Assembly: GCA_009840165.1 (NCBI GenBank)
Contig: VXOG01000023.1
Location: 1-64,000 of the forward strand
DNA length: 64,000 bases
Reading direction: 5' to 3'
Source: Chloroflexota bacterium
GTDB lineage: Bacteria; Chloroflexota; Dehalococcoidia; Lucifugimonadales; UBA3495
Made by a program: the position numbers and the translations under genes. The notes under the pieces are model-generated. The model saw only the letters and a list, made by a program, of their open reading frames with translations, did no database searches and was not told the DNA's origin. Below, one piece after another: positions 1-64,000 of this stretch (position 1 is its first letter; each line of letters begins with the position of its first letter).

Positions 1-1124
1 GTCCCACACCGCCGCTGCCCATCGGACCGGGCAGCGAGATGCTGGCCCGCGCCTTCAACAAACTGGGCTGGCACTGGTGGTCGTCGGACAACGCCGTCGC
101 ATCCACGCAGTACGACGGTCGCCAGGCCGACGTGGGCGAATACCTGCGCTCCCCCTCCAGCAGCGACATAATCTTCTGGCCCGGCGCGCTCAAGCAGGGC
201 GCCCGCCTCATCACCCACGCCCGCGTCCGCGAGATCCTGGTGGACGAGAACGGTCGGGCCACCGGCGCGGCCTACTACGATCACAACGGCAACCTCCAGG
301 CGCAGTATGCCAAGGTGGTGGTGCTGGCCTGCAATGGCATCGGAACTTCCCGGCTGCTGCTGAACTCTAAGTCAGCCCTGTTCCCCGACGGCCTCGCCAA
401 CAGCAGCGGGCAGGTCGGACGCAACCTGATGCATCACCCCTGCGGCTACGTGCTCGGCCTGTTCGACGAGGACCTGGGGCCGGACGACGGCCCGCGCGGT
501 TCGTCCATGCTGAGCCAGGAGTTCTACGAGACCGACCTGCGCCGGGGCTTCGTGCGCGGCTACGACATGCAGATTTCCAACGTGGGCGGCGCGCCCTTGC
601 AGCTCGCCCTGGGCGGCCTGGTCGGCCAGCAAGTCCAATGGGGCGAGGGACACCACCGCGATTTCGCTGAGCGCTTCCGCCACCAGATGGGCATCGTCAT
701 CATGACCGAAGACCTGCCCGAAGAGCACAACCGCGTCACCCTCGACCCGACCCTCACCGACGGCGACGGCATCCCCGCGCCCAAGATCGACTACACCGTC
801 AGCGACAACACGTGGGCCATCCTGGACCACGGCATCGCCCGCGCCACCGAGGTACTGGAGGCCGCCGGAGCCAAGCGGGTTATATCGTCCCGGCTACGAC
901 GCAACGCCGGCTGGCATTTGCTGGGCACCGCCCGCATGGGAACCGACCCCGACCGTTCGGTGGTGGACCGCTGGGGCCGCGCCCACGACGTGCCCAATTT
1001 GTTCATCATCGACGGCAGCATCTTCACCACCGGCGCCTGCATCAACCCAACCACCACCATCCAGGCGCTGGCCCTGCGCACCGCTGACTACCTCAAGGGC
1101 GAGGGTTCATCAGCCATCGCGTGA
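1..1124 (+). CDS. GMC-family oxidoreductase, C-terminal part (5' end outside window)
   Basis: The frame is open from base 3 and has no start of its own, so this is the C-terminal ~370 residues of a longer protein; the ATG at base 39 is internal. GMC enzymes oxidise alcohols, sugars or sterols with FAD. The visible part holds a middle segment ending ACNGIGTSRLLLNS, typical of the FAD/substrate region. It also holds the C-terminal GMC domain: GWHLLGTARMG carries the conserved active-site His, and FIIDGSIF and INPTTTIQALALR form the closing FAD-binding segment with the second catalytic residue (Asn). The Rossmann-fold N-terminus is missing because of the window edge. The substrate cannot be told from sequence; the nearby SDR suggests alcohol or carbonyl metabolism (inference). 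Confidence 0.9.
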   Translation, partial: PTPPLPIGPGSEMLARAFNKLGWHWWSSDNAVASTQYDGRQADVGEYLRSPSSSDIIFWPGALKQGARLITHARVREILVDENGRATGAAYYDHNGNLQAQYAKVVVLACNGIGTSRLLLNSKSALFPDGLANSSGQVGRNLMHHPCGYVLGLFDEDLGPDDGPRGSSMLSQEFYETDLRRGFVRGYDMQISNVGGAPLQLALGGLVGQQVQWGEGHHRDFAERFRHQMGIVIMTEDLPEEHNRVTLDPTLTDGDGIPAPKIDYTVSDNTWAILDHGIARATEVLEAAGAKRVISSRLRRNAGWHLLGTARMGTDPDRSVVDRWGRAHDVPNLFIIDGSIFTTGACINPTTTIQALALRTADYLKGEGSSAIA

Positions 1125-1149
1125 TCTTGTTAAAACACAAGCGGAGAAA

Positions 1150-1689
1150 ATGGTTACAACACACAATGCGCCCACCGCACCATTCGGTGGTGATAAGCGT
1201 GCCATTATCGCCCACCAATTCGGGAGATGGACCGCGTTTTCTGCGATACGGTCGGGCAAACACGTCAAAAGTGGAGATCGCGTCTATCCTGCGCTCGATG
1301 CAGTCCCATTTACACCTCTGTTTGACGGCGGTGCGATTACACTGGACGAATTTGATCGTTGGCACGAAAACGCGGTGTCTGTCATGTGTCAGTCCGTCAG
1401 CCCCACTCGCAATGAACGCTTCAATGTCAGCCACGCGGCGAAAGTCATCGCCGTTTATCTGAAAACGGTTTGCTTTCTGAGTGGGTACGGCCGACCGGGA
1501 TTGGTCGAGGCCATCTCTCCTCCATTTGACCGAGCTCTGATGAAAGAGTTGTCTTTGAAAGACAACACTTTCCCGGAGGAACACGACCATGACGACCACA
1601 TGGAACGAGTAAAGGTAGCACGCCGCGAGGCAGTCAAACGCAAATGCTTACCCATTGAGTTGGAAGCGCTGTGGAGACCCGATGCCTGA
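1150..1689 (+). CDS. hypothetical protein, 179 aa
   Basis: I do not recognise a family. The predicted protein is soluble, with no signal peptide or membrane segment. It has a mixed alpha/beta look in the middle and a basic, charged C-terminus (MERVKVARREAVKRK). An ATG at 1150 follows the GMC gene by 25 bases. Codon use is less GC-rich than its neighbours (for example gtggtgataagcg, tttgatcg), which may mean later acquisition. A 168-codon frame also runs on the opposite strand, but this strand has the better start and follows the upstream gene. Confidence 0.5.
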   Translation: MVTTHNAPTAPFGGDKRAIIAHQFGRWTAFSAIRSGKHVKSGDRVYPALDAVPFTPLFDGGAITLDEFDRWHENAVSVMCQSVSPTRNERFNVSHAAKVIAVYLKTVCFLSGYGRPGLVEAISPPFDRALMKELSLKDNTFPEEHDHDDHMERVKVARREAVKRKCLPIELEALWRPDA

Positions 1690-1725
1690 TTAGGTCCTGC
1701 CTTTCAACGTTCATAAGGAGCAACC

Positions 1726-2103
1726 ATGCCGAAAGTAGTCCACTTTGAATTGCCCTTTGACGACGCGGAGCGCGCCAACAGGTTTTACGCCGACGTGTTC
1801 GGCTGGCAACTCAGCAAGTGGGACGGCCCCGAGGAATACTACTTGCAGAACACCGGCGGGGACGATGAACCCTACGGCATCGGCGGCGCATTAATCTCGC
1901 GCGGTGCGGCGGTCAACTCCGGTGGAACCCTGGTGGTGATCAACGTGGACGACCTGGACGCCTACGTCGCTAAAGTAACCGCCGCCGGCTGCGAGATCGT
2001 AACGCCTCGCACTCCGATACCCGGTGTGGGGCATTTCGCCAACTTCCGCGACACCGAGGGCAACGTGGTGGGCATGTTCATGGACGACGACAACGCGGCG
2101 TAG
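1726..2103 (+). CDS. VOC superfamily (glyoxalase-like) protein
   Basis: The 125-residue protein has the two beta-alpha-beta-beta-beta modules of the vicinal oxygen chelate fold. It opens with VVHFELPFDDAERANRFYADVFGW and ends with ANFRDTEGNVVGMF, the usual metal-site region of the second module. It is a single-domain member, like those near CFP-30B or PhnB-type proteins, and the substrate is unknown. A good ribosome site (aaggag) lies 6-7 bases before the ATG. It stands alone, separated from the neighbouring SDR by a minus-strand gene. Confidence 0.85.
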   Translation: MPKVVHFELPFDDAERANRFYADVFGWQLSKWDGPEEYYLQNTGGDDEPYGIGGALISRGAAVNSGGTLVVINVDDLDAYVAKVTAAGCEIVTPRTPIPGVGHFANFRDTEGNVVGMFMDDDNAA

Positions 2104-2256
2104 TGGCTAATCGTCAGCCGGAGTGGGGTCCGGTTGGGTGGCTGAAGGGTCAGGCGTGCCGTTCTGGGCGGGTGGCTCCGGCTGGACAACCGGCGGCGGA
2201 ACCGCGAAGACTGGACGCCCGCCCGGTTCCGGGTGCGTGTGGTTCACCAGCGCATT

Positions 2257-2290
2257 GATGATTTCAACTTTCAGATGATTTCAACTTTCA
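2257..2290. repeat. 17-bp perfect tandem duplication
   Basis: The 17-mer GATGATTTCAACTTTCA occurs twice head to tail, at 2257-2273 and 2274-2290. It lies at the 3' end of the minus-strand gene that starts at 2618. Because 17 is not a multiple of three, the second copy shifts the reading frame and creates the TGA that now ends that gene. Removing one copy reopens the frame for a further ~50 residues. Confidence 0.95.
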
Positions 2291-2618
2291 TTTGAGCCAT
2301 TTGCTGTGTCATATCTTCGCGCAATCGGTCCATTCTTTCGCATAGATCCCGGTGCCTTTCGTCGATCTTCTCGCTCAGCTCATTGCGGTTGGCAACGATT
2401 TGATCGCTCAATTCTTTGTGGGTGACTGCGTTTTGCTCGCTGAGTTCTTTATGAGATTCGGCGTTGGACTCCGTGAGACGGTAGATCCGATTAGCCAGCC
2501 AGAAAAACCCTGTCCCACCGAGGATGGCCAAGGCTACTATGATGCCGCCCAGCACGCTGATAATGGTTATTTCCAGTCCGTTCCCCATTGCCGCATCCCG
2601 CGTATTATACTGAGCCAA
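2271..2618 (-). CDS. small membrane protein with coiled coil, C-terminally truncated by a duplication
   Basis: The 115-residue product has one N-terminal transmembrane helix (about residues 14-38, ITIISVLGGIIVALAILGG). A charged coiled coil follows, with degenerate repeats of HKELSEQN, and would face the cytoplasm or the outside. The start may be the ATG of residue 11 (MGNGLEI). The stop lies inside a 17-bp tandem duplication. If one copy is deleted, the frame continues to a TAG at 2107-2109 and adds a Pro-rich tail (FAVPPPVVQPEPPAQNG...). The longer form, about 164 residues, may be ancestral. Function unknown. Confidence 0.7.
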   Translation of the reverse strand: MAQYNTRDAAMGNGLEITIISVLGGIIVALAILGGTGFFWLANRIYRLTESNAESHKELSEQNAVTHKELSDQIVANRNELSEKIDERHRDLCERMDRLREDMTQQMAQMKVEII

Positions 2619-2682
2619 TTATCCGGCGGTGGCTAGACCGCTGTCAACGCAACCACCGGCATCCCACATAGTGAGGTAAAGC

Positions 2683-3459
2683 ATGGGCCGAATGGACGGC
2701 AAGGTAGCCATCATCAGCGGTGGCTCCCGCGGTATGGGCGCCGAGGAAGTCAACCTGTTCGCCAAAGAGGGCGCAAGGGTAGTCTTTGGAGATATTCTCG
2801 ATGACCTGGGGCAGCAGGTTGAGGCAGACTGCCGCGCCGATGGCCTGGACGTCGCCTACACCCACCTGGACGTCACCGTCGAATCTGACTGGGAAGCCAT
2901 CGTCGCGCTGGCCGAGGAACGCTACGGCCGGCTGGACGCGCTGGTCAACAACGCCGGCATCAGCATCTCCGTCGAGGGCGGCGCCCGCAACATCTCGCTG
3001 GAAGATACCAGCGAAGAGCAATGGGATCGCGTCATGGACATCAACTCCAAGGGCGTTTTCCTCGGCACCAAGACGGCGATTCCGGCCATGCGCCGAGCCG
3101 GCGGCGGCTCCATCGTCGACATCTCATCCATCGCCGGCCTGTCGGGAGCCTGGTCGCGCTCCCATCCTTACAACGCATCCAAGGGAGCGGTGCGGCTGTT
3201 CACCAAGGCAACAGCCATCCAGTACGCCCGCGAGGGCATCCGCTGCAACTCGGTGCATCCCGGGCCATTCATGACGCCCATGAGCGCGTCCACCTACGAC
3301 GACCCCGAGGTTGCGGCGCAGCGACTGGCCCTGGTGCCCCTGGGCCGGCGCGCCCATCCCATCGAGGTAGCCTACGGCGTACTGTACCTGGCGTCGGACG
3401 AAGCGTCGTTCGTCACCGGCGCCGAGTTGGTCATCGATGGCGGGTGTGTTGCCCAGTAG
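2683..3459 (+). CDS. short-chain dehydrogenase/reductase (SDR), classical
   Basis: This is a 258-residue classical SDR, an NAD(P)-dependent oxidoreductase of alcohols or ketones, often annotated as 3-alpha-(or 20-beta)-hydroxysteroid dehydrogenase-like. The dinucleotide site is SGGSRGMG (residues 12-19) instead of the usual TGxxxGxG. NNAG is present near residue 90, and the catalytic YxxxK is Tyr163/Lys167 (YNASK). A ribosome site (gaggta) precedes the ATG. It is clearly paralogous to the SDRs at 11246 and 13453, and has an insertion (VEGGARNIS) after NNAG that they lack. Cofactor preference is not settled by eye; Asp at the end of strand 2 (FGDILDD) suggests NAD. Confidence 0.9.
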   Translation: MGRMDGKVAIISGGSRGMGAEEVNLFAKEGARVVFGDILDDLGQQVEADCRADGLDVAYTHLDVTVESDWEAIVALAEERYGRLDALVNNAGISISVEGGARNISLEDTSEEQWDRVMDINSKGVFLGTKTAIPAMRRAGGGSIVDISSIAGLSGAWSRSHPYNASKGAVRLFTKATAIQYAREGIRCNSVHPGPFMTPMSASTYDDPEVAAQRLALVPLGRRAHPIEVAYGVLYLASDEASFVTGAELVIDGGCVAQ

Positions 3460-3526
3460 AGCGGCGGCAAGTAAGATAGCCTCGGTACATCAAACTCACC
3501 ACACACTTTGAAAAGGGAGATAAATC

Positions 3527-4474
3527 ATGCCTGAAACCTATGGGCAGGGAGATTTTCAGTACACCTTCGTTGCGGACTGGCTGAAGCTGCCGGACGGGAT
3601 GCGCCTGCTGGAGTGCCCCGGCGTGGCCGTGGACGGCAACGACCGCGTGTTCATCCTGACCCGCGGCGAACACCCCATCATGGTCTTCGACAAAGACGGC
3701 AACTTCGAGCGTTCCTTCGGCCAGGGCCACTTCAGCGAGAACCGCACCCACGGCTTGTACTACAGCGAGGCCGACGACACGCTGCTGGCCGCTGACGACG
3801 GCATACACACCATCCAGAAATTCAGCGTTACCGGCGAAAAACTCATGGAGATCGGCGAGAAGAACCATCCGGCCCCGCGCTGGAGCGGCCAGCCCTTCAA
3901 CCGGCCCACTTCCGCCGCCATTCGCCCCAGCAACGGCGATATCTACATCTCCGACGGGTACGGCAACTCCCGCATCCACGTGTACACCGCCGAGGGCGAG
4001 TACAAGTTCTCCTGGGGAGAGCCGGGCATTGACGCCGGCCAGTTCATTCGCCCGCACAACATCGCCTTCGACGAGGATGAACGGGTGTACGTGGTTGACC
4101 GAGAGTGCCACCGCATCCAGCTTTTCGACACCGACGGCAACTTCCTGACCATGTGGAGCAATATCCACCGCCCCGATGCCATGGTGTACTGGGGTGGCCA
4201 CATCTACGTCGGCGAGCTCAACGGCATGGGCGGCGTGGACGACGCGCCGGGCCTCGGCCACCGCGTCACCATCTACGACCGGGACGGCGACCGGGTATGC
4301 GTGTTCGGAGCGCCGGAAGAGGGCGAGGGCCCCGGCCAGTTCATCGCGCCCCACGGCATCGCCGTGGACAGCACCGGCGCGGTGTACGTGTCAGAAGTTT
4401 CCTACACCATCCGCGGCAGCCACATGGACCCGCCGCAAGAGCTACGCAGCTTCTCCAAATACGCTAAGGCGTAG
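3527..4474 (+). CDS. NHL-repeat six-bladed beta-propeller protein
   Basis: The 315-residue protein has recurrent NHL-type blades such as CPGVAVDGNDRVFILTR, RPHNIAFDEDERVYVVDR and APHGIAVDSTGAVYVSE. These resemble the peptidyl-alpha-hydroxyglycine amidating-lyase-like beta-propellers common in environmental bacteria. There is no signal peptide, so it is probably cytoplasmic. The start ATG has a strong ribosome site (aaaggga). It follows the SDR by 67 bases in the same direction and may be cotranscribed. An enzymatic role such as lactonase or lyase is possible, but I see no decisive catalytic residues. Confidence 0.8.
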   Translation: MPETYGQGDFQYTFVADWLKLPDGMRLLECPGVAVDGNDRVFILTRGEHPIMVFDKDGNFERSFGQGHFSENRTHGLYYSEADDTLLAADDGIHTIQKFSVTGEKLMEIGEKNHPAPRWSGQPFNRPTSAAIRPSNGDIYISDGYGNSRIHVYTAEGEYKFSWGEPGIDAGQFIRPHNIAFDEDERVYVVDRECHRIQLFDTDGNFLTMWSNIHRPDAMVYWGGHIYVGELNGMGGVDDAPGLGHRVTIYDRDGDRVCVFGAPEEGEGPGQFIAPHGIAVDSTGAVYVSEVSYTIRGSHMDPPQELRSFSKYAKA

Positions 4475-4498
4475 CCGCGTACCGCCATAACCACAACG

Positions 4499-4524
4499 TA
4501 GGGGCGAATGATTATTCGCCCCTA
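4499..4524. repeat. 26-bp palindrome, copy 1
   Basis: Arms TAGGGGCGAAT and ATTCGCCCCTA around GATT-type centre bases; it can fold into a long hairpin. It lies 25 bases after the NHL protein gene. One of nine copies in the window. Confidence 0.95.
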
Positions 4525-4590
4525 TCGCATCAGCGGGTGGTAGAATCATATCCATCGATCAAAGACGCCCGGCGCAGCGGAGCCCGCATC

Positions 4591-4974
4591 ATGGCCATCC
4601 CTGAAACCAGCGAAACCGTCAAGATAAATCGGCAGGTCAAGGCTCACCTGGATGCTGCCGACCGGGAGTTGATGGTGGCTGACACCGTGAAAAGCTCCGC
4701 AGAGTTGTGGGCCGCCGTGCGCCTGGCTGCCGTTCTGACGCTGAAACGGCGTGGTCTGCCCCATGAGACGGACGACGAAATCATGGAATCCATCAAAGTC
4801 GTTGACGACGCTGAGAGCGCCGAGGGCAAAATCTTGCGGAAATACATGGGAGTGCGCGGGTTTTATTACAACGCTGAGAACGACTACATGGAGCTGGGCG
4901 AGTTCCTGTTCTGTCGCCCCGGGGCTACCGAATTCGTTGACCAGATGCAGGAGCTGTACGAGCAAGGCTCGTGA
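4591..4974 (+). CDS. small HEPN/PaREP1-like protein, 127 aa
   Basis: The frame is open from a GTG at 4537, but that stretch holds a likely -10 box (tagaat, about 4541-4546). The ATG at 4591 (MAIPETSE) is therefore the better start. The protein is all-helical, with an Ala/Leu-rich first half (SSAELWAAVRLAAVLTLKRRG) and an acidic second half. This pattern resembles PaREP1/HEPN-like proteins, alpha-helical bundles often linked to RNA or toxin systems; the assignment is by pattern only. It is the first gene of a tight run reaching the UGSC selenoprotein; its TGA overlaps the ATG of the next gene. Confidence 0.65.
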   Translation: MAIPETSETVKINRQVKAHLDAADRELMVADTVKSSAELWAAVRLAAVLTLKRRGLPHETDDEIMESIKVVDDAESAEGKILRKYMGVRGFYYNAENDYMELGEFLFCRPGATEFVDQMQELYEQGS

Positions 4975-5357
4975 TGACTTTTGACGAGTACGTCGCCGGC
5001 GCGCGGGACTGCGTTGAGCAAGCTCAGTACCTGACTGAAACCGGCCGACGCCGGCTAGCCTCGGAAGCCCTATGGTTAGCCGTGAAGTACGCCATCAATG
5101 CCCTTGCATTAGCAACTGATCAGGAGTCAGGCAAGTACCAGCACAAAAGAGCCGTCGTATCCTGGCTGGCAACTGAAATTGGCGAACCTGAACTCGTCGA
5201 GGCACTGCGGACAGCAATGCAAATCCACGCGGACGCAGACAAAGGCTTTATGGAAGAGTCCGATTTACTGCAATACCAAGTGCAGACCGGATACTTTGTT
5301 GATCTGCTACTGCAAGTTGCCACTAGATTAAACAACACCCCGAGGCAAACAAATTGA
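4974..5357 (+). CDS. small HEPN/PaREP1-like protein, 127 aa
   Basis: This helical protein begins MTFDEYVAGARDCVEQAQYL and continues with RRRLASEALWLAVKYAINALA, the layout of PaREP1/HEPN-like proteins. The start is the ATG at 4974, overlapping the upstream TGA as TGATG; a GTG three bases earlier is also possible. Its own TGA overlaps the TTG start of the next gene (TTGA). Such overlaps suggest translational coupling of three genes. It is probably a divergent paralogue of its upstream neighbour. I see no clear R-x4-6-H catalytic motif, so RNase activity is not supported. Confidence 0.65.
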   Translation: MTFDEYVAGARDCVEQAQYLTETGRRRLASEALWLAVKYAINALALATDQESGKYQHKRAVVSWLATEIGEPELVEALRTAMQIHADADKGFMEESDLLQYQVQTGYFVDLLLQVATRLNNTPRQTN

Positions 5358-6421
5358 CCACAACCTTCACCGACACCACTACCGCTTCCTGGGATGATGC
5401 CCTTTCCGCAATTGAGAAGGGCTACGAACTCGGGTGGAGCGACGGCTTGCCCGTCGTTCCGCCCACTACGGCGCGCGTCGCCGAGTTCATCGGCTACGCC
5501 GGCCGGCCGCCCGATGAGGAGCTTGGCGAGCTTCCCGAGCGCCGCCGCGTCATCACCGTGGAAAAGGCTGCCGCCAACGCCGTGATGGCCGGCTGTCTGC
5601 CCGAGTATTTTCCCGTCGTACTGGCCGCCACCGAGGCTATGCTGGACCCGGTGTTCAACTTGGTCGGCCCGTCCTCCAGCATGGGCGGCGCCGCAATTTT
5701 ATGCATCGTCAACGGACCCGTGCGCGAGCAGATCGGCCTGAACAGCCGCAATAACCTGTTCGGCCCCGGCAACCGCGCCAACGGAACCATCGGGCGCTCC
5801 ATCCGACTCATCCTGATGAACGCCTGCGCCGCCGTCCCTGGCCTGTTCGACCGCAGCGTCATTGGGCACCCTGGCAAGTACACCTACTGCATCGCCGAGG
5901 CCGAGGACGAAACCCACTGGACGCCCCTGCACGTGGAGCGCGGCTTCGACGCCGGCGACAGCACGGTAACGGTTTTCGCCGGTGAAAGCCCCCGTCAGAT
6001 TCGCGCCGTCGGCCGACCCGAGGCCATCCTGTACGCAATGGCCGATGTCGCCTCGTCGCTGGGCACGTCCATGTCCACCTCCGGCTCCGTCGGCGACGTT
6101 TCCGTCGGCATCCGCCAGGGGCAGATTGTGGTAACATTCGCCGGCAACAGCAACCTGTGGCGCGACTGGACGAAAGACCGGATACGCGAGTACCTGCACG
6201 CCAACATCCAGCGCTCCGTAGCCGACCTGAAACGCGGCCTCGTCCTCCGCGGAGACATCGAACCTGGCGACGAATCAACCATGGTACCGTTAATCCCCGA
6301 ACCGGAGGACATTCTGGTGTTGTTCGCCGGCGGCGAAGAATCCAACATGGCGTCGGTCATCCCCAGCTGGGGCCCAAAGGTCGGCTCCACTGCCGTTACT
6401 AAACCAGTGCATATGCCCTGA
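5354..6421 (+). CDS. conserved protein of unknown function, 355 aa, linked to UGSC selenoprotein
   Basis: A TTG start overlaps the preceding stop. The protein begins with an acidic helix (WDDALSAIEKGYELGWSDG), then has a conserved-looking core (MAGCLPEYFP, GPSSSMGGAAILCIVNGP, NNLFGPGNRANGTIGR, HPGKYTYCIAEAEDETHW). It ends with a glycine-rich domain (FAGGEESNMASVIPSWG). It has four Cys in the core and no signal peptide or membrane helix. I recall similar proteins being encoded next to UGSC proteins, and here only one small gene separates them, so a shared redox or thiol pathway is plausible (inference). No catalytic assignment can be made from sequence. Confidence 0.75.
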   Translation: MTTTFTDTTTASWDDALSAIEKGYELGWSDGLPVVPPTTARVAEFIGYAGRPPDEELGELPERRRVITVEKAAANAVMAGCLPEYFPVVLAATEAMLDPVFNLVGPSSSMGGAAILCIVNGPVREQIGLNSRNNLFGPGNRANGTIGRSIRLILMNACAAVPGLFDRSVIGHPGKYTYCIAEAEDETHWTPLHVERGFDAGDSTVTVFAGESPRQIRAVGRPEAILYAMADVASSLGTSMSTSGSVGDVSVGIRQGQIVVTFAGNSNLWRDWTKDRIREYLHANIQRSVADLKRGLVLRGDIEPGDESTMVPLIPEPEDILVLFAGGEESNMASVIPSWGPKVGSTAVTKPVHMP

Positions 6422-6463
6422 CATTTCGCCAAGGCAATTTACCAACCAGATACGGAACAATCT

Positions 6464-6847
6464 ATGACCATCGCCGATCGTTCAGCCGATGCCATTTTCG
6501 CCGACGCCCGTTTTCTCTATGACGACGCGCTGGAGATGCTTGAGCTAGGCAAGATACGCAATGCTGCCGAAAAAGCATGGGGCGCCACCAAGCGAGCCAC
6601 TGACGGCCTGATCTTGGCGCGAACCGGGTACGAGCCTGAGCGAACGCCCGAGACGTCGGCCGAATTAAGGCTGCTGGCTGGACGGGATAGTGCTGTTCGC
6701 ACCCTCGTCGGACGCTATTACTCCCGGCAGGGTGTGTTGCATGGCGACTGCTTCTATTTGGGACTGTGCGAGCCGTTGGAAGACACGGAGCGCCGCATTC
6801 GGGAAACCGCCGACTATATCGCCGACGCCGAACGATTGGCAACGTAG
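6464..6847 (+). CDS. PaREP1/HEPN-like protein, 127 aa
   Basis: This all-helical protein has the signature NAAEKAWGATKRATDGLIL near residue 30 and a C-terminal helix with YYSRQGVLHGDCFYLG. It matches the general PaREP1/HEPN pattern. It is clearly paralogous to the gene cut by the right edge of the window (63860), which shares DAAEKAWCATKRAT. It lies between the 355-residue gene and the selenoprotein gene, 12 bases before the latter, so it is probably cotranscribed. No active-site motif is evident. Confidence 0.75.
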   Translation: MTIADRSADAIFADARFLYDDALEMLELGKIRNAAEKAWGATKRATDGLILARTGYEPERTPETSAELRLLAGRDSAVRTLVGRYYSRQGVLHGDCFYLGLCEPLEDTERRIRETADYIADAERLAT

Positions 6848-6859
6848 AGGAGAATTCAC

Positions 6860-7396
6860 ATGGCAACCCAACAATACACTCTGGTCAACCCCGTTACCGA
6901 ACCCATCATCGCCCCCTTTGACGGCGCGCCCCGCCTGCCCTCGCTGGCCGGCACCCGCGTCGGCCTGATCGACGACAGCAAGCGCAACGCCGACGTGCTG
7001 TTGGAAGAGCTGGCCGAGGTGCTGCGTAACCGCTACGAGATCCGCGAGGTGCGCTGGCTCCGCAAGCCCAGCGCGTCCCGTCCTGCCGATCCGGTCGAGT
7101 TGGAGGAGTTGGTGGCCAACGTGGACTCGGTGGTGGTTGCCATCGGCGATTGAGGAAGCTGTAGCGCGTGCAGTGTGCACGACGGAATCCATGTTGAGCA
7201 GGCCGGCCTTCCCTCCGCCACCATTTGCACCGACCGGTTTATTCCCACTGCCAAAGGCATGGCCAAAATGTGGGGCGCGGAAGACTACCCTACCATTTTC
7301 ACCGAGCATCCCATCGAGAACCTGGATCGCCCGGCCCTGCGTGAACGCGCCGAGGGTCTGGCCACGGAGGTGGCCGCCATCCTCACCGGAGGCTGA
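6860..7396 (+). CDS. UGSC-family selenoprotein (in-frame TGA = selenocysteine)
   Basis: The frame is 179 codons when the TGA at 7151-7153 is read through. On both sides it encodes one continuous protein: residues 1-97 end DSVVVAIGD, then TGA, then GSCSACSVHDGIHVEQAG. The motif is U98-G-S-C101-S-A-C104, the defining motif of the UGSC selenoprotein family reported from marine metagenomes, in which Cys can replace Sec. The first half has a Rossmann-like pattern (RVGLIDDSKRNADVLLEEL). A strong ribosome site (gaggag) precedes the ATG. A SECIS-like hairpin starts 13 bases after the TGA. The U/C motif suggests thiol-redox chemistry, but the substrate is unknown. Without readthrough the product would stop at 97 residues. 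Confidence 0.9.
7167..7181 (+). promoter_or_regulatory. candidate bacterial SECIS hairpin (UGSC gene)
   Basis: A perfect 6-bp stem CGTGCA/TGCACG closes a 3-nt loop GTG (7173-7175). Nineteen bases separate the TGA from the loop. Bacterial SECIS elements are expected just downstream of UGA, with the apical loop about 16-37 nt away and a G at the start of the loop, and this one fits. Confidence 0.7.
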
Positions 7397-7420
7397 TTCG
7401 CGGAACATATCGATACCTTG

Positions 7421-7446
7421 TAGGGGCGAATGATCATTCGCCCCTA
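7421..7446. repeat. 26-bp palindrome, copy 2
   Basis: Same arms as copy 1 but with the centre TGATCA, making it a perfect palindrome. It sits 24 bases after the UGSC stop and could act as a transcript end. Confidence 0.95.
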
Positions 7447-7474
7447 CGCTTTGTGCGCCCGATTGGAGGACGAC

Positions 7475-7867
7475 ATGACCGAAACATCACCCGTCTCCGA
7501 AACGCTCAGCGCCCGCTACTGGACGCTACCACGCGTTAGAGCCGTCGCGGCGATCGCGTTACTGGGATCCATGACCGTCGGCGTCGTCATACTGATCGTG
7601 CTGTTGGTATCCCTCTATCCGTCTCTGAGGGTCACCGCGCAGAACTTGGAAAGGGTCAGCGAGGCCATGGCCGTTTCAGCGGAAAACCTGGCGGACGTAT
7701 CCGATGAAGCCGCGCTGAACTTGGCCGAAACGTCTGCCAATCTCAACGAAGCCGCCGAGAACATCAATAATGTCTCTGCGAGCCTTGAGAGAAACTCGGT
7801 GGACGATAGCATCGCCGAAACCATCATCCGGCTGCTGGAACAGAGCGAGCAGCGCAACAGCCGCTAA
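7475..7867 (+). CDS. single-pass membrane protein with coiled coil
   Basis: The ATG at 7475 follows a good ribosome site (ggagga); an upstream ATG at 7430 is inside the palindrome and is unlikely. The 130-residue product has one transmembrane helix (about residues 24-50, AAIALLGSMTVGVVILIVLL). A long Ala/Asn/Glu-rich helix follows, with repeats like NLADVSDEAALNLAETSANLNEAAENINNVSASL, resembling the coiled coils of MCP-like or MlaD-like proteins. Function is unknown. Its stop overlaps the convergent Trm112-like gene. Confidence 0.7.
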   Translation: MTETSPVSETLSARYWTLPRVRAVAAIALLGSMTVGVVILIVLLVSLYPSLRVTAQNLERVSEAMAVSAENLADVSDEAALNLAETSANLNEAAENINNVSASLERNSVDDSIAETIIRLLEQSEQRNSR

Positions 7868-8097
7868 CGTCCCGCCGCAATCTCCGCGTCCCTCAGGTCC
7901 GGCGGCAGCAGGTTGGGAATGCCGCCGGTAATTGGATACACCTCGTTGCACGCCGCGCAGGTCAACGTCCCGGTCAATACTTCACCGGCATCCGCCGCAT
8001 TATCCGGCGCGATTTCGTCGGCCCGCAAATCCAATGGCCCCTTGCAAACCGGGCAGGCGATGATATCGAGCAGGTCTAAATGCACTTTGCAAGCCAC
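7864..8097 (-). CDS. Trm112-like zinc-binding protein
   Basis: The 77-residue protein reads LLDIIACPVCKGPL near the N-terminus, then LTCAACNEVYPITGGIPNLLP. Two CxxC pairs form the zinc site, and the IPNLLP ending is typical of Trm112/UPF0434 proteins. These small proteins act as partners of methyltransferases in eukaryotes and archaea; the bacterial role is less clear. The start is GTG at 8097 or the GTG at residue 5 (MHLDLLD). The longer-than-usual linker between the two CxxC pairs is unusual. Confidence 0.85.
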   Translation of the reverse strand: MACKVHLDLLDIIACPVCKGPLDLRADEIAPDNAADAGEVLTGTLTCAACNEVYPITGGIPNLLPPDLRDAEIAAGR

Positions 8098-8111
8098 CTG
8101 AGGGCAGAGAG

Positions 8112-8303
8112 TCAGGCCGATTTCCGCGTAGCAGATTCCTCATCCTGCTTCGGCTGCACAGCAGAGGCATCTGGGGAAGCGCCGGTGTGATTAGATGACA
8201 TGCGTAGTGAAATTTCTTCGGCTATCAACTCTTCGGCCCGTTGGGATACTATTGCCCTGCGCTCAGGTGTAAGGCTTTCGATTTTCTGTCGCAAAGTCGC
8301 CAT
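8112..8303 (-). CDS. small antitoxin-like protein (HigA-type partner)
   Basis: A 63-residue protein beginning MATLRQKIESLTPERRAIVSQRAEELIAEE. This helix is typical of the N-terminus of XRE-type antitoxins paired with phage Gp49-like toxins. The rest is short and disordered, with no complete helix-turn-helix, so the gene is either a reduced antitoxin or truncated. It starts one base after the stop of the toxin-like gene, so the order is toxin then antitoxin, as in higBA. Confidence 0.6.
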   Translation of the reverse strand: MATLRQKIESLTPERRAIVSQRAEELIAEEISLRMSSNHTGASPDASAVQPKQDEESATRKSA

Positions 8304-8304
8304 G

Positions 8305-8673
8305 CTAACCTCTGTCCCTGTCTAAACGCGCCAAATGCTCATCGTATCGATTATCTGCCCGTCTTATCAGTTGACGGTAGAAACGCGTCTGGCTGACTCC
8401 CACTTTATCACCTGCCACCAACAGTATGCCCTGACGGTTAGGGTCGAAGGCGAACGCTACTCGCCAAACACCGCCATCGGCATCAAACCGAAGTTCCTTC
8501 ATGTTGGCGTACCTGGACCCGTTTAGATTATCCGCATTCGGGCGCCCCAAGAAGGGGCCAAAGGTTTCCAGAAGGGTGGCTTTAGCCAAAAGTTCGTGCT
8601 GTACCACTTCGGGCAGGTCATCAAACTCCGATTCGAAATCGGGGTGGAATTGAACTTCCCAAGTACGGGTCAT
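8305..8673 (-). CDS. RelE/HigB-like (phage Gp49-like) toxin
   Basis: The probable start is the ATG at 8673 (MTRTWEVQFHPDFESEFDDLP), giving 122 residues; a further-upstream start at 8739 would overlap the neighbour. The order EFDDLPEVVQHELLAKATLLETFGPFLGRP ... MKELRFDADGGVWRVAFAFDPNRQGILLVAGDK is diagnostic of the Gp49/HigB branch of the RelE/ParE superfamily, mRNA interferases that act at the ribosome. It is followed immediately by an antitoxin-like gene, so a type II toxin-antitoxin pair is likely. Confidence 0.8.
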   Translation of the reverse strand: MTRTWEVQFHPDFESEFDDLPEVVQHELLAKATLLETFGPFLGRPNADNLNGSRYANMKELRFDADGGVWRVAFAFDPNRQGILLVAGDKVGVSQTRFYRQLIRRADNRYDEHLARLDRDRG

Positions 8674-8716
8674 GTTATCACCGTTGATGGCATAGCTGTC
8701 AAACCGCTTCCCGTCT

Positions 8717-9199
8717 TCACCCCACCAACCCGCGCTCAAACAGCCACGTCAGCACGTCCGCCAGCCCAATTACCAGCACGCCGACGATAGTCAACGCAAC
8801 TGGCCCGGTTAGCCCCGAAACCAACTTTCCCTCTCTCCTTCTGGGGGAGGGCTGGGGTGAGGGCCGCCGTCGCCTCGGCAGCAGCCACGCGATGCCGAAA
8901 GCGTAAACCGCCAGCACGATCTTTGCGACCAGCACAACGGTATATGCGATACCGGCAGCCTCGGAAGTCAACCGGTCCACCGTCAGGATCACCCCGCTGA
9001 CGATCAGCACGGCGATGGCCGTGGCCACAATGGGCCGGAACTCCACCGACAACGCGCGACCAACCAATCCTTCAGGATCGGTGTTCCGCAACGCAGGCCG
9101 CCCGGCCAGGAGCATAAACAGGCTGCCGCCGATCCATACCACCGCCGCCAGCGCGTGTGCCCAACGGATGATTAGCAGGATGATGTCCAGCGCGTCCAT
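8717..9199 (-). CDS. CopD/DUF2269-like four-helix membrane protein
   Basis: The 160-residue protein has four hydrophobic segments (about residues 5-30, 55-75, 82-106 and 132-155). The first contains RWAHALAAVVWIGGSLF, the His-containing start seen in CopD-like and related membrane proteins. Between helices 3 and 4 lies a basic insert RRRRPSPQPSPRRREGK, encoded by a CTCTCC...GGGAGGG-type dispersed repeat that has landed in frame. Its ATG overlaps the stop of the TlpA-like gene by one base (TGATG), so the two are coupled. A role in heme or copper handling with the thioredoxin-like lipoprotein is plausible but inferred. Confidence 0.7.
   Translation of the reverse strand: MDALDIILLIIRWAHALAAVVWIGGSLFMLLAGRPALRNTDPEGLVGRALSVEFRPIVATAIAVLIVSGVILTVDRLTSEAAGIAYTVVLVAKIVLAVYAFGIAWLLPRRRRPSPQPSPRRREGKLVSGLTGPVALTIVGVLVIGLADVLTWLFERGLVG
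8826..8870. repeat. intragenic dispersed repeat (CTCTCC / GGGGAGGG type)
   Basis: The segment ccctctctccttctgggggagg and the following gctggggtgaggg match a dispersed repeat seen again at 30261-30297. Here it lies inside the coding frame of the CopD-like gene and encodes the basic Pro-rich insert between helices 3 and 4. Confidence 0.6.
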
Positions 9200-9684
9200 C
9201 AGCCCAGCAGATCGTCCAGTATTTCCGTCAACCGGTCTATGTCCATCCGGCTGATTTCCATCAAATGCACCCGACCGCCCTGGTCAATGAAATACGTGGT
9301 GGGAAAATACACCACGGCGTATTCCTGGGCCACCCGCGCCCGCACGTCAGTAGCAAAGTCAAAGGTCAGCCCCAGCTCATCGACAAACTGCCGCGCTTCA
9401 ACCTCCGTGTCGAATCCCTGGGGCACGAACAGCCCGATGAACCGCACGTTGCGGCCTTCATATTGTTCCCACGCCTCCTGGAACGCCGGCATCTCATCAC
9501 GGCAGGGCGGGCAGGACGGATACCAGAAGTTGATCACCACCACGTTGCCCCGCTGTTCCGACAGGCGGAAGTGCTCTTGGTCAAAGGTGGTGAGAACGAA
9601 GTCCATCGCCGGCTCCCCGGTTGAGCAAGCGACCGACAAGATTAGCGGCGCGGTCAGGATCAACGCCCAAAGAAAGTTGCGCAC
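9199..9684 (-). CDS. TlpA-like thioredoxin-fold lipoprotein
   Basis: The 161-residue protein has a lipoprotein signal (LILSVAC, lipidated Cys20). A thioredoxin-like fold follows with the active site CPPC (Cys58/Cys61) in NFWYPSCPPCRDEM, and the cis-Pro loop VVYFPTTYFID. Such TlpA/ResA-type proteins reduce disulfides outside the membrane, often for cytochrome c or metal-site assembly. The downstream membrane gene overlaps by one base, so they form a pair. The CPPC redox pair and membrane tether are directly visible; the client is not. Confidence 0.9.
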   Translation of the reverse strand: MRNFLWALILTAPLILSVACSTGEPAMDFVLTTFDQEHFRLSEQRGNVVVINFWYPSCPPCRDEMPAFQEAWEQYEGRNVRFIGLFVPQGFDTEVEARQFVDELGLTFDFATDVRARVAQEYAVVYFPTTYFIDQGGRVHLMEISRMDIDRLTEILDDLLG

Positions 9685-9691
9685 GGCTTAT

Positions 9692-10870
9692 CTACCCCTT
9701 GCTTTGACCCGCAGTTTCGCCAAACTGCCGGCCGAAAAGACCCGTCAGCAAGGCGCTGATGATGGTTACACTGAGGCACATGTAACCGATACCCGCGTAT
9801 CCAACGCTCGCCAGCAGCGCCCCCGCGATGCCGGCGCCGAGCGCGCCGCCGGACTGGTTGCTGAAACCCATCAGTCCCACGCCCGTGGCCTTGGATTCGC
9901 CCGAATACTCGGTGCTGGCCGCCACCAGGATCGGGAACGTCGTGCTGAGTAGGCCCGTTCCAACCGTCGCCACCGCAACCGACGCCCAGAGCCCCAGGTT
10001 CGCCGTGAAAAACACCAACCCGCACACTCCTCCCGCCGCCGTGGACGCTGCGATGAAGTATGCCCGATACCTCCGGTTTGCCACGAATCCGGCGCCGTAG
10101 CTACCGACGGCTTGGCCCAGGGCGGATACCGCCAACGGCAGGGCTACGAATCCTATGCTCAAGTCAAAGGTCTTGATCAGGTAGGCGGCAAAGTAGCTGA
10201 TGGTTCCCCAGAAAGCAATTCGCTGCGTGATGTTCACCGCGACTGCTACCCGGAAAAACCGCATGGATACCAGCGACCGGTATCTGGAGAAGAACGCCCA
10301 GCTGCGAACCCGCTCGCCCTGGCTTTTCGGTAACCAGACCCAGTTCGCCAACAGCGCCGCCACCAGCACGCCGCCATACACGATGAACGGCAGCCGCCAC
10401 CCGCCAAGGTCGGCCAGCACCGCCACCAGCGGGACGCTGATGGCGGAAGCCAACCCCTGAATGGCCAACAGCGCGCCCACCGCCTGGGCCCGCCTGGCCG
10501 GCGAGATCACGTCGGCAACCGCGCCAACGATGTTGGGCGGTATCGCTCCCCCGCTCAACCCCGTCAACACCCTCAGACCCAGCAGCGTTTCCAGATTCGG
10601 CGCGAAGGCAACGGCCAGGACTGATGCCGACAGGGCCAACAAACAAACCAGCGCAACCGGACGCCGGCCGAACGAGTCGGACAGAGGGCCGCCGGATACC
10701 CCCATGACCGCCCAGGACGCGAAGGTCGCAGTGGCCAACTGGCCCGCGACGGCCACCGATATTTCCAGGTCGGTCGCGATCTCCACCAGGAGCGGCGGAA
10801 CAATCAGAATCGCGCTGATGGTTGCAAAAACAGTGAGCGCAAGCACGGCCATGAACCACGCTTTGTTCAC
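9692..10870 (-). CDS. MFS transporter (12 TM)
   Basis: The 392-residue protein has about twelve hydrophobic helices. The MFS signature between helices 2 and 3 is GGPLSDSFGRRPV, and a central cytoplasmic loop (PKSQGERVRSW) follows helix 6. It resembles the drug:H+ antiporter branch; the substrate is unknown. The GTG at 10870 has no room for a ribosome site, whereas the ATG at 10852 lies 15 bases after GAGAGG, so the start may be six residues shorter. It ends eight bases before the TlpA-like gene in the same direction. Confidence 0.85.
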   Translation of the reverse strand: MNKAWFMAVLALTVFATISAILIVPPLLVEIATDLEISVAVAGQLATATFASWAVMGVSGGPLSDSFGRRPVALVCLLALSASVLAVAFAPNLETLLGLRVLTGLSGGAIPPNIVGAVADVISPARRAQAVGALLAIQGLASAISVPLVAVLADLGGWRLPFIVYGGVLVAALLANWVWLPKSQGERVRSWAFFSRYRSLVSMRFFRVAVAVNITQRIAFWGTISYFAAYLIKTFDLSIGFVALPLAVSALGQAVGSYGAGFVANRRYRAYFIAASTAAGGVCGLVFFTANLGLWASVAVATVGTGLLSTTFPILVAASTEYSGESKATGVGLMGFSNQSGGALGAGIAGALLASVGYAGIGYMCLSVTIISALLTGLFGRQFGETAGQSKG

Positions 10871-11145
10871 CTCTCTTCGTTGTACTCGCGCCGCTTGCGT
10901 CTCGATGTTTTGGGTTCCTTCAATAATGTCGGACGATTAGTATAGCCCTATCGCAGGGCGATGCCCAGATCATCTCGCGCCTCACGCGTACCCAGTTTGT
11001 CATTGCGAGGGCGGCGTGGCAGTCTCGACGCCGAATCGGGCATGTTTGGGCGAGATCGTCCTGTAGCGCATCGGGGTTGCCGCGAACGCTTGGCGGCGTT
11101 CTGGCAATGACAGATTGATAGTGGGTACGCGTGAGAATTTTGCGC
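10871..11145. other. gene-free stretch upstream of SDR
   Basis: No credible gene. It holds a tcattgcga-type dispersed repeat (10998-11112); the promoter of the next SDR gene lies just beyond it. Confidence 0.6.
10998..11112. repeat. REP-like element flanked by TGTCATTGC / GCAATGACA
   Basis: The ends TGTCATTGCGAG and CTGGCAATGACA are inverted repeats enclosing about 95 bases of partly self-complementary sequence. It shares ends and internal words with the element at 14206-14302. Confidence 0.75.
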
Positions 11146-11173
11146 TTGACTGCCGACTCCGTCCGACTACAAT
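11146..11173 (+). promoter_or_regulatory. sigma70-type promoter of SDR gene
   Basis: TTGACT (11146-11151), 16-base spacer, TACAAT (11168-11173). Transcription would begin near 11180, which excludes the TTG at 11183 as a translation start and supports the ATG at 11246. Confidence 0.65.
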
Positions 11174-11245
11174 CGTAGCGACTTGTCCACGTTCGTCGCG
11201 CAAGTGGCCCCGAATCCGGCGGCCATCCACATCCGAGGTGTTGCT

Positions 11246-11998
11246 ATGCGTTTGGAAAACAAGGTTGCTCTGATCAGCGGTGGTTCCCGTGGGCAGGGCG
11301 CCGCCGAGGCCCGCCTGTTCGCCCGCGAGGGATGCAGGGTGGTAATCGCCGACGTGCTGGAGGATGAGGGCCGGCAGCTGGAAGCCGAAATCAACGAGAC
11401 CGGCGGCGAGTGCGTATTCGTCCGGCTGGACGTTACCAGCGAGGACGACTGGAACGCCGCCGTCAGCGCCGCTGTACAGCAATTCGGCAAGCTGGACATC
11501 CTGGTGAACAACGCCGGCATCTACCGGCAGGTGGGCATCGAGGACACCAGCGAAGAGCTGTGGGACAACATCTTCGACATTAACGCCAAGGGCGTGTTCC
11601 TCGGCACAAAAGCGGCCATCCCTGAAATGCGCAAGGCCGGCGGCGGTTCCATCATCAACATCTCCAGCGTTGCCGGACTGATCGGCAGCTGGCGCGCGCC
11701 GGCCTACGGCGCGACCAAGGGAGCCGTGCGCCTGTTCACCAAGTCCACCGCCATCCAGTACGCCGCCGAGGGCATCCGCTGTAACTCCGTCCACCCCGGC
11801 ATCATCGAGACGCCGATGACCACGCCCACCCTGCTGCGGGATGACGAATCCCGCCAGGCGTCGCTGGATCGCACCCCCATCGGGCGCGTCGGCCAGGCCG
11901 AGGACGTGGCCTGGGGCGTACTGTTCCTCGCGTCCGACGAGTCGTCCTTCATGACCGGCAGCGAACTCGTCATCGACGGCGGCCTTTTCGCCCAGTAA
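11246..11998 (+). CDS. short-chain dehydrogenase/reductase (SDR), classical
   Basis: A 250-residue classical SDR starting MRLENKVALISGGSRGQG. The glycine-rich cofactor site is SGGSRGQG, NNAG follows near residue 88, and the catalytic pair is Tyr154/Lys158 (YGATK). It is very close in sequence to the SDR at 13453, and less so to the one at 2683. Asp near residue 37 (VIADVLEDE) favours NAD. The ATG at 11246 is chosen because a promoter sits immediately upstream and the paralogues start at the same place. These SDRs are often named glucose or hydroxysteroid dehydrogenases, but the substrate is not determinable here. Confidence 0.9.
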   Translation: MRLENKVALISGGSRGQGAAEARLFAREGCRVVIADVLEDEGRQLEAEINETGGECVFVRLDVTSEDDWNAAVSAAVQQFGKLDILVNNAGIYRQVGIEDTSEELWDNIFDINAKGVFLGTKAAIPEMRKAGGGSIINISSVAGLIGSWRAPAYGATKGAVRLFTKSTAIQYAAEGIRCNSVHPGIIETPMTTPTLLRDDESRQASLDRTPIGRVGQAEDVAWGVLFLASDESSFMTGSELVIDGGLFAQ

Positions 11999-12005
11999 CG
12001 GGGCC

Positions 12006-12044
12006 TGTCATTGCGAGCGAAGCTCTGCAATCTCGTCAGTGTCG
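12006..12044. repeat. half REP-like element that supplies a start codon
   Basis: The stretch tgtcattgcgagcg then gcaatctcgtcagtgtc matches the left part of the element at 14206-14302. The TTG start and first ~11 codons of the secreted NTR-like protein lie within it. Confidence 0.65.
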
Positions 12045-12637
12045 CGTGGTTGGTTGCGGTCGCCCTGGCAGTCCTGCTCCCGCTGGCGCTGCCGAAACCA
12101 GCCCACGCCTGCTCCTGCGCCTCATCTGGTTCACCAAGGGAGGCAATGGAAGAGGCCGACGCGGTGTTTTTCGGACAAGTCGTTGCGATACAAACTCCCG
12201 GCCCTCGCTTTAGGAACGGCGAGCAGGTCATATCGTCTGCTGATCTGGTCACTGTCGAGTTCAGAGTCAGGCGTGTATGGAAAGGACCAATACGGGAGAC
12301 CCTGAGCATCCGAACGGAGCGCAGCGAAATATCCTGCGGCTTCGAATTCAAGGAAGGACGCGAATACATCGTCTATACGTGGCGCGGTAACAGAACCGGG
12401 CTCTGCACACGCACTGCCCCAGCATGGCTCGCCGTCCGCGATTTCGCCGCGCTGGGATTCGGCCGAGACCCCGAATCGCACGGGGCGCCGGATGGCAAAC
12501 TCCCGGAGACGCCAACATCCAGCAGCCCCGGTTGCAACGCGCCCGCAGGTCCCGACCGCAACAGGATGGACTTCGCCGCGCTGGGGTTGCTGGCCGGCGC
12601 CGTCATCTTGGGCGCGCGGCCCAAACGTCGCTTATAA
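12011..12637 (+). CDS. secreted NTR/TIMP-like protein with C-terminal anchor
   Basis: The TTG at 12011 gives a textbook signal peptide (MRAKLCNLVSVAWLVAVALA... cleaved at AHA|CSC). The mature N-terminus CSC, then AMEEADAVFFGQVV, VEFRVRRVWKGP, SCGFEFKEGREYIVYTW and LCTRTAP, matches the netrin-like/TIMP fold. There the N-terminal Cys is disulfide-bonded and, in animal TIMPs, ligates the protease metal. A Pro/Ser-rich linker leads to a hydrophobic helix and a basic tail (ARPKRRL), suggesting C-terminal membrane anchoring. Its N-terminal codons overlap a dispersed repeat. The role is unknown; protease inhibition is only an analogy. Confidence 0.75.
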   Translation: MRAKLCNLVSVAWLVAVALAVLLPLALPKPAHACSCASSGSPREAMEEADAVFFGQVVAIQTPGPRFRNGEQVISSADLVTVEFRVRRVWKGPIRETLSIRTERSEISCGFEFKEGREYIVYTWRGNRTGLCTRTAPAWLAVRDFAALGFGRDPESHGAPDGKLPETPTSSSPGCNAPAGPDRNRMDFAALGLLAGAVILGARPKRRL

Positions 12638-12638
12638 T
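12633..12638 (+). promoter_or_regulatory. -10 element candidate for Uma2 gene
   Basis: TATAAT overlaps the stop of the preceding gene, 72 bases before the Uma2 ATG. No convincing -35 is seen. Confidence 0.35.
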
Positions 12639-12709
12639 ATCCATGCTATCCGGCGCCGGGACGGCCCGTTATCCGGGCTGGTGCCGCCGGGAATCATGGA
12701 GCGATTTCT

Positions 12710-13435
12710 ATGGTCAGCAAAACTACCAGGCCGCAGATTCACTATGACGGGGATGAGGTTGACGACCTTACCATCGAATACCCATCCTCCGACGGTGAAC
12801 CCATGGCCGAAAACGATTGGCAATACACCGCACTCACCGATACCGTCTCCACTCTGAGGGTCAGGTATCAGGGACGTGACGATGTGTATGTCGCCGGAGA
12901 TATGCTGATCTACTACCGCATGAACCGCAACGACATCAGTGTCGCGCCCGATGTTTATGTCGTCTTTGGCGCCGCCGGCAATCACCCACGAGACTCGTGG
13001 CTGGTGTGGCGCGAAGGTCGGGCCCCCGATTTCGTCATGGAAATCGCGTCCCCATCCACCTGGCGGCGCGATGCGACCGAAAAGCGTCGCATCTACGCCG
13101 ACATGGGAGTTACGGAGTATGTGCGCTTCGACCCCACCGGCGACCATTTCACGCCGCCGCTGGTGATGGAAACACTGGACGGTACGGAGTACCGGGAGCA
13201 GCCGCTGACCACCGACGACGACGGCAACCTGCGCGCCCACAGCGCCGTGCTGGATCTCGACTTCTGCGTGTCGCCGGACCAGCAATTGCGACTCTTCGAC
13301 CCGGCCGCTGGGGAATGGCTACGCACCCACCAAGAGACTGAAGATGCCCGCCGTGAGAGCGAAGATGCCCGGCTCGCCGCCGAAGCTGAAATCGCCCGGC
13401 TGCGGGCCGAATTGAGCCGGCTGCAACAACAATAA
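12710..13435 (+). CDS. Uma2-family (DUF820) putative endonuclease
   Basis: The 241-residue protein has the Uma2 order: VYVAGDMLIYYRMNRNDISVAPDVYVVFG, then PDFVMEIASPSTWRRDATEKRRIYADMGVTEYVRFDP. This is a PD-(D/E)xK-like fold, with D (APDV), E (MEI) and K (EKRRIY) where the catalytic residues are expected. A C-terminal coiled coil (RRESEDARLAAEAEIARLRAELSRLQ) is common in this family. Uma2 proteins are widespread in Chloroflexota and Cyanobacteria and multiply in genomes; biological roles are poorly known. Confidence 0.85.
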   Translation: MVSKTTRPQIHYDGDEVDDLTIEYPSSDGEPMAENDWQYTALTDTVSTLRVRYQGRDDVYVAGDMLIYYRMNRNDISVAPDVYVVFGAAGNHPRDSWLVWREGRAPDFVMEIASPSTWRRDATEKRRIYADMGVTEYVRFDPTGDHFTPPLVMETLDGTEYREQPLTTDDDGNLRAHSAVLDLDFCVSPDQQLRLFDPAAGEWLRTHQETEDARRESEDARLAAEAEIARLRAELSRLQQQ

Positions 13436-13452
13436 AATGAGGTGCTTACAAT

Positions 13453-14199
13453 ATGCGTCTGGAAAATAAAGTGGCATTCATCAGCGGCGGCGCTCGCGGT
13501 ATGGGCGCGACTGAGGCCAGAATGTTCTCCCGTGAGGGCTGCAAGGTCGTCATCGGCGACCTGCGCGATGACTTGGGCCGACAGGTTGAAGCGGAAATCA
13601 ACGAGCTGGGCGGCGAATGCCTCTACGTCCACCTGGACGTAACCGACGAACAATCCTGGAAGGACGGGGTCGCTGCCGCCGTCGAGCGGTTCGGCAAGCT
13701 GGACATCCTGGTCAACAACGCCGGCGTCTATATGCCCGAAACCGTCGAGAACACCACTAACGAAAACTGGGACGTCACCATGAGCGTCAACGCCAAGGGC
13801 GTGTTCCTGGGCACCAAGGCCGCCATCCCTGAAATGCGACGCAACGGCGGCGGCTCCATCGTCAACATCTCCAGCGTTGCCGGTCTCGTTGGCAACCACA
13901 TTTCCTCCGCCTACACGGCATCCAAGGGCGCGGTGCGTTTGTTCACCAAGTCCACCGCCATCCAGCACGCCGCTGACGGCATCCGCTGCAACAGCGTCCA
14001 TCCCGGCACCATCGAAACCGACATGACCGCCGACCTGCTGGCCGCCGGCGGCCGGGAGGATCGCCTCAACCGCACCCCCATCGGCCGCCTGGGGCAGCCC
14101 GAGGACATTGCCTACGGCGTCCTGTTCCTGGCATCCGATGAAGCGTCCTTTATGACTGGCAGCGAACTGGTCATCGACGGTGGCCGCACCGCGATGTAA
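13453..14199 (+). CDS. short-chain dehydrogenase/reductase (SDR), classical
   Basis: A 248-residue SDR closely paralogous to the one at 11246 (shared SGG cofactor site, NNAGVY, GVFLGTKAAIPEMRRNGGGSI). The catalytic pair is Tyr154/Lys158 (YTASK), and the C-terminus SFMTGSELVIDGG is shared. Asp near residue 37 (VIGDLRDD) again suggests NAD. It lies 18 bases after the Uma2 gene with gaggtg as ribosome site. The repeated occurrence of this SDR type within 11 kb suggests local gene duplication followed by rearrangement. Confidence 0.9.
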   Translation: MRLENKVAFISGGARGMGATEARMFSREGCKVVIGDLRDDLGRQVEAEINELGGECLYVHLDVTDEQSWKDGVAAAVERFGKLDILVNNAGVYMPETVENTTNENWDVTMSVNAKGVFLGTKAAIPEMRRNGGGSIVNISSVAGLVGNHISSAYTASKGAVRLFTKSTAIQHAADGIRCNSVHPGTIETDMTADLLAAGGREDRLNRTPIGRLGQPEDIAYGVLFLASDEASFMTGSELVIDGGRTAM

Positions 14200-14205
14200 G
14201 GGAAG

Positions 14206-14302
14206 TGTCATTGCGACCCCGTACCCGATGCGGGGGCGCCAATCTCGTCAGGTGTCCGCACGGTTTCGGGATTGCCGCGCCGCTGCGCTCCTCGCAATGA
14301 CA
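14206..14302. repeat. REP-like element flanked by TGTCATTGC / GCAATGACA
   Basis: Same terminal words as the 10998 element, with internal inverted words (cccgatgcggggg; gccgcgccgctgcgc). It begins six bases after the SDR stop. Confidence 0.75.
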
Positions 14303-14324
14303 GTCTGAAGTCACCAAACAGGGC

Positions 14325-15188
14325 ATGGCGGCAATTTCGGACAATTTCAGCCTGCTGAAGTGCCGGCTGCCGGACCGGAACGCCTACGTGCGTCTCCAGC
14401 ACGCCGTCTTTCACGTGCTGGAGTCCGACAACGGCGGCCCGGCCCGGGTGGTGGACTTCACCATCTTCGGGCTGGTGCTGATCAGCGCGGTTAACCTCGC
14501 CGTCGGCAACGACCGGCTGGAGTTCTTATTCATCGGCGTGTTCGCACTGGAGTACCTGATTCGGCTCTGGTGCATCGTTTGGCATCGGGCCTACAGCCGC
14601 GGCGGTTGGCGAGCCAGACTGAAGTACGCCACCACCAACGCGGCGGCCGTCATCGACTTCATCGCCATTTGGCCCACGCTGGTCGTCATGATCATATTCG
14701 GCGAGGTTGAGATCCTGCCGATATTCCGGCTGATCTCTCGCCTGATCATGACCGGACGGCGTTTCCCGGCCATGCGCGTCATGGGACGGGTCATGCTCCG
14801 TTCCGCGACCCAGTTGCTCAGCGTGCTGGTGACCCTGGGCGTTTTCTGGCTGGCGGCGGGCTACCTCATGCACGCCGCCGAAACACGCCTGCCGGGCGGG
14901 AACCACGAGCAGTTCGGCAGCATCGGCGAATCCCTCTGGGCGTCGGTGGTGATCCTTACCACCCTGCCGTCCCTGGAGGTGGTTCCGGGAACCCTCGCCG
15001 GCCGGGTAATCGCCGGTTTCATCGCGCTGCTGGGCATCGGCCTGTTCGCGCTGCCCGCCGGCATCCTAACCTCCAACTTCATGGAGGCATACCAGTACGC
15101 CAGGGCCACCGCCGGCCAGATGCAAATGAGCACCTGCCGCGTTATGTATGCCCGCCAACGCCGGCGTTCACGCTGGCCCATGGCCTAG
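14325..15188 (+). CDS. voltage-gated ion-channel-like protein with atypical pore
   Basis: The 287-residue protein has the six-helix plan of voltage-gated channels: S1-S3 (VDFTIFGLVLISAVNLAV; LEFLFIGVFALEYLIRLW; AAVIDFIAIWPTLVVMI), a weakly charged S4 (FRLISRLIMTGRRFPAMRVMGR), S5 and S6. The pore helix SLWASVVILTT is present, but where TVGYGD is expected, residues 212-218 read TTLPSLE. So the K+ filter signature is absent, and it may be a non-selective or non-conducting relative. Start by ATG; a REP-like element lies just upstream. It has no clear operon partner. Confidence 0.8.
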   Translation: MAAISDNFSLLKCRLPDRNAYVRLQHAVFHVLESDNGGPARVVDFTIFGLVLISAVNLAVGNDRLEFLFIGVFALEYLIRLWCIVWHRAYSRGGWRARLKYATTNAAAVIDFIAIWPTLVVMIIFGEVEILPIFRLISRLIMTGRRFPAMRVMGRVMLRSATQLLSVLVTLGVFWLAAGYLMHAAETRLPGGNHEQFGSIGESLWASVVILTTLPSLEVVPGTLAGRVIAGFIALLGIGLFALPAGILTSNFMEAYQYARATAGQMQMSTCRVMYARQRRRSRWPMA

Positions 15189-15237
15189 CGCAGCGGCACA
15201 CCAGCGCGGAACGACGCACCAGGTCTTTCTATTATTC

Positions 15238-15338
15238 CCGTCATTCCGGACTTGATCCGGAATCCAGAAACGTCTTGCCGTCGCCAACGTCCCGCAACGC
15301 CGGCATCATCTGGATTCCGGCTTTCGCCGGAATGACGG
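15238..15338. repeat. CGTCATTCCGG / CCGGAATGACGG inverted-repeat element
   Basis: Ends CCCGTCATTCCGG and CGCCGGAATGACGG with an inner inverted pair (gatccggaatccag / ctggattccgg). It resembles dispersed palindromic elements of many bacterial genomes. Together with flanking bases it fills most of the 270-base gap before the binding-protein gene. Confidence 0.8.
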
Positions 15339-15458
15339 TTTTGACAGTTCGGATAGATAATCGAAAGCCTTGGAACAATTCAATGTCCAATAGACGGCAA
15401 GACTCGCCTTTGTTACACTCGCCGAAAACATCGCTTTCAACCCTGAGAGGCGGGAACA

Positions 15459-16379
15459 ATGAAGAAAGTAGTCAGCGAGATTAGCGGCGTGGTTTTCAGC
15501 CTGCCCTGGTTGGTCGCCAAAGATGAGGGACTGTTCGAGGTCGAAGGCATCGACATGGAATTTGTCCGCGCCCTGAACAGCGGGCGGGTTGCGCCTACGG
15601 AAAACCCCGACGAGGTGAACCCCATCCTGGGCCATGTGGCCTTCGAGGACGCGCAGGTCGCCATCTACCGCGCTTGAGAGGAAGGTCAGGTCCGTCGGGC
15701 CTATGAAAGCAAACAGGGCGCGCGCATCATCGCGCTCCGTTCCGCCGTCGCCAGCCAGGCCATCCTGGTGCGTCCGGACTCGCCCCACTACTATCCCGGC
15801 ACCCTGGGCAACCAACCAGTGGCGGTTCAGTTCCACTCCGGCTCCCATTATGTCGCTCTGCGCCTGCTGTCGGGCTACCTCCCCGAGGAAAAGATCAAAC
15901 TGGTTCATCACGGTTCTCCCCAGTACCGATTCGAGGCCATGATGAGCGGCGAAGTGGAAGCCGCCGCCCTCATGGAGCCCTGGATCACGCTGGCGGAGAA
16001 ACTGGGCTGTCGTCCCGTCTGCGAGGGACACTACCTCGGCGCCGAAAACGCCAGCGATAACATGGACGAGGACACGTTCTCCGCCATCAACCGGGCGATC
16101 GTCAAGGCAGTGGACCGGATCAACGCCAACAAGCGTAAGTACTTGCATTACCTAATCGATGAACCCCGGTTCGCCGCCGTCGCGGCGCAGTATGGCGGCA
16201 TCACTCCCGAGGACTTCCACCTCCCCCGCATCCGCTACTCATACAACACCCCATACACCGACGAGATAGTCGAGGATACCTACCACTGGATGGTTCGCTG
16301 GGGACTGCTCGATGGCGCGGCTTGCAGCGGAGAGTTAGTGGACAACCGCCTGGCCGAGCCCGCAGCCGCCGACGACTAA
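15459..16379 (+). CDS. NMT1/THI5-like substrate-binding protein with in-frame TGA (candidate selenoprotein)
   Basis: Reading through the single TGA at 15675-15677 gives 306 residues of one continuous periplasmic-binding-type fold. Before it stands EISGVVFSLPWLVAKDEGLF and HVAFEDAQVAIYRA; after it, EEGQVRRAYESKQGARI, then RSAVASQAILVRPDSP, PVAVQFHSGSHYVAL, EAAALMEPWITLAEKLGC and KRKYLHYLIDEP. Frame and family pattern continue unchanged across the TGA, so it is either a point nonsense mutation or Sec at residue 73. From memory, relatives have Cys at this place (ACEWG), which supports Sec. There is no signal peptide, so it may not be a conventional lipoprotein. A ribosome site (aggcggga) precedes the ATG. 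Confidence 0.7.
15688..15702 (+). promoter_or_regulatory. candidate bacterial SECIS hairpin (binding-protein gene)
   Basis: Stem AGGTCC/GGGCCT (one G-T wobble) closes a 3-nt loop GTC, with 16 bases between the TGA and the loop. Stem length, loop size, G at loop position 1 and distance all parallel the hairpin in the UGSC gene. Confidence 0.55.
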
Positions 16380-16425
16380 GCCATTTACCATCCGCCAGTT
16401 TCGGACCACGTCGGAGCCGGGCCCC

Positions 16426-17168
16426 TAAACCGAGGCCAAGGTGAAACCTGCATTGGTGTTGGGTAGAATTGGGGACAAATAGGACAGTCGTTTAGGACAG
16501 CCGTTTGGGAGATCTGAGGGGTAGGCGGGTATGAAAGAGATGGGCGGGTTGCCCACACCATCGGCCAATGGGCCAAGGCCTTCGCTGAGGGCGGACCCCA
16601 GGCGCTGGTTTTCGAGCAGACCGGTGGTTCCACCCGCGTTGGACGTGGAGCAACGCGGCGAGTTGCAGTCGGCGGTGTAGTAATTGCCGTCGCAGGCGGG
16701 CATCGAGCTGTCCTACTGGAACTGGAAAGCGGTACGCCGGTTTGTGGAAGACCGCTTCGGGTTAGCGCTAAGCCGGAGGAGTCCGCCGCTGGCGGATCTG
16801 AACTACCTGCATCGGCTGGGGTTTGCGCTGAAGCGTCCCAGGAAGCGGTTGCTCAAGGCGGACCCGGTACGGCGGGCAGCTTTCGTGGGAGAGTATGCGG
16901 CGCTGAGGGTGGCGGCGGCAGGGACGGGAACCAGGATATTCTTCGCCGACGAGGCCCACTTTCAGGCGGACGCTGATCTACGGGGCAAGTGGGTACTGAA
17001 AGGGGAACCGGCCCGGGTGGATTCCACCAGCCCATCTGTCCCACCGCAGGGAGGAAGTCAAGCGCCGCTGCCGAACCGTGCTGCAAGCAAAAGCCGACGA
17101 AGCAGTTGGCGACACCCAAGCCGACCCCTCCGCCCTGCGAATGTAGATTTCACCTTGGCTTCAGTTTA
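16426..17168 (+). mobile_element. decayed IS630-family element
   Basis: The ends are imperfect 28-bp inverted repeats (16427-16454 and 17140-17167, about 24 of 28 matching), each flanked by TA, the IS630/Tc1-mariner target. Inside is a broken transposase: VAHTIGQWAKAFAEGGPQAL in one frame; then, after a shift near 16630, ELQSAV, two stops (TAG TAA), QAGIELSYWNWKAVRRFVEDRFG, FALKRPRKRLLKADP, and IFFADEAHFQAD with the first catalytic Asp. Everything after the first third of the DDE domain is deleted. Non-autonomous and dead. Confidence 0.85.
16510..17110 (+). pseudogene. IS630-family transposase, frameshifted and truncated
   Basis: The N-terminal helix-turn-helix and winged-helix parts are recognisable in two frames, interrupted by a shift near 16630 and by adjacent TAG TAA codons at 16678-16683. 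The DDE domain begins (FFADEAHF, then GKWVLKGEPARVDSTSP) but the second and third catalytic residues are missing. The longest open stretch (16684-17169) should not be taken as a working gene; its C-terminus is readthrough into out-of-frame and terminal-repeat sequence. Confidence 0.85.
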
Positions 17169-17575
17169 GCAAGGAGTTTGACAGCGAAGAGACGACAGGG
17201 CGTTTCGGTACTGGCTTCTTGGTGACGCGCGCGCTGTCAACCCGGGTTGACGTGGACGGCGTGTTGACCACCCAAGAAGGTTCGGAGGCTTTCCATATCG
17301 AGCTCATACGCGATGGAGATGAGGAATCCATCGTGGAAAATATCGACCTTGCCAATCTATCTTTGGAAAACGCCAAAGCGGTCTCCGATGCTTGGGTTGC
17401 CGACAATCCCATCGTATCATTTACCTATTACAACCCTGATGACAGTGTTGTTCAACGGGGGCTAGACCGTTTAGAAGAAGCTCTGCCGTATCTCTATGTG
17501 ACTTGCGACAAACTTGGGCGTGTGAGGATTGAACGGTTTGGAGAAGCGATATACTTTGAGCCATCAGGATTGTAA
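17165..17575 (+). pseudogene. fragment of GHKL-type ATPase gene, cut by IS elements on both sides
   Basis: Reading upstream of the TTG at 17219, the frame continues as FSKEFDSEETTGRFGTGFLVTRALSTRV. GRFGTGF is the G2-type ATP-lid motif of GHKL ATPases (as in Hsp90, MutL and large helicase-linked ATPases). The following 100 residues (LSLENAKAVSDAWVAD, RLEEALPYLYVTC) continue a domain with no natural start. The N-terminal N-box is absent because the IS630 remnant ends at 17168. The TAA at 17573 lies in the edge of the next remnant. So this is an internal slice of a larger gene, perhaps once part of a defence island with McrBC (inference). Confidence 0.7.
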
Positions 17576-18060
17576 CCGTTGGTGCTAGTTAGTGTTCAGA
17601 GGGTGAATTGGGCGATGGAGAGACGGACCTTTCCTGTGGCGTCGGGCTGCAAGCCGTTCCATTGAACCAGGATGTTGAAGTGGACCAGGATGATCAGTTG
17701 GCCGTCGTAGCAGGCGAGCAGGGGTTGGAAGGTCTGGTCATGGACATTGGCGGTGTTGCAATCCCAATCGGCCACCAGCCCCAACTTGTTGAGTACCACG
17801 CAGAGCGTAGCGTGCCGCCCACGATCCAGCGGTGAGATGATTGGACTTGCCCTTCTTGCCGAGCTGACCCGGAGTCGGCTTTCCCGCACCGGGTGTCCCA
17901 ATTCAATGCCGTAGCTGGATGGTGGCCAACTCTCCCAGGGAGAGGATGGCTTGGCTGTGGTGGGCGGCGTTAGGCAAGGCGTCGTCTATTTTGCAGAACA
18001 GTTCGGTGGTAAGATTGGTAATGTTCACGGGGTTCCCAGCTGTGGAGAATGTTCACTCAC
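17574..18060 (-). mobile_element. internally deleted transposase element, copy A
   Basis: On the minus strand, from GTG at 18028, pieces of a DDE transposase are readable: TELFCKIDDALPNAAHHSQAILSLGELATI, then GIELGHPVRE, KLGLVADWDCNTANVHDQTF, LLACYDGQLIILV and LVQWNGLQPDATG. The segment between the DDE core and the C-terminus is deleted and frames change. The end AACCGTTGG(T/C)GCTAGTTAGTGT is shared with the copy at 61332. The IS family is not assigned with confidence (IS4/IS982-like). Confidence 0.7.
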
Positions 18061-18309
18061 AGCATAGTGGCGCACGGTGTCAGGTTCGCGCTCGATGTTT
18101 ACGCCAGTTTCGGCCATGATGTCGTGACCAAGGTCCCTGTCCTCAACAAAATTGCCCATCCGCCGGCCAAAGCGCGCGGCGACCCGACCATGCTCGTGGC
18201 TCGATGGCGGCATCTCAATCAATACTCCCCGGATGAGTTCGTACCGCTTGCCGTCATCCGGCATCGCCAGCAAATCATCAGCAGTCAGCAGCTTCTTGGT
18301 GGTAGTCAT
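18025..18309 (-). pseudogene. Uma2-family gene, truncated by transposase remnant
   Basis: The N-terminal half of a Uma2 protein is intact (LLTADDLLAMPDDGKRYELIRG, LIEMPPSSHEHGRVAARFGRRM, AETGVNIEREPDTVR) with a good ribosome site (ggaggt). Where APDVAF and the catalytic residues should follow, it runs into unrelated sequence (HYAVSEHSPQLG) contributed by the element at 17574-18060. The catalytic half is missing, so the product cannot be an active nuclease. Confidence 0.8.
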
Positions 18310-18393
18310 CGCCCAACCTCCCGGTGAGGCAGCCCGATTATCCAGATACGCCGCATTGTAGCACGCGCCGATTTTCGGCCGGCGGGCGCCTGC

Positions 18394-18399
18394 TATACT
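18394..18399 (+). promoter_or_regulatory. -10 element candidate for mcrBC
   Basis: TATACT, 48 bases before the mcrB ATG; no clear -35. Confidence 0.35.
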
Positions 18400-18446
18400 C
18401 GACCCTCGCCGCCGTGATTCACTTGGGTCGTCAAGAAAATGGGAGC

Positions 18447-19739
18447 ATGAAAATGGCTACGCCTGCTGTCGATGATCGATACTCTACTTGGGCAAATATA
18501 GTAGATTCCGTAATCGCAGACCACCGTAATCGTGCGGAATTAAATCTTGCCCAAAGGCAGATGCTCGTCTATGACTTGCGTGAAGTGAAGAATATGTCCC
18601 ATAGGCAAGCCATTTCCGTTGCGGATGTGAGCGACAAAGGCGGCAAAAATGGCGTTCGTATAGCGAAGTATGCAGCCTCGGAGGTTGCAGACGTTATTAG
18701 ATCTGGCCTGACCAGCATAAACGACGGCATGCAAATGCTGCGTTATCCTGCCGAAGTTCAGCGAGCGGCTGCGGCGGAACTTGAAGCTGGGGAGGTATCT
18801 TATCTTTCTGATAGCAGCGCATGTGCTGAGTATGATATTCAGCAATACGACCCGAACTACGGTATTAGCGCCATCCTCGCCGACGGCTGCTTCCTCGATG
18901 ATGACATATTGGAGTCCATGCTCCACCGCCTCCAAACCAAGCAAAATATAATCTTGCAAGGCCCGCCGGGCACCGGCAAAACCTGGCTCTCCAAGCGACT
19001 TGCATACGCGCTAATCGGACGCAAGGACGACGACAAAGTCAGGCAGGTCCAGTTCCACCCCAACCTGTCCTACGAGGATTTCGTGCGCGGCTGGCGGCCC
19101 GACGGTGAAGGCGGACTTGTTCTTGCTGATGGCCCGTTTCTGAAACTTGCGGAAGACGCCCGAAACGACCCCGATGGCAAATACGTCATGGTCATCGAGG
19201 AAATCAACCGCGGCAACCCGGCTTCCATATTCGGCGAACTGTTGACATTGCTGGAAGCCGACAAGCGCAGCCACAACGACGCTCTGGCACTTGCCTACCC
19301 GCGCGACGACGGCGAGCGGTTCCACATCCCGCCCAACGTGTACGTCATCGGCACCATGAACCTGGCCGACCGCTCCCTGGCGCTGGTGGATTTTGCCCTG
19401 CGCCGTCGCTTCGCCTTCTTCGACTTGGAACCCATGCTCAATGATGACTGGCGTGACCGGGTTCACGAGCAAAAAGACATCCCTGCCGAATTCCTGGACA
19501 ACATCGCTCAGCGTATTATCACTCTGAACGACCAAATCGCTGCCGACCGCAACCTGGGCCCGCAATTCCGCATCGGTCACAGCCACCTCACGCCGTCGCA
19601 CGATAAGCCCATCGAAGCTCACACTGAGTGGTTCACCGAGATTGTCGAAACCGAAATCGCCCCGCTGCTGCGCGAATACTGGTTTGACGATCCGGCAAGA
19701 GCGTTGGAAGAATCGGACAAACTGGTGGCCGGACTGTGA
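18447..19739 (+). CDS. mcrB: McrB-like AAA+ GTPase of a type IV restriction system
   Basis: The ATG at 18447 (MKMATPAVDD) is preferred; an open frame upstream overlaps the promoter. Residues 1-110 are not the usual DNA-binding domain but a helical domain (LNLAQRQMLVYDLREVKNMSHRQAISVADVS) that looks like a ParB/KorB-type helix-turn-helix. The AAA+ module follows: Walker A GPPGTGKT (about 172-179), YEDFVRGWRP, VMVIEEINRGNPASIFGELL with Walker B, and YVIGTMNLADRSLALVDFALRRRF, the McrB signature. In McrBC, this subunit hydrolyses GTP and translocates on methylated DNA. It overlaps mcrC by four bases. Confidence 0.9.
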   Translation: MKMATPAVDDRYSTWANIVDSVIADHRNRAELNLAQRQMLVYDLREVKNMSHRQAISVADVSDKGGKNGVRIAKYAASEVADVIRSGLTSINDGMQMLRYPAEVQRAAAAELEAGEVSYLSDSSACAEYDIQQYDPNYGISAILADGCFLDDDILESMLHRLQTKQNIILQGPPGTGKTWLSKRLAYALIGRKDDDKVRQVQFHPNLSYEDFVRGWRPDGEGGLVLADGPFLKLAEDARNDPDGKYVMVIEEINRGNPASIFGELLTLLEADKRSHNDALALAYPRDDGERFHIPPNVYVIGTMNLADRSLALVDFALRRRFAFFDLEPMLNDDWRDRVHEQKDIPAEFLDNIAQRIITLNDQIAADRNLGPQFRIGHSHLTPSHDKPIEAHTEWFTEIVETEIAPLLREYWFDDPARALEESDKLVAGL

Positions 19740-20854
19740 CCCTGCAAACCGATACTACGGTCCCCGGCTACATTGGCAGAATCCCGGTACGCAACATCTG
19801 GCTGCTCCTCCTCTACGCATCGCAATTGTACGAGGAGTTGCCGGAAGCGCGGCGAGTGGAATTAGAAGACGCGCCCGATGACATACCGGATCTGGTGGCC
19901 GAGATCCTCGCCGACGCCGTCGAACGCCGGTTGCGGCGTAACCTTACCGCCGGCTACCAACGAAGGCAGGCCGACCTCAACCGGGTGCGCGGACGCATTA
20001 ACCTGCTCCGCACCGAACGCCGTCAGCTGCTCCGGCGCGCCCGTGTTGCCTGCGTTTTTGACGAGCTTACCGTTGACACGCCGCGCAATCGCTACGTCAG
20101 GGCCGCGTTGACCCACGTCGCCGGCGTGGTCAAGGAACCGAATTTGCGGCATCGCTGCCGGGACCTGGCGCTCCGCCTGGAAATGGTCGGCGTGTCCGGC
20201 TGCCTGGACTCCAACAGGGCGCGAAAAATTGCGCCGTTCGCTAACGCCGGTTGGGTGGACTCCCATGAGCGGCAGATGCTGGCGGCGGCTCAATTGGCTT
20301 TGAATCTGCACATCCCGACCGAGCAAGCAGGGCGGAGCCTGCTGCCCGTCGCGGACCGACGGGAAAGGCAGGGCTGGAAACTTTACGAAGACGCCGTAGC
20401 AGGTTTCTACAAAGTGGTACTGACGGAACGCGGATGGCGGGTTCGGGCCCAGAGCGGAGTCGCCTGGCCGGTGGAAAACCAGACTTCCGGCCTGTTGGCG
20501 ATGATGCCGGGGATGACGCGGGACATCGTTCTGGAACGCGGCAACCGGCGGATTGTCATCGACACCAAGTTCACGTCAATAGTTACAACGGGCCAATACG
20601 GAAAGGAAACGTTCAAAAGCGGCAACATCTACCAGTTGTACGCTTACCTGCGCTCTCAGGAAACCGACGATCCTGTGTCCCAGAGTTCAGCCGGTGTCCT
20701 GCTCTACCCGTCCCTGGGCGTCGTTCACGACGAATCGGCCACTATCCAGGGCCATGGCATCCGTTTCGCCACCGTTGACCTCTCCGCCGAAACACAAACG
20801 ATCCGCAGGCAACTGCTGCGGATCGTAGAAGACTGCGCGAGTCCCGCTAACTGA
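19736..20854 (+). CDS. mcrC: McrC-like nuclease subunit
   Basis: GTG start overlapping the mcrB stop (GTGA). The 372-residue protein opens with GRIPVRNIWLLLLYASQLY, a hallmark of McrC, and has a basic helical middle (RRRLRRNLTAGYQRRQADLNRVRGRI). Its C-terminal PD-(D/E)xK nuclease core includes TRDIVLERGNRRIVIDTKFT (Asp and DxK residues visible) and IYQLYAYLRSQ. It partners McrB to cleave modified DNA. The pair lies beside IS remnants and a GHKL fragment, as expected for a mobile defence locus. Confidence 0.9.
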   Translation: MTLQTDTTVPGYIGRIPVRNIWLLLLYASQLYEELPEARRVELEDAPDDIPDLVAEILADAVERRLRRNLTAGYQRRQADLNRVRGRINLLRTERRQLLRRARVACVFDELTVDTPRNRYVRAALTHVAGVVKEPNLRHRCRDLALRLEMVGVSGCLDSNRARKIAPFANAGWVDSHERQMLAAAQLALNLHIPTEQAGRSLLPVADRRERQGWKLYEDAVAGFYKVVLTERGWRVRAQSGVAWPVENQTSGLLAMMPGMTRDIVLERGNRRIVIDTKFTSIVTTGQYGKETFKSGNIYQLYAYLRSQETDDPVSQSSAGVLLYPSLGVVHDESATIQGHGIRFATVDLSAETQTIRRQLLRIVEDCASPAN

Positions 20855-21593
20855 ACCTCGGCGGCGATTCGTCGTCGCCGGCTTCGTAGGTGTCATCCCG
20901 CAGGCTCCGGCGTCTGGAGCGTGGACTGCGTTCGGGCGCGTCCTCAGCCGCATCCGTTGTCGTTTCGGCCCGGGGCTCCCCGGCGGGTTCACTGCCATCC
21001 GCAGCCGTGGACTCAACCACGTCGGTTGCGCCGTCGCCCTCTCCTTCCTCGTCCGGCTGGGGCGCGTACTGCGGGTTGGCCCGCCAGAAGTCCTTGACCG
21101 CTCCATCCAGATAGCGGTGCATTTCTTCCGGCTCGCGCACTTGGAGCGGAATCCGCCGGCGGTTCACCGTATAGACCCACAGCGGGTCGCCCATGAACCC
21201 CCGGTCCAGCACCACCTCGCGGATGTCGCTGAAATGTATCGTGCGACGGCGTGGCATACCGAACATAATGATCAGCGCGTCGGAATAAACCCGGTACTGC
21301 CTCGGTGAGGTCAGCCAGGAATATGCGCCTACGCCCAGACCAACTATCACCAGCAGCCATGCGCTGCCCCGGTTAGTGGACTCGGTAGCCGGAGCGCTAC
21401 CCTCCCCCTGGTTTCCTTCGGAAGTCGCGCTGCTTTCACTGCCGGTTCGGGGACTGCACGCCGCCGCCAGCGGATCGAATCCCGCGGCTTGCAAAAGCCC
21501 AAGCACTATCACTACCGCCGCCAGGATCAGGGTCAGATTGAAGCGTACTCTGCTGGGCGCCCAATAAATCAGCGTGGTTTCGGGCTGCTGCAT
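20847..21593 (-). CDS. two-TM membrane protein with PH-like domain and acidic tail
   Basis: The likely start is the ATG at 21593 (MQQPETTLIYWAP), giving 248 residues. A first helix (LTLILAAVVIVLGLLQA) is followed by a Ser/Glu/Gly-rich loop and a second helix (SAWLLVIVGLGVGAYSWL). A bacterial PH-like domain comes next (YRVYSDALIIMFGMPRRRTIHFSDIREVVLDR), then a long low-complexity acidic/basic tail. The function is unknown; bPH proteins often sense envelope stress. Its 3' end overlaps the convergent mcrC by eight bases. Confidence 0.7.
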   Translation of the reverse strand: MQQPETTLIYWAPSRVRFNLTLILAAVVIVLGLLQAAGFDPLAAACSPRTGSESSATSEGNQGEGSAPATESTNRGSAWLLVIVGLGVGAYSWLTSPRQYRVYSDALIIMFGMPRRRTIHFSDIREVVLDRGFMGDPLWVYTVNRRRIPLQVREPEEMHRYLDGAVKDFWRANPQYAPQPDEEGEGDGATDVVESTAADGSEPAGEPRAETTTDAAEDAPERSPRSRRRSLRDDTYEAGDDESPPRFS

Positions 21594-21725
21594 TTCGTTA
21601 TTGCACCTGTAATGTTTGTGGATGACTGACGCGCGTGGATCCAGTATCCGGCGCGGCGGATATGTTACCACAGCCGCCATGATAAGATGGCTTTATACGC
21701 AACCGCTTGGGCGGAGGGCAGGAAA

Positions 21726-22061
21726 ATGCTGAATTTGAGCGCTGACGAACAAGCCTGGGTGGACGAGTTTCGCCGGCAGATGGGTGAACAGTACCCCGAC
21801 CTGCTCGAAGACATCATCATCTTTGGTCCGTATTCACGCGGCGTTTCCGACCCGGAGGTTGACATGTCTACGTTGGTGTTGATCAGGGAAGGCACCCCAG
21901 AAAAGAAAGATGCAGTCGCCGATCTGGGCTACTACGTCGATTTGGACACTACGTTGGTGTCTCCAACGCTGATGGTTCGTACGATGGCAGAATGGGAAGA
22001 GGCCAAGCGCGAGTGGGGCTGGATTTACCAATTGGCGCACGACGGAGTCAGCGCACTATGA
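21726..22061 (+). CDS. MNT-type nucleotidyltransferase-like antitoxin, degenerate
   Basis: The start is the ATG at 21726 after ggagg; an earlier ATG (21687) overlaps the probable -10 region. The 111-residue protein has the minimal nucleotidyltransferase fold, with IIIFGPYSRG standing for the usual GSxARG and VDMSTLVL for SDxDLLV. The first Asp (46) is kept, while the second catalytic Asp is Ser48. It overlaps the HEPN gene by four bases (ATGA), the classic MNT/HEPN arrangement in which MNT AMPylates and neutralises the HEPN toxin. The altered residue questions the enzymatic activity. Confidence 0.7.
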   Translation: MLNLSADEQAWVDEFRRQMGEQYPDLLEDIIIFGPYSRGVSDPEVDMSTLVLIREGTPEKKDAVADLGYYVDLDTTLVSPTLMVRTMAEWEEAKREWGWIYQLAHDGVSAL

Positions 22062-22474
22062 GCGAAACTCTGACGATTGAGGAGTGGCGGCGAGCTGAAA
22101 ATTGCCGGCGAGTTGCCCACCTTTGTCTCCAGCACGGATTCTACGCAGATGCGATTTCGCGGTCTTACTATGCAGTGCTGCACTCGGCCAAGGCGGCGTT
22201 GGCCTTGTACGATGTTGCCTCCCGCCGGCACCGCGCCTTGAGTAACCTGTTCGGTCACCATATCGTGATGACAGGTATGGTGGAAAGGCATTGGGGCTCT
22301 GTCGTTGGCCGCTTGGCTGATCTGCGCCGGGTCGCTGACTACGATGTCAGCGTGGTTTTCAGCGAAGCGGATGCTGCCGGCGTCTATGGGCAGGCCGACG
22401 CTTTCGTTAGCCGCATCCATGCCCTGCTCACCGACACCATCGCACCAGATCGTCTGCGGCAGCCGCGTAGCTGA
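22058..22474 (+). CDS. HEPN-domain protein (UPF0332-like), putative RNase toxin
   Basis: The 138-residue protein shows AENCRRVAHLCLQHGFYADAISRSYYAVLHSAKAAL, diagnostic of UPF0332/HEPN proteins. A second helix pair has LADLRRVADYDVSVVFSEADA, where the R-x4-6-D/H-like motif (RRVADYD) sits. A four-base overlap with the upstream MNT gene and this composition define an MNT/HEPN toxin-antitoxin pair. A canonical RX4-6H motif is not obvious (RVADYD instead), typical of this subgroup. Confidence 0.85.
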   Translation: MSETLTIEEWRRAENCRRVAHLCLQHGFYADAISRSYYAVLHSAKAALALYDVASRRHRALSNLFGHHIVMTGMVERHWGSVVGRLADLRRVADYDVSVVFSEADAAGVYGQADAFVSRIHALLTDTIAPDRLRQPRS

Positions 22475-22491
22475 CGGGAGAGGATCGTCGC

Positions 22492-22520
22492 TTGACCCCT
22501 CGGCGCGTTGGTGCCAGAAT
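22492..22520 (+). promoter_or_regulatory. sigma70-type promoter of FAH gene
   Basis: TTGACC (22492-22497), 17-base spacer, CAGAAT (22515-22520), with the ATG at 22576. This argues against the in-frame TTG at 22492 as start. Confidence 0.6.
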
Positions 22521-22575
22521 TAACCGCGCAGCATTTACCAGCGACACACAACACAACGTGCAGGAGGCAACGGCC

Positions 22576-23358
22576 ATGCGCATTTGCAAATTTCGCACGG
22601 GCGACCGGGTGGCCCATGGGATCGTTGACGGCGATACGGTCATCGAAGTTCAAGGCGGTCTGTTTGACGGTCTGAAGGAATCGGGCAGCAAGTACGCTTT
22701 GAGCTCTGTCAAGCTGTTGGCGCCGGTGATACCGCCCACCTTCTACGCCGCCGGCATCAACTTCCCGGAACACGTGACCTGGGCCGCGCACATGCGTGGC
22801 GAGGAACCCAACCTGCCCAAAAAGGCCGATGTCGGCTATCGTGCCGTCAACGCGCTCACCGGCCAGGGCGATCCCATAATGGTTCCCGCCGACGCCACCG
22901 AAGAGCTCCAGTATGAGGGCGAGGTGGTAGTGGTCATCGGCAAGGAATGTCGCAACGTGAGCCAGGACGAAGCGTTGGACTACGTGTTCGGCTACACCAT
23001 CGGCAACGACGTGAGCGAACGCTACTGGCAGCGCAACGACCGCACCATGTGGCGCGCCAAAAACACCGACACCTTCAAGCCCATGGGCCCGTGGATTGAA
23101 ACTGACGCTGACCCGGACGAGATGCACGTCACCATCCAGGTCAACGAGCGGGTCGTCGGCGAGTATGACCTCAAGACCGCCATCTTCGGCGTCCGCGAGT
23201 ACATCAGCGACATGAGCAAGTACCTGACGCTGGTTCCCGGCGACGTCCTTTGGATGGGCACCGACGGCGCCACCGAGAATATGAAAGACGGCGACGTATG
23301 CGACATTACGGTCACCGGCATCGGCACGCTGAGCAACCCGGTGGTGTGGGGTAAATAA
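22576..23358 (+). CDS. fumarylacetoacetate hydrolase (FAH) family protein
   Basis: The start is the ATG at 22576 after a strong aggagg. The 260-residue protein shows the FAH fold: PTFYAAGINFPEHV, then ELQYEGEVVVVIGKECRNV with the metal-binding Glu residues, YVFGYTIGNDVSERYWQ, KNTDTFKPMGPWI, and GDVLWMGTDG. Such enzymes hydrolyse or decarboxylate beta-diketo or 2-oxo acids with a divalent metal, for example in aromatic degradation. The exact substrate is unknown. A palindrome copy follows its stop. Confidence 0.9.
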   Translation: MRICKFRTGDRVAHGIVDGDTVIEVQGGLFDGLKESGSKYALSSVKLLAPVIPPTFYAAGINFPEHVTWAAHMRGEEPNLPKKADVGYRAVNALTGQGDPIMVPADATEELQYEGEVVVVIGKECRNVSQDEALDYVFGYTIGNDVSERYWQRNDRTMWRAKNTDTFKPMGPWIETDADPDEMHVTIQVNERVVGEYDLKTAIFGVREYISDMSKYLTLVPGDVLWMGTDGATENMKDGDVCDITVTGIGTLSNPVVWGK

Positions 23359-23393
23359 CCGCGATTGTTCGCGGTGTCGCGTTCGGGAAATGG

Positions 23394-23419
23394 TAGGGGC
23401 GAATAATTATTCGCCCCTA
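23394..23419. repeat. 26-bp palindrome, copy 3
   Basis: Arms as in copy 1, centre AATT. Lies 35 bases after the FAH gene and 28 bases before the next ATG. Confidence 0.95.
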
Positions 23420-23446
23420 CGGTATCATTGCGGACTTTGACAGATT

Positions 23447-24271
23447 ATGGCGGTTTCCGGCAACTCTCTGACATGCCAGCGTTGTGGCGCTCAGTACTCG
23501 CCCGAGCACCGCTTCTGCGGCTCGTGCGGCGCCGAAGTCCGCGTTGACGACAGCCCTCAAGTCCCGTCGGAACCGCCACCCCGCCCTCAACCGCTCTCGC
23601 AGGTATCGGAGGAGATGGATCGTCTGGCCGGCGCGCCTTACGATCCTACACCACACCCGGCCACCGTCCCTGCGGGACAACTGGACGACGCGGTTCCGTA
23701 TTACATACCTCCCAACCGGATCGCCTTGCTCACCGTGCTCAGCGCCGGACTGTACATCTTCTTCTGGATGTACATCACATGGCGACACTACCGGGACCAC
23801 ACCGGGGAAATCGCTTACCCCATTTTCCACGCGCTGACGCTGCTGGTGCCGGTGTACAACCTATTTCGGCTGCACGCCCATATGCGCGTCTATCAGGAGC
23901 TGATGGAGGCCCGAGGCGTGCCCACCACGCTGAATCCCATCCGGGCCGTGTTGGTTTACTTCGGGGTTTTTCTCTTGAGTATGTTATCCCTTACGTTGCC
24001 TGCTGAAGCCCCCATATCACCGGCGCAGCAAGGAGCCTACGTGATAATCAACGTATTACAGGCAACACTGGTAGCTTGGATGCTGTGGCAGGCGCAGGGC
24101 AACTTCAATCGCTTCTGGCAGCATCGATTGGGCATGCGCCTCGGTTGGATGCCGCTGAATCCAGTGGAGATGGCCGTCACCATCCTGGGGTTCATCTTCG
24201 GATGGGGCATGCTGGCCGTGATACTCATTGATCCTACTCTCCTGCCTGCCGACCCGGCGGCAAGCCCATAA
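23447..24271 (+). CDS. zinc-ribbon membrane protein (DUF4234-like)
   Basis: The 274-residue protein starts with a zinc ribbon (CQRCGAQYSPEHRFCGSCGAE), then a Pro-rich linker, then four to five membrane helices. A charged aromatic motif YIFFWMYITWRHYRDHTG is typical of DUF4234 proteins. It is probably an integral membrane protein with a cytoplasmic ribbon. Function unknown. The ATG lies 27 bases after the palindrome, with little ribosome site visible. Confidence 0.75.
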   Translation: MAVSGNSLTCQRCGAQYSPEHRFCGSCGAEVRVDDSPQVPSEPPPRPQPLSQVSEEMDRLAGAPYDPTPHPATVPAGQLDDAVPYYIPPNRIALLTVLSAGLYIFFWMYITWRHYRDHTGEIAYPIFHALTLLVPVYNLFRLHAHMRVYQELMEARGVPTTLNPIRAVLVYFGVFLLSMLSLTLPAEAPISPAQQGAYVIINVLQATLVAWMLWQAQGNFNRFWQHRLGMRLGWMPLNPVEMAVTILGFIFGWGMLAVILIDPTLLPADPAASP

Positions 24272-24375
24272 TTTCGGTCGTACTGATAACTCCCGTCATT
24301 ACCGCGAAAGAACAGCCTGCCCCGTGCTCGATATGGGGCGGGAATCAAGAAGAGCAGCGTGCCGCGGATTTCGGC

Positions 24376-25899
24376 ATGATTTGGGTAATCATAGTTTTCA
24401 CCGTCTATTTCGCCATGCTCATCGCCATCGCGGTGGCCGGCATGCGTCGGATGCGCGACATGTCCGAGTACGTGTTGGGCGGCCGGAGGCTCAGCAGCAT
24501 CACCGCCGCGCTCAGCGCCGGATCCTCGACCACCAGCGCCTGGACCATGATGGCTCTCCCCGCGTTGGCCTTCACCAACGGCGCTGTGGAGATCTGGGTT
24601 CCTGTCGCCATCGTGGCAGGCGTATGGCTGAGCTGGACATTGATCGCCGGCCGGCTGCGCCGCTATACCATCGCCGCCGGCGATGTCTTGACGATCCCCG
24701 AGTTCCTGGAGGTGCGTTTCGGCGACCGCACCGGAGTCTTGAGAACCTCAGCGGCCCTGATCACAATCCTGTTCGTGGTGTTTTACGTCAGTTCCGGGCT
24801 GGTGGGCGGAGCGAAGCTGCTGGAGACGATCTTCGGACTCCAATACGCTACCGGCGTTATCTTAACCTTGATTGCCATCGCGTCCTACACCCTCATCGGC
24901 GGGTTCATGGCCGTTTCCCGGACGGACGTAACCCAGGCGCTGCTGATGCTGGTCAGCCTGCTGATCATGGTCGTGTTCCTGACGGTTTGGACCGATAACC
25001 CTCTGGTGCATATCGGCAGCTATTCGTCGAGTTGGCTTAATCCGTTCAACACTGCCGAAGGGGCGCCCGTAACCCTGTCCGCGACCCTGTCGATGGCCGG
25101 TTGGGCTGTTGGCGGGCTGGGCGCCCAGCGGATACTGCAACGTTTCATGGCCTTGCAGCGCGATGACCAGGTGGCGAAGAGTCGCAGGCTCTCGGTGGCG
25201 TGGATAACGGCGGTGTTCCTCTTGGCCGTCCTGCTGGGTGTCGTTGCTCGTCCTGCCCTGGCCGACGTCGGAATGCTCGGCCAGGCGGCCGATCCGGAAC
25301 GGGTGTACCTGGTCATGTCCGAAGTCTTCTTCCACCCGGTAATCACCGGACTCTTGCTGACGGCGGTTATCGCGGCGGTAATGAGCACTGCCGACTCCCA
25401 GTTGCTGCTGGCGTCGGCGGTCGCTACTGACGACCTGCCGATCATCAAGGACGTTACCTACCGCGTGTCAGGCAACGCGCGGGTATGGCTGGGCCGTTCT
25501 TTGCTGATAATCATCGGAGTAGTGTCCGCGCTGGTATCAATCTATTATCCCGGATCCATATCAAACCTGGTCAGTTTTGCGTGGGGAGGAATGGGCGCGG
25601 CCTTCGGCCCGGTCACGCTGTTCGCTCTCTACTGGCGGAGGTTCAACGCTTGGGGTGCGGCGGCCTCAATCGTCGCGGGCACGGTGGCGGCCTCAACGTG
25701 GGCGCTCCTGGACGGCGGCCCGTCGGGGATTTGGGACATTCAACCGGCCACACCCGGGTTCGTAATCGCGTCGGCAGCAGCCGTTGTCGTCACCGGACTC
25801 ACGCCTCAGCCCCTGGCTCACGTGGTAAGGCTGTTCGATCGGGTCAATTCCGGTCATACCGACGCATCACCGGAGGAGCCGGCGACGACGCCCGCGTAG
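24376..25899 (+). CDS. sodium:solute symporter (SSS family)
   Basis: The 507-residue protein has about 13 hydrophobic helices. Hallmarks of the PutP/PanF family include YVLGGRRLSSITAALSAGSSTTSAWTMM in the first helices (sodium site), the SYTLIGGFMAVSRTDVTQALLML signature, and TAVIAAVMSTADSQLLLASA in helix 8. It imports a small organic solute (proline, pantothenate, acetate or sialate-like) with Na+; the substrate is not predictable. There is no adjacent catabolic operon, and the next gene is convergent. Confidence 0.9.
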   Translation: MIWVIIVFTVYFAMLIAIAVAGMRRMRDMSEYVLGGRRLSSITAALSAGSSTTSAWTMMALPALAFTNGAVEIWVPVAIVAGVWLSWTLIAGRLRRYTIAAGDVLTIPEFLEVRFGDRTGVLRTSAALITILFVVFYVSSGLVGGAKLLETIFGLQYATGVILTLIAIASYTLIGGFMAVSRTDVTQALLMLVSLLIMVVFLTVWTDNPLVHIGSYSSSWLNPFNTAEGAPVTLSATLSMAGWAVGGLGAQRILQRFMALQRDDQVAKSRRLSVAWITAVFLLAVLLGVVARPALADVGMLGQAADPERVYLVMSEVFFHPVITGLLLTAVIAAVMSTADSQLLLASAVATDDLPIIKDVTYRVSGNARVWLGRSLLIIIGVVSALVSIYYPGSISNLVSFAWGGMGAAFGPVTLFALYWRRFNAWGAAASIVAGTVAASTWALLDGGPSGIWDIQPATPGFVIASAAAVVVTGLTPQPLAHVVRLFDRVNSGHTDASPEEPATTPA

Positions 25900-26523
25900 C
25901 TACCTGGCGCCCAGGGCCACCTGCACCATCCGTTTTTCGAGGGCCAGGGCCATCTCAGTGGCCAGTTCGGTGCGCTCGTGTTCGCCAATCACTCCCACGA
26001 ACGCAACGCCCAGCAACCTGCCTACCCGGAAGTCAATGACTGTGGACGACAACAATCCGGCCGGGCCGCCCTGTAGCACCCGCAGCCCGACCGATTCGTC
26101 ATAGAAACCTGCGGTGTCCACCCGGTCAACTGAAATTATCTGCTGCCCCGACCCGACGCTCTCGCCCACGTTGTCCTCAAAGTCCTTCACGAATATGTCG
26201 GACATCCAGCCCGCTACCTGATCTGGATTTTCAAACAGGTGCACCACCGTAGCGCCAACGAAATTCACGCCACTGGATGGTGTCACGTCGGAAGTCGGCA
26301 CGAACTCCCGCATGAAACCGCCGATGCGCCCCGCGTTGCGAAAGCGTTCAACGGTGCTGCCTTGGAAGCCGTTTTCTGCCATCTCCGCGTTGTCCAGCGG
26401 ACCCGAGCGGGCCAATTGATAGCCGCGCAGGTCATCGGGCAAATCCGTAGCTTCCAGCGTCATGTATTCCAAGTCGGCCTCTCCGACCCGGTAGGTAGCG
26501 GTCCAAAGCGGGTTCGATGACAC
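25900..26523 (-). CDS. hypothetical protein, 207 aa
   Basis: I do not recognise a specific family. The soluble protein begins with DLEYMTLEATDLPDDLRGYQLARSGPLDN and has GRIGGFMREFV, GATVVHLFENPDQVAGWMSDIF and FRVGRLLGVAFVGVIGEHERTELATEMALALEKRM. The C-terminal helix followed by a quantity-like fold recalls lipoprotein or PsbP/DUF-type proteins, but this is weak. No signal peptide. The start (ATG at 26523) is followed upstream by a palindrome variant. Confidence 0.55.
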   Translation of the reverse strand: MSSNPLWTATYRVGEADLEYMTLEATDLPDDLRGYQLARSGPLDNAEMAENGFQGSTVERFRNAGRIGGFMREFVPTSDVTPSSGVNFVGATVVHLFENPDQVAGWMSDIFVKDFEDNVGESVGSGQQIISVDRVDTAGFYDESVGLRVLQGGPAGLLSSTVIDFRVGRLLGVAFVGVIGEHERTELATEMALALEKRMVQVALGAR

Positions 26524-26559
26524 GGCAGTTTTTTCCTCCGAGGTTCACAGAAAATATCG

Positions 26560-26585
26560 TAGGGGCAAGGCATGCCTTGCCCCTA
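26560..26585. repeat. 26-bp palindrome, variant copy 4
   Basis: Arms TAGGGGCAAGG and CCTTGCCCCTA around CATG: same outer bases as the family, but CAAGG replaces CGAAT. The arms stay complementary, so the hairpin is kept by paired changes. Confidence 0.9.
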
Positions 26586-26602
26586 CCTGGTAGGTGAGGA
26601 AT

Positions 26603-27679
26603 CTAAGCGGCCACCATGGGATAAACGTGGCGTCCCCGGGACATTTCTACCGGCACATCGGTCCGCGTCCACTCGTTCCCGCCGTCGTTGCTGCAATAGA
26701 CGTGACCGTCCCGGTCGCAGCAATACACGTTGCTCGGCGCGTTGCGGTCAATCGCGATCTGGAACATGCGCGCCGGGGCAACCTCGCCCAGGTCAACGCG
26801 CTCCCAGGTTTCGCCGGCGTCGGTGGAACGTACCAAAACGCCGGCGTCAATGGTGCCGGCCGGCGCGCTCCCGCCGCCGGCTCCTGCCGCCAGGTACATG
26901 TTGTTGGGATTGGTGGGATCTACCACCAGGTCCCGACAGTAGCTTCCTCCCTCGAACATCTCCTCGATAGGCACGAATTCCCAGTCGCTGCCCCGCTCCC
27001 GGCTGCGGAACATTGCCAGCTGCGTGATGATGTACACCAGCCCGGGAGACGACGGGTTCACCTGGACGCCGTGGAGGTCAACCGGGCCGAGACGAGTGTA
27101 ATGCCCGTCGGTGATGCAGGACCAGGTCTCTCCGCCATCGGTGGACTTGATGAGACCACCGACCTCAATCGCCCCGTACACGTCGTCCGGATAAGCGGGG
27201 TCGATGCTGAGGCCGATGACGCGCTTGCAAATTTCGTAAGGGTTCATGGTGATGTGGGGGTGCACCAGTCCTTCGGTGTTCATTTGCTGCCAGGTGTCGC
27301 CGCCGTCGTTGGAGCGGCAAACGCGCCCCGCGTCATAGCCGGCGAACATGATGTTGGAGTCATTGGGATGGGCGGTGAGCGACCACACGTCGCCGCTGAG
27401 GGTGTCAGTGCGGCGCCAGTTTTCGCCCCGGTCGTCCGTGCGATAAACGCCGTCCTGGGTGCCTGCGAAAATGGTGGCCGGCCGGTCGGGGTGAGCCAGC
27501 AGGGCGCGAACCTGGGGATCTTCGGGCAAACCGTTCTCAATGGCGACCCATTGGGATTCCCCCTCGGTGAGGCGGTACATTCCGCCCTCGCCCAGTGGAG
27601 TGCCTTCCGCCCCGATGATTAGGGCGCTCTCGCCGGCCAGGCCGACATATACATTGGTGTTGTGGGCTGTAATGGTCAT
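26603..27679 (-). CDS. BNR/sialidase-like beta-propeller protein
   Basis: The 358-residue protein has repeated Asp-box motifs (SNDGGDTW, STDGGETW, STDAGETW, SNDGGNEW, RTDDRGENW) with intervening blades, the pattern of BNR/Ycf48/VPS10-like propellers. No signal peptide. The start has a good ribosome site (aggaga). No sialidase catalytic RIP or Tyr/Glu set is evident, so hydrolase activity is not supported. It is transcribed with the SMP-30-like gene upstream on the same strand. Confidence 0.85.
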   Translation of the reverse strand: MTITAHNTNVYVGLAGESALIIGAEGTPLGEGGMYRLTEGESQWVAIENGLPEDPQVRALLAHPDRPATIFAGTQDGVYRTDDRGENWRRTDTLSGDVWSLTAHPNDSNIMFAGYDAGRVCRSNDGGDTWQQMNTEGLVHPHITMNPYEICKRVIGLSIDPAYPDDVYGAIEVGGLIKSTDGGETWSCITDGHYTRLGPVDLHGVQVNPSSPGLVYIITQLAMFRSRERGSDWEFVPIEEMFEGGSYCRDLVVDPTNPNNMYLAAGAGGGSAPAGTIDAGVLVRSTDAGETWERVDLGEVAPARMFQIAIDRNAPSNVYCCDRDGHVYCSNDGGNEWTRTDVPVEMSRGRHVYPMVAA

Positions 27680-27764
27680 TGTTTACTCTCCTGGGGATGT
27701 GCTTGGATAGGCGTTTTGCAGATTGTTGGCGGTACGCCGCGCCTTGTCAAGGGTTGACGACCCG

Positions 27765-28697
27765 TTACGGCCACATGATCCAGCCGGTGCGGTCGGTTCG
27801 GGCGCGGAACAGGTGGCCCCCGCCCGTGGTCACGTACAGCGTCCGCATGTCCGCGTCGCCGAAACAGCAGTTGGTGGGACGATCAACTCGCATCGGGTGG
27901 GTTTCCAGCACCCGACCGGTGGGCGAGAATACGTAAATCATCGGCCCGGGGCCGGCGGCTTCCCATCCCGCGCAGGCAATGATGTTGCCGTCCTCGTCCA
28001 GCGTCATCCCGTCCACGCCGCGCTGCACGCCCTCGCTGCCTTGACCACGTGCGTCCCCGTCCGATGCGCCTCCGTCGATGCCAAAGGTGTGCAGCGTCTT
28101 GTACTCTCCCAGCGACCCGTCGTCGTTGATGGGATACGCCCGCAACTCCCGGCGGCGGTCTGCGCCATAATCGCTCTGCGCGATGTACAGCGTCTTCTGA
28201 TCGCGGCTGATCAGGATGCCGTTGGGACGCGATATGTCGGTGGTGGCTCGCACCAGTTCCCACTGGTCGTTGCCCTTGGGGTCCAGCCGCAGCACCGACA
28301 TGTGATCCAGCTCCATGGGGCCGCTGTCGCCAATACCGGAATACGGGTCGGTCAACCAGATGCGACCCGACTTGTCCACCACCAGGTCGTTGGGGTTGTT
28401 GTGTCGCTTGCCGTCCAACAGGTGCGGCAGCGACGTGGCCGTGTTGGTAGCGGCGTCAAACCTTGCGATGCGCCTCCGCCCCTGCTGGCATCCGTACAAG
28501 TTGCCCTGGGCGTCAAAGCACAAGCCGTTGGTATTAAACGCCTCGGTGAAGTACTCGGTAACCTCGCCGGTTTTCGGGTCGTAACGCAGGATTTGAGAGG
28601 CCGGGATATGGGTGAACAGCAACGCTTCGCCGTCCCACACCGGCCCCTCCGTAGTTCCGCCGTAGGGTCCGGCTACCAGTTCAAAATTCCAGGACAT
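27765..28697 (-). CDS. SMP-30/gluconolactonase-like protein
   Basis: The 310-residue beta-propeller has the SMP-30 pattern: AGPYGGTTEGPVWDGEALLFT with the metal-binding Glu near the N-terminus, CQQGRRRIARFD, NNPNDLVVDKSGRIWLTDP (Asn and Asp ligands), RPNGILISRDQKTLYIAQSD and VDGMTLDEDGNIIACA. Gluconolactonase or lactonase activity with Ca/Zn is likely. A strong ribosome site (ggaggt) precedes the ATG. Confidence 0.9.
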   Translation of the reverse strand: MSWNFELVAGPYGGTTEGPVWDGEALLFTHIPASQILRYDPKTGEVTEYFTEAFNTNGLCFDAQGNLYGCQQGRRRIARFDAATNTATSLPHLLDGKRHNNPNDLVVDKSGRIWLTDPYSGIGDSGPMELDHMSVLRLDPKGNDQWELVRATTDISRPNGILISRDQKTLYIAQSDYGADRRRELRAYPINDDGSLGEYKTLHTFGIDGGASDGDARGQGSEGVQRGVDGMTLDEDGNIIACAGWEAAGPGPMIYVFSPTGRVLETHPMRVDRPTNCCFGDADMRTLYVTTGGGHLFRARTDRTGWIMWP

Positions 28698-28760
28698 ATC
28701 GGTTGCACCTCCATAGCTGGTGGCCGCAGTTTAGCACGGGTTAGGTATAAAGACGCGAAA

Positions 28761-28789
28761 TTGACGGTATCTATCCAGGCTATTATCAT
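28761..28789 (+). promoter_or_regulatory. sigma70-type promoter of retropepsin-like gene
   Basis: TTGACG (28761-28766), 17-base spacer, TATCAT (28784-28789); the start codon is 36 bases downstream. Confidence 0.6.
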
Positions 28790-28824
28790 CGGCTTGCAGA
28801 TTACGGTCGGTACAAGGAGATCAG

Positions 28825-29184
28825 ATGGGCACGTTCTACGCTGACATCGGCGTCGGCCATCCGCTGGGCGGCGACTTCCTACCTGTAAGCGCGCTGGTTG
28901 ATACCGGTTCGACTCATTCGGTGATGCCTGAATCTTTGCTGGCGTCCTTGAGTCTTACGCCTTTGCAACGCCGAACTTACCGAATTGCGGATGGCAGCTT
29001 CATTCAACGCGATATCGCAGAAGCGCGATTTCGCATCAACGAAGAGGAGCGCACCTGCACTGTCATATTCGGCTCCGAGGGACAGTATCTGCTGGGAGCA
29101 ACCACCCTGGAAGATTTTGACCTGATGGTTGACCCTACCCAGCCCAATCCCAGCCTGGTATTCATTGACGAGTTTCATATCTAA
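28825..29184 (+). CDS. retropepsin-like aspartic protease (clan AA)
   Basis: The 119-residue protein contains ALVDTGSTHSVMP with the catalytic Asp26, and a partner region (LLGATTLEDFDLMVDP) matching the second strand set of single-domain retropepsins. Such bacterial proteins dimerise to form one active site. Its own promoter lies directly upstream, and a strong palindromic terminator follows. Proteolysis is inferred; substrate unknown. Confidence 0.8.
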   Translation: MGTFYADIGVGHPLGGDFLPVSALVDTGSTHSVMPESLLASLSLTPLQRRTYRIADGSFIQRDIAEARFRINEEERTCTVIFGSEGQYLLGATTLEDFDLMVDPTQPNPSLVFIDEFHI

Positions 29185-29203
29185 CTTTCTGCGACAGACC
29201 GAT

Positions 29204-29240
29204 AAGAGGAAGGGCGGGTTTGAAACCCGCCCTTCCTCTT
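29204..29240. terminator. bidirectional hairpin, 18-bp perfect stem
   Basis: AAGAGGAAGGGCGGGTTT pairs perfectly with AAACCCGCCCTTCCTCTT around a single G. It lies between convergent genes and would end transcription from both; it may also be a dispersed repeat, since repeat-like words follow (gagcttgccgtaggctcg). Confidence 0.75.
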
Positions 29241-29295
29241 GCCATCTGCTCGTTCTGAGCTTGCCGTAGGCTCGCCTTTGGAGAGTCGAAGGACG

Positions 29296-30225
29296 CTACC
29301 GTCCCCGCAGCCGCGGGTCCAGCGTATCCCGCAGCGCGTCGCCCAGGAAGTTGATGGCGAACACCACCACCGAGATGGCGATGCCGGGGAACACCGCCAG
29401 CCACCAGGCAATGCGGATCTCCTCCGTGCCCCTGGTCAGCATCCCGCCCCAGGTAGGAATGTCCGGCGGGACGCCTACGCCCAGGAAGGACAGGGATGCC
29501 TCAATGATGATGGCGAAGCCCAGGGTGATGGTGCCCAGCACTATGTAGCTGGCCACCACGTTGGGCAGTATGTGCTTCAGCATGATGCGGATGGACCCGG
29601 CGCCGATGGCGGTCGCCGCCAGGGTGTAGTCCAATTCCTTGATGCTCAACACCTGGGAGCGGATCACCCTTATGGTGCCGGGTAACAGGATCACCAGCAG
29701 GGCGATAATGACGTTGTTGGCGGAACCTCCCAGCACGGCCACCAAGCCCAGGGCCAAGATGATGGGCGGAAAAGCCATCATCGCATCGACAATTCTTTGA
29801 ATGACCAGGTCAACCTTGCCCCCAATGTAAGCGCTGAGGATGCCGATCAGCGCACCCAGAGTTACGCCGATGCCCACGCTGAGCAGGCCCACGTAAATGG
29901 AAATCTGCGACCCGGCGATGAGCCGGCTGAGCTCGTCCCTGCCCAGATGGTCACTGCCCAATAGCGCGCCAGGACCCGGAGGCAGGTATTTCTCTTCGTG
30001 GGCCCGCACGTCCAGAGGATCGTGGGGCAAAACGCTCGGTACGACGTAGGAAACCACGGCGGCCAGAATGGTGAGCAAAATGATGACGGCGCTGACCGCT
30101 CCCAACGGCTTGGACTTGGCAAAACTGACCAGTTTCTGCACCTGCGTCTGTCGCGGGCGCATTTCCAGCAGTTGGTCCTCGGCGTCGGCAATGGCCATCC
30201 CTTGACCGGTGTTGCTAGTAGTCAT
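29296..30225 (-). CDS. dipeptide/oligopeptide ABC importer permease, C type (cassette 1)
   Basis: A 309-residue DppC/OppC-type protein with an N-terminal cytoplasmic tail, first helix (GAVSAVIILLTILAAVV) and a periplasmic loop reading HDPLDVRAHEEKYLPPGPGALLGSDHLGRDELSRLIAG. That loop is the signature of this subfamily. The EAA-like motif follows: YTLAATAIGAGSIRIMLKHILPNVV. Four to five further helices span the membrane. It lies 3' of its B partner on the minus strand. No ATPase gene is present in either cassette. Confidence 0.92.
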   Translation of the reverse strand: MTTSNTGQGMAIADAEDQLLEMRPRQTQVQKLVSFAKSKPLGAVSAVIILLTILAAVVSYVVPSVLPHDPLDVRAHEEKYLPPGPGALLGSDHLGRDELSRLIAGSQISIYVGLLSVGIGVTLGALIGILSAYIGGKVDLVIQRIVDAMMAFPPIILALGLVAVLGGSANNVIIALLVILLPGTIRVIRSQVLSIKELDYTLAATAIGAGSIRIMLKHILPNVVASYIVLGTITLGFAIIIEASLSFLGVGVPPDIPTWGGMLTRGTEEIRIAWWLAVFPGIAISVVVFAINFLGDALRDTLDPRLRGR

Positions 30226-30260
30226 TCGGGTAATTCTCCGTGATCGCTTCCGGCTAACTT

Positions 30261-30297
30261 CCTCTCTCCTGTCGGGAGAGGGTTGGGGTCGGGGAAC
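30261..30297. repeat. dispersed repeat (CTCTCC / GGGAGAGG type)
   Basis: The stretch cctctctcctgtcgggagagggttggggtc, between the two permease genes, shares its words with the intragenic copy at 8826-8870. It folds as a short hairpin. Confidence 0.6.
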
Positions 30298-30306
30298 TCT
30301 TTTCGA

Positions 30307-31263
30307 TCAGGCGTATCGGATGCGCGGGTCCAGCAGTCCGTACAGCAAATCAACCAGGAGGTTGATGATTACTATGGACACCGCGACGACGATGATAATG
30401 GCCTGGATGGTCGGAAAGTCCCGCTGGAAAACCGTTTCAATCAGCAGCGTGCCAATGCCCGGCACTTTGAAAATGCTTTCAATGATGACAGTGCCGCCGA
30501 AAAGACGCCCGAACTGCCAGCCCGAGATCGTCAGAATGGGCAGGACGGCGTTCTTCAACCCGTGCCGTACCAGCACGATCCGCTCCGCCAGCCCTTTGGC
30601 CCGCGCCGTCCGCATGTAATCCTCGCGAATGATCTCCATCATCGACGAGCGGGTGACCCGGGCGATGAAGGCCATGTCGTAAAAGCCCAGCGCCAGCGCC
30701 GGCAGGAACATCTGCTGCAAGTTCTTCCAGGGGTCATCCCACAAGTCCGCGTAGCCCAGCGGCGGCAGCCAGCCGAAGCCTCTGGACAATACCAGCACCA
30801 CCAGCAGCCCGGCGAAGAACGTGGGAATGGATATTCCCACGAGCGCGATGATTCTTGAGAAATAGTCAACCACGCTGTCCGGCTTGATGGCTGAAATCAC
30901 CCCCAAAGGCACGGCGAAAACTACGGCGATTATGATCGCCAGCACCGCCAGTTCCAGCGTGCGGAATATCCGGTCGCCGACCAGCTTCGTTACAGGTTGA
31001 CCGGACCTCCAGATCGAAGTGCCCAGATCGCCCTGAACCAGCCCGTAAATCCAATCCCCGTACTGAACCACGATGGGACGGTTGGTTCCTAACTGCTCCC
31101 GCAGGTCTTCCAGCTCCTCCTGTGTGAACGCGGCGTCGCCCTCGCTCAGAATCACCAGGGCCGGGTCGCCGGGGAGCAGCCGCATCACCGTGAACACGAT
31201 GATGGACACCAGCAGAACGGTGGGGATAATCAGCGCAATGCGCTTCAATGCGTACTGTCGCAT
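30307..31263 (-). CDS. dipeptide/oligopeptide ABC importer permease, B type (cassette 1)
   Basis: A 318-residue DppB/OppB-type permease. The first helix is followed by LPGDPALVILSEGDAAFTQEELEDLREQLGTNRPIVVQY, the diagnostic periplasmic loop. The EAA motif is EDYMRTARAKGLAERIVLVRHGLKNAVLPI. Six helices are visible. It follows the binding-protein gene and precedes the C-type gene, with a palindrome copy between it and the binding protein. It moves peptides or related cations together with the C subunit. Confidence 0.92.
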   Translation of the reverse strand: MRQYALKRIALIIPTVLLVSIIVFTVMRLLPGDPALVILSEGDAAFTQEELEDLREQLGTNRPIVVQYGDWIYGLVQGDLGTSIWRSGQPVTKLVGDRIFRTLELAVLAIIIAVVFAVPLGVISAIKPDSVVDYFSRIIALVGISIPTFFAGLLVVLVLSRGFGWLPPLGYADLWDDPWKNLQQMFLPALALGFYDMAFIARVTRSSMMEIIREDYMRTARAKGLAERIVLVRHGLKNAVLPILTISGWQFGRLFGGTVIIESIFKVPGIGTLLIETVFQRDFPTIQAIIIVVAVSIVIINLLVDLLYGLLDPRIRYA

Positions 31264-31290
31264 AACTCTACCCTGTATTTATACACGTTG

Positions 31291-31316
31291 TAGGGGCGAA
31301 TGATTATTCGCCCCTA
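31291..31316. repeat. 26-bp palindrome, copy 5
   Basis: Identical to copy 1. Lies between the binding-protein gene stop and the B-type permease start, so within the presumed operon, where it could attenuate downstream expression. Confidence 0.95.
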
Positions 31317-31340
31317 CGGTTCGCGATCAAAATGGGATGC

Positions 31341-33302
31341 TTAGCGATCCAGCCACAGGTCTTCGTGTTTGAACTGGTACTGCACTGTGGACGGAGCGGT
31401 GAACCCCTTCACGTCCCGATGCACCAGCCAGAACAGCTGACCCAACTGTAAGGTAACCCAGTGGTTGTCCTCAAAGCTGTGGAGGAAGAGTTCCGCTTCC
31501 TTGTTGATCTCTCGCCGGGCCTCCGGATCCAACTCCACTTTCTGGCGCTCGAACCAGTCAACCACCATATCGTTGGACCAGTCGGTGTAGTTACGGGTGC
31601 CGCCTTTCAGGTACACGCCCCCGTACACGGCGTCGGGGTCAAACACTACCATGCCCTCCCCCTGGCAGCTGATTTCCCAGTCGCCGGCGGAGCCTTCGGC
31701 GCGCGAGGTGCCGTACTTGGCGTAGCCGGCCGCGCTGGGCAGGGTCTCAATGTCGCCGGTGATGCCCAGGGCATCCTGCAGCTGCTGCTTTACCACCTGG
31801 CACTGGTCGGGGTAGTTACCCACCTGGCGCACGGTGTACTGCACCTCCAGGCCGTCGCCATGGCCGGCTTCCACCATCAGGGCCTTGGCCGTAGCAAGGT
31901 CTTCCTGGCCGCCGGGAGTATCCTTTGCGCGGATGCCGGGCCAGTCCATGCACACCTCGTTGGCGTGGGCCAGACCCATCAGCGGGCAGTAGCTGCCGCC
32001 GGAGTTATCGAAGACACGCTCGTCGATCTCCTGTCGGTCCACGGCCAGGTTGATGGCCTGGCGAACCAGGTGGCTCTGGAACTGCGGCTTCTTGACGTTG
32101 AGCATCAGGCCCCAGTTGGTGCCGGCGGCGATGGGATGTGCTACGTACTCGCTGTTGGTGCTTTTCTCCAGGTCAAAGTACTGGGTTGGAGACAGGTTGG
32201 TGAACCCGCCGTTGGCCATGTCCAGGCGGCCGGCCTCAAAGTTGGCGATCAAGGTGTCTTTAGCCTGGCCCGTAAAGATGGTGTGCTCAATGCGGTCAAC
32301 GTAGGGCCGGCCTTCTTTGAAGTAGTTCTCGTTCTTGTCAACGTAGTAGAAGTCGCCGACCTGGTACTCGTCAAGGACGAAAGGCCCGGAAGTAACGCCG
32401 CCCTGTTCCGCGAGGATGTTCTCCCCAAGGTTAATGGAGCAGGGGTTGGCGGCGTCGCGGACCGCGCAATTGGCGTCGGCGTCAAGCTTATGGCCCGGCA
32501 GCACCTTGGCGTAGTCAATGGCCAGGAACTTGATGAACGCGCCGGAGGCGAATTGCAGGTTGAACTCGACTGTCTTGTCGTCAACGGCCCGCAGGACAGC
32601 GTCCTGGTTGGTGGCCGCGCAGTTGCCGCCGTCCTTGTCAACGACTTCCATCTTGACGGCGTAGTTGCGCCAGAGGCCGGAGCGCCCCGTGCTGTTGCAG
32701 GGGTTGGCGTAGCGCGAATGCGTGGAAATGATGTCCGCCGAGGTAATCTCGGTGCCGTCCGTCCACTGCATGTTTTCCCGCAGGTGGAACGTGTAGGTCA
32801 GACCGTCGGGGCTGACGTCCCATGACTCAGCCAGGTCGCCGGTGATGGCGTTGGTATCCACCGTGTCGTACTGCACGATCTGGTTGTACAGCTGCGAGTA
32901 GGAAATCACGCTGGAGAGGGAAGAAGATCCCAACGGATCCCAGTCTTTCGTGTCAGCGTAGGCCGACATCCGCAGCAGGCCGCCGTACTTGGGGCCCGCG
33001 CTGGGGGTCGGAGTAGCGACGACACGCGGCGTCGCGGTAGGAGCCGGCGTATTCGTCGGGCGTGCCGTGGCGTCGGCGGCCTGAGGAATCGGGGTATTAG
33101 TCGGCTGCATCGCGGCCGGCGCATCGGTAGCGGCGGGCGCGGCCTGTTGTTGCTGTTGTTGGGCAGCCGGGGCCTGTTGCTGTTGAGCGGCGGGCGCCGG
33201 TTCTTCGGCTCCGCCACAGGCAATGCCAACCATCAACGCGACGACACCGGCTGCAAGCAGCAGCGTCCGTATTGACAGTCGGCCTACGATAGATGGCTTC
33301 AT
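31341..33302 (-). CDS. ABC importer substrate-binding lipoprotein, family 5 (cassette 1)
   Basis: The start is the ATG at 33302 with an aggaggttc-like site; the frame is open further upstream without a start. The 653-residue protein has a lipobox (VALMVGIAC) and a low-complexity linker of Gln/Ala and Pro/Thr. A SBP_bac_5 fold follows: SQLYNQIVQYDTVD, WTDGTEITSADI, the LxxAxxxxVDR motif in INLAVDRQE, and the C-terminal KVELDPEARREINKEAE. It binds peptides or other substrates outside the membrane and delivers them to the B/C permease pair. Promoter at 33448-33476. Confidence 0.93.
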   Translation of the reverse strand: MKPSIVGRLSIRTLLLAAGVVALMVGIACGGAEEPAPAAQQQQAPAAQQQQQQAAPAATDAPAAMQPTNTPIPQAADATARPTNTPAPTATPRVVATPTPSAGPKYGGLLRMSAYADTKDWDPLGSSSLSSVISYSQLYNQIVQYDTVDTNAITGDLAESWDVSPDGLTYTFHLRENMQWTDGTEITSADIISTHSRYANPCNSTGRSGLWRNYAVKMEVVDKDGGNCAATNQDAVLRAVDDKTVEFNLQFASGAFIKFLAIDYAKVLPGHKLDADANCAVRDAANPCSINLGENILAEQGGVTSGPFVLDEYQVGDFYYVDKNENYFKEGRPYVDRIEHTIFTGQAKDTLIANFEAGRLDMANGGFTNLSPTQYFDLEKSTNSEYVAHPIAAGTNWGLMLNVKKPQFQSHLVRQAINLAVDRQEIDERVFDNSGGSYCPLMGLAHANEVCMDWPGIRAKDTPGGQEDLATAKALMVEAGHGDGLEVQYTVRQVGNYPDQCQVVKQQLQDALGITGDIETLPSAAGYAKYGTSRAEGSAGDWEISCQGEGMVVFDPDAVYGGVYLKGGTRNYTDWSNDMVVDWFERQKVELDPEARREINKEAELFLHSFEDNHWVTLQLGQLFWLVHRDVKGFTAPSTVQYQFKHEDLWLDR

Positions 33303-33447
33303 ATCTGTGTGAACCTCCCAGCGTCGGTACGACGAATGTGTGTATTCTCCGGCGGCGCGGCTATCGTTTGCGTCCGCAACGGCAATAGAAACCTCCCGGA
33401 TTCGGCCAATTGTGAAATCAGCCACAATCCGCGAGTAGTAGTCGGGA

Positions 33448-33476
33448 ATGTTAGCCCAGCGCACACCGCCTGTCAA
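33448..33476 (-). promoter_or_regulatory. sigma70-type promoter of cassette 1
   Basis: On the minus strand TTGACA (33476-33471), 17-base spacer, TAACAT (33453-33448). Start codon at 33302. Confidence 0.65.
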
Positions 33477-33520
33477 TAGTCCGCTGACGGAATCGTAACC
33501 GCAATTACGAAAAGCGCACC

Positions 33521-33551
33521 AAAAAAAGCCCCTTACGGTTGAAAGGGGCTT
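33521..33551 (-). terminator. intrinsic terminator of cassette 2
   Basis: On the minus strand, AAGCCCCTT/AAGGGGCTT-type hairpin followed by a run of T, just after the stop of the C-type permease at 33574. Confidence 0.85.
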
Positions 33552-33573
33552 CCTGTGCTTATGTGTTCCGACT

Positions 33574-34488
33574 CTAGCGGCCGCGCAGCCTCGGATCCAG
33601 CGTATCTCGCAATGCGTCCCCCAGGAAGTTGATCGCGAACACCACGACGGAAATCGCCAGTCCCGGCGCCACCGCAAGCCACCAAGCCGTGCGGATGTAC
33701 TTCTGCGCTCCCTCCGTCAGCATCCCGCCCCAGGTGGGTATGTCCGCCGATATGCCAACGCCCAGGAAAGTCAGCGACGCTTCGATGATTATCGCCAAGC
33801 CCAGGGTGATTGTGCTCAGGACGATATAGCTTGCCACCACGTTGGGCAGGATATGGCGCAGCATGATGCGCCAGGGCCGCGCGCCTATGGCCTGCGCCGC
33901 CAGCGTGTAGTCCAGTTCCTTAATGCTCAACACCTGCGCACGGATCACGCGTATCGCGCCGGGCAGCAGTATCACCACCAGCGCAGCCACGATATTGTTC
34001 ACCGAGGACCCCAGCACTGCCGTCAGCCCCAAGGCCATGATGATTGCCGGAAACGCCATCAGAGCGTCAACAATCCTCTGGATGGCCAAGTCTATGATCC
34101 CGCCCACGTAGGCGCTGATGATTCCGATGATAGTTCCCAGCGAAATCCCGATGAGTACGCTGGCCAGGCCCACGTACATGGAAACGCGCGCTCCGAAAAT
34201 TATCCGGCTGAAAACGTCCCTCCCCAGCTCGTCGGCTCCCAGCAGTTTGTCGGCCGCCGGCGCGGCGAACGGTTCGTGGTTCAGATCCAGCGGATCGTAT
34301 GGCGCAATAAACGGAGCAAGAATCGCGGTGAGAATCGTCAGAATGATGATGGCGGCGCTGATCGCGCCCAGGGGTTTGGTCCTGCAAAAGACCCCCACCC
34401 GCTTTAGCACGCCCTGCTTCGGGCGGACATCCAGCTGTGGTTCCGCGGCAACCCCAGGAGCAGCCCGTCCAGTGTTGGTGGTAGTCAT
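33574..34488 (-). CDS. dipeptide/oligopeptide ABC importer permease, C type (cassette 2)
   Basis: Start ATG 34488 with gaggaa. The 304-residue protein is a close paralogue of the C-type permease at 29296. Its diagnostic loop is YDPLDLNHEPFAAPAADKLLGADELGRDVFSRI, and the EAA motif is YTLAAQAIGARPWRIMLRHILPNVV. Its stop is followed by a clear intrinsic terminator, marking the 3' end of this cassette. The two cassettes are therefore separate transcription units. Confidence 0.92.
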   Translation of the reverse strand: MTTTNTGRAAPGVAAEPQLDVRPKQGVLKRVGVFCRTKPLGAISAAIIILTILTAILAPFIAPYDPLDLNHEPFAAPAADKLLGADELGRDVFSRIIFGARVSMYVGLASVLIGISLGTIIGIISAYVGGIIDLAIQRIVDALMAFPAIIMALGLTAVLGSSVNNIVAALVVILLPGAIRVIRAQVLSIKELDYTLAAQAIGARPWRIMLRHILPNVVASYIVLSTITLGLAIIIEASLTFLGVGISADIPTWGGMLTEGAQKYIRTAWWLAVAPGLAISVVVFAINFLGDALRDTLDPRLRGR

Positions 34489-34534
34489 TCCTCTCACTCC
34501 CGCTTTTGAGGACCGTTACTCATTACCCAGGTCC

Positions 34535-35488
34535 CTACGCATAACGAATGCGCGGGTCCAGCCAACCGTACAGCAGGTCCACCAGCAGGTTGATCGCAAC
34601 TATGGACAGCGCCACTATCACAATCACCGCCTGGATGGTGGGAAAGTCCCGCTGATACACCGCGTCTATGAGCAGTTGTCCCACCCCCGGTATCAGGAAG
34701 ATCTTCTCAATTACGACGGTGCCGCCGAAGAGACGCCCAAACTGCCATCCTGATATCGTCAGAATCGGTAGCACCGCGTTCTTTAGCCCGTGTCGGGAGA
34801 GCACCAGTCGCTCGGCCAGGCCCTTGGCCCGCGCCGTCCGCATGTAGTCCTCGCGCAGGATCTCCATCATCGACGAACGGGTCACACGGGCAATGAAGGC
34901 CATGTCGTAAAACCCCAGCGCCAGGGCTGGCAGCATCAGTTGCTTTACGTTGGCCCAGGGATCTTCCCAAATGTCGGCGTACCCCAGCGGCGGCAGCCAA
35001 CCGAACGCTCGAATCAGGATCAGCGTCAGCAGAATGCCGCTGAAGAACGTCGGAATCGAAATGCCGACCAGGGTGAATATCCTGGACAAATAGTCGATGG
35101 GACTGTCCGGTTTGATAGCTGACAGCACGCCCAATGGCACTGCGCATACCACTGCCAACCCGATTCCCAGGATCGCCAGCTCTATGGTGACGGGAATCCG
35201 CTCTCCCAGCCTTTCCATCACCGGCCCACCCCACCAGTACGAGGTGCCAAAGTCTCCCCGTAGCAGTCCACCCATCCACTCCACGTACTGGACTACGATG
35301 GGACGGTCGGTACCCAACTCCTCCCGCAGCAGTTGCAGTTCTTCCTGCGTGTAACCGGCGTCATCCGCGCTGAGAATGGCCAGCGCCGGGTCTCCGGGTA
35401 TCAACCGCATCACCACGAAGACGATTACGGTGACCAGCAATACTGTTGGGATGAACAACCCAATCCGTTTGATGGCGTACTGTCGCAT
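34535..35488 (-). CDS. dipeptide/oligopeptide ABC importer permease, B type (cassette 2)
   Basis: A 317-residue paralogue of the B-type permease at 30307, with LIPGDPALAILSADDAGYTQEELQLLREELGTDRPIVVQY and the EAA motif EDYMRTARAKGLAERLVLSRHGLKNAVLPI. The two B proteins are similar over their entire length, as are the C proteins. A 35-bp palindrome variant lies upstream, between it and the binding-protein gene. Confidence 0.92.
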   Translation of the reverse strand: MRQYAIKRIGLFIPTVLLVTVIVFVVMRLIPGDPALAILSADDAGYTQEELQLLREELGTDRPIVVQYVEWMGGLLRGDFGTSYWWGGPVMERLGERIPVTIELAILGIGLAVVCAVPLGVLSAIKPDSPIDYLSRIFTLVGISIPTFFSGILLTLILIRAFGWLPPLGYADIWEDPWANVKQLMLPALALGFYDMAFIARVTRSSMMEILREDYMRTARAKGLAERLVLSRHGLKNAVLPILTISGWQFGRLFGGTVVIEKIFLIPGVGQLLIDAVYQRDFPTIQAVIVIVALSIVAINLLVDLLYGWLDPRIRYA

Positions 35489-35515
35489 AATATTTACTCT
35501 ACATTATGCACATCG

Positions 35516-35550
35516 TAGGGGCGATGTTCGCCGATGGCGGATCGCCCCTA
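35516..35550. repeat. palindrome family member, 35-bp variant copy 6
   Basis: Outer arms TAGGGGCGAT and ATCGCCCCTA match the family, but the centre is longer (15 bases, gttcgccgatggcgg), itself hairpin-like. It is the equivalent of copy 5 in the other cassette: same position between binding-protein and permease genes. Confidence 0.85.
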
Positions 35551-35574
35551 CTCTTATGGTCAGAATTGCCCGAC

Positions 35575-37473
35575 CTACCGGTCGAACCACAGGTGTTCCT
35601 GCTTGAAACCGTACTGCACGGTTTCCGGAGCGTTGAACCCCTTGATGTCCCGGTGCATCACCCAGAAGTTCCGGCCCAGGGTCAGGCTGACCCAGTGGTT
35701 GTCCGAGAAGTCGTGCAGCCACCGTTCCGCTTCCCTGTTGATCTCCCGGCGCCGCTCAGGGTCAAGCTCCACCTTCTGCTCTTCAAACCAGGCGTTGACT
35801 TCCGGCGTTTCCCAGTCCGTGTAATTCCGGGTCGCGCCCTTCAGGAATATGCCGGCGTATATGGCGTCAACGTCGAATACGGTCATGCCGTCGGCCTGGC
35901 ACGCGATGAACCAGTCGCCCTTGGCGTCCGGCGGACGAGAGGTGCCATACTTGGCGTAGCCGGCCGCGCTGGGCAGCGTCTCAATCGGGCCGGTGATGCC
36001 CAGGTATTCTTCCAGGTCCTGTTTGATGACCGAACACTCGGCGGCGTAGGTTCCAACCTGTCGGACCGTGTACTGAACCTCAAACCCGTCGGGGTACCCG
36101 GCCTCGATCATCAACTCCTTTGCCCTGGCGATGTCCTCCTGGCCGCCCGGGGTGTCCTTGGGACGCATTCCGGGCCAGGACTCGCACTCTTCCAGGGAGT
36201 TGGCGAGGCCCACCAGCGGGCAATGGCCGCGTCCCGCTCCGTGCAGGGCGCGCGCGTTGTGCTTCTGACGGTCAACCGCCAAGTTGATGGCCTGCCGCAC
36301 CTTGTGATTGGTGAACGGCTCCTGCTTGATGTTGAGCATCAGGCCACGGGTAGCGCCCCCAAACACGTCGTGGGCTACGTATTCGCTGTTGGTGCTCTTC
36401 TCCAGGTCGTAGTTCTCCGTGGCGGTCAGGTTGTTAGCCGCCGCGTTGGACGCATCGATCTGGCCTGCTTCCACCTGGGCGATGAACGTCGCCGGCGTGG
36501 TGATGATGAAGTGCTCAATCCGGTCAAAGTAAGGTAGTCCTTCCTTGAAGTAGTCAGGGTTCCGGTTCACCTTATAGTGGTTGCCCGACTGGTACTCTTC
36601 CAGAATGAACGGCCCCGACGTCGCCTCGTGCTTCAGGATGTTCTCCGCCAAGTTCAGGTCGATGTCTTGCGAGAGCAGATGCTCGGGCAAGATCTTGGCG
36701 TAGTCGATGGCCAGGAATTTGATGAACGCGCCCGAAGCGAAAGCCAGATTGAACTCCACTGTCAGGTCGTCGATCTTGCGCACTACCTGGTCGGCGTTGG
36801 TCGCCGTGCAGTCCGCCTTTTCCGCAAGCTCCACTACTTCCACGGGAATCGCGTACTGGCGCCACAGGCCGGACCGCCCGCGCCCATTGCACGGGTTGCC
36901 GTAGCGCAACATGCTGTACACCACGTCATCCGCGTTCAGCGCTTCGCCATCGGTCCACTTGACCCCATCGTGCAGCCGGAACGTGTACTGCGTTCCTTCG
37001 GGGTTGATTTCCCAACTCTCGGCCAGGTCTCCCACCACTGCGGATACGTCCACGTTGTCAAACTGAACGAGCTGGTTGTAAAGCTGCGAATAGGAAATCA
37101 CGCTGGAAAGTGACGACGAACCCAGCGGGTCCCAGTCCTTGGTATCGGCGTAGGCCGACATGCGCGCGGTTCCACCGTGCTTTGGGCCGCTGCTGGGCAG
37201 TGGCGTGGGAGCCGTGCGCGCCGCGATGGTGGGGGCCGGTGTGGCCGTGGGGCGCACCGTAGCTTCCGGCGGCGGCGTGGCGGTCGGCGGAACCGCCGTC
37301 GGCTGCGCGGCGGGTTGGGCCGGCGCCGCAGTCGCCGCAGCGCTGCTGTCACCGGAGCTTGCCGGGGCTGCTGCGGGTGCTGGAGCTTCAGCGCCGCCGC
37401 AGGCTATTCCAACCAGCATGAGCGCCACCACAGCCAAGCCAACTATGTAGGCGGGTTTCAGACTTGACGACAT
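35575..37473 (-). CDS. ABC importer substrate-binding lipoprotein, family 5 (cassette 2)
   Basis: The start is the ATG at 37473 with aggaggtcc. The 632-residue protein has the lipobox LMLVGIAC and an Ala/Pro/Thr linker. Its SBP_bac_5 body is closely related to the cassette 1 protein (SQLYNQLVQFDNVD, AINLAVDRQK, KVELDPERRREINREAE). Differences are concentrated in the linker and central lobe, so ligand choice may differ. The promoter lies at 37561-37589. Confidence 0.93.
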   Translation of the reverse strand: MSSSLKPAYIVGLAVVALMLVGIACGGAEAPAPAAAPASSGDSSAAATAAPAQPAAQPTAVPPTATPPPEATVRPTATPAPTIAARTAPTPLPSSGPKHGGTARMSAYADTKDWDPLGSSSLSSVISYSQLYNQLVQFDNVDVSAVVGDLAESWEINPEGTQYTFRLHDGVKWTDGEALNADDVVYSMLRYGNPCNGRGRSGLWRQYAIPVEVVELAEKADCTATNADQVVRKIDDLTVEFNLAFASGAFIKFLAIDYAKILPEHLLSQDIDLNLAENILKHEATSGPFILEEYQSGNHYKVNRNPDYFKEGLPYFDRIEHFIITTPATFIAQVEAGQIDASNAAANNLTATENYDLEKSTNSEYVAHDVFGGATRGLMLNIKQEPFTNHKVRQAINLAVDRQKHNARALHGAGRGHCPLVGLANSLEECESWPGMRPKDTPGGQEDIARAKELMIEAGYPDGFEVQYTVRQVGTYAAECSVIKQDLEEYLGITGPIETLPSAAGYAKYGTSRPPDAKGDWFIACQADGMTVFDVDAIYAGIFLKGATRNYTDWETPEVNAWFEEQKVELDPERRREINREAERWLHDFSDNHWVSLTLGRNFWVMHRDIKGFNAPETVQYGFKQEHLWFDR

Positions 37474-37560
37474 CGGAATCGGACCTCCTGACGGATCAGC
37501 GATTTTGGAATCCAATGGGTATTCAAACGCGAGAATTTCGGCTTTGTTGCAGCCCGACAT

Positions 37561-37589
37561 ATCCTATGTTAGTCAGCCATTGGTGTCAA
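37561..37589 (-). promoter_or_regulatory. sigma70-type promoter of cassette 2
   Basis: On the minus strand TTGACA (37589-37584), 17-base spacer, TAGGAT (37566-37561). Start codon at 37473. Confidence 0.7.
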
Positions 37590-37774
37590 GAAATTTACCG
37601 AAATACGGATTATGTGATTGTATAATGTACTATTTCGGGTTATATGCCATATATTGATGCTATTCTTCCGTGCAAGTTAAATTTTTGACGTATTGCGTCA
37701 ATAGCAGCATTCGGGGACTGGGCCTCCTGTTGTCCGAATCCTTCTTCATCCGCGCGTTCTGTACGCCGCCTAGC
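37590..37774. other. AT-rich intergenic stretch, no gene
   Basis: Markedly AT-rich (tgtataatgtac, atatgccatatattg), unlike the rest of the window; no reading frame of note. It may hold regulatory sites for cassette 2 or a plus-strand -10 (TATAAT near 37620) without a gene to serve. Confidence 0.5.
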
Positions 37775-37805
37775 AAAAAAGCAGGATTCCACCGGGGAAC
37801 CCTGC
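37775..37805 (-). terminator. intrinsic terminator of PEP mutase-like gene
   Basis: On the minus strand GCAGGGTTCC / GGAATCCTGC hairpin, loop CCGGT, followed by TTTTTT. It lies 38 bases after the stop at 37844. Confidence 0.85.
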
Positions 37806-37843
37806 CCTGCATCGTGAACTGAAGAATCCGTCCGTGTTGGTGG

Positions 37844-38734
37844 TCAGTGATGTCCTACCCGGTTCTGGAACTCCCGCTCCGTGGTGGCCGCCTCAACCGC
37901 CTGGTATTCCGGCAGGCTGATCAGCGCTTCCACTTCAGCGCGCCGCGTGGCCACGTCCGCCGCGCCGATGCCGATGTGCCCGGTGTCCCGCAGGCTGGTG
38001 TACGCCCGTTGGATGCCTTCCACCGCCGCGATGGCTGGCGTGGTGGCGTAGATGATCACCTTGTAGCCCAGTTCTTCGTATTCCTGCACGGTGATGTCGT
38101 CCGTCCCCGCGATCACCAGCAGCGGCACGTCCGGCACGCCGGCCCGGAACGTCGCCAGGTCTTCCCGCTGCCGAACGCCCCGAGGCATCACCACGTCCAC
38201 GCCCAGATCCCGCAGCGCGTTGCCGCGACGGATTGCGTCGTCCATATCCCCTTCAACGGCGGTGAATGAGTCCGTCCGCCCGATAACCAGGAAGTTGGGA
38301 TCGCTGCGCGCTTCCAGCGCGTAACGCATCTTTTCCAGGAACTCGTCAAGTGGAATCACGTGCTCCAGCCCGGCGTGGTAGGAAGCCCGTTTTGGGTACA
38401 CCTGGTCCTCGATGTGTATGCCGCAGACGCCGGATCGCTCGAACGTGCGCACCGTGTGCATCGTATGAACTGGATCTCCGTAGCCGGCGCCGGCGTCGCA
38501 GAGCACAGGCAGCGGCACCGACTTGACCACGCGTTCCGCCACTTCCACCTGTTCGGTGAGCGTCATCAGCGGCTCCGTCACGGCCAGATGCGCCCCGCTC
38601 ATGTAGCCGCCCACGTACACCGTGTCGAACCCCAGGGACTGCACGACCCGCGCCGACATCGGATCATAAGCGCCCGGCGCCACGATGGTTTCGCCGGCCG
38701 CCAGCCGGCTCTTCAAGTTAGCTCGTAAAGTCAT
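37844..38734 (-). CDS. isocitrate lyase/PEP mutase family protein
   Basis: The 296-residue TIM-barrel protein has APGAYDPMSARVVQSLGFDTVYVGGYMSGA, PLPVLCDAGAGYGDPVHTMHTVRTFERSGVCGIHIEDQ with the Mg-binding Asp and Glu, and FLVIGRTDSFTA. The active-site loop reads YPKRASYHAG, where lyases carry K(K/R)CGH, so the catalytic Cys is missing. Related enzymes with altered loops include oxaloacetate decarboxylases/hydrolases and carboxy-PEP mutase relatives. Substrate unknown. Good ribosome site (gggaggt) and intrinsic terminator present; stand-alone unit. Confidence 0.88.
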   Translation of the reverse strand: MTLRANLKSRLAAGETIVAPGAYDPMSARVVQSLGFDTVYVGGYMSGAHLAVTEPLMTLTEQVEVAERVVKSVPLPVLCDAGAGYGDPVHTMHTVRTFERSGVCGIHIEDQVYPKRASYHAGLEHVIPLDEFLEKMRYALEARSDPNFLVIGRTDSFTAVEGDMDDAIRRGNALRDLGVDVVMPRGVRQREDLATFRAGVPDVPLLVIAGTDDITVQEYEELGYKVIIYATTPAIAAVEGIQRAYTSLRDTGHIGIGAADVATRRAEVEALISLPEYQAVEAATTEREFQNRVGHH

Positions 38735-38883
38735 GGTGTTTTACCTCCCTGAAATGGCGTCGCTGTCAGAATAAAGATTCACAGGATCGGCGGATAGTCA
38801 GGAATATGTTCCAATCGCTGCGACCAACTCAATCCTGCCAATCCCAAAATCCGGGAAATCCCGATTCTGGCAAAATTCCGTGT

Positions 38884-39837
38884 CTAATCCGCAGGTATCA
38901 ACGGCATCACTTCGCGGGAGAACCGTTCCATCGCTTCCTGTTGCTGGGCTGCGCTGTCGGCCGGGAAGCTGAATATGAAGTGTTGCACGCCCAGGTCCTG
39001 ATACTGGCGAAGGTCTGCCGCAATCTGCTCCGGCCGGCCGGACACCATCCGCCGGTCGTCTCCCGGCTCGTCCTGGAACACGCAGTCGGTGCTGAACACC
39101 AGATCAACCGCGTCCTCGGCCCGCCCGGCGCGGGCGGTGATGCGCCGCAGACGCGCCACCTTCTCCGCCATTTCCTCCGGCTCCAGTCCTGCCGGCGGAC
39201 GCAGACCGATGGGCATCCACCCGTCGCCCAGGGTAGCGGCTCGTCGAATGGCCGGGTTGGTGTGGCCGCCGATCCAGATGGGCGGATGGGGCTTCTGCAC
39301 CGGCTTGGGCAGGAATCCTGCCCCGCTGATGTCGTAATGCTTGCCGTGAAACTCGGGGTTGTCCGATGTCCATAGCTCCTTGAAAATCCGGATGTATTCG
39401 TCGGTCACCTCGCCCCGCTGAGCGTAGGTGTCAAGACCCATGGCCTGGAACTCCTCCTCCATCCAGCCCACGCCGGCCCCCAGGATCAACCGCCCGCCGC
39501 TGAGCACGTCCAGCGTCGCCAGGATTTTCGCGGTGAGCACAGGGTTCCGGTACGGCAGGATGAGCACGTGGGTGCCCAGTTTGACCCGCGTAGTGCAGCC
39601 GGCCAGGAAGTTCAGCGCGGCCAGCGGCTCAAAGTACGTGTTGTCCCGCTGGAACGGGGCAACGCCGTCGGCGGCATAAGGATAGAAGGAAGATACTTCG
39701 TGGGGGATGATGATGTGGTCGCTCACCCAAACGTGGTCAAAGGACAGGTCTTCCGCCCGCTGCGCCAGGCTGCGCAGGTTGTCGGGAGACGCCATTGCGC
39801 CACGGCTGGGCAGCGAGCATCCGAACGTTACCGGCAT
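38884..39837 (-). CDS. LLM-class F420-dependent oxidoreductase (probable)
   Basis: The 317-residue protein follows the luciferase-like monooxygenase TIM barrel: FDHVWVSDHIIIPH, PLAALNFLAGCTTRVKLGTHVLILPYRNPVLTAKILATLDVLSGGRLILGAGVGWMEEEF, then KPVQKPHPPIWIGGHTNPAIRRAATLGDGWMP. This matches the subgroup usually annotated as F420-dependent (TIGR03619-type). It acts on an unknown substrate using F420 or FMN. The ribosome site is ggaggc. No F420 biosynthesis gene lies in the window. Confidence 0.88.
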   Translation of the reverse strand: MPVTFGCSLPSRGAMASPDNLRSLAQRAEDLSFDHVWVSDHIIIPHEVSSFYPYAADGVAPFQRDNTYFEPLAALNFLAGCTTRVKLGTHVLILPYRNPVLTAKILATLDVLSGGRLILGAGVGWMEEEFQAMGLDTYAQRGEVTDEYIRIFKELWTSDNPEFHGKHYDISGAGFLPKPVQKPHPPIWIGGHTNPAIRRAATLGDGWMPIGLRPPAGLEPEEMAEKVARLRRITARAGRAEDAVDLVFSTDCVFQDEPGDDRRMVSGRPEQIAADLRQYQDLGVQHFIFSFPADSAAQQQEAMERFSREVMPLIPAD

Positions 39838-39889
39838 CTGGTTGCCTCCATCGCATGGTCAAGGTTAGTGTGCCTAACTCGCCCGATGC

Positions 39890-39895
39890 TATACT
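39890..39895 (+). promoter_or_regulatory. -10 element candidate
   Basis: TATACT, 45 bases before the GTG of the HEPN-like gene at 39940; likely start of the mnmA-rnhB transcript. Confidence 0.35.
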
Positions 39896-39939
39896 ACCTT
39901 TATCCCACTCGCAACTAACGTTTCTTAATCGAGGAAATC

Positions 39940-40395
39940 GTGCCGCCCAGAATCCGCCGCGAACCGCCCGCCCGCCGGGACGCCCGCATCCGCAAGCATC
40001 TGGCCCAGGCCAAAGATTATTGGCTAAAGGCCCCGCTGGAATTGGCGCAGGGCGATGTCTGTCAGGCCGGCGAAGAAGGCTGGGGCACGGTTGCGCAATT
40101 AACCAAATCCGTGGCAACGCTGCGTAGTTGGGAACACTACGACCACGTCGCAATCCAGGAAGCCGTCACTGCCCTCATTTCGGAACTGCCGGAACAGGCG
40201 GAAGCGATCGACCAGGGCCTCAGCGCCGCCGAAAGGTTGCATGGCAACTTCTACGAAGTCTTCATGACCGCGGAGCGCGCCGAAATCGCCATGTTGCAAG
40301 TGAGGCCACTGCTGGAGATTTTGTGGGATTTGTTGCCCGAAGAGTACACCGGCGGCGGTTCGTTCGCTGAATGGGCCGCCTCTGACAGTTCCTGA
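39940..40395 (+). CDS. PaREP1/HEPN-like protein, 151 aa
   Basis: GTG start. The all-helical protein reads YWLKAPLELAQGDVCQAGEEGWGTVAQLTKSVATLRSWEHYDH, then LSAAERLHGNFYEVFMTAERAEIAMLQVRPLLEILWDLLP. It is the most complete PaREP1/HEPN-like protein here, comparable to the small genes at 4591, 4974, 6464 and 63860. Located three bases before mnmA, it is probably cotranscribed with the housekeeping genes. No canonical HEPN RNase motif is seen. Confidence 0.75.
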   Translation: MPPRIRREPPARRDARIRKHLAQAKDYWLKAPLELAQGDVCQAGEEGWGTVAQLTKSVATLRSWEHYDHVAIQEAVTALISELPEQAEAIDQGLSAAERLHGNFYEVFMTAERAEIAMLQVRPLLEILWDLLPEEYTGGGSFAEWAASDSS

Positions 40396-40398
40396 AAT

Positions 40399-41544
40399 AT
40401 GAGCGCAAATTTGGACATTCAAACCGACCGGAACCGCGTCGTCGTCGCCATGAGCGGCGGCGTGGATTCTTCCGTGGCCGCCCTCCTGCTCCACCGGCAG
40501 GGTTACGACGTCATCGGCGTCACCATGAAGCTCTACGACATCAACGAGGCCGACCTGCCCGAATACTATCGCGGCTGCTGCACGCTGGACGACGTGGAAG
40601 ATGCCCGCGCCGTCTGCCGCATCCTCGGCGTCCCTCACTATGTCTTCAACGTCCAGCGCGAGTTCCGCGCCTTCGTCATCGACTACTTCCAGCGTGAGTA
40701 CGAAAGCGGGCGCACCCCCCATCCGTGCATCGCCTGCAACGACAAAATCAAGTTCAACTTCCTCGCCCAGCGCGCCCGGATGCTGAACGCCAGCCATGTC
40801 GCCACAGGCCACTACGCCCGCATCGAACCCGACGACTCCGGCAAGTTTGCCCTCCGTCGCGGCGTTGACGCCGACAAGGACCAGTCCTACGTACTCTTCG
40901 GTATGGGCCAGGAACAGCTTGCGGCCACGCTCATGCCCGTCGGCCACTACCCCAAGCCGCAGATCCGCCGGCTGGCCCTCGACGCCGGATTCCCCAACGC
41001 CGATAAGCCCGACAGCCAGGACATCTGCTTCATCCCCTCCGGCGACTACCGCGAGTTCCTCCGCCCGCGTACCGACGAAAAGCCGGGCGAAATCGTTGAC
41101 GCCTCTGGCAACGTCCTCGGGGAGCACGATGGCATCCAGTACTTCACTGTCGGCCAGCGCCGCGGCCTCGGCCTGTCCGGCGGCCCGCCCCGGTTCGTCA
41201 TCCGGCTGGAACCCGACACCCGCCGCGTCGTCGTTGGATCCGAGGAAAACCTCTACCACGACACTCTTTACGCCGCCCCCGTTTCCTGGGTGTCCGGGCA
41301 GCGGCCGGCGCCGGAAACCGAGGTATCGGTGAAGATCCGCTACAAGTTCGCCGAAGCGCCCGCAACTGTAACCGCCGTGGGCGACGGCGCGCTGGTGCGA
41401 TTCAACGAGCCGCAGCGAGCCATTACGCCCGGCCAGGCTGCCGTGCTCTACCAGGGCGACACGGTGCTCGGCGGCGGCCCCATCGCCGGCCACGAACCTC
41501 AACCGGCGGTTTCCACAGCCATCCCGCAAACGGTCAATGCCTGA
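40399..41544 (+). CDS. mnmA: tRNA-specific 2-thiouridylase
   Basis: The 381-residue protein has the PP-loop SGGVDSS (about residues 19-25), MKLYD, the conserved HPCIACN with a catalytic Cys, TGHYAR, KDQSYVLFGMGQEQL, the second catalytic Cys in DSQDICFIP, and the C-terminal beta-barrel (YFTVGQRRGLGL). MnmA thiolates U34 of tRNA Lys, Glu and Gln. It is of normal length. It overlaps rnhB by eight bases; the cluster HEPN-like, mnmA, rnhB, yraN-like looks like one operon. Confidence 0.95.
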   Translation: MSANLDIQTDRNRVVVAMSGGVDSSVAALLLHRQGYDVIGVTMKLYDINEADLPEYYRGCCTLDDVEDARAVCRILGVPHYVFNVQREFRAFVIDYFQREYESGRTPHPCIACNDKIKFNFLAQRARMLNASHVATGHYARIEPDDSGKFALRRGVDADKDQSYVLFGMGQEQLAATLMPVGHYPKPQIRRLALDAGFPNADKPDSQDICFIPSGDYREFLRPRTDEKPGEIVDASGNVLGEHDGIQYFTVGQRRGLGLSGGPPRFVIRLEPDTRRVVVGSEENLYHDTLYAAPVSWVSGQRPAPETEVSVKIRYKFAEAPATVTAVGDGALVRFNEPQRAITPGQAAVLYQGDTVLGGGPIAGHEPQPAVSTAIPQTVNA

Positions 41545-42178
41545 CCTGTCTCTGGAAGCGGGGTTCCACGCTTGCGGCCATCGTCTGGTCGCCGGCGTGG
41601 ATGAAGCGGGACGCGGCCCACTCGCCGGCCCGGTTACTGCCGCCGCCGTCATCCTGCCGCCCGACCTGGATCCTGACGCAGACTGGCTGGGGGCGGTTGA
41701 TGACAGCAAGCGACTCACCCCCAAATGCCGGGAATACGCGGCGGAAATTATCCGCGCCAACGCCCTCGCCTGGGCCGTTGAACAGGTCGATTCTGCGGAA
41801 ATCGACCGCATCGGCATCGGGCCAGCCGTGATACAAGCTATGTTCGCCGCAGTATCGGCGCTGCGGCCAGGGCCGGACGCCCTGCTATTCGATTGGATTC
41901 CGCTCAAACAATGCCCGCTGCCCTACCAAACAGTCGTCAAAGGGGATGCCAAATCGTTGTCCATCGCCGCCGCCAGCATCCTCGCCAAAGTCGCCCGCGA
42001 CGAAATCATGGTCCAGGCCGACCAACGCCATCCCGGATACGGATTTGCCAGGCACAAGGGTTACGCCACCGCCCAACATCTCCGTTGCCTGGCCGAGCTG
42101 GGGCCAACGCCCATCCACCGCCGCTCCTTCAGCCCGTTGCGACAGGCGAGGCTGCTGCAAGATGCCAACCAGGGATGA
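41537..42178 (+). CDS. rnhB: ribonuclease HII
   Basis: The 213-residue protein contains VAGVDEAGRGPLAGPVTAAAVI with the catalytic D-E pair, DSKRL, LLFDWIPL with the catalytic Asp, VVKGDAKSLSIAAASILAKVARD, and HPGYGFARHKGYAT. It removes RNA primers and misincorporated ribonucleotides from DNA. Some homologues have LxDG rather than LFDW; this is a small change. It overlaps mnmA by eight bases and yraN by 17. Confidence 0.95.
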   Translation: MPDLSLEAGFHACGHRLVAGVDEAGRGPLAGPVTAAAVILPPDLDPDADWLGAVDDSKRLTPKCREYAAEIIRANALAWAVEQVDSAEIDRIGIGPAVIQAMFAAVSALRPGPDALLFDWIPLKQCPLPYQTVVKGDAKSLSIAAASILAKVARDEIMVQADQRHPGYGFARHKGYATAQHLRCLAELGPTPIHRRSFSPLRQARLLQDANQG

Positions 42179-42566
42179 TGTTCCGCCGCCTCGGAATGCA
42201 AGGCGCGTCGATGTCGGGCGCATTGGCGAGCGCATTGCCCGCCACCATCTGGAAGGCAAGGGCTATCGCATCGTGGACGCCAACTATCAATGCCGGTGGG
42301 GTGAAGTTGACCTCATCGCCCTGGATGGCTCGGTCTGGGTCTTCGTGGAAGTTCGCGCCCGTCGCAGCGCCGCCTACGGCTCGCCGGAGGAATCGGTCAC
42401 GCCGGCCAAAGCGCGACGCCTGATGCTGACGGCGCAGGACTTTCTACAACGACACGTTGAAGCTTCCGCCAACCTGGAATGGCGCATTGACCTGGTTGCC
42501 ATCCGCCTGGGACCGGGCCGGCGCGTCTTGAGCGTAAATCATCTGGAGAACGTAGTTGAAGCTTAG
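42162..42566 (+). CDS. YraN-family (UPF0102) protein
   Basis: The 134-residue protein (ATG 42162) shows GRIGERIARHHLEGKGYRIVDANYQCRWGEVDLIALDGSVWVFVEVRARRS, with Glu, Asp and E-x-R/K residues typical of YraN PD-(D/E)xK-like fold proteins, then SVTPAKARRLMLTAQDFL. YraN commonly follows rnhB and its role is linked to DNA processing, but is not settled. It overlaps the end of rnhB by 17 bases in another frame. Confidence 0.9.
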   Translation: MPTRDDVPPPRNARRVDVGRIGERIARHHLEGKGYRIVDANYQCRWGEVDLIALDGSVWVFVEVRARRSAAYGSPEESVTPAKARRLMLTAQDFLQRHVEASANLEWRIDLVAIRLGPGRRVLSVNHLENVVEA

Positions 42567-42670
42567 CCCGCCAGCGGTAACGGTTGACTGCGCCACTACC
42601 TGATACTAGACTAATTTGCGCTTGCAACCGGCAACCCGTTTCTCACTGCCTCTTTTCACAATGCACCCTT

Positions 42671-43201
42671 ATGCCCATCGACCTCGCTGAACATATCCGC
42701 AACGTGCCCAACTTCCCCATCCACGGGGTGCAGTTCAAGGACATCACTTCGCTGCTGCTTGCCCCCGACGCCTTCGCGGAGGCCATCGAGCAAATGGTGG
42801 CGGAGGCCGGCAAGCGCAACGTGGATTGCCTGGCCGCTATCGACTCTCGCGGCTTCCTGTTCGCCGCGCCCATGGCAGACCGCATGGGATTGCCCCTGGC
42901 GCTGGTGCGGAAGGCGGGCAAATTGCCCGGCGAAACTCTCAGCTATGAATACACGCTGGAGTACGGCGCCAGCACCCTGGAAATCCACTCCGGCGACATC
43001 AAGTCGGGGCAGCGCGTCCTGGTCGTTGACGACTTGCTGGCCACCGGCGGCAGCATCCAGGCTGCGGCCAAACTGGTCGAGAAAGCTGGCGGGATAACCG
43101 CCGGCATTGGCGTGGTGATCGAACTGATCGGCCTGAACGGCCGCGAGAATCTGGCCGGCTACGACCTCTTTTCCCTCGTAACCTTTGAAGTGGATGAATG
43201 A
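42671..43201 (+). CDS. apt: adenine phosphoribosyltransferase
   Basis: The start is the ATG at 42671 (MPIDLAEHIRNVPNFPIHGVQFKDITSLL), giving 176 residues, the usual length. The PRPP motif is VLVVDDLLATGGS; the hood/flexible-loop part is SRGFLFAAPMADRMGLPLALVRKAGKLPG, with YTLEYG. It salvages adenine into AMP. A plausible -10 (tagact) lies upstream, so it has its own promoter. It ends before an MBL hydrolase by about 60 bases. Confidence 0.95.
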   Translation: MPIDLAEHIRNVPNFPIHGVQFKDITSLLLAPDAFAEAIEQMVAEAGKRNVDCLAAIDSRGFLFAAPMADRMGLPLALVRKAGKLPGETLSYEYTLEYGASTLEIHSGDIKSGQRVLVVDDLLATGGSIQAAAKLVEKAGGITAGIGVVIELIGLNGRENLAGYDLFSLVTFEVDE

Positions 43202-43261
43202 CCGATGTCGGTATCCCGGCGTCCACAACCATCAGAAAGCGCAATCAGGAGGAAATCCGTA

Positions 43262-44134
43262 ATGGCAGACAAAGCAACCATCGGCAACGTTGAAGTTACC
43301 GCCGTCATCGACATGGTTCCGCCGCCGCGCGAACCATCCGCCATGTTCCCCGACGTCCCCGCCGACGCCTGGGCCAACTATCAGGACACCCTCGAAGACG
43401 GCCAGCTACAGCTCTATTACGGCGTTTTCCTCCTCAAAACCTCGGAACACGTCATCCTGGTGGACACGGGCATGGGCCCCGGCCCGCACCCCGACCGGGG
43501 CAACCGCACCGGCAACCTCTATGAGGAACTCCGGCCTCACCTGGAATCCAACGTCGGTGTTAACAACACCAACGTCGGCCCCAGCGACTCCGTCAACTAC
43601 ATCATCCACACCCACCTGCACGGCGACCATGTCGGCTGGAACCTCCGCTACTCCGGCGGTATGCCTGCCCCCAACTTCCGCCGCGCCCGCTACGTCATGT
43701 CCCGGCCCGACTACGACTACTTCACGTCGGACGAAGGGCGTCAGATGTACCCCTACATCGACCGCCAGGTCATGCCCCTCCGCCGCCTGCGTCTCCAGCA
43801 GATCCTGGAGGAGCCGGAACACGTCATCAGCGACGAGATTTCCATCGCCCCGGCTCCGGGTCATACTCCCGGCCACCAGGTCGTGCTGATCGACTCCAAC
43901 GGGCAGCGCGGCATCGTCATGGGCGACGTGCTCCACACCATCGCCCAGGTCTCCGAACCCGACTGGTGCGCCGGCGTTGACACCGACAAGGCCCAGTCCG
44001 CCGCTTCCCGCGCCAAGTGGCTCGACGCCGCCGAGGAAGGCGACTGGACCATCTGCGCCGGACACTTCCCTCCCGGGAAGCAGGTCGGCAAGATCGCCCG
44101 CGTGGACGGCAAACGGGTCTGGCAACCCCTCTAG
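43262..44134 (+). CDS. metallo-beta-lactamase-fold hydrolase
   Basis: The start is the ATG at 43262 after aggagga. The 290-residue protein has the zinc motif HTHLHGDHVG (residues 116-125), a downstream His in APAPGHTPGHQVVL, an Asp in VMGDVLH, and the C-terminal His in CAGHF. This matches the lactonase (AHL lactonase-like, N-acyl homoserine lactonase family) or similar hydrolases. Substrate not determined. A palindrome copy follows its stop. Confidence 0.9.
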   Translation: MADKATIGNVEVTAVIDMVPPPREPSAMFPDVPADAWANYQDTLEDGQLQLYYGVFLLKTSEHVILVDTGMGPGPHPDRGNRTGNLYEELRPHLESNVGVNNTNVGPSDSVNYIIHTHLHGDHVGWNLRYSGGMPAPNFRRARYVMSRPDYDYFTSDEGRQMYPYIDRQVMPLRRLRLQQILEEPEHVISDEISIAPAPGHTPGHQVVLIDSNGQRGIVMGDVLHTIAQVSEPDWCAGVDTDKAQSAASRAKWLDAAEEGDWTICAGHFPPGKQVGKIARVDGKRVWQPL

Positions 44135-44156
44135 CCATACGCTGGTACACGGCGCC

Positions 44157-44182
44157 TGGGGGCGAATAATTATTCGCCCCTA
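44157..44182. repeat. 26-bp palindrome, copy 7
   Basis: Outer base pair is TG..TA (mismatch at one outer position); arms otherwise conserved, centre AATT. Lies 22 bases after the MBL gene. Confidence 0.9.
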
Positions 44183-44212
44183 CAACTATCGCATCACGGT
44201 CTCGATTTCCCT

Positions 44213-44935
44213 ATGACCCAACTCCGTAATTTGCTTGAGCGTATTGATCAGGGAGGCGCACCCTCTCTAGGCTTTGGCGCGGCGCAATCCAACCGGCTGC
44301 CGGCCATGGCCTTGATCGCCCGCTGCTCGGGCGACTTGGACGCAGCTCTCGCTGCCGCAGCAGGCTCCGCCGACGCCGTGGTCATTGCATCTCCGGGCAT
44401 CACCCCAGACGAGTTGCCGGAGCTCGGCGGCCTCCTCTGGGGAGCCGGCGGCGTGCCCCTTGCCCCCGACAACGTTGCCTTGTGGCAGGACGCCGGCGCT
44501 GACTTCATGGTCTCACCGCTGGCCGGCGCAATCGTGGACGCTATCAGCGTCGCCAATCCCGTGATGACCCACGGCGTCCGTATCCCCGACGATGTGGACG
44601 ACCCGACTTGGCCCATCCTGTCTGCTGCCCCTCTGGACTTTCTGGTGCTGGATAAGTCGGCCATGACCGGCCCTTGGACGTTTGCCGAGCTGGGTCAGGC
44701 TTCCGACGCCGCCGTCCGCACTGACAAGTACCTGGTCGTGCGCATCGGCCTCCGGCCCTCCGTCAACGAACTGGTGGCATTGCATCAATCCGGCGCGGTT
44801 GCCATTGTTGCCGAAGCCAACCAACTGGGCGCCGACGGTTTGGCCGGCCTTAAGGCCGACCTCATGGCGCTGCCCCGCGTCCAGCCCGCCGGCCGCCGTC
44901 GGGTTCGTCCCACACTGGAAAGTCAGACGACGTGA
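44213..44935 (+). CDS. hypothetical TIM-barrel-like protein, 240 aa
   Basis: I do not recognise a named family. The protein has repeated beta-alpha units (ADAVVIASPGITPDEL, ADFMVSPLAGAIVDAI, PLDFLVLDKSAMTGPW, YLVVRIGLRPSVNEL, GAVAIVAEANQLGADGL) that resemble a TIM barrel. No signal peptide. Its stop overlaps the GTG of the site-2 protease, suggesting coupling. Could be a conserved Chloroflexota protein of central metabolism, but this is a guess. Confidence 0.6.
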   Translation: MTQLRNLLERIDQGGAPSLGFGAAQSNRLPAMALIARCSGDLDAALAAAAGSADAVVIASPGITPDELPELGGLLWGAGGVPLAPDNVALWQDAGADFMVSPLAGAIVDAISVANPVMTHGVRIPDDVDDPTWPILSAAPLDFLVLDKSAMTGPWTFAELGQASDAAVRTDKYLVVRIGLRPSVNELVALHQSGAVAIVAEANQLGADGLAGLKADLMALPRVQPAGRRRVRPTLESQTT

Positions 44936-45630
44936 TCTTGCAGAGTCTCGACCTGCTCCGACAGGACCCGGTCTCGTTCATCCTCGTCATCGGTATCGGG
45001 CTGGCTGGCCTCATCGTCGGTTTCACCGTCCACGAGTTCAGCCACGCTTTCACCGCCCACATCCAGGGCGACGGCACCGCCCGGCGCATGGGCCGCCTCA
45101 CCTTCAACCCTATCAAGCACATCGACTTGCTGGGTTTCCTGCTGCTGCTCGTAGTTGGCTTTGGCTGGGCGAAGCCGGTGCAGGTGGATCCCTACAACTT
45201 ACGCGGTGGTCGGCTGGGCATGTCGCTGGTTGCCTTCGCCGGCCCCCTTTCTAACTTCATCCTAGCCTTCATCCTTGGGTTGGTATTCAGGTTCGACCTG
45301 CTGCCCGTAGTTCTTCAGACCCGAGGCATCTCCGGCGTAGAGGAGATCCTGGGATTCGCTGCCTTCTTGGCCATCTTCTTCAACCTCATCCTGGGGATAT
45401 TCAACCTGATCCCACTTCCCCCGCTGGACGGCAGCAAAGTCCTGGGCGGCTTGCTGCCGCGCGCGCTGTACGAGCCATATCTGCAATTTGAACGCTACGG
45501 CTGGATTCCCCTCATCGGCCTAATCGGCGTCAACCTGTTCCTCAGCTACGCCTTCAACATCAACATCTTGGGACAAATCCTCCTGCCTCCCGCGCTATTC
45601 CTGTTCCGGCTCGCCACCGGCTTCAACTGA
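44932..45630 (+). CDS. site-2 protease family (M50) intramembrane protease
   Basis: The 232-residue protein has six membrane segments. HEFSH (residues 34-38) is the zinc motif in the first helices, and the third ligand is in FNLIPLPPLDGSKVL. No PDZ domain is present, as in the small M50 subgroup (Rip/YwhC-like). It could cleave membrane-bound anti-sigma factors or similar; no such partner gene is adjacent. GTG start coupled to the preceding gene by a four-base overlap. Confidence 0.92.
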   Translation: MILQSLDLLRQDPVSFILVIGIGLAGLIVGFTVHEFSHAFTAHIQGDGTARRMGRLTFNPIKHIDLLGFLLLLVVGFGWAKPVQVDPYNLRGGRLGMSLVAFAGPLSNFILAFILGLVFRFDLLPVVLQTRGISGVEEILGFAAFLAIFFNLILGIFNLIPLPPLDGSKVLGGLLPRALYEPYLQFERYGWIPLIGLIGVNLFLSYAFNINILGQILLPPALFLFRLATGFN

Positions 45631-45677
45631 TTTCCTTCTCCCTTGATGGGAGGGGGTGAAAATTATTGCCAAAATCG

Positions 45678-45703
45678 TAGGGGCGAATAATAATTCGCCC
45701 CTC
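45678..45703. repeat. 26-bp palindrome, copy 8
   Basis: Centre AATAATAATT, right end TC instead of TA. Between convergent site-2 protease and FMN-protein genes. Confidence 0.9.
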
Positions 45704-45731
45704 TCTGATTCTTGACGGTCGGCTCTCGAAT

Positions 45732-46322
45732 CTATGGCCTCAAAGGAATCGGCCGGTTCTCCTGGTTTTCTGCAATCTGGTCCGTGTCCCACAGCTTGGC
45801 AAAGTTGTACGCCCGCGGGCAATGGCCGTAGGATTCTTCGACGTTGATGATGATGCCTTGCAGGTGCTTGGCATTGTCGTCAGTCCAGAAGAGCGACAAT
45901 TCCACCTTCTGGCGGTCCAGTTCCTCTTTGTCCACAATCGACACGGTCCCGTTTACGCGCACCGTGTCGTTGACGCCGGGGATCATGAACAGCAGGCCAA
46001 CGTGCGGGTTGGCGTCCATGTTCTGGTAGGACTGGAACAGACGGTTACCGGCCACGTCCGGCAGCAGCAGCCTGGCGCCGTCAATCACCTTCACGAACCC
46101 CGGCTTCCCGCCCTTGGGTGAAGCGTCGCAGTTGCCGTCAGGGTCCGACGACGCCATCACTACGAACGGAGATGCCTGGATGAATTTCTGGACGAACTCC
46201 GACATCTCCCCCTTCACCTTCACCCTGGCGCGTTCGCTCATCTCGCCGAACTGGTCATTGAAGCGGCTCCGCTCCTGCTCGATAGTGCAAAGGTCGTCAA
46301 CAACCGGGGCTGCGGTAGTCAT
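45732..46322 (-). CDS. FMN-binding split-barrel (pyridoxamine oxidase-like) protein
   Basis: The 196-residue protein has FVQKFIQASPFVVMASSDPDGNCDASPKGGKPGFVKVIDGARLLLPDVAGNRLFQSYQNMDANPHVGLLFMIPG, the typical split-barrel core with the MSMEG_1061/PNPOx-like order. It may bind FMN, F420 or heme. The ribosome site is gggagg. It is the 3'-most gene of the minus-strand run that includes VOC proteins. Confidence 0.85.
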   Translation of the reverse strand: MTTAAPVVDDLCTIEQERSRFNDQFGEMSERARVKVKGEMSEFVQKFIQASPFVVMASSDPDGNCDASPKGGKPGFVKVIDGARLLLPDVAGNRLFQSYQNMDANPHVGLLFMIPGVNDTVRVNGTVSIVDKEELDRQKVELSLFWTDDNAKHLQGIIINVEESYGHCPRAYNFAKLWDTDQIAENQENRPIPLRP

Positions 46323-46431
46323 CTTTCATACCCTCCCTGCAATTTGTTCAGGTTCTACGCGATGCCGCACAGAATAACTCATTTCCGCTGTATGTGCTAC
46401 CGAAGAAATATCGGTACGCGCGCCCAATGAT

Positions 46432-46974
46432 CTACCGGGTTGCCACCGTCGCCAGCGCCGCTTCGGGCAGGTTGCGGAGGTCAGGGCCGTCGAGCTTGCG
46501 GCCTTGCACGCCCATCAGGCGTAGCGGCCGTCCGCGCCTGGTGATGCGGATGCGGTCGAGGACGTCCTGCCAGGGAGCCAGATAGTCGCACGTGCCGTCG
46601 CCGTTCGGGTCATCGCCTCCCTCCAGGCTCTCGCCGGATGGGAGCTGAACGGCGACGAGGGATGCGGGTTCGGCGGCGGGAGCCAGCATCATCACCGGAA
46701 GATCAGTCTCCGACAAACCGGTTTGATCCAACAGGCTGCGCACCGTGGATGAAACCCCGTGCATACCGAAGATGACGAGGTGGGCAAAGCTGGCGTTGCG
46801 CTGTTCAAACTCGGTGCGGAAGCGGCGGAAAATTTCGTGGGAACCGGCGGCCTGCGGCTTTACCAGGAACAAGGCCATTGCCGGGAAATCGCCATCCACG
46901 ATAGAAGCGCCCTGCAAGTCGTCGCGCCAGCGCAGCAGCTTATCGTGGTCGTGCTCGTCGTAGTGGTGGGACAT
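46432..46974 (-). CDS. hypothetical protein, 180 aa
   Basis: Unrecognised. The N-terminus is His/Asp-rich (MSHHYDEHDHDKLLRWRDDL). The middle has FLVKPQAAGSHEIFRRFRTEFEQRNASFAHLVIFGMHG and VMMLAPAAEPASLVAVQLPSG, a pattern reminiscent of thioredoxin-like or peroxiredoxin-like folds but lacking CxxC. The good ribosome site (gggagg) supports the ATG at 46974. It is separated from the VOC gene by about six bases, so probably cotranscribed. Confidence 0.6.
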   Translation of the reverse strand: MSHHYDEHDHDKLLRWRDDLQGASIVDGDFPAMALFLVKPQAAGSHEIFRRFRTEFEQRNASFAHLVIFGMHGVSSTVRSLLDQTGLSETDLPVMMLAPAAEPASLVAVQLPSGESLEGGDDPNGDGTCDYLAPWQDVLDRIRITRRGRPLRLMGVQGRKLDGPDLRNLPEAALATVATR

Positions 46975-46980
46975 AATCGG

Positions 46981-47448
46981 CTAACCTCCCTGGTGCGCTT
47001 CCAACAGTGTTTGCAGATCCAGTTTTTTCATGGGCAGCATCACCTCCATGACCCGGTTGGCGTTGGGCCCGTTGATCAGCCAAGCCGGGAGATCGGTTGG
47101 TATGACCTGCCAGGCAACGCCGAAGCGATCCTTGAGCCATCCGCATTGGATCTCGGTTCCGCCCGCGGTAAGACTGTCCCACAGATGGTCGATCTCGTCC
47201 TGGGAATCGCACGAGACCATAAAGGAAATGGCTTCGGTGAACTCGATGGCGGGAATACCGTCGAAGGCGACGAACTGCACGCCGCCCAGCTCAAAAACCA
47301 CGGTGGAACTGCCAGCGGCCGGCCCGTCGGTGAATGTGTCGCTGGACAGAATCCGGGAGTTTTGGAAAATGGATACGTAGAACGCGGCGGCTTCGCGCGC
47401 CGTGCCGTCCAGCCAGAGGAAAGGAGTGATTTTCTGAAACTCGGCCAT
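46981..47448 (-). CDS. PhnB-like VOC protein (3-dmu-9_3-mt type)
   Basis: The 155-residue protein is of the PhnB/3-demethylubiquinone-like VOC subgroup: ITPFLWLDGTAREAAAFYVSIF, FTEAISFMVSCDSQDEIDHLWDSLTAGG, CGWLKDRFGVAWQVIP, and a C-terminal dimer-forming tail (NRVMEVMLPMKKLDLQTLLEA). Substrate unknown. Named by fold only; a methyltransferase role is not supported for this subgroup. Confidence 0.9.
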   Translation of the reverse strand: MAEFQKITPFLWLDGTAREAAAFYVSIFQNSRILSSDTFTDGPAAGSSTVVFELGGVQFVAFDGIPAIEFTEAISFMVSCDSQDEIDHLWDSLTAGGTEIQCGWLKDRFGVAWQVIPTDLPAWLINGPNANRVMEVMLPMKKLDLQTLLEAHQGG

Positions 47449-47475
47449 AGGAAGTAACGTTGCCTCGAAAAGAGT

Positions 47476-47931
47476 CTAACCGCCGGCGTCGAACTGCACG
47501 AGAATGCCGTCGGGGTCGTACACGTAGAAGCTGCTGACCCTGCCCTCGGCGTTGGTCCACACGTCCATGGGCGCAGCCAGCGGAACGCCCTGAGCCGACA
47601 GGCTTTCAGCCAACGCTTTGGGATCAGGCACCGAGAACGAGATGTGGCTGATGCCCACCTGGTCCAGTTTGATGGGCGTCCCGTCGGGGTCTTCATCCGG
47701 ATGGCTGGTCATGGTGAGGGTCGGTTTTGCGCCGTTGGAGTAAGCAAGGCGGACCTGGCGGCGGGTGCGGCGGTCATGAGCGTACACGTGGGGCAGGCCG
47801 CCGGTGGTAGTGTCCTGGATCACGTCGCTGACGATGGACATGCCTAGAGTGTCGCAGTAGAACTTGAGCGACACGTCAAGGTCCCTGACACAGATGGCGA
47901 TGTGGGAAACGCCGGATGCTTTCATGGGCAT
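47476..47931 (-). CDS. VOC-superfamily protein (glyoxalase/dioxygenase-like), copy 1
   Basis: The 151-residue protein begins with MPMKASGVSHIAICVRDLDVSLKFYCDTLGMSIV and ends FYVYDPDGILVQFDAGG. His in SHIAI, His in ISHISFSV and Glu-like positions suggest a metal site. It is closely similar to the VOC protein at 48524, sharing the motif DTTTGGLPHVYAHDRRTRRQ. The ribosome site is ggagc. Both are probably diverged duplicates flanking a membrane-associated gene. Confidence 0.9.
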   Translation of the reverse strand: MPMKASGVSHIAICVRDLDVSLKFYCDTLGMSIVSDVIQDTTTGGLPHVYAHDRRTRRQVRLAYSNGAKPTLTMTSHPDEDPDGTPIKLDQVGISHISFSVPDPKALAESLSAQGVPLAAPMDVWTNAEGRVSSFYVYDPDGILVQFDAGG

Positions 47932-47966
47932 GATGGAGCTCCTTTGATGTTCAATGCCTAGGGAAT

Positions 47967-48449
47967 CTAACCGGCCGTTTCGGAACCGCCGGTTGGGGGT
48001 TGGGGAGGATTTCCTTCTTTACCGTCGGTGTATCCTTCTCCATACCCCTCAGCACGGCCTCGCTCAAACCCGATGAGAATACCCTCCTCTCTGCCTTCCT
48101 CACGGCCCTGCTGCTTGCCTTCCTCACGGCCCTCGTCACGCAGCCGCTGCCGGCGCCTTTCGTTTGCTTCTCTAATCCAGTCTCCGATTGGCATTGCCAT
48201 CTCCTTTACCTGCAACAACGACCAGGCAACAAACCCTGCGGCGACGAAACTGGCTCCAATCCCCAGCGGGATGCTGAACGCCAATTCGTCCGGCGTGTCA
48301 ACGGCGGCACGGTAGCTCAAGGTCAGCCATATTAGAGTGACCGAGCCGCCGGTTCCGCCCAGAAGGGTCATCAGTTGGAACCAACGGCGATCTCTACGGT
48401 TGATTCCCCAGATGGTTTCGCGGTCGGCGCCGCGGTTGTCCTCATGCAT
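47967..48449 (-). CDS. membrane protein with charged repeat tail, 160 aa
   Basis: Two hydrophobic stretches (LMTLLGGTGGSVTLIWLTLSY; LAFSIPLGIGASFVAAGFVAWSLL) lie in the first half. A strongly charged, repetitive tail follows: RRRQRLRDEGREEGKQQGREEGREEGILIGFERGRAEGYGEGYTDGK. Such EGRxEGxxxG tails are common in environmental membrane proteins. It lies between two VOC paralogues on the same strand. Function unknown. Confidence 0.65.
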   Translation of the reverse strand: MHEDNRGADRETIWGINRRDRRWFQLMTLLGGTGGSVTLIWLTLSYRAAVDTPDELAFSIPLGIGASFVAAGFVAWSLLQVKEMAMPIGDWIREANERRRQRLRDEGREEGKQQGREEGREEGILIGFERGRAEGYGEGYTDGKEGNPPQPPTGGSETAG

Positions 48450-48523
48450 TGTACATCCGGGGGAACTGCCTGGGAAATCGCGCGTTTCCAGTCGTCGAAG
48501 CCGCTGGGATGGGTGAGCCGCCG

Positions 48524-48982
48524 TCAGCCGCCGCCAGCGTCGAACTGCACCAGGATGCCGTCGGGGTCGTACACGAAGATGCTGGAGACCCGGCCGTCAG
48601 CGTTGGTGAAACCGTCCATGGGTCCGGCCAGCTCCACTCCGGCCGCGATGAGTTCATCGGCCAGGGCCTTCACGTCAGGCACGGAGAACGAGATGTGGCT
48701 GATGCCCACCTGGTCCAGTTTGATGGGAGCGCCGTCGGTATCGTCGCCGGGATGGCTGGTCATTACCAGCGTGGGAACCGCGCCGTCGCCGTAGGACAGG
48801 ATGGCCTGTCGGCGGGTCGAGCGATCGTGAGCGTACACGTGGGGCAGGCCGCCCGTGGAAGTATCCTGCACGCGATCGACGGTTACCGTCATGCCCAGGA
48901 TGTCGCGATAGAACTTGAGGGACTCGTCCAGGTCGCGGACGCAGACGGCGATGTGGGAGACGCCGGAAGAGTTCATTGCCAT
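48524..48982 (-). CDS. VOC-superfamily protein (glyoxalase/dioxygenase-like), copy 2
   Basis: The start is the ATG at 48982 (MAMNSSGVSHIAVCVRDLDES) after ggaggc. The 152-residue protein is a close relative of the VOC protein at 47476 (DTSTGGLPHVYAHDRSTRRQ; GVSHIAVCVRDLDESLKFYRDILGM). The pair probably arose by duplication; the intervening membrane gene is not duplicated. Confidence 0.9.
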   Translation of the reverse strand: MAMNSSGVSHIAVCVRDLDESLKFYRDILGMTVTVDRVQDTSTGGLPHVYAHDRSTRRQAILSYGDGAVPTLVMTSHPGDDTDGAPIKLDQVGISHISFSVPDVKALADELIAAGVELAGPMDGFTNADGRVSSIFVYDPDGILVQFDAGGG

Positions 48983-49085
48983 GATATAGCCTCCGTGGTG
49001 CGGGCAGTCCAGTATCAATAACTGGCGGCAATGCTACTGCCGGCCCGTGGCGATGTCAAAAGCGCACCTAGCAGCAGGGCAATCG

Positions 49086-49562
49086 CGTCTTATCCGAGGA
49101 GGACTTTGAGCAGGTAGTCCTCATCCCATCCGGCGTTGAGCCGTTTGCCCCGGATGCCCACTTTCAGGGTTCGCTCGTTTTTCGATAGATTGTGTCCGAT
49201 CTGACGCAGGGTGTTGATGTTCTGTGGCCCATGTCCTTGCGCACCCGGCGCTGGTCTTCCCGAAAGGTCACCCAGGGTCAAGCGGAGCGAGTTTTCGATG
49301 CTCCGGTGGCCTCTAATGGCGGCCAGCAGTTGTTCTGCCGACCCGGCCAGACTGCTGATGTAGTAGCGGGGCTGGCTGACGCCCCCTTCGGCAGTCTGAC
49401 GATGCCCCACCACCCTGACGGCGGCTTTCAGTTGGGGCCATTGTCCCTGAGGGTCCAGGACACGAAGCAATCCTGCAACTGCACTGGGTCCAGACGGGCG
49501 AAGACATCCCCGAAGGTGTCGTGGGACGGAATGCCGTGGTGCAGTTGTCGCTGTCAAGGTTG
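49086..49562 (-). mobile_element. ISAs1-family transposase remnant
   Basis: The minus strand retains the ISAs1 signature GHGPQNINTLRQIGHNLSKNERTLKVGIRGKRLNAGWDEDYLLKVL and, upstream in another frame, HGIPSHDTFGDVFARLDPVQLQDC, typical of the ISAs1 N-terminus. The middle of the transposase, including the DDE core, is deleted, and frames change. It directly abuts the repeated 3' end of the kinase gene. No clear inverted repeats seen. Confidence 0.75.
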
Positions 49563-49566
49563 CCCC

Positions 49567-50074
49567 GCCAACATCCGGCGCACGGTATCAACTGCCGAAC
49601 GAACGCACGCCGGGTTGACCAGATGCAAGTGAGGCTCCGTAATAGGCTGCCACCCAGGCAGCATCCACTCGTACACGTCGCGCCAGGTTTTGGCGCCATT
49701 GGCAGGGTCGGGTGGCAGCTGTCTATTGGCCAGTCGATGTAGAATGACCTCTTCCGGCGGATCCAAGTGAACCCTAACCGGAATCAGGTTGCGGTCCTCA
49801 GCGATTCTTTCCAGTGGGTTGCCAACATCCGGCGCACGGTATCAACTGCCGAACGAACGCACGCCGGGTTGACCAGATGCAAGTGAGGCTCCGTAATAGG
49901 CTGCCACCCAGGCAGCATCCACTCGTACACGTCGCGCCAGGTTTTGGCGCCATTGGCAGGGTCGGGTGGCAGCTGTCTATTGGCCAGTCGATGTAGAATG
50001 ACCTCTTCCGGCGGATCCAAGTGAACCCTAACCGGAATCAGGTTGCGGTCCTCAGCGATTCTTTCCAGTGGGTT
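49567..50074. repeat. 254-bp direct tandem duplication
   Basis: Unit 1 (49567-49820) and unit 2 (49821-50074) are head to tail and, by eye, identical. The unit is the 3' part of the P-loop kinase gene. The unit length is not a multiple of three, so the frame changes at the junction. One end coincides with the ISAs1 remnant. Confidence 0.92.
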
Positions 50075-50413
50075 GCGTATCCAGTCTCTGAGGCCAGTTG
50101 AGTCAAAGACTACGAACTGACCCAGATCCAATAGTTCCTCAACGCGGCGGTTAAGGGTTTTGAAAAGACGCCGGTTCTCCGGTCCGTCGTAAAGAAGTGT
50201 GCCTCCCACCATGGCACGGCGATTTTGTTCGCTATTCAGGACGACCGCATTGCAACGTTCCGCAACCGACTGGGCGAAATACGACTTGCCGCTACCAGGC
50301 AATCCGTACAAGATGATCAGGCAGGGCAGTCCCGGTTCGCTTGTTGAGGGCGACAGCGACCGGACTATTTCCAGGTCGCGGTGAAATCTCTCTGCGGCCT
50401 GTTCTTCGTCCAA
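49784..50413 (-). CDS. P-loop kinase/AAA-like ATPase with duplicated 3' end
   Basis: The 209-residue protein has a P-loop GLPGSGKS (about residue 36), Walker B-like FVVFDSTGLRDWIRN, and LIPVRVHLDPPEEVILHRLANRQ, a layout of the zeta-toxin/AAA_33 kinase family. TTG start. The natural C-terminus seems to be RRMLAGQP, still visible at 49554 in the neighbouring repeat unit; here it reads RRMLATHWKESLRTAT because of the 254-bp duplication. The start lies six bases after the stop of the MFS gene. Substrate unknown. Confidence 0.8.
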   Translation of the reverse strand: MDEEQAAERFHRDLEIVRSLSPSTSEPGLPCLIILYGLPGSGKSYFAQSVAERCNAVVLNSEQNRRAMVGGTLLYDGPENRRLFKTLNRRVEELLDLGQFVVFDSTGLRDWIRNPLERIAEDRNLIPVRVHLDPPEEVILHRLANRQLPPDPANGAKTWRDVYEWMLPGWQPITEPHLHLVNPACVRSAVDTVRRMLATHWKESLRTAT

Positions 50414-50419
50414 CTCAAA

Positions 50420-51952
50420 TCAGCCCCCATCGCCCGTGCTGCCGGCTGCCGGCGCAGGGGCCGGCGCCGCGTCTGGACTCGCCTCGGTCGGCAGTTCTTT
50501 CTCCCATTCGGGAAGTTGGTGTGAATGCGTGGTCGGCAGGAACAGGATGCAGATCACCCCAATCAGGCTCATCACGAACGACAGCGCCGCCGTCGCCGCG
50601 TACCCGCCGGTCACCGCCAGCAGCAGGCTCCCCACCAGGGCGCCGCTCGCCATCCCGGCGCCGGCTCCCATCATCTGGAAACCGTACGACGTGCCGATTG
50701 GGGCATTGCCGTAGTACTGCCGGTTGATGATGGGGAACGCGGACATCTCTCCGCCGAACCCGATGCCGAACAACACTGCAAACAGGTAGAACATCCAGAC
50801 CACCGGATGGAACAGGATCCCAAACAGCAGGATCAACACCGGCGCCACCTGGAGGAAGAAGCAGACCGCCATCACCCATTTGCTGCCCAGCAGGTCGGCG
50901 GCGATCGGCACCCCGAACCTCGTAAAGGTACTCACCAGGCTCATCACAGCCGCAGCCCCGCCGCCAATCGCCGATGCCCGCAGCAATGCTGCCGAACGCG
51001 CCGAGTCGTCGGTGATGCTTTCCCATCCGCCTTCCGGGGCCAGCGAGCTGATGATCATCGCCGGCAGGAACACGATCACTATGCTGTGTCCCGCGCAGCC
51101 CCAGTAGTGGATGCCGATCAGGTTCCAGAACGCCGGCGTCTTGCGCACCTGACGCAGGAATACGCTGGCGCGCGCTTTGGCCGATGCCCCCGTGGCCGGC
51201 GCTTGTCGCGTCGGAGTATTGGCGTCGGCGCCCAACTGGCGCAGGCCGATATCCTCCGGGGTGTTGTAGAAGATGCGGATCAGCAGCAGCAGGATGATGC
51301 CGCCGCCGATGCCGGGGATCCAGAACGCCATCCGGATGCCCAGGATTTCAGGGGTGCCCAGCGGTATCCAGCTCAGCAGCGGTGAACTCAATGCGCCCCA
51401 GTTCAGAAACTGCGAGCCGGCGCCCACCGTGAACCACGCTGCAATTCCCAGCATGATTGGAATGGCGATTACGGGACCCAGACCCTGCGATCCCTGCAAC
51501 AGACCCATGCCCACGCCCAGGTGCCTGCGGAACCACGACGTTACGGACACTGTCAGCGGCACCTGGAAAATACCCATCGACGCGCTGAGAATAATGCCAA
51601 AGAACAGAATCAGGTGCCATGGTTGGCTCATCGACCCGGTCAGGATCATACCCACCAGGTACAGCGCCGCTCCGATGGTCATGGTAACCCGTGCGCCGTA
51701 TCGGTCACCCAGCCATCCGGCCGCCGGACCGAACGCCCCTGAAACCACCCACTGTAGCGAAAAGGCAAGGGTGACGAGCCACACCTGCCATCCGAACTCC
51801 ACCGCGATCAAAGGGATCAGCGCTGGAAATCCCATCCGGAACGACGATGACACCAGGCGCATCACCGACGTAATTACCACGATCACCCACGCATAGTGGA
51901 TGGGTTTCCCGGCAAGCGCGAACTCGCTGGGGCGAAGATTAATGGCCGCCAT
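50420..51952 (-). CDS. MFS transporter (OFA-like, 12 TM)
   Basis: The 510-residue carrier has about twelve helices, the MFS signature AGWLGDRYGARVTM, a long cytoplasmic loop (LGADANTPTRQAPATGASAKARA), and a Pro/Ala-rich C-terminal tail. Its opening HYAWVIVVITSVMRLVSSSFRMGFPALIPLIAVEFGW resembles oxalate/formate antiporter-like carriers. Substrate unknown. The following gene begins six bases after its stop. Confidence 0.9.
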   Translation of the reverse strand: MAAINLRPSEFALAGKPIHYAWVIVVITSVMRLVSSSFRMGFPALIPLIAVEFGWQVWLVTLAFSLQWVVSGAFGPAAGWLGDRYGARVTMTIGAALYLVGMILTGSMSQPWHLILFFGIILSASMGIFQVPLTVSVTSWFRRHLGVGMGLLQGSQGLGPVIAIPIMLGIAAWFTVGAGSQFLNWGALSSPLLSWIPLGTPEILGIRMAFWIPGIGGGIILLLLIRIFYNTPEDIGLRQLGADANTPTRQAPATGASAKARASVFLRQVRKTPAFWNLIGIHYWGCAGHSIVIVFLPAMIISSLAPEGGWESITDDSARSAALLRASAIGGGAAAVMSLVSTFTRFGVPIAADLLGSKWVMAVCFFLQVAPVLILLFGILFHPVVWMFYLFAVLFGIGFGGEMSAFPIINRQYYGNAPIGTSYGFQMMGAGAGMASGALVGSLLLAVTGGYAATAALSFVMSLIGVICILFLPTTHSHQLPEWEKELPTEASPDAAPAPAPAAGSTGDGG

Positions 51953-52160
51953 GATCCTCTCCCTGAGTTGCCGCAGTATGCGCCCGGCGTTAACGGTGTG
52001 TCAAGAAAATCGGCCCCTCTCATTATCATTAATCGTTATACTACCGTCATTACGGCCTCCCTCTCTTCTCGCTGCTTCATCCCCCCAAGTGCGATAAACT
52101 AATCAGCCACAATCCGCCCCTTGCCCAACCGTATCCATTGACTCCCGGGAGCCTGCCTAG

Positions 52161-54215
52161 ATGCCAAACCCAATCGGACCTGACCTGTTCCGCCACTTGA
52201 CCAGTGTGGGAGATCCTACCGTTTCGCCGGACGGGAGCAGGTGCGCATACGTACTGTCCTGGATTGACGAAACGAGTTCCGAAAGTCGGTCTCGCATCTA
52301 CCAGATCGGGCTGGCTGACGACGGCGACGAGTCAAAACCCCAGCCTTTTACCCGCGGCAACGCCGACACCCACCCGCGCTACTCGCCCGACGGCGCATAT
52401 CTGGCCTTCCTTCGCGCCGATGACCCGCCGGAAGCTCGGCGCCAAGTCTGGCTAATCCCGGCCGACGGCGGGGAGGCCGCCCGTTTGACGGATCTCCCAT
52501 CCGGCGCCCGCGAATTTGCCTGGTCTCCCGATTCTTCCCGGCTTGTGCTAGTGACCGACGTTATCCCCGACCATGCCCGCGACACCGACTCTCCCGATAA
52601 CCAGCCACAGGAAAGGTCGGTGCGGCGCATACGCTACCGCCACGACGCCATCGGCTGGCGCGGCGACAATCATTTCCATCTGTTCCTCGTCAACGTCCGT
52701 ACCGGCGACACCACGCAGATCACCGATGGCGACTGGGACGACGTCGCCCCCGCCTGGTCTCCTGACAGCACCCGTATTGCTTTCATATCCGGGCGTTCCG
52801 GCTCCCGCGACGTCACCGCTACCAGTGAGGTGTACGTCCTTGACCTGGACGACGCTGAGGAACTGGATTATCCCGAACTGTGGTCGCAGGGACTTACCGA
52901 CTCCGCCGCCGTTTCCTGGTCGCCCGATGGCAAACGTCTCATCGCCATCGGCGGTGAGGGCGAGGGATTGATGGTGCTGTGGCAGGCGTACCTCTATATC
53001 CTGGAAGAGAGTCAACCGCCCCGCCGCCTGACCGACGACGGCATCCGGCCCTGCCTGGGGTATCCGGGCATCTATCCCCCGTTGGATCTGCGCTGGACGG
53101 AGGGCAAAGATGGGAGCGGCGACCGAATCATATTCCTCGCCGACTCCTCCGGAGAAACCCGTCTGTACAGGTTGGATGTTACCGACAGCGATGACCTGCC
53201 CCAACCGGTTGCCCTCACCAGCGGCGGCGAGTTGTTGTCCGGTATCGCCATGGACTCAAAGGCATCTCGCGTTGTCCTCTCGGCGTCCGGCTCCGCCTAT
53301 CCATCTGACCTGCATCTGGTGAAGCTGGGCGGACACCGCCGGCGCATCACTAACCATAACGCTCCCTGGCTCGCAGACCATCAGCCGGCCCCCTTCGAAA
53401 AGTTCAACGTGGAAACCGACGACTACGACATCGAGTGTCGTCTCTATCACCCGCCTGATTTCGACCCTGCCGTCAAATACCCGTTAGTGTTGGAGATTCA
53501 CGGCGGCCCCAACGGCGCGTTCTACGATTCATTTGTGCCCTGGCACCAGGTTCTCGCCGGCGCCGGCTTTTTGACCTTGGCAGTGAATCCCCGAGGCTCG
53601 TCCACCTACGGAGAGGAGTTCGTTAACGCCGTCCTTGGCGACTGGGGCGGCGAGGACTACCGCGACCTGATGACGGCCCTGGACGAGGTCTGTCAACGGG
53701 ACTACGTGGATACCGACCGTCTGGGCATCCATGGCTACAGCTACGGTGGTTACATGACTACCTGGGCCATCGGACATACCACCCGTTTCCGCGCTGCCGT
53801 GGCCGGCGCTCCCTGCATCGACCTGTGGAGCATGTACGGCACCTCCGACATCGCCACCAGCTTCGGCGAGACCCAGTGGGCCAACCGTCTGGCCGGCGGC
53901 ATGTCCATCAGCCGCCCGCTGGTCAACGAGCTGGCGGAGGGCGTTGACAGTATGGCCTACCGCCTGTTGCAGCGTTCGCCCATCACCTTCGCGCCCCGGG
54001 TGGAAACGCCGGTCCTGCTGCTGCACGGGGAGGCCGACGCCCGCTGCCCCATAGGACAGAGCGAGCAGTATTTTCAGGTGATGAAACGCCTCGGCAAAGA
54101 GGTCGAAATGGTCCGGTTCCCCGGCTGCGCCCACGGCTTCCTCCGCACCGGACACGTGGCGCTGCGCCAGGCCTACCTGGAGCGAATGCTGGGCTGGTTC
54201 CAGCACTGGCTTTGA
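52161..54215 (+). CDS. S9-family serine peptidase (acylaminoacyl-peptidase-like)
   Basis: The 684-residue protein has an N-terminal beta-propeller (repeats of WSPDSTRIAFISG, WSPDGKRLIAIGG) and a C-terminal alpha/beta-hydrolase domain. The catalytic triad is visible: Ser527 in GIHGYSYGGYMT, Asp626 in HGEADARCP, and His658 in GCAHGF. It hydrolyses oligopeptides or blocked peptides. The oxyanion motif LEIHGGPNGA and the loop LAVNPRGSSTYGEEF are typical. No signal peptide; probably cytoplasmic. Confidence 0.95.
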   Translation: MPNPIGPDLFRHLTSVGDPTVSPDGSRCAYVLSWIDETSSESRSRIYQIGLADDGDESKPQPFTRGNADTHPRYSPDGAYLAFLRADDPPEARRQVWLIPADGGEAARLTDLPSGAREFAWSPDSSRLVLVTDVIPDHARDTDSPDNQPQERSVRRIRYRHDAIGWRGDNHFHLFLVNVRTGDTTQITDGDWDDVAPAWSPDSTRIAFISGRSGSRDVTATSEVYVLDLDDAEELDYPELWSQGLTDSAAVSWSPDGKRLIAIGGEGEGLMVLWQAYLYILEESQPPRRLTDDGIRPCLGYPGIYPPLDLRWTEGKDGSGDRIIFLADSSGETRLYRLDVTDSDDLPQPVALTSGGELLSGIAMDSKASRVVLSASGSAYPSDLHLVKLGGHRRRITNHNAPWLADHQPAPFEKFNVETDDYDIECRLYHPPDFDPAVKYPLVLEIHGGPNGAFYDSFVPWHQVLAGAGFLTLAVNPRGSSTYGEEFVNAVLGDWGGEDYRDLMTALDEVCQRDYVDTDRLGIHGYSYGGYMTTWAIGHTTRFRAAVAGAPCIDLWSMYGTSDIATSFGETQWANRLAGGMSISRPLVNELAEGVDSMAYRLLQRSPITFAPRVETPVLLLHGEADARCPIGQSEQYFQVMKRLGKEVEMVRFPGCAHGFLRTGHVALRQAYLERMLGWFQHWL

Positions 54216-54274
54216 AGTTAGTAGTTAGTAGTACACCGACAGCATCAGCCCTGAATGCGGCGGGGCTGCCGTGA

Positions 54275-54280
54275 TAGAAT
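54275..54280 (+). promoter_or_regulatory. -10 element candidate
   Basis: TAGAAT, 26 bases before the ATG of the heptad-array protein. The same word precedes the HEPN-like gene at 4591. Confidence 0.35.
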
Positions 54281-54306
54281 AGCCTTCGGTAACCTGCGAG
54301 AGCATC

Positions 54307-55215
54307 ATGACTGGCCCCCACGAAATTGCAACCGTTGAGGACTTGGAGCGTATCCTCGACGAGTATCCCGAAATACGGGAGAGGATCCGCCGCAAGCTGC
54401 TGACGGACGAAGAACGCGAGCTGCCCCGGATCGTGGCGCAATTGGCCGAGGACCTGCGCCAGCTAACCGAGGCCGTAGCCGAGGGATTCGCTCAAGTACA
54501 CCGGGAAATTGGCGAACTGAAGGAAGGGCAACAGCGGCTGGAAGAAGGGCAACAGCGGCTGGAAGAAGGGCAGCAGCGGCTGGAAGAACGTCAGCAGCGG
54601 CTGGAAGAAGGGCAGCAGCGGCTGGAAGAAGGGCAGCAGCGACTGGAAGAACGTCAGGAGCGGCTGGAAGAAGGGCAGCAGCGACTGGAAGAAGGGCAGG
54701 GTGAGTTGGGAGGACGGCAGCAGCGACTGGAGGAAAGTCAGCAGCGGTTAATGGAGAGATTCCAGGAACTTTACGACAGTCACGAAAACCTTCGCGGCAC
54801 AGTGCTGGAGCAAACTGCCGCTCGTCGGCTGTTGCCGCGCATCACCCAAGAACTTCGGCTACGGCGCCCCCAAATCGTCAAGAGCCTGGACATGGCCATG
54901 CCGGCGGATTTGCTGGACGCTCTGGACAGAGCCGCGGAAGAAGACCGCATCACGATGGATATGGCCGCCGCCGTGTCTGTAACCGATCTGATAATGCAGG
55001 GCGTATCCAGAGACGAGGCAACACCCATCTATGTCCTGACGGAAGTATCGGGGACGTTGAACCATCACGACATCGCCCGAGCCCGGGAAAGGGCCGCGGC
55101 GTTGGAAACCGCTACCGGCCAACGCACCCTGGCAGCAGTTGCGGCCGTTATCATACCGACGCCTCAGCAAGACCAGGCATCAGCTGCCGGCGTATCTACA
55201 TATCTGCTGGGCTAG
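54307..55215 (+). CDS. coiled-coil protein with heptad array and C-terminal DUF domain
   Basis: The 302-residue protein starts with a helical region (EDLERILDEYPEIRERIRRKLLTDEERELPRI). It continues with eleven 7-residue repeats of the type LEEGQQR or LEERQQR (about residues 72-148), encoded by near-identical 21-bp units. The C-terminal domain (SLDMAMPADLLDALDRAAEEDRITMDMAAAVSVTDLIMQGVSRDEATPIYVLTEVSGTLNHHDIARARERAAAL) looks nuclease-like (PD-(D/E)xK relatives share TEVS-type motifs), but this is not secure. The array would form a long straight coiled coil spacing two domains. Confidence 0.75.
   Translation: MTGPHEIATVEDLERILDEYPEIRERIRRKLLTDEERELPRIVAQLAEDLRQLTEAVAEGFAQVHREIGELKEGQQRLEEGQQRLEEGQQRLEERQQRLEEGQQRLEEGQQRLEERQERLEEGQQRLEEGQGELGGRQQRLEESQQRLMERFQELYDSHENLRGTVLEQTAARRLLPRITQELRLRRPQIVKSLDMAMPADLLDALDRAAEEDRITMDMAAAVSVTDLIMQGVSRDEATPIYVLTEVSGTLNHHDIARARERAAALETATGQRTLAAVAAVIIPTPQQDQASAAGVSTYLLG
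54520..54750 (+). repeat. array of eleven 21-bp coding repeats
   Basis: Eleven consecutive 21-bp units of the type gaagaagggcagcagcggctg lie in frame, each giving one heptad. Unit-to-unit differences are mostly single bases, consistent with replication slippage. Confidence 0.95.
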
Positions 55216-55291
55216 GGCTTGTTGGCGACTCCACAGCACGGCCAGGTAATGCGCCCATGAACTGCAACAAACTGCCGGCGGGAGTAAAACT

Positions 55292-55486
55292 GTGATTTCC
55301 AACAATGATTTGACCGGAGAGCGCGTAAGATTGCTAGCGGAACTGGTAGGCATACCCATTGACGACTCTGAACTCCCCGAGGTCGCCAACCGCTTCGCCA
55401 GCCTCATGCAGGAACTGGACCGCCTCCGAGACCTCGACCTCGAGGGCATCGAACCCGTCGCCATCTTCCCCGATACCGGCGAATAA
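55292..55486 (+). CDS. GatC-like small protein
   Basis: The 64-residue protein (GTG start, gggag upstream) reads LLAELVGIPIDDSELPEVANRFASLMQELDRLRDLDLEGIEPVAIFPDTGE, matching the first two thirds of GatC of the tRNA amidotransferase, which is normally about 95 residues. The following gene is an amidase, so this looks like a GatC-like partner for a stand-alone amidase rather than true GatCAB, since GatB is not in the window. Confidence 0.75.
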   Translation: MISNNDLTGERVRLLAELVGIPIDDSELPEVANRFASLMQELDRLRDLDLEGIEPVAIFPDTGE

Positions 55487-55567
55487 AGCGGGCCCGCCAA
55501 TCGGGGGACACGCCCCACGGCCACGGACCACAATCCGCCGCATACTCACCGGATCACGGAGCCACAA

Positions 55568-56998
55568 ATGCCCAACCCCGGCGACATCGTTTTCCTCTCC
55601 GCCGCTGCTACCTCCGCGGGCATCCGCGCCGGCGAATTCACCGCCGTCGATGCCGTCAATGCCTACCTGAACCGCATCGACGACATCGACGGCGACATCA
55701 AGGCTTACATCACCGTCACGCGGGAAGAGGCCCTGGGCGTCGCCGCCGACATCGACGCAGCGCTGCATCGTGGCGACGACAACCTGATCAACGCCCCGCT
55801 GTTCGGCGCGCCCATGGCCATCAAGGACCAATTCAACACTGCTGGTATCCTCACCAGCAACGGTTCCCGCGCCTACGCTGACAACGTGCCGTCCGACGAT
55901 GCCACCGTAGTCGCCCGCCTGAAGGCCGCCGGCGCCATCCTGATGGGCAAGCTCAATCTCAGCGAGTTGGCCATGGGCGGCACCGCCGACCCGCCCTATG
56001 GCACGCCCAACAATCCCTGGCGATTCGGCCATACCCCCGGCGAGTCCAGCAGCGGTTCCGGCGCGGCCCTGGCCGCCCACCTCTGCGCTGCGTCGGTCGG
56101 CGAGGACACCGGCGGCAGCGGACGCGGTCCCGCCTCCTACTGCAACGCTGTTGGCTTGCGCCCCACCTTCACCCGCATCAGCCGCCACGGCATCACCCCC
56201 ATGTGCTGGTTCCTGGACGCCGCGTCGCCCATGACCAAGACCGTGGAGGACTGCGCTCTCGTCCTGGGAGCCATCGCCGGCTACGACCCCCTGGATCCGA
56301 CCACCAGCCGCCGGCCAGTGCCTGACTACTACGGTATGCTGGACGGCGACATTCGCGGAATGCGGATCGGCCGCATGACCGAGCTATGCGACGCTCCAGA
56401 CATGCACCCTGACGTTCGCCGCGCCGTCGATGCCGCCCTGGAAACGCTGGCCGGCCTGGGGGCGGAGGTCTCGGAAGTATCCCTGCCACTGACCGAAATC
56501 GCCGGCGCGATTTTCGTGGGCATCGCCGACACCGAGGGAGCCGGCGCCCGCGACGATCTCATGCGCCGCGCGCCCGAGCTGCTCGACCGCGCTTCCCGCA
56601 CCCGCCTCCAGTCCGCCGCCCTGGTGCCGGCCAAAGTGGAAAACCGGGCTATGAAAGCCCGCGTCCTGCTGCGCCGGCAGTTTGAGGACGCCTTCCGTCA
56701 GGTTGACGTGCTGGTCTGCCCCACCGCTCCATATCCGGCGCCGCGCCACGACGCCCTCACCGCGCCCTTCGAGTCGGCCGAAGACGTGCGCCAGCGGTTC
56801 TTTTTCCGACGCTCCTATACCGGATGCTACCCGTTGGCCGGAATGCCGGCGGTGTCAATCCCCGGCGGTTTCACCGGAGACGGCCTGCCCATCGGCCTGC
56901 AACTGGGCGGCGACTCGTTCGCCGAAGCAACTATCCTCCGCGCCGCCTACGCCTACCAGCAGGCCACCGACTGGCACACCCGCCGCGCGCCGATTTAG
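55568..56998 (+). CDS. amidase-signature enzyme (GatA/AtzF-like)
   Basis: The 476-residue amidase has the Ser-cisSer-Lys triad region: Lys86 in GAPMAIKDQFNTAG, and GESSSGSGAALAAHLCAASVGEDTGGSGR carrying the two serines. The usual GTDTGGSIR is GEDTGGSGR here. PTFTRISRHG and the hydrophobic C-terminus (GMPAVSIPGGFTGDGLPIGLQLGGDSFAEATIL) are classic. It hydrolyses amides, perhaps Glu-tRNA or small amides. The preceding GatC-like gene suggests cooperation. It overlaps no gene but is followed 11 bases later by the GNAT gene. Confidence 0.92.
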   Translation: MPNPGDIVFLSAAATSAGIRAGEFTAVDAVNAYLNRIDDIDGDIKAYITVTREEALGVAADIDAALHRGDDNLINAPLFGAPMAIKDQFNTAGILTSNGSRAYADNVPSDDATVVARLKAAGAILMGKLNLSELAMGGTADPPYGTPNNPWRFGHTPGESSSGSGAALAAHLCAASVGEDTGGSGRGPASYCNAVGLRPTFTRISRHGITPMCWFLDAASPMTKTVEDCALVLGAIAGYDPLDPTTSRRPVPDYYGMLDGDIRGMRIGRMTELCDAPDMHPDVRRAVDAALETLAGLGAEVSEVSLPLTEIAGAIFVGIADTEGAGARDDLMRRAPELLDRASRTRLQSAALVPAKVENRAMKARVLLRRQFEDAFRQVDVLVCPTAPYPAPRHDALTAPFESAEDVRQRFFFRRSYTGCYPLAGMPAVSIPGGFTGDGLPIGLQLGGDSFAEATILRAAYAYQQATDWHTRRAPI

Positions 56999-57009
56999 CG
57001 GCCCGCATC

Positions 57010-57987
57010 GTGTTCACCATCCGCAACTACGCCGAGGACGACCTTCCGGCGCTGCTGGACTTTGTCGTTCCCCTGCATCAGAACGACGGCGACGTCAATC
57101 CGGACGCCGCAGTCCACCGCAGCGTATTCGCGGACATCATGCGGCTGCCGGGCCGCGATCAGCGACGGGACTGTCTGCTGCTGTTCCAGGACTCCGGCGA
57201 TGGCGCCCCGACGCTCCAGGGGTTCTGCCTGGTGTTCCCGGAACCGTCTGGCAAGGACTCTCCCGGCGGGCGATGTGTGCTGAACATCCACGCGGCTCCG
57301 GGACACGTGGCTCCGGGAGAGGACTACGAAACGGGCTGGCGCGGCTTGCTCCGGGCCGGCTTGCGGCGGACCCAGGAAACCGGCTCATCAGTGGCCCACA
57401 TCGCGTTGTGGCCACCCTACGAACGGGCCGAAGCATTGGCGGCGGGTGGATTCGCGGCGGCGCGAGTCTATTGGAACATGACCTGGGAAAACCAGGCTAT
57501 CCCCGATGTTGAAATGCCCGACGGCTATCGGGTGAGGTCATTCACGGAACATGACGTGGCCGCGCTGACCGCTACGCACAACTCCACTTTCGCCGGAACC
57601 TGGTGGTTCGCTCCGTACACCGAGGCGCAAACGGCGCATCGTGCCAGGATGGCCAATACCTCGTATGACGGAATTAAACTGCTTTTTCAGGATGAACAAC
57701 TCGCCGGTTACTGTTGGACACTGCTGATGTCGGATGGTCAACGCCAGCAGGGGGTAATCGGTTCCATTGGGCTGGCGCCGGAGTTCCGTGGCGGCGGTAT
57801 CAGCAGATTGATTCTGGCCGCGGGTATGCGCCACTTGCGATCGGCCGGCGCGGACTACATCCGGCTGGAGGTGGACGGCGACAACGCGCCCGCGATACGC
57901 CTGTACCAGTCCCTGGGATTCCAAAAAGCCGGCGAACTCCATTGGTACGAACACAGATTAGCAGCGAACGCTGCATCTGCCGTGTGA
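57010..57987 (+). CDS. double-GNAT acetyltransferase (mycothiol-synthase-like)
   Basis: The likely start is the GTG at 57010, giving 325 residues; an open frame further upstream overlaps the amidase. The first half is a degenerate GNAT domain (TIRNYAEDDLPALLDFVVP...). The second is a complete one: YRVRSFTEHDVAALTATHN, then GVIGSIGLAPEFRGGGISRLILAAGMRHLRSAGADYIRLEVDGDNAPAIRLYQSLGF with the acetyl-CoA motif R-G-G-G-I. The arrangement resembles MshD. Substrate unknown. Confidence 0.88.
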   Translation: MFTIRNYAEDDLPALLDFVVPLHQNDGDVNPDAAVHRSVFADIMRLPGRDQRRDCLLLFQDSGDGAPTLQGFCLVFPEPSGKDSPGGRCVLNIHAAPGHVAPGEDYETGWRGLLRAGLRRTQETGSSVAHIALWPPYERAEALAAGGFAAARVYWNMTWENQAIPDVEMPDGYRVRSFTEHDVAALTATHNSTFAGTWWFAPYTEAQTAHRARMANTSYDGIKLLFQDEQLAGYCWTLLMSDGQRQQGVIGSIGLAPEFRGGGISRLILAAGMRHLRSAGADYIRLEVDGDNAPAIRLYQSLGFQKAGELHWYEHRLAANAASAV

Positions 57988-57996
57988 GCGTAACTG

Positions 57997-60468
57997 CTAT
58001 CTGGCAATTGCCCCATGCGTCTTCACCCACAACGATTCACCGTCGCTGATGTACTCAACCGTCCCGTCCCGGGCCGTCAGAAACACCTGCTCCGATCCTA
58101 TTGACGATTCCAGCCGCTGCATCACGTCGCCGTGCGGATGGCCGAAACGGTTGTCCCGCCCCGCCGATATAACCGCGCTCCGGGCTTTGACGGCATCCAG
58201 AAAGCTTTGCGTCGTTGACGTCCTGCTCCCATGATGGGCCACCTTGAGCACGTCCGCCCGCAGCTTGTCTCCGGCTACTACTGCCAGATGCCTTTCCGCG
58301 TCCGCCTCGATGTCGCCCGTCAGCAGAAAGGACACTTCTCCGTAGTCCAGACGCAGCGCCAGGCTGCCGTTGTTCGCGTTCTTTGCTATCCCAGCCGGCA
58401 ACCCCTCGGGCGGTGGGTACAGCGTTTCCAGCGTTACTTTCCGGCCCAGTTGGATGCGATGGCCCGCGTGTAACACCGCTACCGGATGTTCCCGGTCTCT
58501 CAACACTCCCTCCCACTGCGGATGCAACGCGGCTGCTGCCTGTGAGTTTCCACTGTGCGCTACGGCGCCCGCACGGTAACGGTCCAGCACGCCCAGCAGC
58601 CCGCCCACGTGGTCGCTGTCCAGGTGAGTAGCCGCCACCACGTCCAGCGAGCGATCCCCCGGAGGCATCAGAGATGACACGGCCACCAGCGTAGTCTCGG
58701 CGTCGGGGCCGCCGTCCACCAGCATTTGTCGTCCCTCCGGGGTAACTATCAGAATTGCATCGCCCTGCCCAACATCCAGCGCGTACACGTGCAGCAAACC
58801 GTCGGATTTGGCGCTTGCAAATTGGCTGAACAGCAGCAGCGCCGCGATAGCCGCCACTGGAACCGCGCCGGCCAGGAAACCTGGCAGCCCGGCCGGTCGC
58901 CAACGCGGACGCCTCCGCAGCGCAGCGACGGCGCGGCGCGTCCGCCCCGACGACGCCAGAACTGCCAGCAGCCCGGTCATCCCCAACCAGCCTGCCGCTA
59001 CCGGAGCCGTCAGCCACGGCGCCGACAGCAATAACGGCGGCATGGCATTGGCCACCCAGATCAGCCACGCCAACGGTGCCCAGGCCAGCGTGCCCAGGGC
59101 CGATGCCAGCGCCGGCGCAAACAACCCCACAACGGACGTAGCCGCTGCGCCAACCAGCGCAGCCGCCATCGCCGGCATGGCCAGAATGGTCGCCGGCACG
59201 CTCATCAGCGGGATTTCGCCAAAGTGCCAGGCCACCAGCGGCAGCGTCGCCAGGGTGGTTGTGGTTGAGATCACCACCGACGCAATCAGCAGCGACAACC
59301 CGTAACCTCCCCAGCGCGCCGGCCCGGACGGCGAACCCGACAGCGGAGCGGACACGGCGGCGGTCAAAGCGGTTATCAGGGGCAAACCCAGGATCACGCC
59401 GGCCATGGCCGTGAAGCTGAGTTGGAACGACAGGCTGCTGAACAGGTGCGGGTCGATCAGTAGCATCGCCGCGCCGGCAAGCAGCAGCGCCGTCAAGCCG
59501 CGCATCCCTCGGCCCAGCAGTCCTTGAAGCAGAAACAGGTTTCCCATGATCGCGGCCCGCACCACCGGCGGGTCCAATCCCGATAGGACGGCATAAGCCC
59601 ATACCACCAGCGCGGCGGTCAAAATCGCCCCCGGATTGTTCCGACCTGCCAACGCCGAGCCGGACGCCAGCGTCAACGCCATCACGATGCCCACGTGCAA
59701 GCCCGAAATAGCCAGCAGGTGCGACATTCCCGCCGTGCGGAAAGATTCCTTGACCGGCTGGGGAAGCTCCGACCGTATGCCCAGCATCAACGCTTGCGCC
59801 AAACCGGCCTGCGGTTCCGGAATCGACCGCTGTATCGCCGACGCCAGCGCAGTCCTGACACCATGCAACATCGCCGTCGGCCAGAACCCACCGTCCGTTG
59901 CCACCAACTCGACCTCTCGCGCCCACATGACACCGGCGATACCCTGGGATTCCAGCCAGGCCGCGTAGTCGAAATCGCCGATGGGTTCCGGCCTTTCCAC
60001 GCTGCCGGACACGCGCAGTGTGTCACCGTAGCGCAGGAACGGCCGGCTTCGCTGCGCCACCAGCTCGTCAGGCGGCAATGCGTACACCAGCAGGTTGGAG
60101 CCCGTTGGAAGGCTGCTCAGGCCAACTTCAGAGTCCACTACTACCCTGCCTCGAAAGCGGTACCGACTGCCCGACGTTTCCGGCGCGTCGGCTATCAGCA
60201 TTGTGACCGTGATGTTCGACCCAGTGAGCGCGGTGGGCAGCGCGGGTTCGGCGGCAGATTCGGCCCGCCAGACCCCGAAGATCAACGCTGCCGCCAACAG
60301 CATCGGCCCCGCTGGCAATCCGAACAACCTGCAAGTGAGTGCGAAGCCCGACGCCGCCAGCGCCAGCAGAAGCAGCGGCAGCGCCGAGGAGTGCGGCCAG
60401 CCGAACCAAACGCCAACCCCAACGCCGGCGACCAGGGCGGCCAGGATCAGATCGGGTACCAGCCGCAT
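57997..60468 (-). CDS. comEC: ComEC/Rec2 DNA-uptake channel protein
   Basis: The 823-residue protein has N-terminal helices and an OB-like domain, then the Competence domain (PEPQAGLAQALMLGIRSELP, SHLLAISGLHVGIVMAL) with many membrane helices. The C-terminal metallo-beta-lactamase-like domain has LDVGQGDAILI, VDGGPDAETTLVA, ATHLDSDHVGGL and VAHHGSRTSTTQ. ComEC transports single-stranded DNA through the membrane, with the C-terminal domain possibly degrading one strand. It sits downstream of comEA in the normal operon order. Length is typical. Confidence 0.95.
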   Translation of the reverse strand: MRLVPDLILAALVAGVGVGVWFGWPHSSALPLLLLALAASGFALTCRLFGLPAGPMLLAAALIFGVWRAESAAEPALPTALTGSNITVTMLIADAPETSGSRYRFRGRVVVDSEVGLSSLPTGSNLLVYALPPDELVAQRSRPFLRYGDTLRVSGSVERPEPIGDFDYAAWLESQGIAGVMWAREVELVATDGGFWPTAMLHGVRTALASAIQRSIPEPQAGLAQALMLGIRSELPQPVKESFRTAGMSHLLAISGLHVGIVMALTLASGSALAGRNNPGAILTAALVVWAYAVLSGLDPPVVRAAIMGNLFLLQGLLGRGMRGLTALLLAGAAMLLIDPHLFSSLSFQLSFTAMAGVILGLPLITALTAAVSAPLSGSPSGPARWGGYGLSLLIASVVISTTTTLATLPLVAWHFGEIPLMSVPATILAMPAMAAALVGAAATSVVGLFAPALASALGTLAWAPLAWLIWVANAMPPLLLSAPWLTAPVAAGWLGMTGLLAVLASSGRTRRAVAALRRRPRWRPAGLPGFLAGAVPVAAIAALLLFSQFASAKSDGLLHVYALDVGQGDAILIVTPEGRQMLVDGGPDAETTLVAVSSLMPPGDRSLDVVAATHLDSDHVGGLLGVLDRYRAGAVAHSGNSQAAAALHPQWEGVLRDREHPVAVLHAGHRIQLGRKVTLETLYPPPEGLPAGIAKNANNGSLALRLDYGEVSFLLTGDIEADAERHLAVVAGDKLRADVLKVAHHGSRTSTTQSFLDAVKARSAVISAGRDNRFGHPHGDVMQRLESSIGSEQVFLTARDGTVEYISDGESLWVKTHGAIAR

Positions 60469-60522
60469 ACCCGTTCAAACAAAATCTTGTCCATCCTGTT
60501 CATCGATGTAAAATAGTGGGAT

Positions 60523-61227
60523 TCACTGACCGCCCACGGTTATCATGTCCGCGACCCGCCCGTAGATTCCATCGCCGATGCCCGATACGGCGGTTATTCC
60601 GTCGGTGGTAACGAACGGCCCCGACTGTTCCCGGTGGGCAACGATAGCCTGCGCCCGAACACTGCCGATGCCGGGCAGCGTTTCCAGGCATTCGACGGTG
60701 GCGGTGTTGATATTCAAGGGAACGGCGCAAGCCGGCGACGGCCTTTCGTCGGGAGTTGCGGTTCCATCGGAAACCGTTGCAATCGCAGCCGAGCCAGCCG
60801 AGCCGTCGTTGGTTTCTCCTATGGCCGGAATCCGGTAGTGGGCGGCGTCCGATACGTAGGCTGCCAGGTTGATGCGGTCCAGGTCGGCGTTCTCGGTGGC
60901 GCCGCCGGCCAACTCGACAACGTTTGTCAGCCGCTCACCGACAGACACCGTATAAACTCCCGGATTTACCACCTCTCCCGTCACGTACACGGCAATATCA
61001 AGCGGGACGGGCGTTTCATCCTGGCGGCCGTCACCCGCGGCCTCAACGCCGCCCGAAGCGTCCGCGTTTGCGGCGTCCACTGGCGGTATGATCCGCACGT
61101 CGGCGTCATCCTGCGGAGTCCCCTGCCCGTTCCCGATCAGCATCCACGCAGCCGCCCCAAGCACGGCAACGGCGGCCAGGACCGACACCAAGGTTGCCAG
61201 AATTCTCTTGGATCCGATAGATGACAA
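60523..61227 (-). CDS. comEA: ComEA-like DNA-binding competence protein
   Basis: The 234-residue protein (TTG start) has a membrane anchor (ILATLVSVLAAVAVLGAAAWML), a variable Asp/Ala-rich linker, and an SLBB domain (LDIAVYVTGEVVNPGVYTVSVGERLTNVVELAGG). It ends with a helix-hairpin-helix DNA-binding domain (LNINTATVECLETLPGIGSVRAQAIVAHREQSGPF). It binds incoming DNA outside the membrane and passes it to ComEC, 54 bases downstream. The region before it is AT-rich, with a minus-strand TATAAT at 61315-61310. Confidence 0.92.
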   Translation of the reverse strand: MSSIGSKRILATLVSVLAAVAVLGAAAWMLIGNGQGTPQDDADVRIIPPVDAANADASGGVEAAGDGRQDETPVPLDIAVYVTGEVVNPGVYTVSVGERLTNVVELAGGATENADLDRINLAAYVSDAAHYRIPAIGETNDGSAGSAAIATVSDGTATPDERPSPACAVPLNINTATVECLETLPGIGSVRAQAIVAHREQSGPFVTTDGITAVSGIGDGIYGRVADMITVGGQ

Positions 61228-61331
61228 AGCCGATACCCCACAAATCTGCGAAAACTGAATAGCCCGCTGAAACTATCGAAAGCCTCCAGTATTGTAATTA
61301 TGTTATGTCATTATAGTAAAGTAATTCTACG
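61228..61331. other. short AT-rich gap with possible comEA promoter
   Basis: Contains attgtaattatgttatgtcattatagtaa with a minus-strand TATAAT (61315-61310), about 80 bases before the comEA start. No -35 of note; adjacent to the transposase remnant. Confidence 0.4.
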
Positions 61332-61940
61332 AACCGTTGGCGCTAGTTAGTGTCAGGGGGTGCAGTGAGCAATGGCGCGATGGATGTGCCCGTTCTCGTC
61401 TGGTTGCATCCCGTTTCGTTGCACCAGGATCAGGACAATCATTTCACCGTCGTAGTGGGCGAGCAGTGGCAAGAAGGTCTGGTCATACGATTGGTCAGGT
61501 CTTCGTTGGCAGTGTCGCAATCCCAATCGGCAATCAAACCCAACTGATTCTGTACGACACGGAGCTTGCCGCCCACGATAACGTCACCCCGCACCTCGAT
61601 GCGGGGCCAACGATGATTGGAAATACTATTCCGGCCAATTTGATGCGCCCGCCAGCCTTCCCGTATTGGGTGGCGCAACTCAATGCCTCAGCTGTCGGCC
61701 ACGCCCAGAACGGTTGGGTGGGCCAGGAAGCACCCCACCCAGCTGGCTTGGGTTTTCAGGCGGCGGAACAGTTGGGTGCGTTCCGGCAATCTGGGAAAGA
61801 AATTGCCAAAGTTGTCGCTGAGCCAGTGGTAGAAGGGGCGTTGTTTGACGTTTTTCATGGCAAGGAGCACACCGATGGTGACCAGTTCGCTGATGGAAAG
61901 TTTATAACAGCGGGCTTAACCCTGACCAAATCGGTTTGAG
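61332..61940 (-). mobile_element. internally deleted transposase element, copy B
   Basis: Same family as the element at 17574-18060: it shares the terminal AACCGTTGG(T/C)GCTAGTTAGTGT and the peptides QLGLIADWDCDTANEDLTNRMT and HYDGEMIVL. Here the N-terminal part is longer (LSISELVTIGVLLAMKNVKQRPFYHWLSDNFGNFF, PERTQLFRRLKTQ, FLAHPTVLGVADS) but broken by shifts and a stop. As in copy A, the region between the DDE core and the C-terminus is missing. Confidence 0.7.
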
Positions 61941-62119
61941 ATCTAGATTCCCGGCATAAAGAATAGGGTTTAGACAGAACAGGCCACGCTCGCGGTTCGA
62001 CAGGCTCACCATGGGCGAAGGAAAGGAGACTTTGGGAAGACTCCGGCATGGCACGGGGCAATCCCAACCCGCTCGCCGTTTGTGGCATAATACGCCAACC
62101 TAATACTCCCTACGGAGGT
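61941..62119. other. intergenic stretch upstream of thiolase, no gene
   Basis: Contains repeat-like words (cgcggttcgacaggctcaccatgggcgaagg) and a possible -10 (cataat near 62089) for the thiolase gene. No credible reading frame. Confidence 0.45.
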
Positions 62120-62128
62120 ATGCACCGC

Positions 62129-63310
62129 ATGGTTGACCTCAGGCGCGCCGCCGCCATCGTGGGCATCCACGAGCACGTTACACGCTATTCGCCCGATAAG
62201 AGCGAGCTTCAAATTCAGGGCGAGAGCATCATCAAGGCTCTCGCCGACGCCGGCCTCAGCAAAGACGACGTTGACGGCCTGTTCACTGCGTCCAGCAGCA
62301 TCCGCAACAGCGGGATGAACTTGGCCGACTACCTCAATATGTACCCCTCCTACGTGGACAACACCACGGTCGGGGGTGGTTCTTTCGAGTTCCACCTTTC
62401 CCACGCGCTGACCGCCATCGCCGCCGGCCGCATCAACGTGGCCGTGATCACCTACAGCAGCTTGGCCCGGTCGGGCGGCGTGTCGGTGGGCACGGGCGGC
62501 GTGGGTCGTTTCGGGCATCCAATCCTGGACCCATCACCGGACAGCTTCGAGGAACTTTACGGACTGACCACCGTGGGCCTGTACGCCATGATCGCCCGCC
62601 GGCACATGCACCTGTACGGCACGACTTCGGAGCAGTTGGCCGAGGTGTCGGTGGCGATGCGGCATCACGCGTCGATGAATCCGGAGGCGCTATTCCGCGA
62701 CCCGATTACGGTTGAGGACGTGGTGAACTCCCGCGTCATATCCGACCCGTTGCACCTGATGGACTGCTGCGTCATCACCGACGGCGGCGGCGCGGTGGTG
62801 GTGGCATCGCCAGAGGTGGCCCGCAACTGCCGGCACACTCCGGTGTGGGTCCTCGGCGCCGGCGAGGCCATCGCTCACCAGGGCGCCGGCAAGCGCGACT
62901 TGATCTACATCGCCGCGCACCAGAGTTCGCCACGCGCCTTTGAGATGGCCGGCGTTACCCACGACGACATCGACATGGCCATGGTGTACGACTCCTTCAC
63001 CATCACCGTCGTCGAAACGCTGGAAGACTTGGGATTCTGCAAGAAGGGCGAGGGCGGAGAGTTCGTCAGCGGAGGCCGCCTCCAAGTCGGCGGCGCGTTG
63101 CCCATCAACACCGACGGCGGCGGGTTGTCGTCCAATCACCCGGGTATGCGCGGAATTTTCCTGCTGCTGGAAGCGACTCGCCAGCTGCGGCACGAGTTCG
63201 ACGGCACCGGCCGGCAGGTTCCCGATTGCAAGATCGCCCTGGCCCACGGCACGGGCGGCGCGTTGGGTTCCCGCCATTCCGGCGGCACTGTCATCCTTGC
63301 GAGGGATTAG
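62129..63310 (+). CDS. thiolase-like acyl-CoA acetyltransferase (SCP-x/lipid-transfer type)
   Basis: The ATG at 62129 lies 10 bases after ggagg; an ATG three codons earlier is too close to the site. The 393-residue protein opens RRAAAIVGIHEHVTRYSPDKSELQIQGESIIKALADAGLSKDDVDGLFTASS and has FHLSHALTAIAAGRINVAVITYSSLARSGG, HHASMNPEALFRDPITVEDVVNSRVISDPLHLMDCC, VYDSFTITVVETLEDLG, TDGGGLSSNHPGMRG and LAHGTGGALGSRHSGGTVIL. This is the non-condensing thiolase branch (SCP-x-like), in which the usual nucleophilic Cys is replaced. Coupled to the DUF35 gene six bases downstream. Confidence 0.92.
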   Translation: MVDLRRAAAIVGIHEHVTRYSPDKSELQIQGESIIKALADAGLSKDDVDGLFTASSSIRNSGMNLADYLNMYPSYVDNTTVGGGSFEFHLSHALTAIAAGRINVAVITYSSLARSGGVSVGTGGVGRFGHPILDPSPDSFEELYGLTTVGLYAMIARRHMHLYGTTSEQLAEVSVAMRHHASMNPEALFRDPITVEDVVNSRVISDPLHLMDCCVITDGGGAVVVASPEVARNCRHTPVWVLGAGEAIAHQGAGKRDLIYIAAHQSSPRAFEMAGVTHDDIDMAMVYDSFTITVVETLEDLGFCKKGEGGEFVSGGRLQVGGALPINTDGGGLSSNHPGMRGIFLLLEATRQLRHEFDGTGRQVPDCKIALAHGTGGALGSRHSGGTVILARD

Positions 63311-63315
63311 AGATT

Positions 63316-63729
63316 ATGACCACCACCTGGAACAAACCCCTGCCCTCAATCGTGGGCGAAACCAAGCCCTTCTGGGATTCCTGCCGGCGCGGCCAGTTGG
63401 TCATCCAGTACTGCGCGGGCTGCGACGAGTACCAGTGGTATCCACGGGGAATCTGCGTCGACTGCTGGGGCGAGAATGTCCAATGGGTCCAGTCGTCCGG
63501 TCGCGGTACCGTATGGACCTACACCGTCACCTACCAGAACCGCACCACCGGTTTCGCGGACATGGTTCCCTACGTGCTGGCGCTGGTGGAGTTGGAAGAA
63601 GGCGTAAAGATGTTCACCAACATCGTGGACTGCAACCCTCGGGACGTCCATATCGGCATGGCCGTGGAGGTGACTTTCCAGACGGCGACGCCGCAGATCA
63701 CGATTCCGTACTTCAAGCCGGCGGGGTGA
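63316..63729 (+). CDS. DUF35/OB-fold Zn-ribbon partner of thiolase
   Basis: The start is the ATG at 63316. The 137-residue protein has an N-terminal rubredoxin-like zinc ribbon (CAGCDEYQWYPRGICVDC) and an OB-fold (GRGTVWTYTVTYQNRT, VPYVLALVELEEGVKMFTNIVDC). Such proteins are obligate partners of SCP-x-type thiolases, together acting in sterol side-chain, polyketide or related acyl-CoA metabolism. The pair is directly adjacent here. Confidence 0.93.
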   Translation: MTTTWNKPLPSIVGETKPFWDSCRRGQLVIQYCAGCDEYQWYPRGICVDCWGENVQWVQSSGRGTVWTYTVTYQNRTTGFADMVPYVLALVELEEGVKMFTNIVDCNPRDVHIGMAVEVTFQTATPQITIPYFKPAG

Positions 63730-63777
63730 TGAGACGATGGCACCGGTCGGGTTATTCTCGATGCGCTGAACGCGACA

Positions 63778-63803
63778 CGGGGGCGAATGATTATTCGCCC
63801 CTA
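63778..63803. repeat. 26-bp palindrome, copy 9
   Basis: Core GGGGCGAATGATTATTCGCCCC is complete; outer left TA is CG. Between the DUF35 gene and the next gene. Confidence 0.9.
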
Positions 63804-63859
63804 CTCTAATCGGTAGCCGGACACACCCTCACGCCAGGTAGTAGGAAAACCGTATCCAT

Positions 63860-64000
63860 ATGGTAGCCACTGACCGCGTAACCGCCATTTTCGCTGACGC
63901 TCGCGGCGTTCATGCCGATGCCCTGCGGCTGCTGGGGGCCGGCGACATCCGCGACGCCGCCGAGAAGGCTTGGTGCGCCACCAAGCGAGCTACCTACGCG
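63860..64000 (+). CDS. PaREP1/HEPN-like protein, N-terminal part (runs off window)
   Basis: The frame is open from the ATG at 63860 to the window end (47 codons). It reads RVTAIFADARGVHADALRLLGAGDIRDAAEKAWCATKRATYA. It is clearly paralogous to the gene at 6464 (RSADAIFADARFLYDDALEML, NAAEKAWGATKRATDG). As there, it may be followed by a UGSC-like gene, but the continuation is outside the window. Confidence 0.75.
   Translation, partial: MVATDRVTAIFADARGVHADALRLLGAGDIRDAAEKAWCATKRATYA

Follow-up and report, generated by a model that had tools for sequence, protein, structure and literature searches.

A probable selenoprotein of periplasmic-binding-protein fold, encoded in Chloroflexota by a gene seemingly broken by TGA

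The gene at positions 15459–16379 on the forward strand of a 64,000-nucleotide stretch of Chloroflexota DNA (the whole stretch being called the window below), which a stop codon seems to interrupt, is, judging by sequence comparison, almost certainly a selenocysteine (Sec) read-through gene. We place the probability at about 0.88 that it is an intact selenoprotein gene in which UGA codon 73 would be decoded as Sec under the direction of a bSECIS element located 11–25 nt downstream, within the coding region. SelA, SelB, tRNA-Sec and SelD of the host would supply this decoding, and Sec would stand in for the invariant Cys of one subfamily within the periplasmic-binding-protein fold. The frame contains exactly one internal TGA, at codon 73, which bears out the earlier note's description of a single TGA at 15675–15677 between two halves in the same frame, and reading through it gives 306 amino acids and a final stop. 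The features of the gene are as follows:

15459–16379, forward strand: whole coding sequence, 306 amino acids with Sec at residue 73 when TGA is translated as a residue; the final stop is TAA
Just 5' of 15459: Shine-Dalgarno-like GAGAGGCGGG, recognized by eye
15672–15679, forward strand: GCTTGAGA, an 8-nt run spanning the TGA that ranks second in length among those invariant in the 34 aligned Sec genes
15675–15677, forward strand: TGA codon 73, read as Sec because TGA is kept in relatives and Cys is found in stop-free homologues
15678–16376, forward strand: coding part 3' of the Sec codon, under purifying selection by dN/dS
15687–15703, forward strand: invariant 17-nt stretch, comprising the putative bSECIS hairpin (15 nt) and one base on either side, the same in all 34 distinct Sec genes
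15688–15702, forward strand: hairpin with stem AGGTCC (15688–15693) and GGGCCT (15697–15702), 6 bp, and 3-nt loop GTC (15694–15696)

The same TGA recurs in relatives of the host. A protein search of 99 genomes, consisting of the window's own genome (G000) and its relatives, gave 35 full-length genes with exactly one internal TGA, distributed over 30 of the 99 genomes; the 34 genes other than that of the window, among which two paralogous types are present, are 68–95% identical to the window protein. In addition, a scan of a species collection yielded 17 loci, comprising 14 with TGA at codon 73, a single fragment that begins 3' of this codon, and two Cys homologues from Pseudomonadota. By record title, the TGA genes belong to MAGs of Chloroflexi and Dehalococcoidia, including two called "SAR202 cluster bacterium", and no copy was found in G003 and G006, both one-contig genomes of the same genus. 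The median dN/dS is 0.11 on the 3' side of the TGA versus 0.14 on the 5' side (169 of 561 pairs used); purifying selection, thus, acts on the coding part that follows the TGA. One further copy, L104 (G044:C62), is a decayed one, in which codon 73 is TAA and an internal stretch has been deleted, with the hairpin sequence still intact. Another copy, partial and located at a contig end (L105, G031:C126), carries TGA twice in frame, at codon 65 as well as at codon 73, and counts among the Sec rows of the joint alignment below; its additional TGA may be an assembly error or a second Sec.

Homologues without the stop have Cys at this position. Leaving aside the TAA copy of G044, 45 non-TGA matches span codon 73, of which 35 were fetched. 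The joint alignment, built from 74 distinct sequences out of 89, has Sec at the codon-73 column in 35 rows, Cys in 37 and TAA in one (L104), with one row uncovered, so that all 37 aligned stop-free homologues have Cys. When 400 genomes were drawn from the phylum, 31 contained a match, and Cys is present at the column in 11 of 29 wider Chloroflexota loci (L106–L134). The other 18, with another residue (6), a gap (7) or the column uncovered (5), are all weak, distant binding-protein matches, one of which, L117, is perhaps out of register, and, therefore, the Cys is a mark of the subfamily and not of the whole superfamily. Moreover, 14 plasmid records matched, and Cys is found in all five plasmid homologues looked at, which come from Geminicoccaceae, Mesorhizobium, Nostoc, Natrinema and Halomarina. 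The expectation of Cys at residue 73 in relatives, given in the earlier note as ACEWG, was right; the motif is UEEG in the window protein versus CEWG in the Cys forms.

A second case of TGA at the column is L156, from genome G258, with the context GUECGNNRR and a possible hairpin at a spacing of 18 (−6.2). SelA is present in G258, as is a SelD containing TGA, and no relatives of L156 were found in three other genomes of its family. In a tree of 81 rows, which excludes L045 (a fragment), L080 (where a stop occurs close to the end), L104 and L105, the Sec clade of 34 rows has a support of 100/100 and is placed among Cys rows, the nearest of them being L180, from Mesorhizobium (support 87/85). 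The tree requires two changes of the Cys/Sec label, and the second depends on one unreplicated gene, L156, which is on a long branch.

The host is equipped for Sec decoding, with SelA (551.8 bits), SelB (363.4), tRNA-Sec (66.4) and SelD (373.5) all over their cut-offs. Its SelD gene (locus L177, G000:C7:11329–12252, reverse strand) has one in-frame TGA, at AGUAAK, and constitutes a positive control for Sec decoding in this organism. Of the 30 genomes that carry a full-length TGA copy, 28 have SelA and 25 have SelB over the curated cut-off, and tRNA-Sec is counted in 25 at a threshold of at least 64 bits, which was set for this analysis because the model at E 0.001 matches all 99 genomes and all 14 controls, with 88 and 5 of them, respectively, over the cut-off. 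The TGA genomes in which some component was missed (G005, G023, G027, G036, G041, G047 and G049) are 56–85% complete; in the 75% complete MAG G047, SelA, SelB and a strong tRNA-Sec were all missed, and a TGA-containing SelD is present. Across all the genomes searched, SelA is over its cut-off in 84 of 99 and SelB in 86 of 99. The earlier note had proposed to check whether TGA is limited to genomes with the Sec machinery; the machinery accompanies most TGA copies, but restriction to Sec-decoding genomes is a weak contrast because most relatives decode Sec.

In PMC13188914, bSECIS elements are given a loop of 3–9 nt, a stem of 4–16 bp and a spacing of 16–37 nt, with a G among the first two loop positions. 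The hairpin after codon 73 has this geometry, with a spacing of 16 nt, 6 bp and the loop GUC. The earlier note had reported a 6-bp stem and a 3-nt loop beginning with G, which were found at 15688–15702 with GTC in the loop, and had located the hairpin 16 nt on, which holds for the distance from the TGA to the loop but not for the gap from the TGA to the stem, of 10 nt. The bSECIS energy limit of −7.5 kcal/mol is barely reached, at −7.6 with 30 or 40 nt folded, and other folds beat the hairpin when 50 or 60 nt after the TGA are folded; the isolated hairpin has a modest energy of −6.8 kcal/mol. In a background scan of the 1790 TGA triplets of the window, on both strands and in any frame, a hairpin that fits the model at −7.5 kcal/mol or below follows 135 of them (7.5%), and one at least as good as the −6.8 of the target follows 9.5%, so the hairpin was rejected as stand-alone evidence. 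In a single sequence it is not above chance, and it is conservation across genomes that lifts it above chance.

This conservation is seen in 34 distinct full-length Sec genes, whose pairwise nucleotide identity is 64–99%, with a mean of 75%, and in which the invariant runs are 17 nt for the longest, then 8 nt and then 5 nt. Because the hairpin pairs never vary in these 34 genes, no covariation was possible to see in it. There are 60 invariant amino-acid columns with at least fourfold degeneracy, and a single codon is used in all 34 genes at six of them, namely codons 72, 78, 79, 80, 81 and 199; codon 72, which is beside the TGA, is GCT in 34 of 34. Single-codon use, thus, affects four of four columns at codons 78–81 versus two of the 56 other columns (Fisher p = 3e-5, only indicative because the rows share ancestry). 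Codons 74, 75, 82 and 83, beside the frozen stretch, are as variable as elsewhere, and codons 70, 71, 76 and 84 are partly constrained too, so the freeze has no sharp end at the hairpin. The same QVRR peptide has a different codon spelling in the three Cys homologues L106, L108 and L179 (3/3), and the Arg-Arg codons are CGC CGC or CGG CGC in L106, L107, L108 and L179 and CGT CGG in the Sec genes. In the Mesorhizobium Cys homologue L180 (6998–7912), the codons are CGT CGG GCC and, counted by eye, 15 of the 17 positions of the 17-mer agree; therefore, genes with TGA are not strictly the only ones with the hairpin spelling, which in L180 may descend from a Sec ancestor, implying a Sec-to-Cys reversion, or may be due to chance.

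Elsewhere in the window, the UGSC selenoprotein frame around the TGA at 7151–7153 (forward strand) was confirmed and is open for about 182 codons; the hairpin of this gene has 6 bp, the loop GTG and a spacing of 19.

Like known bSECIS/SelB selenoproteins, the window gene has an in-frame UGA, Cys homologues and the Sec machinery in the genome, as well as a small loop beginning with G, 16 nt after the UGA. An ordinary nonsense mutation, which would leave a binding-protein pseudogene followed by a hairpin through chance, could appeal to how common such a hairpin is after TGA and to the existence of L104, a copy that has decayed, with TAA as codon 73 and a deletion inside the gene. It is, nevertheless, very improbable, given that the same TGA is found in 35 genes with otherwise open frames, that the downstream part bears the signature of purifying selection, that 17 nt are frozen at the hairpin, and that all 37 aligned stop-free homologues have Cys at the column. 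Reading of the TGA as Trp or some other residue by general suppression or recoding would also preserve the gene, since read-through alone leaves the residue unnamed; this is scarcely credible in view of Cys, and never Trp, in the 37 aligned and the five plasmid homologues, of the Sec machinery and the TGA-containing SelD of the host, and of the bSECIS geometry of the conserved element. The reading of the TGA as Sec, already put forward in the earlier note, is supported by the recurrence of TGA, the Cys at the column, the Sec machinery and the invariant hairpin.

The protein seems to be only distantly akin to NMT1/THI5-like and SsuA proteins, as indicated by weak profile matches and by the fold. 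Its Pfam scores are below the gathering cut-offs (19.2 versus 24.7 bits for PF13379 and 12.3 versus 20.5 for PF09084), and NCBIfam has no good match for it, the nearest model, SsuA, giving 18 bits versus a curated cut-off of 163.5. With the 33 subfamily sequences selected for the profile alignment A2, the four NCBIfam models matching some members are transporter families, and the best are SsuA and TauA (TIGR01728 and TIGR01729), with 16 and 9 of the 33 at E up to 0.001. The AlphaFold2 model has the binding-protein fold, with a mean pLDDT of 74.3 and a pTM of 0.79, and a pLDDT below 50 for residues 56–95, that is, around Sec73; a second model, with a Cys homologue first, was worse and also poor around residue 73. 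Foldseek matches of the model include SsuA, TauA, Thi5 and DszB, of which Thi5 and DszB are enzymes. A search of solved structures with the single protein gave no match at E up to 1, and the profile gave weak matches, the best being an exported protein, TauA and SsuA.

As for its location, strand 1 is predicted at residues 2–8, and the most hydrophobic N-terminal 15-mer (1.53, a modest value) corresponds to strand 1 and a helix of the fold. Since the predicted fold starts at residue 2, it leaves no room for a signal peptide, and the protein is probably cytosolic and not the exported part of a transporter, unlike the solved SsuA/TauA proteins, which are named periplasmic. Thi5 is a cytosolic enzyme.

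Thi5, the yeast pyrimidine synthase (PDB 4h6d and 4h67), is of the same fold class as the window protein, although sequence similarity is very weak and the register of the segment is uncertain, and the CCCFC motif present in the Thi5 chain is absent from the window protein. Its reactive residues Lys62 and His66, described in PMC10848271, follow a third-strand VDM motif, in what is taken as the fold region of the Cys/Sec of the subfamily. The register of Sec73 against Thi5 agrees in six of nine alignments and differs in three, and hhalign aligned only a C-terminal stretch. DszB (2'-hydroxybiphenyl-2-sulfinate desulfinase, PDB 2de2 and 2de3) is another enzyme with a binding-protein fold, matched loosely (TM about 0.5); its C27S mutant was solved with a substrate analogue or substrate, which points to a working Cys, and this Cys27 is close to the N-terminus, unlike Sec73. 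It is proposed, at about even odds, that the selenol would be situated close to the cleft, where strand 3 ends, in the fold region of Lys62/His66 of Thi5, and would react, as a nucleophile or a redox group, with a small organic molecule bound by the protein, in a catabolic role. The Sec form would then be a faster or more oxidation-resistant version of the Cys enzyme.

The genomic neighbourhood suits the catabolism of organic compounds, naming no substrate. A total of 43 contexts were mapped, corresponding to 34 Sec genes of this lineage, L156 and eight Cys homologues, with neighbours annotated from 20 representative proteins and many ORFs left unnamed. The neighbours include luciferase-like monooxygenases (17), SDR (10), S49 peptidases (10), TPP-enzymes (8) and GMC oxidoreductases (5). 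No constant partner gene was found among the 43 contexts, which vary between clades, and operon inference for the substrate was dropped for this reason. Regarding the Cys homologues, L046 adjoins Rieske and ring-hydroxylating subunits, L047 adjoins TauD-family and luciferase-like enzymes, and L150 and L151 adjoin binding-protein-like genes with a CMD protein. In two haloarchaeal plasmids, L182 (5962–8827) and L183 (5956–8815) comprise three tandem genes annotated as substrate-binding, the Cys homologue and two further ones, with no transporter genes beside them and with DUF4242 and aldehyde ferredoxin oxidoreductase genes in the neighbourhood. The Nostoc plasmid homologue L181 (1402–4179) is split by an IS1380 transposase gene.

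The function could also be one of ligand binding or sensing (of a metal, a thiol or a sulfonate), perhaps for a transporter, where the selenol would touch the ligand and no catalysis would take place. The binding proteins SsuA, TauA and PqqT are among the fold neighbours, and some genes lie close to transport functions: the Geminicoccaceae Cys homologue L179 adjoins an operon for an ABC transporter, with another one near the Nostoc homologue, and, by eye, oligopeptide-transporter-like genes are found near the Sec gene in L138, L171 and L172, and four loci have a gene for a branched-chain-type binding protein nearby. Furthermore, SaoX (NF040735) and SaoB (NF040727) are ABC substrate-binding selenoproteins and, as here, combine Sec with a protein of the binding-protein kind. 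However, their motifs are UxP and CUxxT versus UEEG in the window protein, which gave no match to NF040735 and NF040727 at E up to 10; the SaoX model matches 4 of the 33 selected subfamily members (best E 2.8e-5), by which SaoX appears to be a distant superfamily relative. A binding or sensing role is rather unlikely, considering that the predicted fold would not accommodate a signal peptide and that the transporter next to L179 has its own substrate-binding gene. The catalytic alternative is itself tentative, and we hold it at somewhat less than even: a cytosolic selenoenzyme on a periplasmic-binding-protein fold, with a catalytic Sec that would have taken the place of Cys in an older enzyme of the ancestor shared by this Chloroflexota family, and possibly again in the lineage of G258, for the breakdown of unusual organic compounds.

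The 2026 inventory of PMC13188914 comprises 119 selenoprotein families and subfamilies, most of the characterised ones with a thioredoxin-like fold, and its table, as far as covered here, contains no NMT1/THI5-like name or tag and no UEEG motif, unlike the window protein. The family is likewise absent from that table and from the new families of PMC12013277 (deep-Sep), in the parts covered, and term searches within PMC9312934, PMC5029168 and PMC2398784 gave no such family. A selenoprotein in connection with SAR202 or THI5 was not found in the literature searched, which lies outside most subscription journals, preprints, supplements and GenBank annotations, the publications pairing selenoprotein with NMT1 were unrelated by title, and further literature listings gave nothing on this family. 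The earlier remark that no selenoprotein is established in this binding-protein family, consequently, stands for the subfamily in the lists checked, but SaoX and SaoB are listed as Sec-containing substrate-binding proteins. We rate the selenoprotein family as new within the literature searched and its mechanism of incorporation as ordinary.

The finding contributes, from Chloroflexi MAGs, a selenoprotein family that is well supported and lacks the thioredoxin-like folds common among selenoproteins; programs that take TGA solely as a stop would annotate such genes as broken or truncated. Moreover, the invariance of the Cys/Sec indicates a reactive site, which becomes testable, in proteins recorded merely as "ABC transporter substrate-binding protein".
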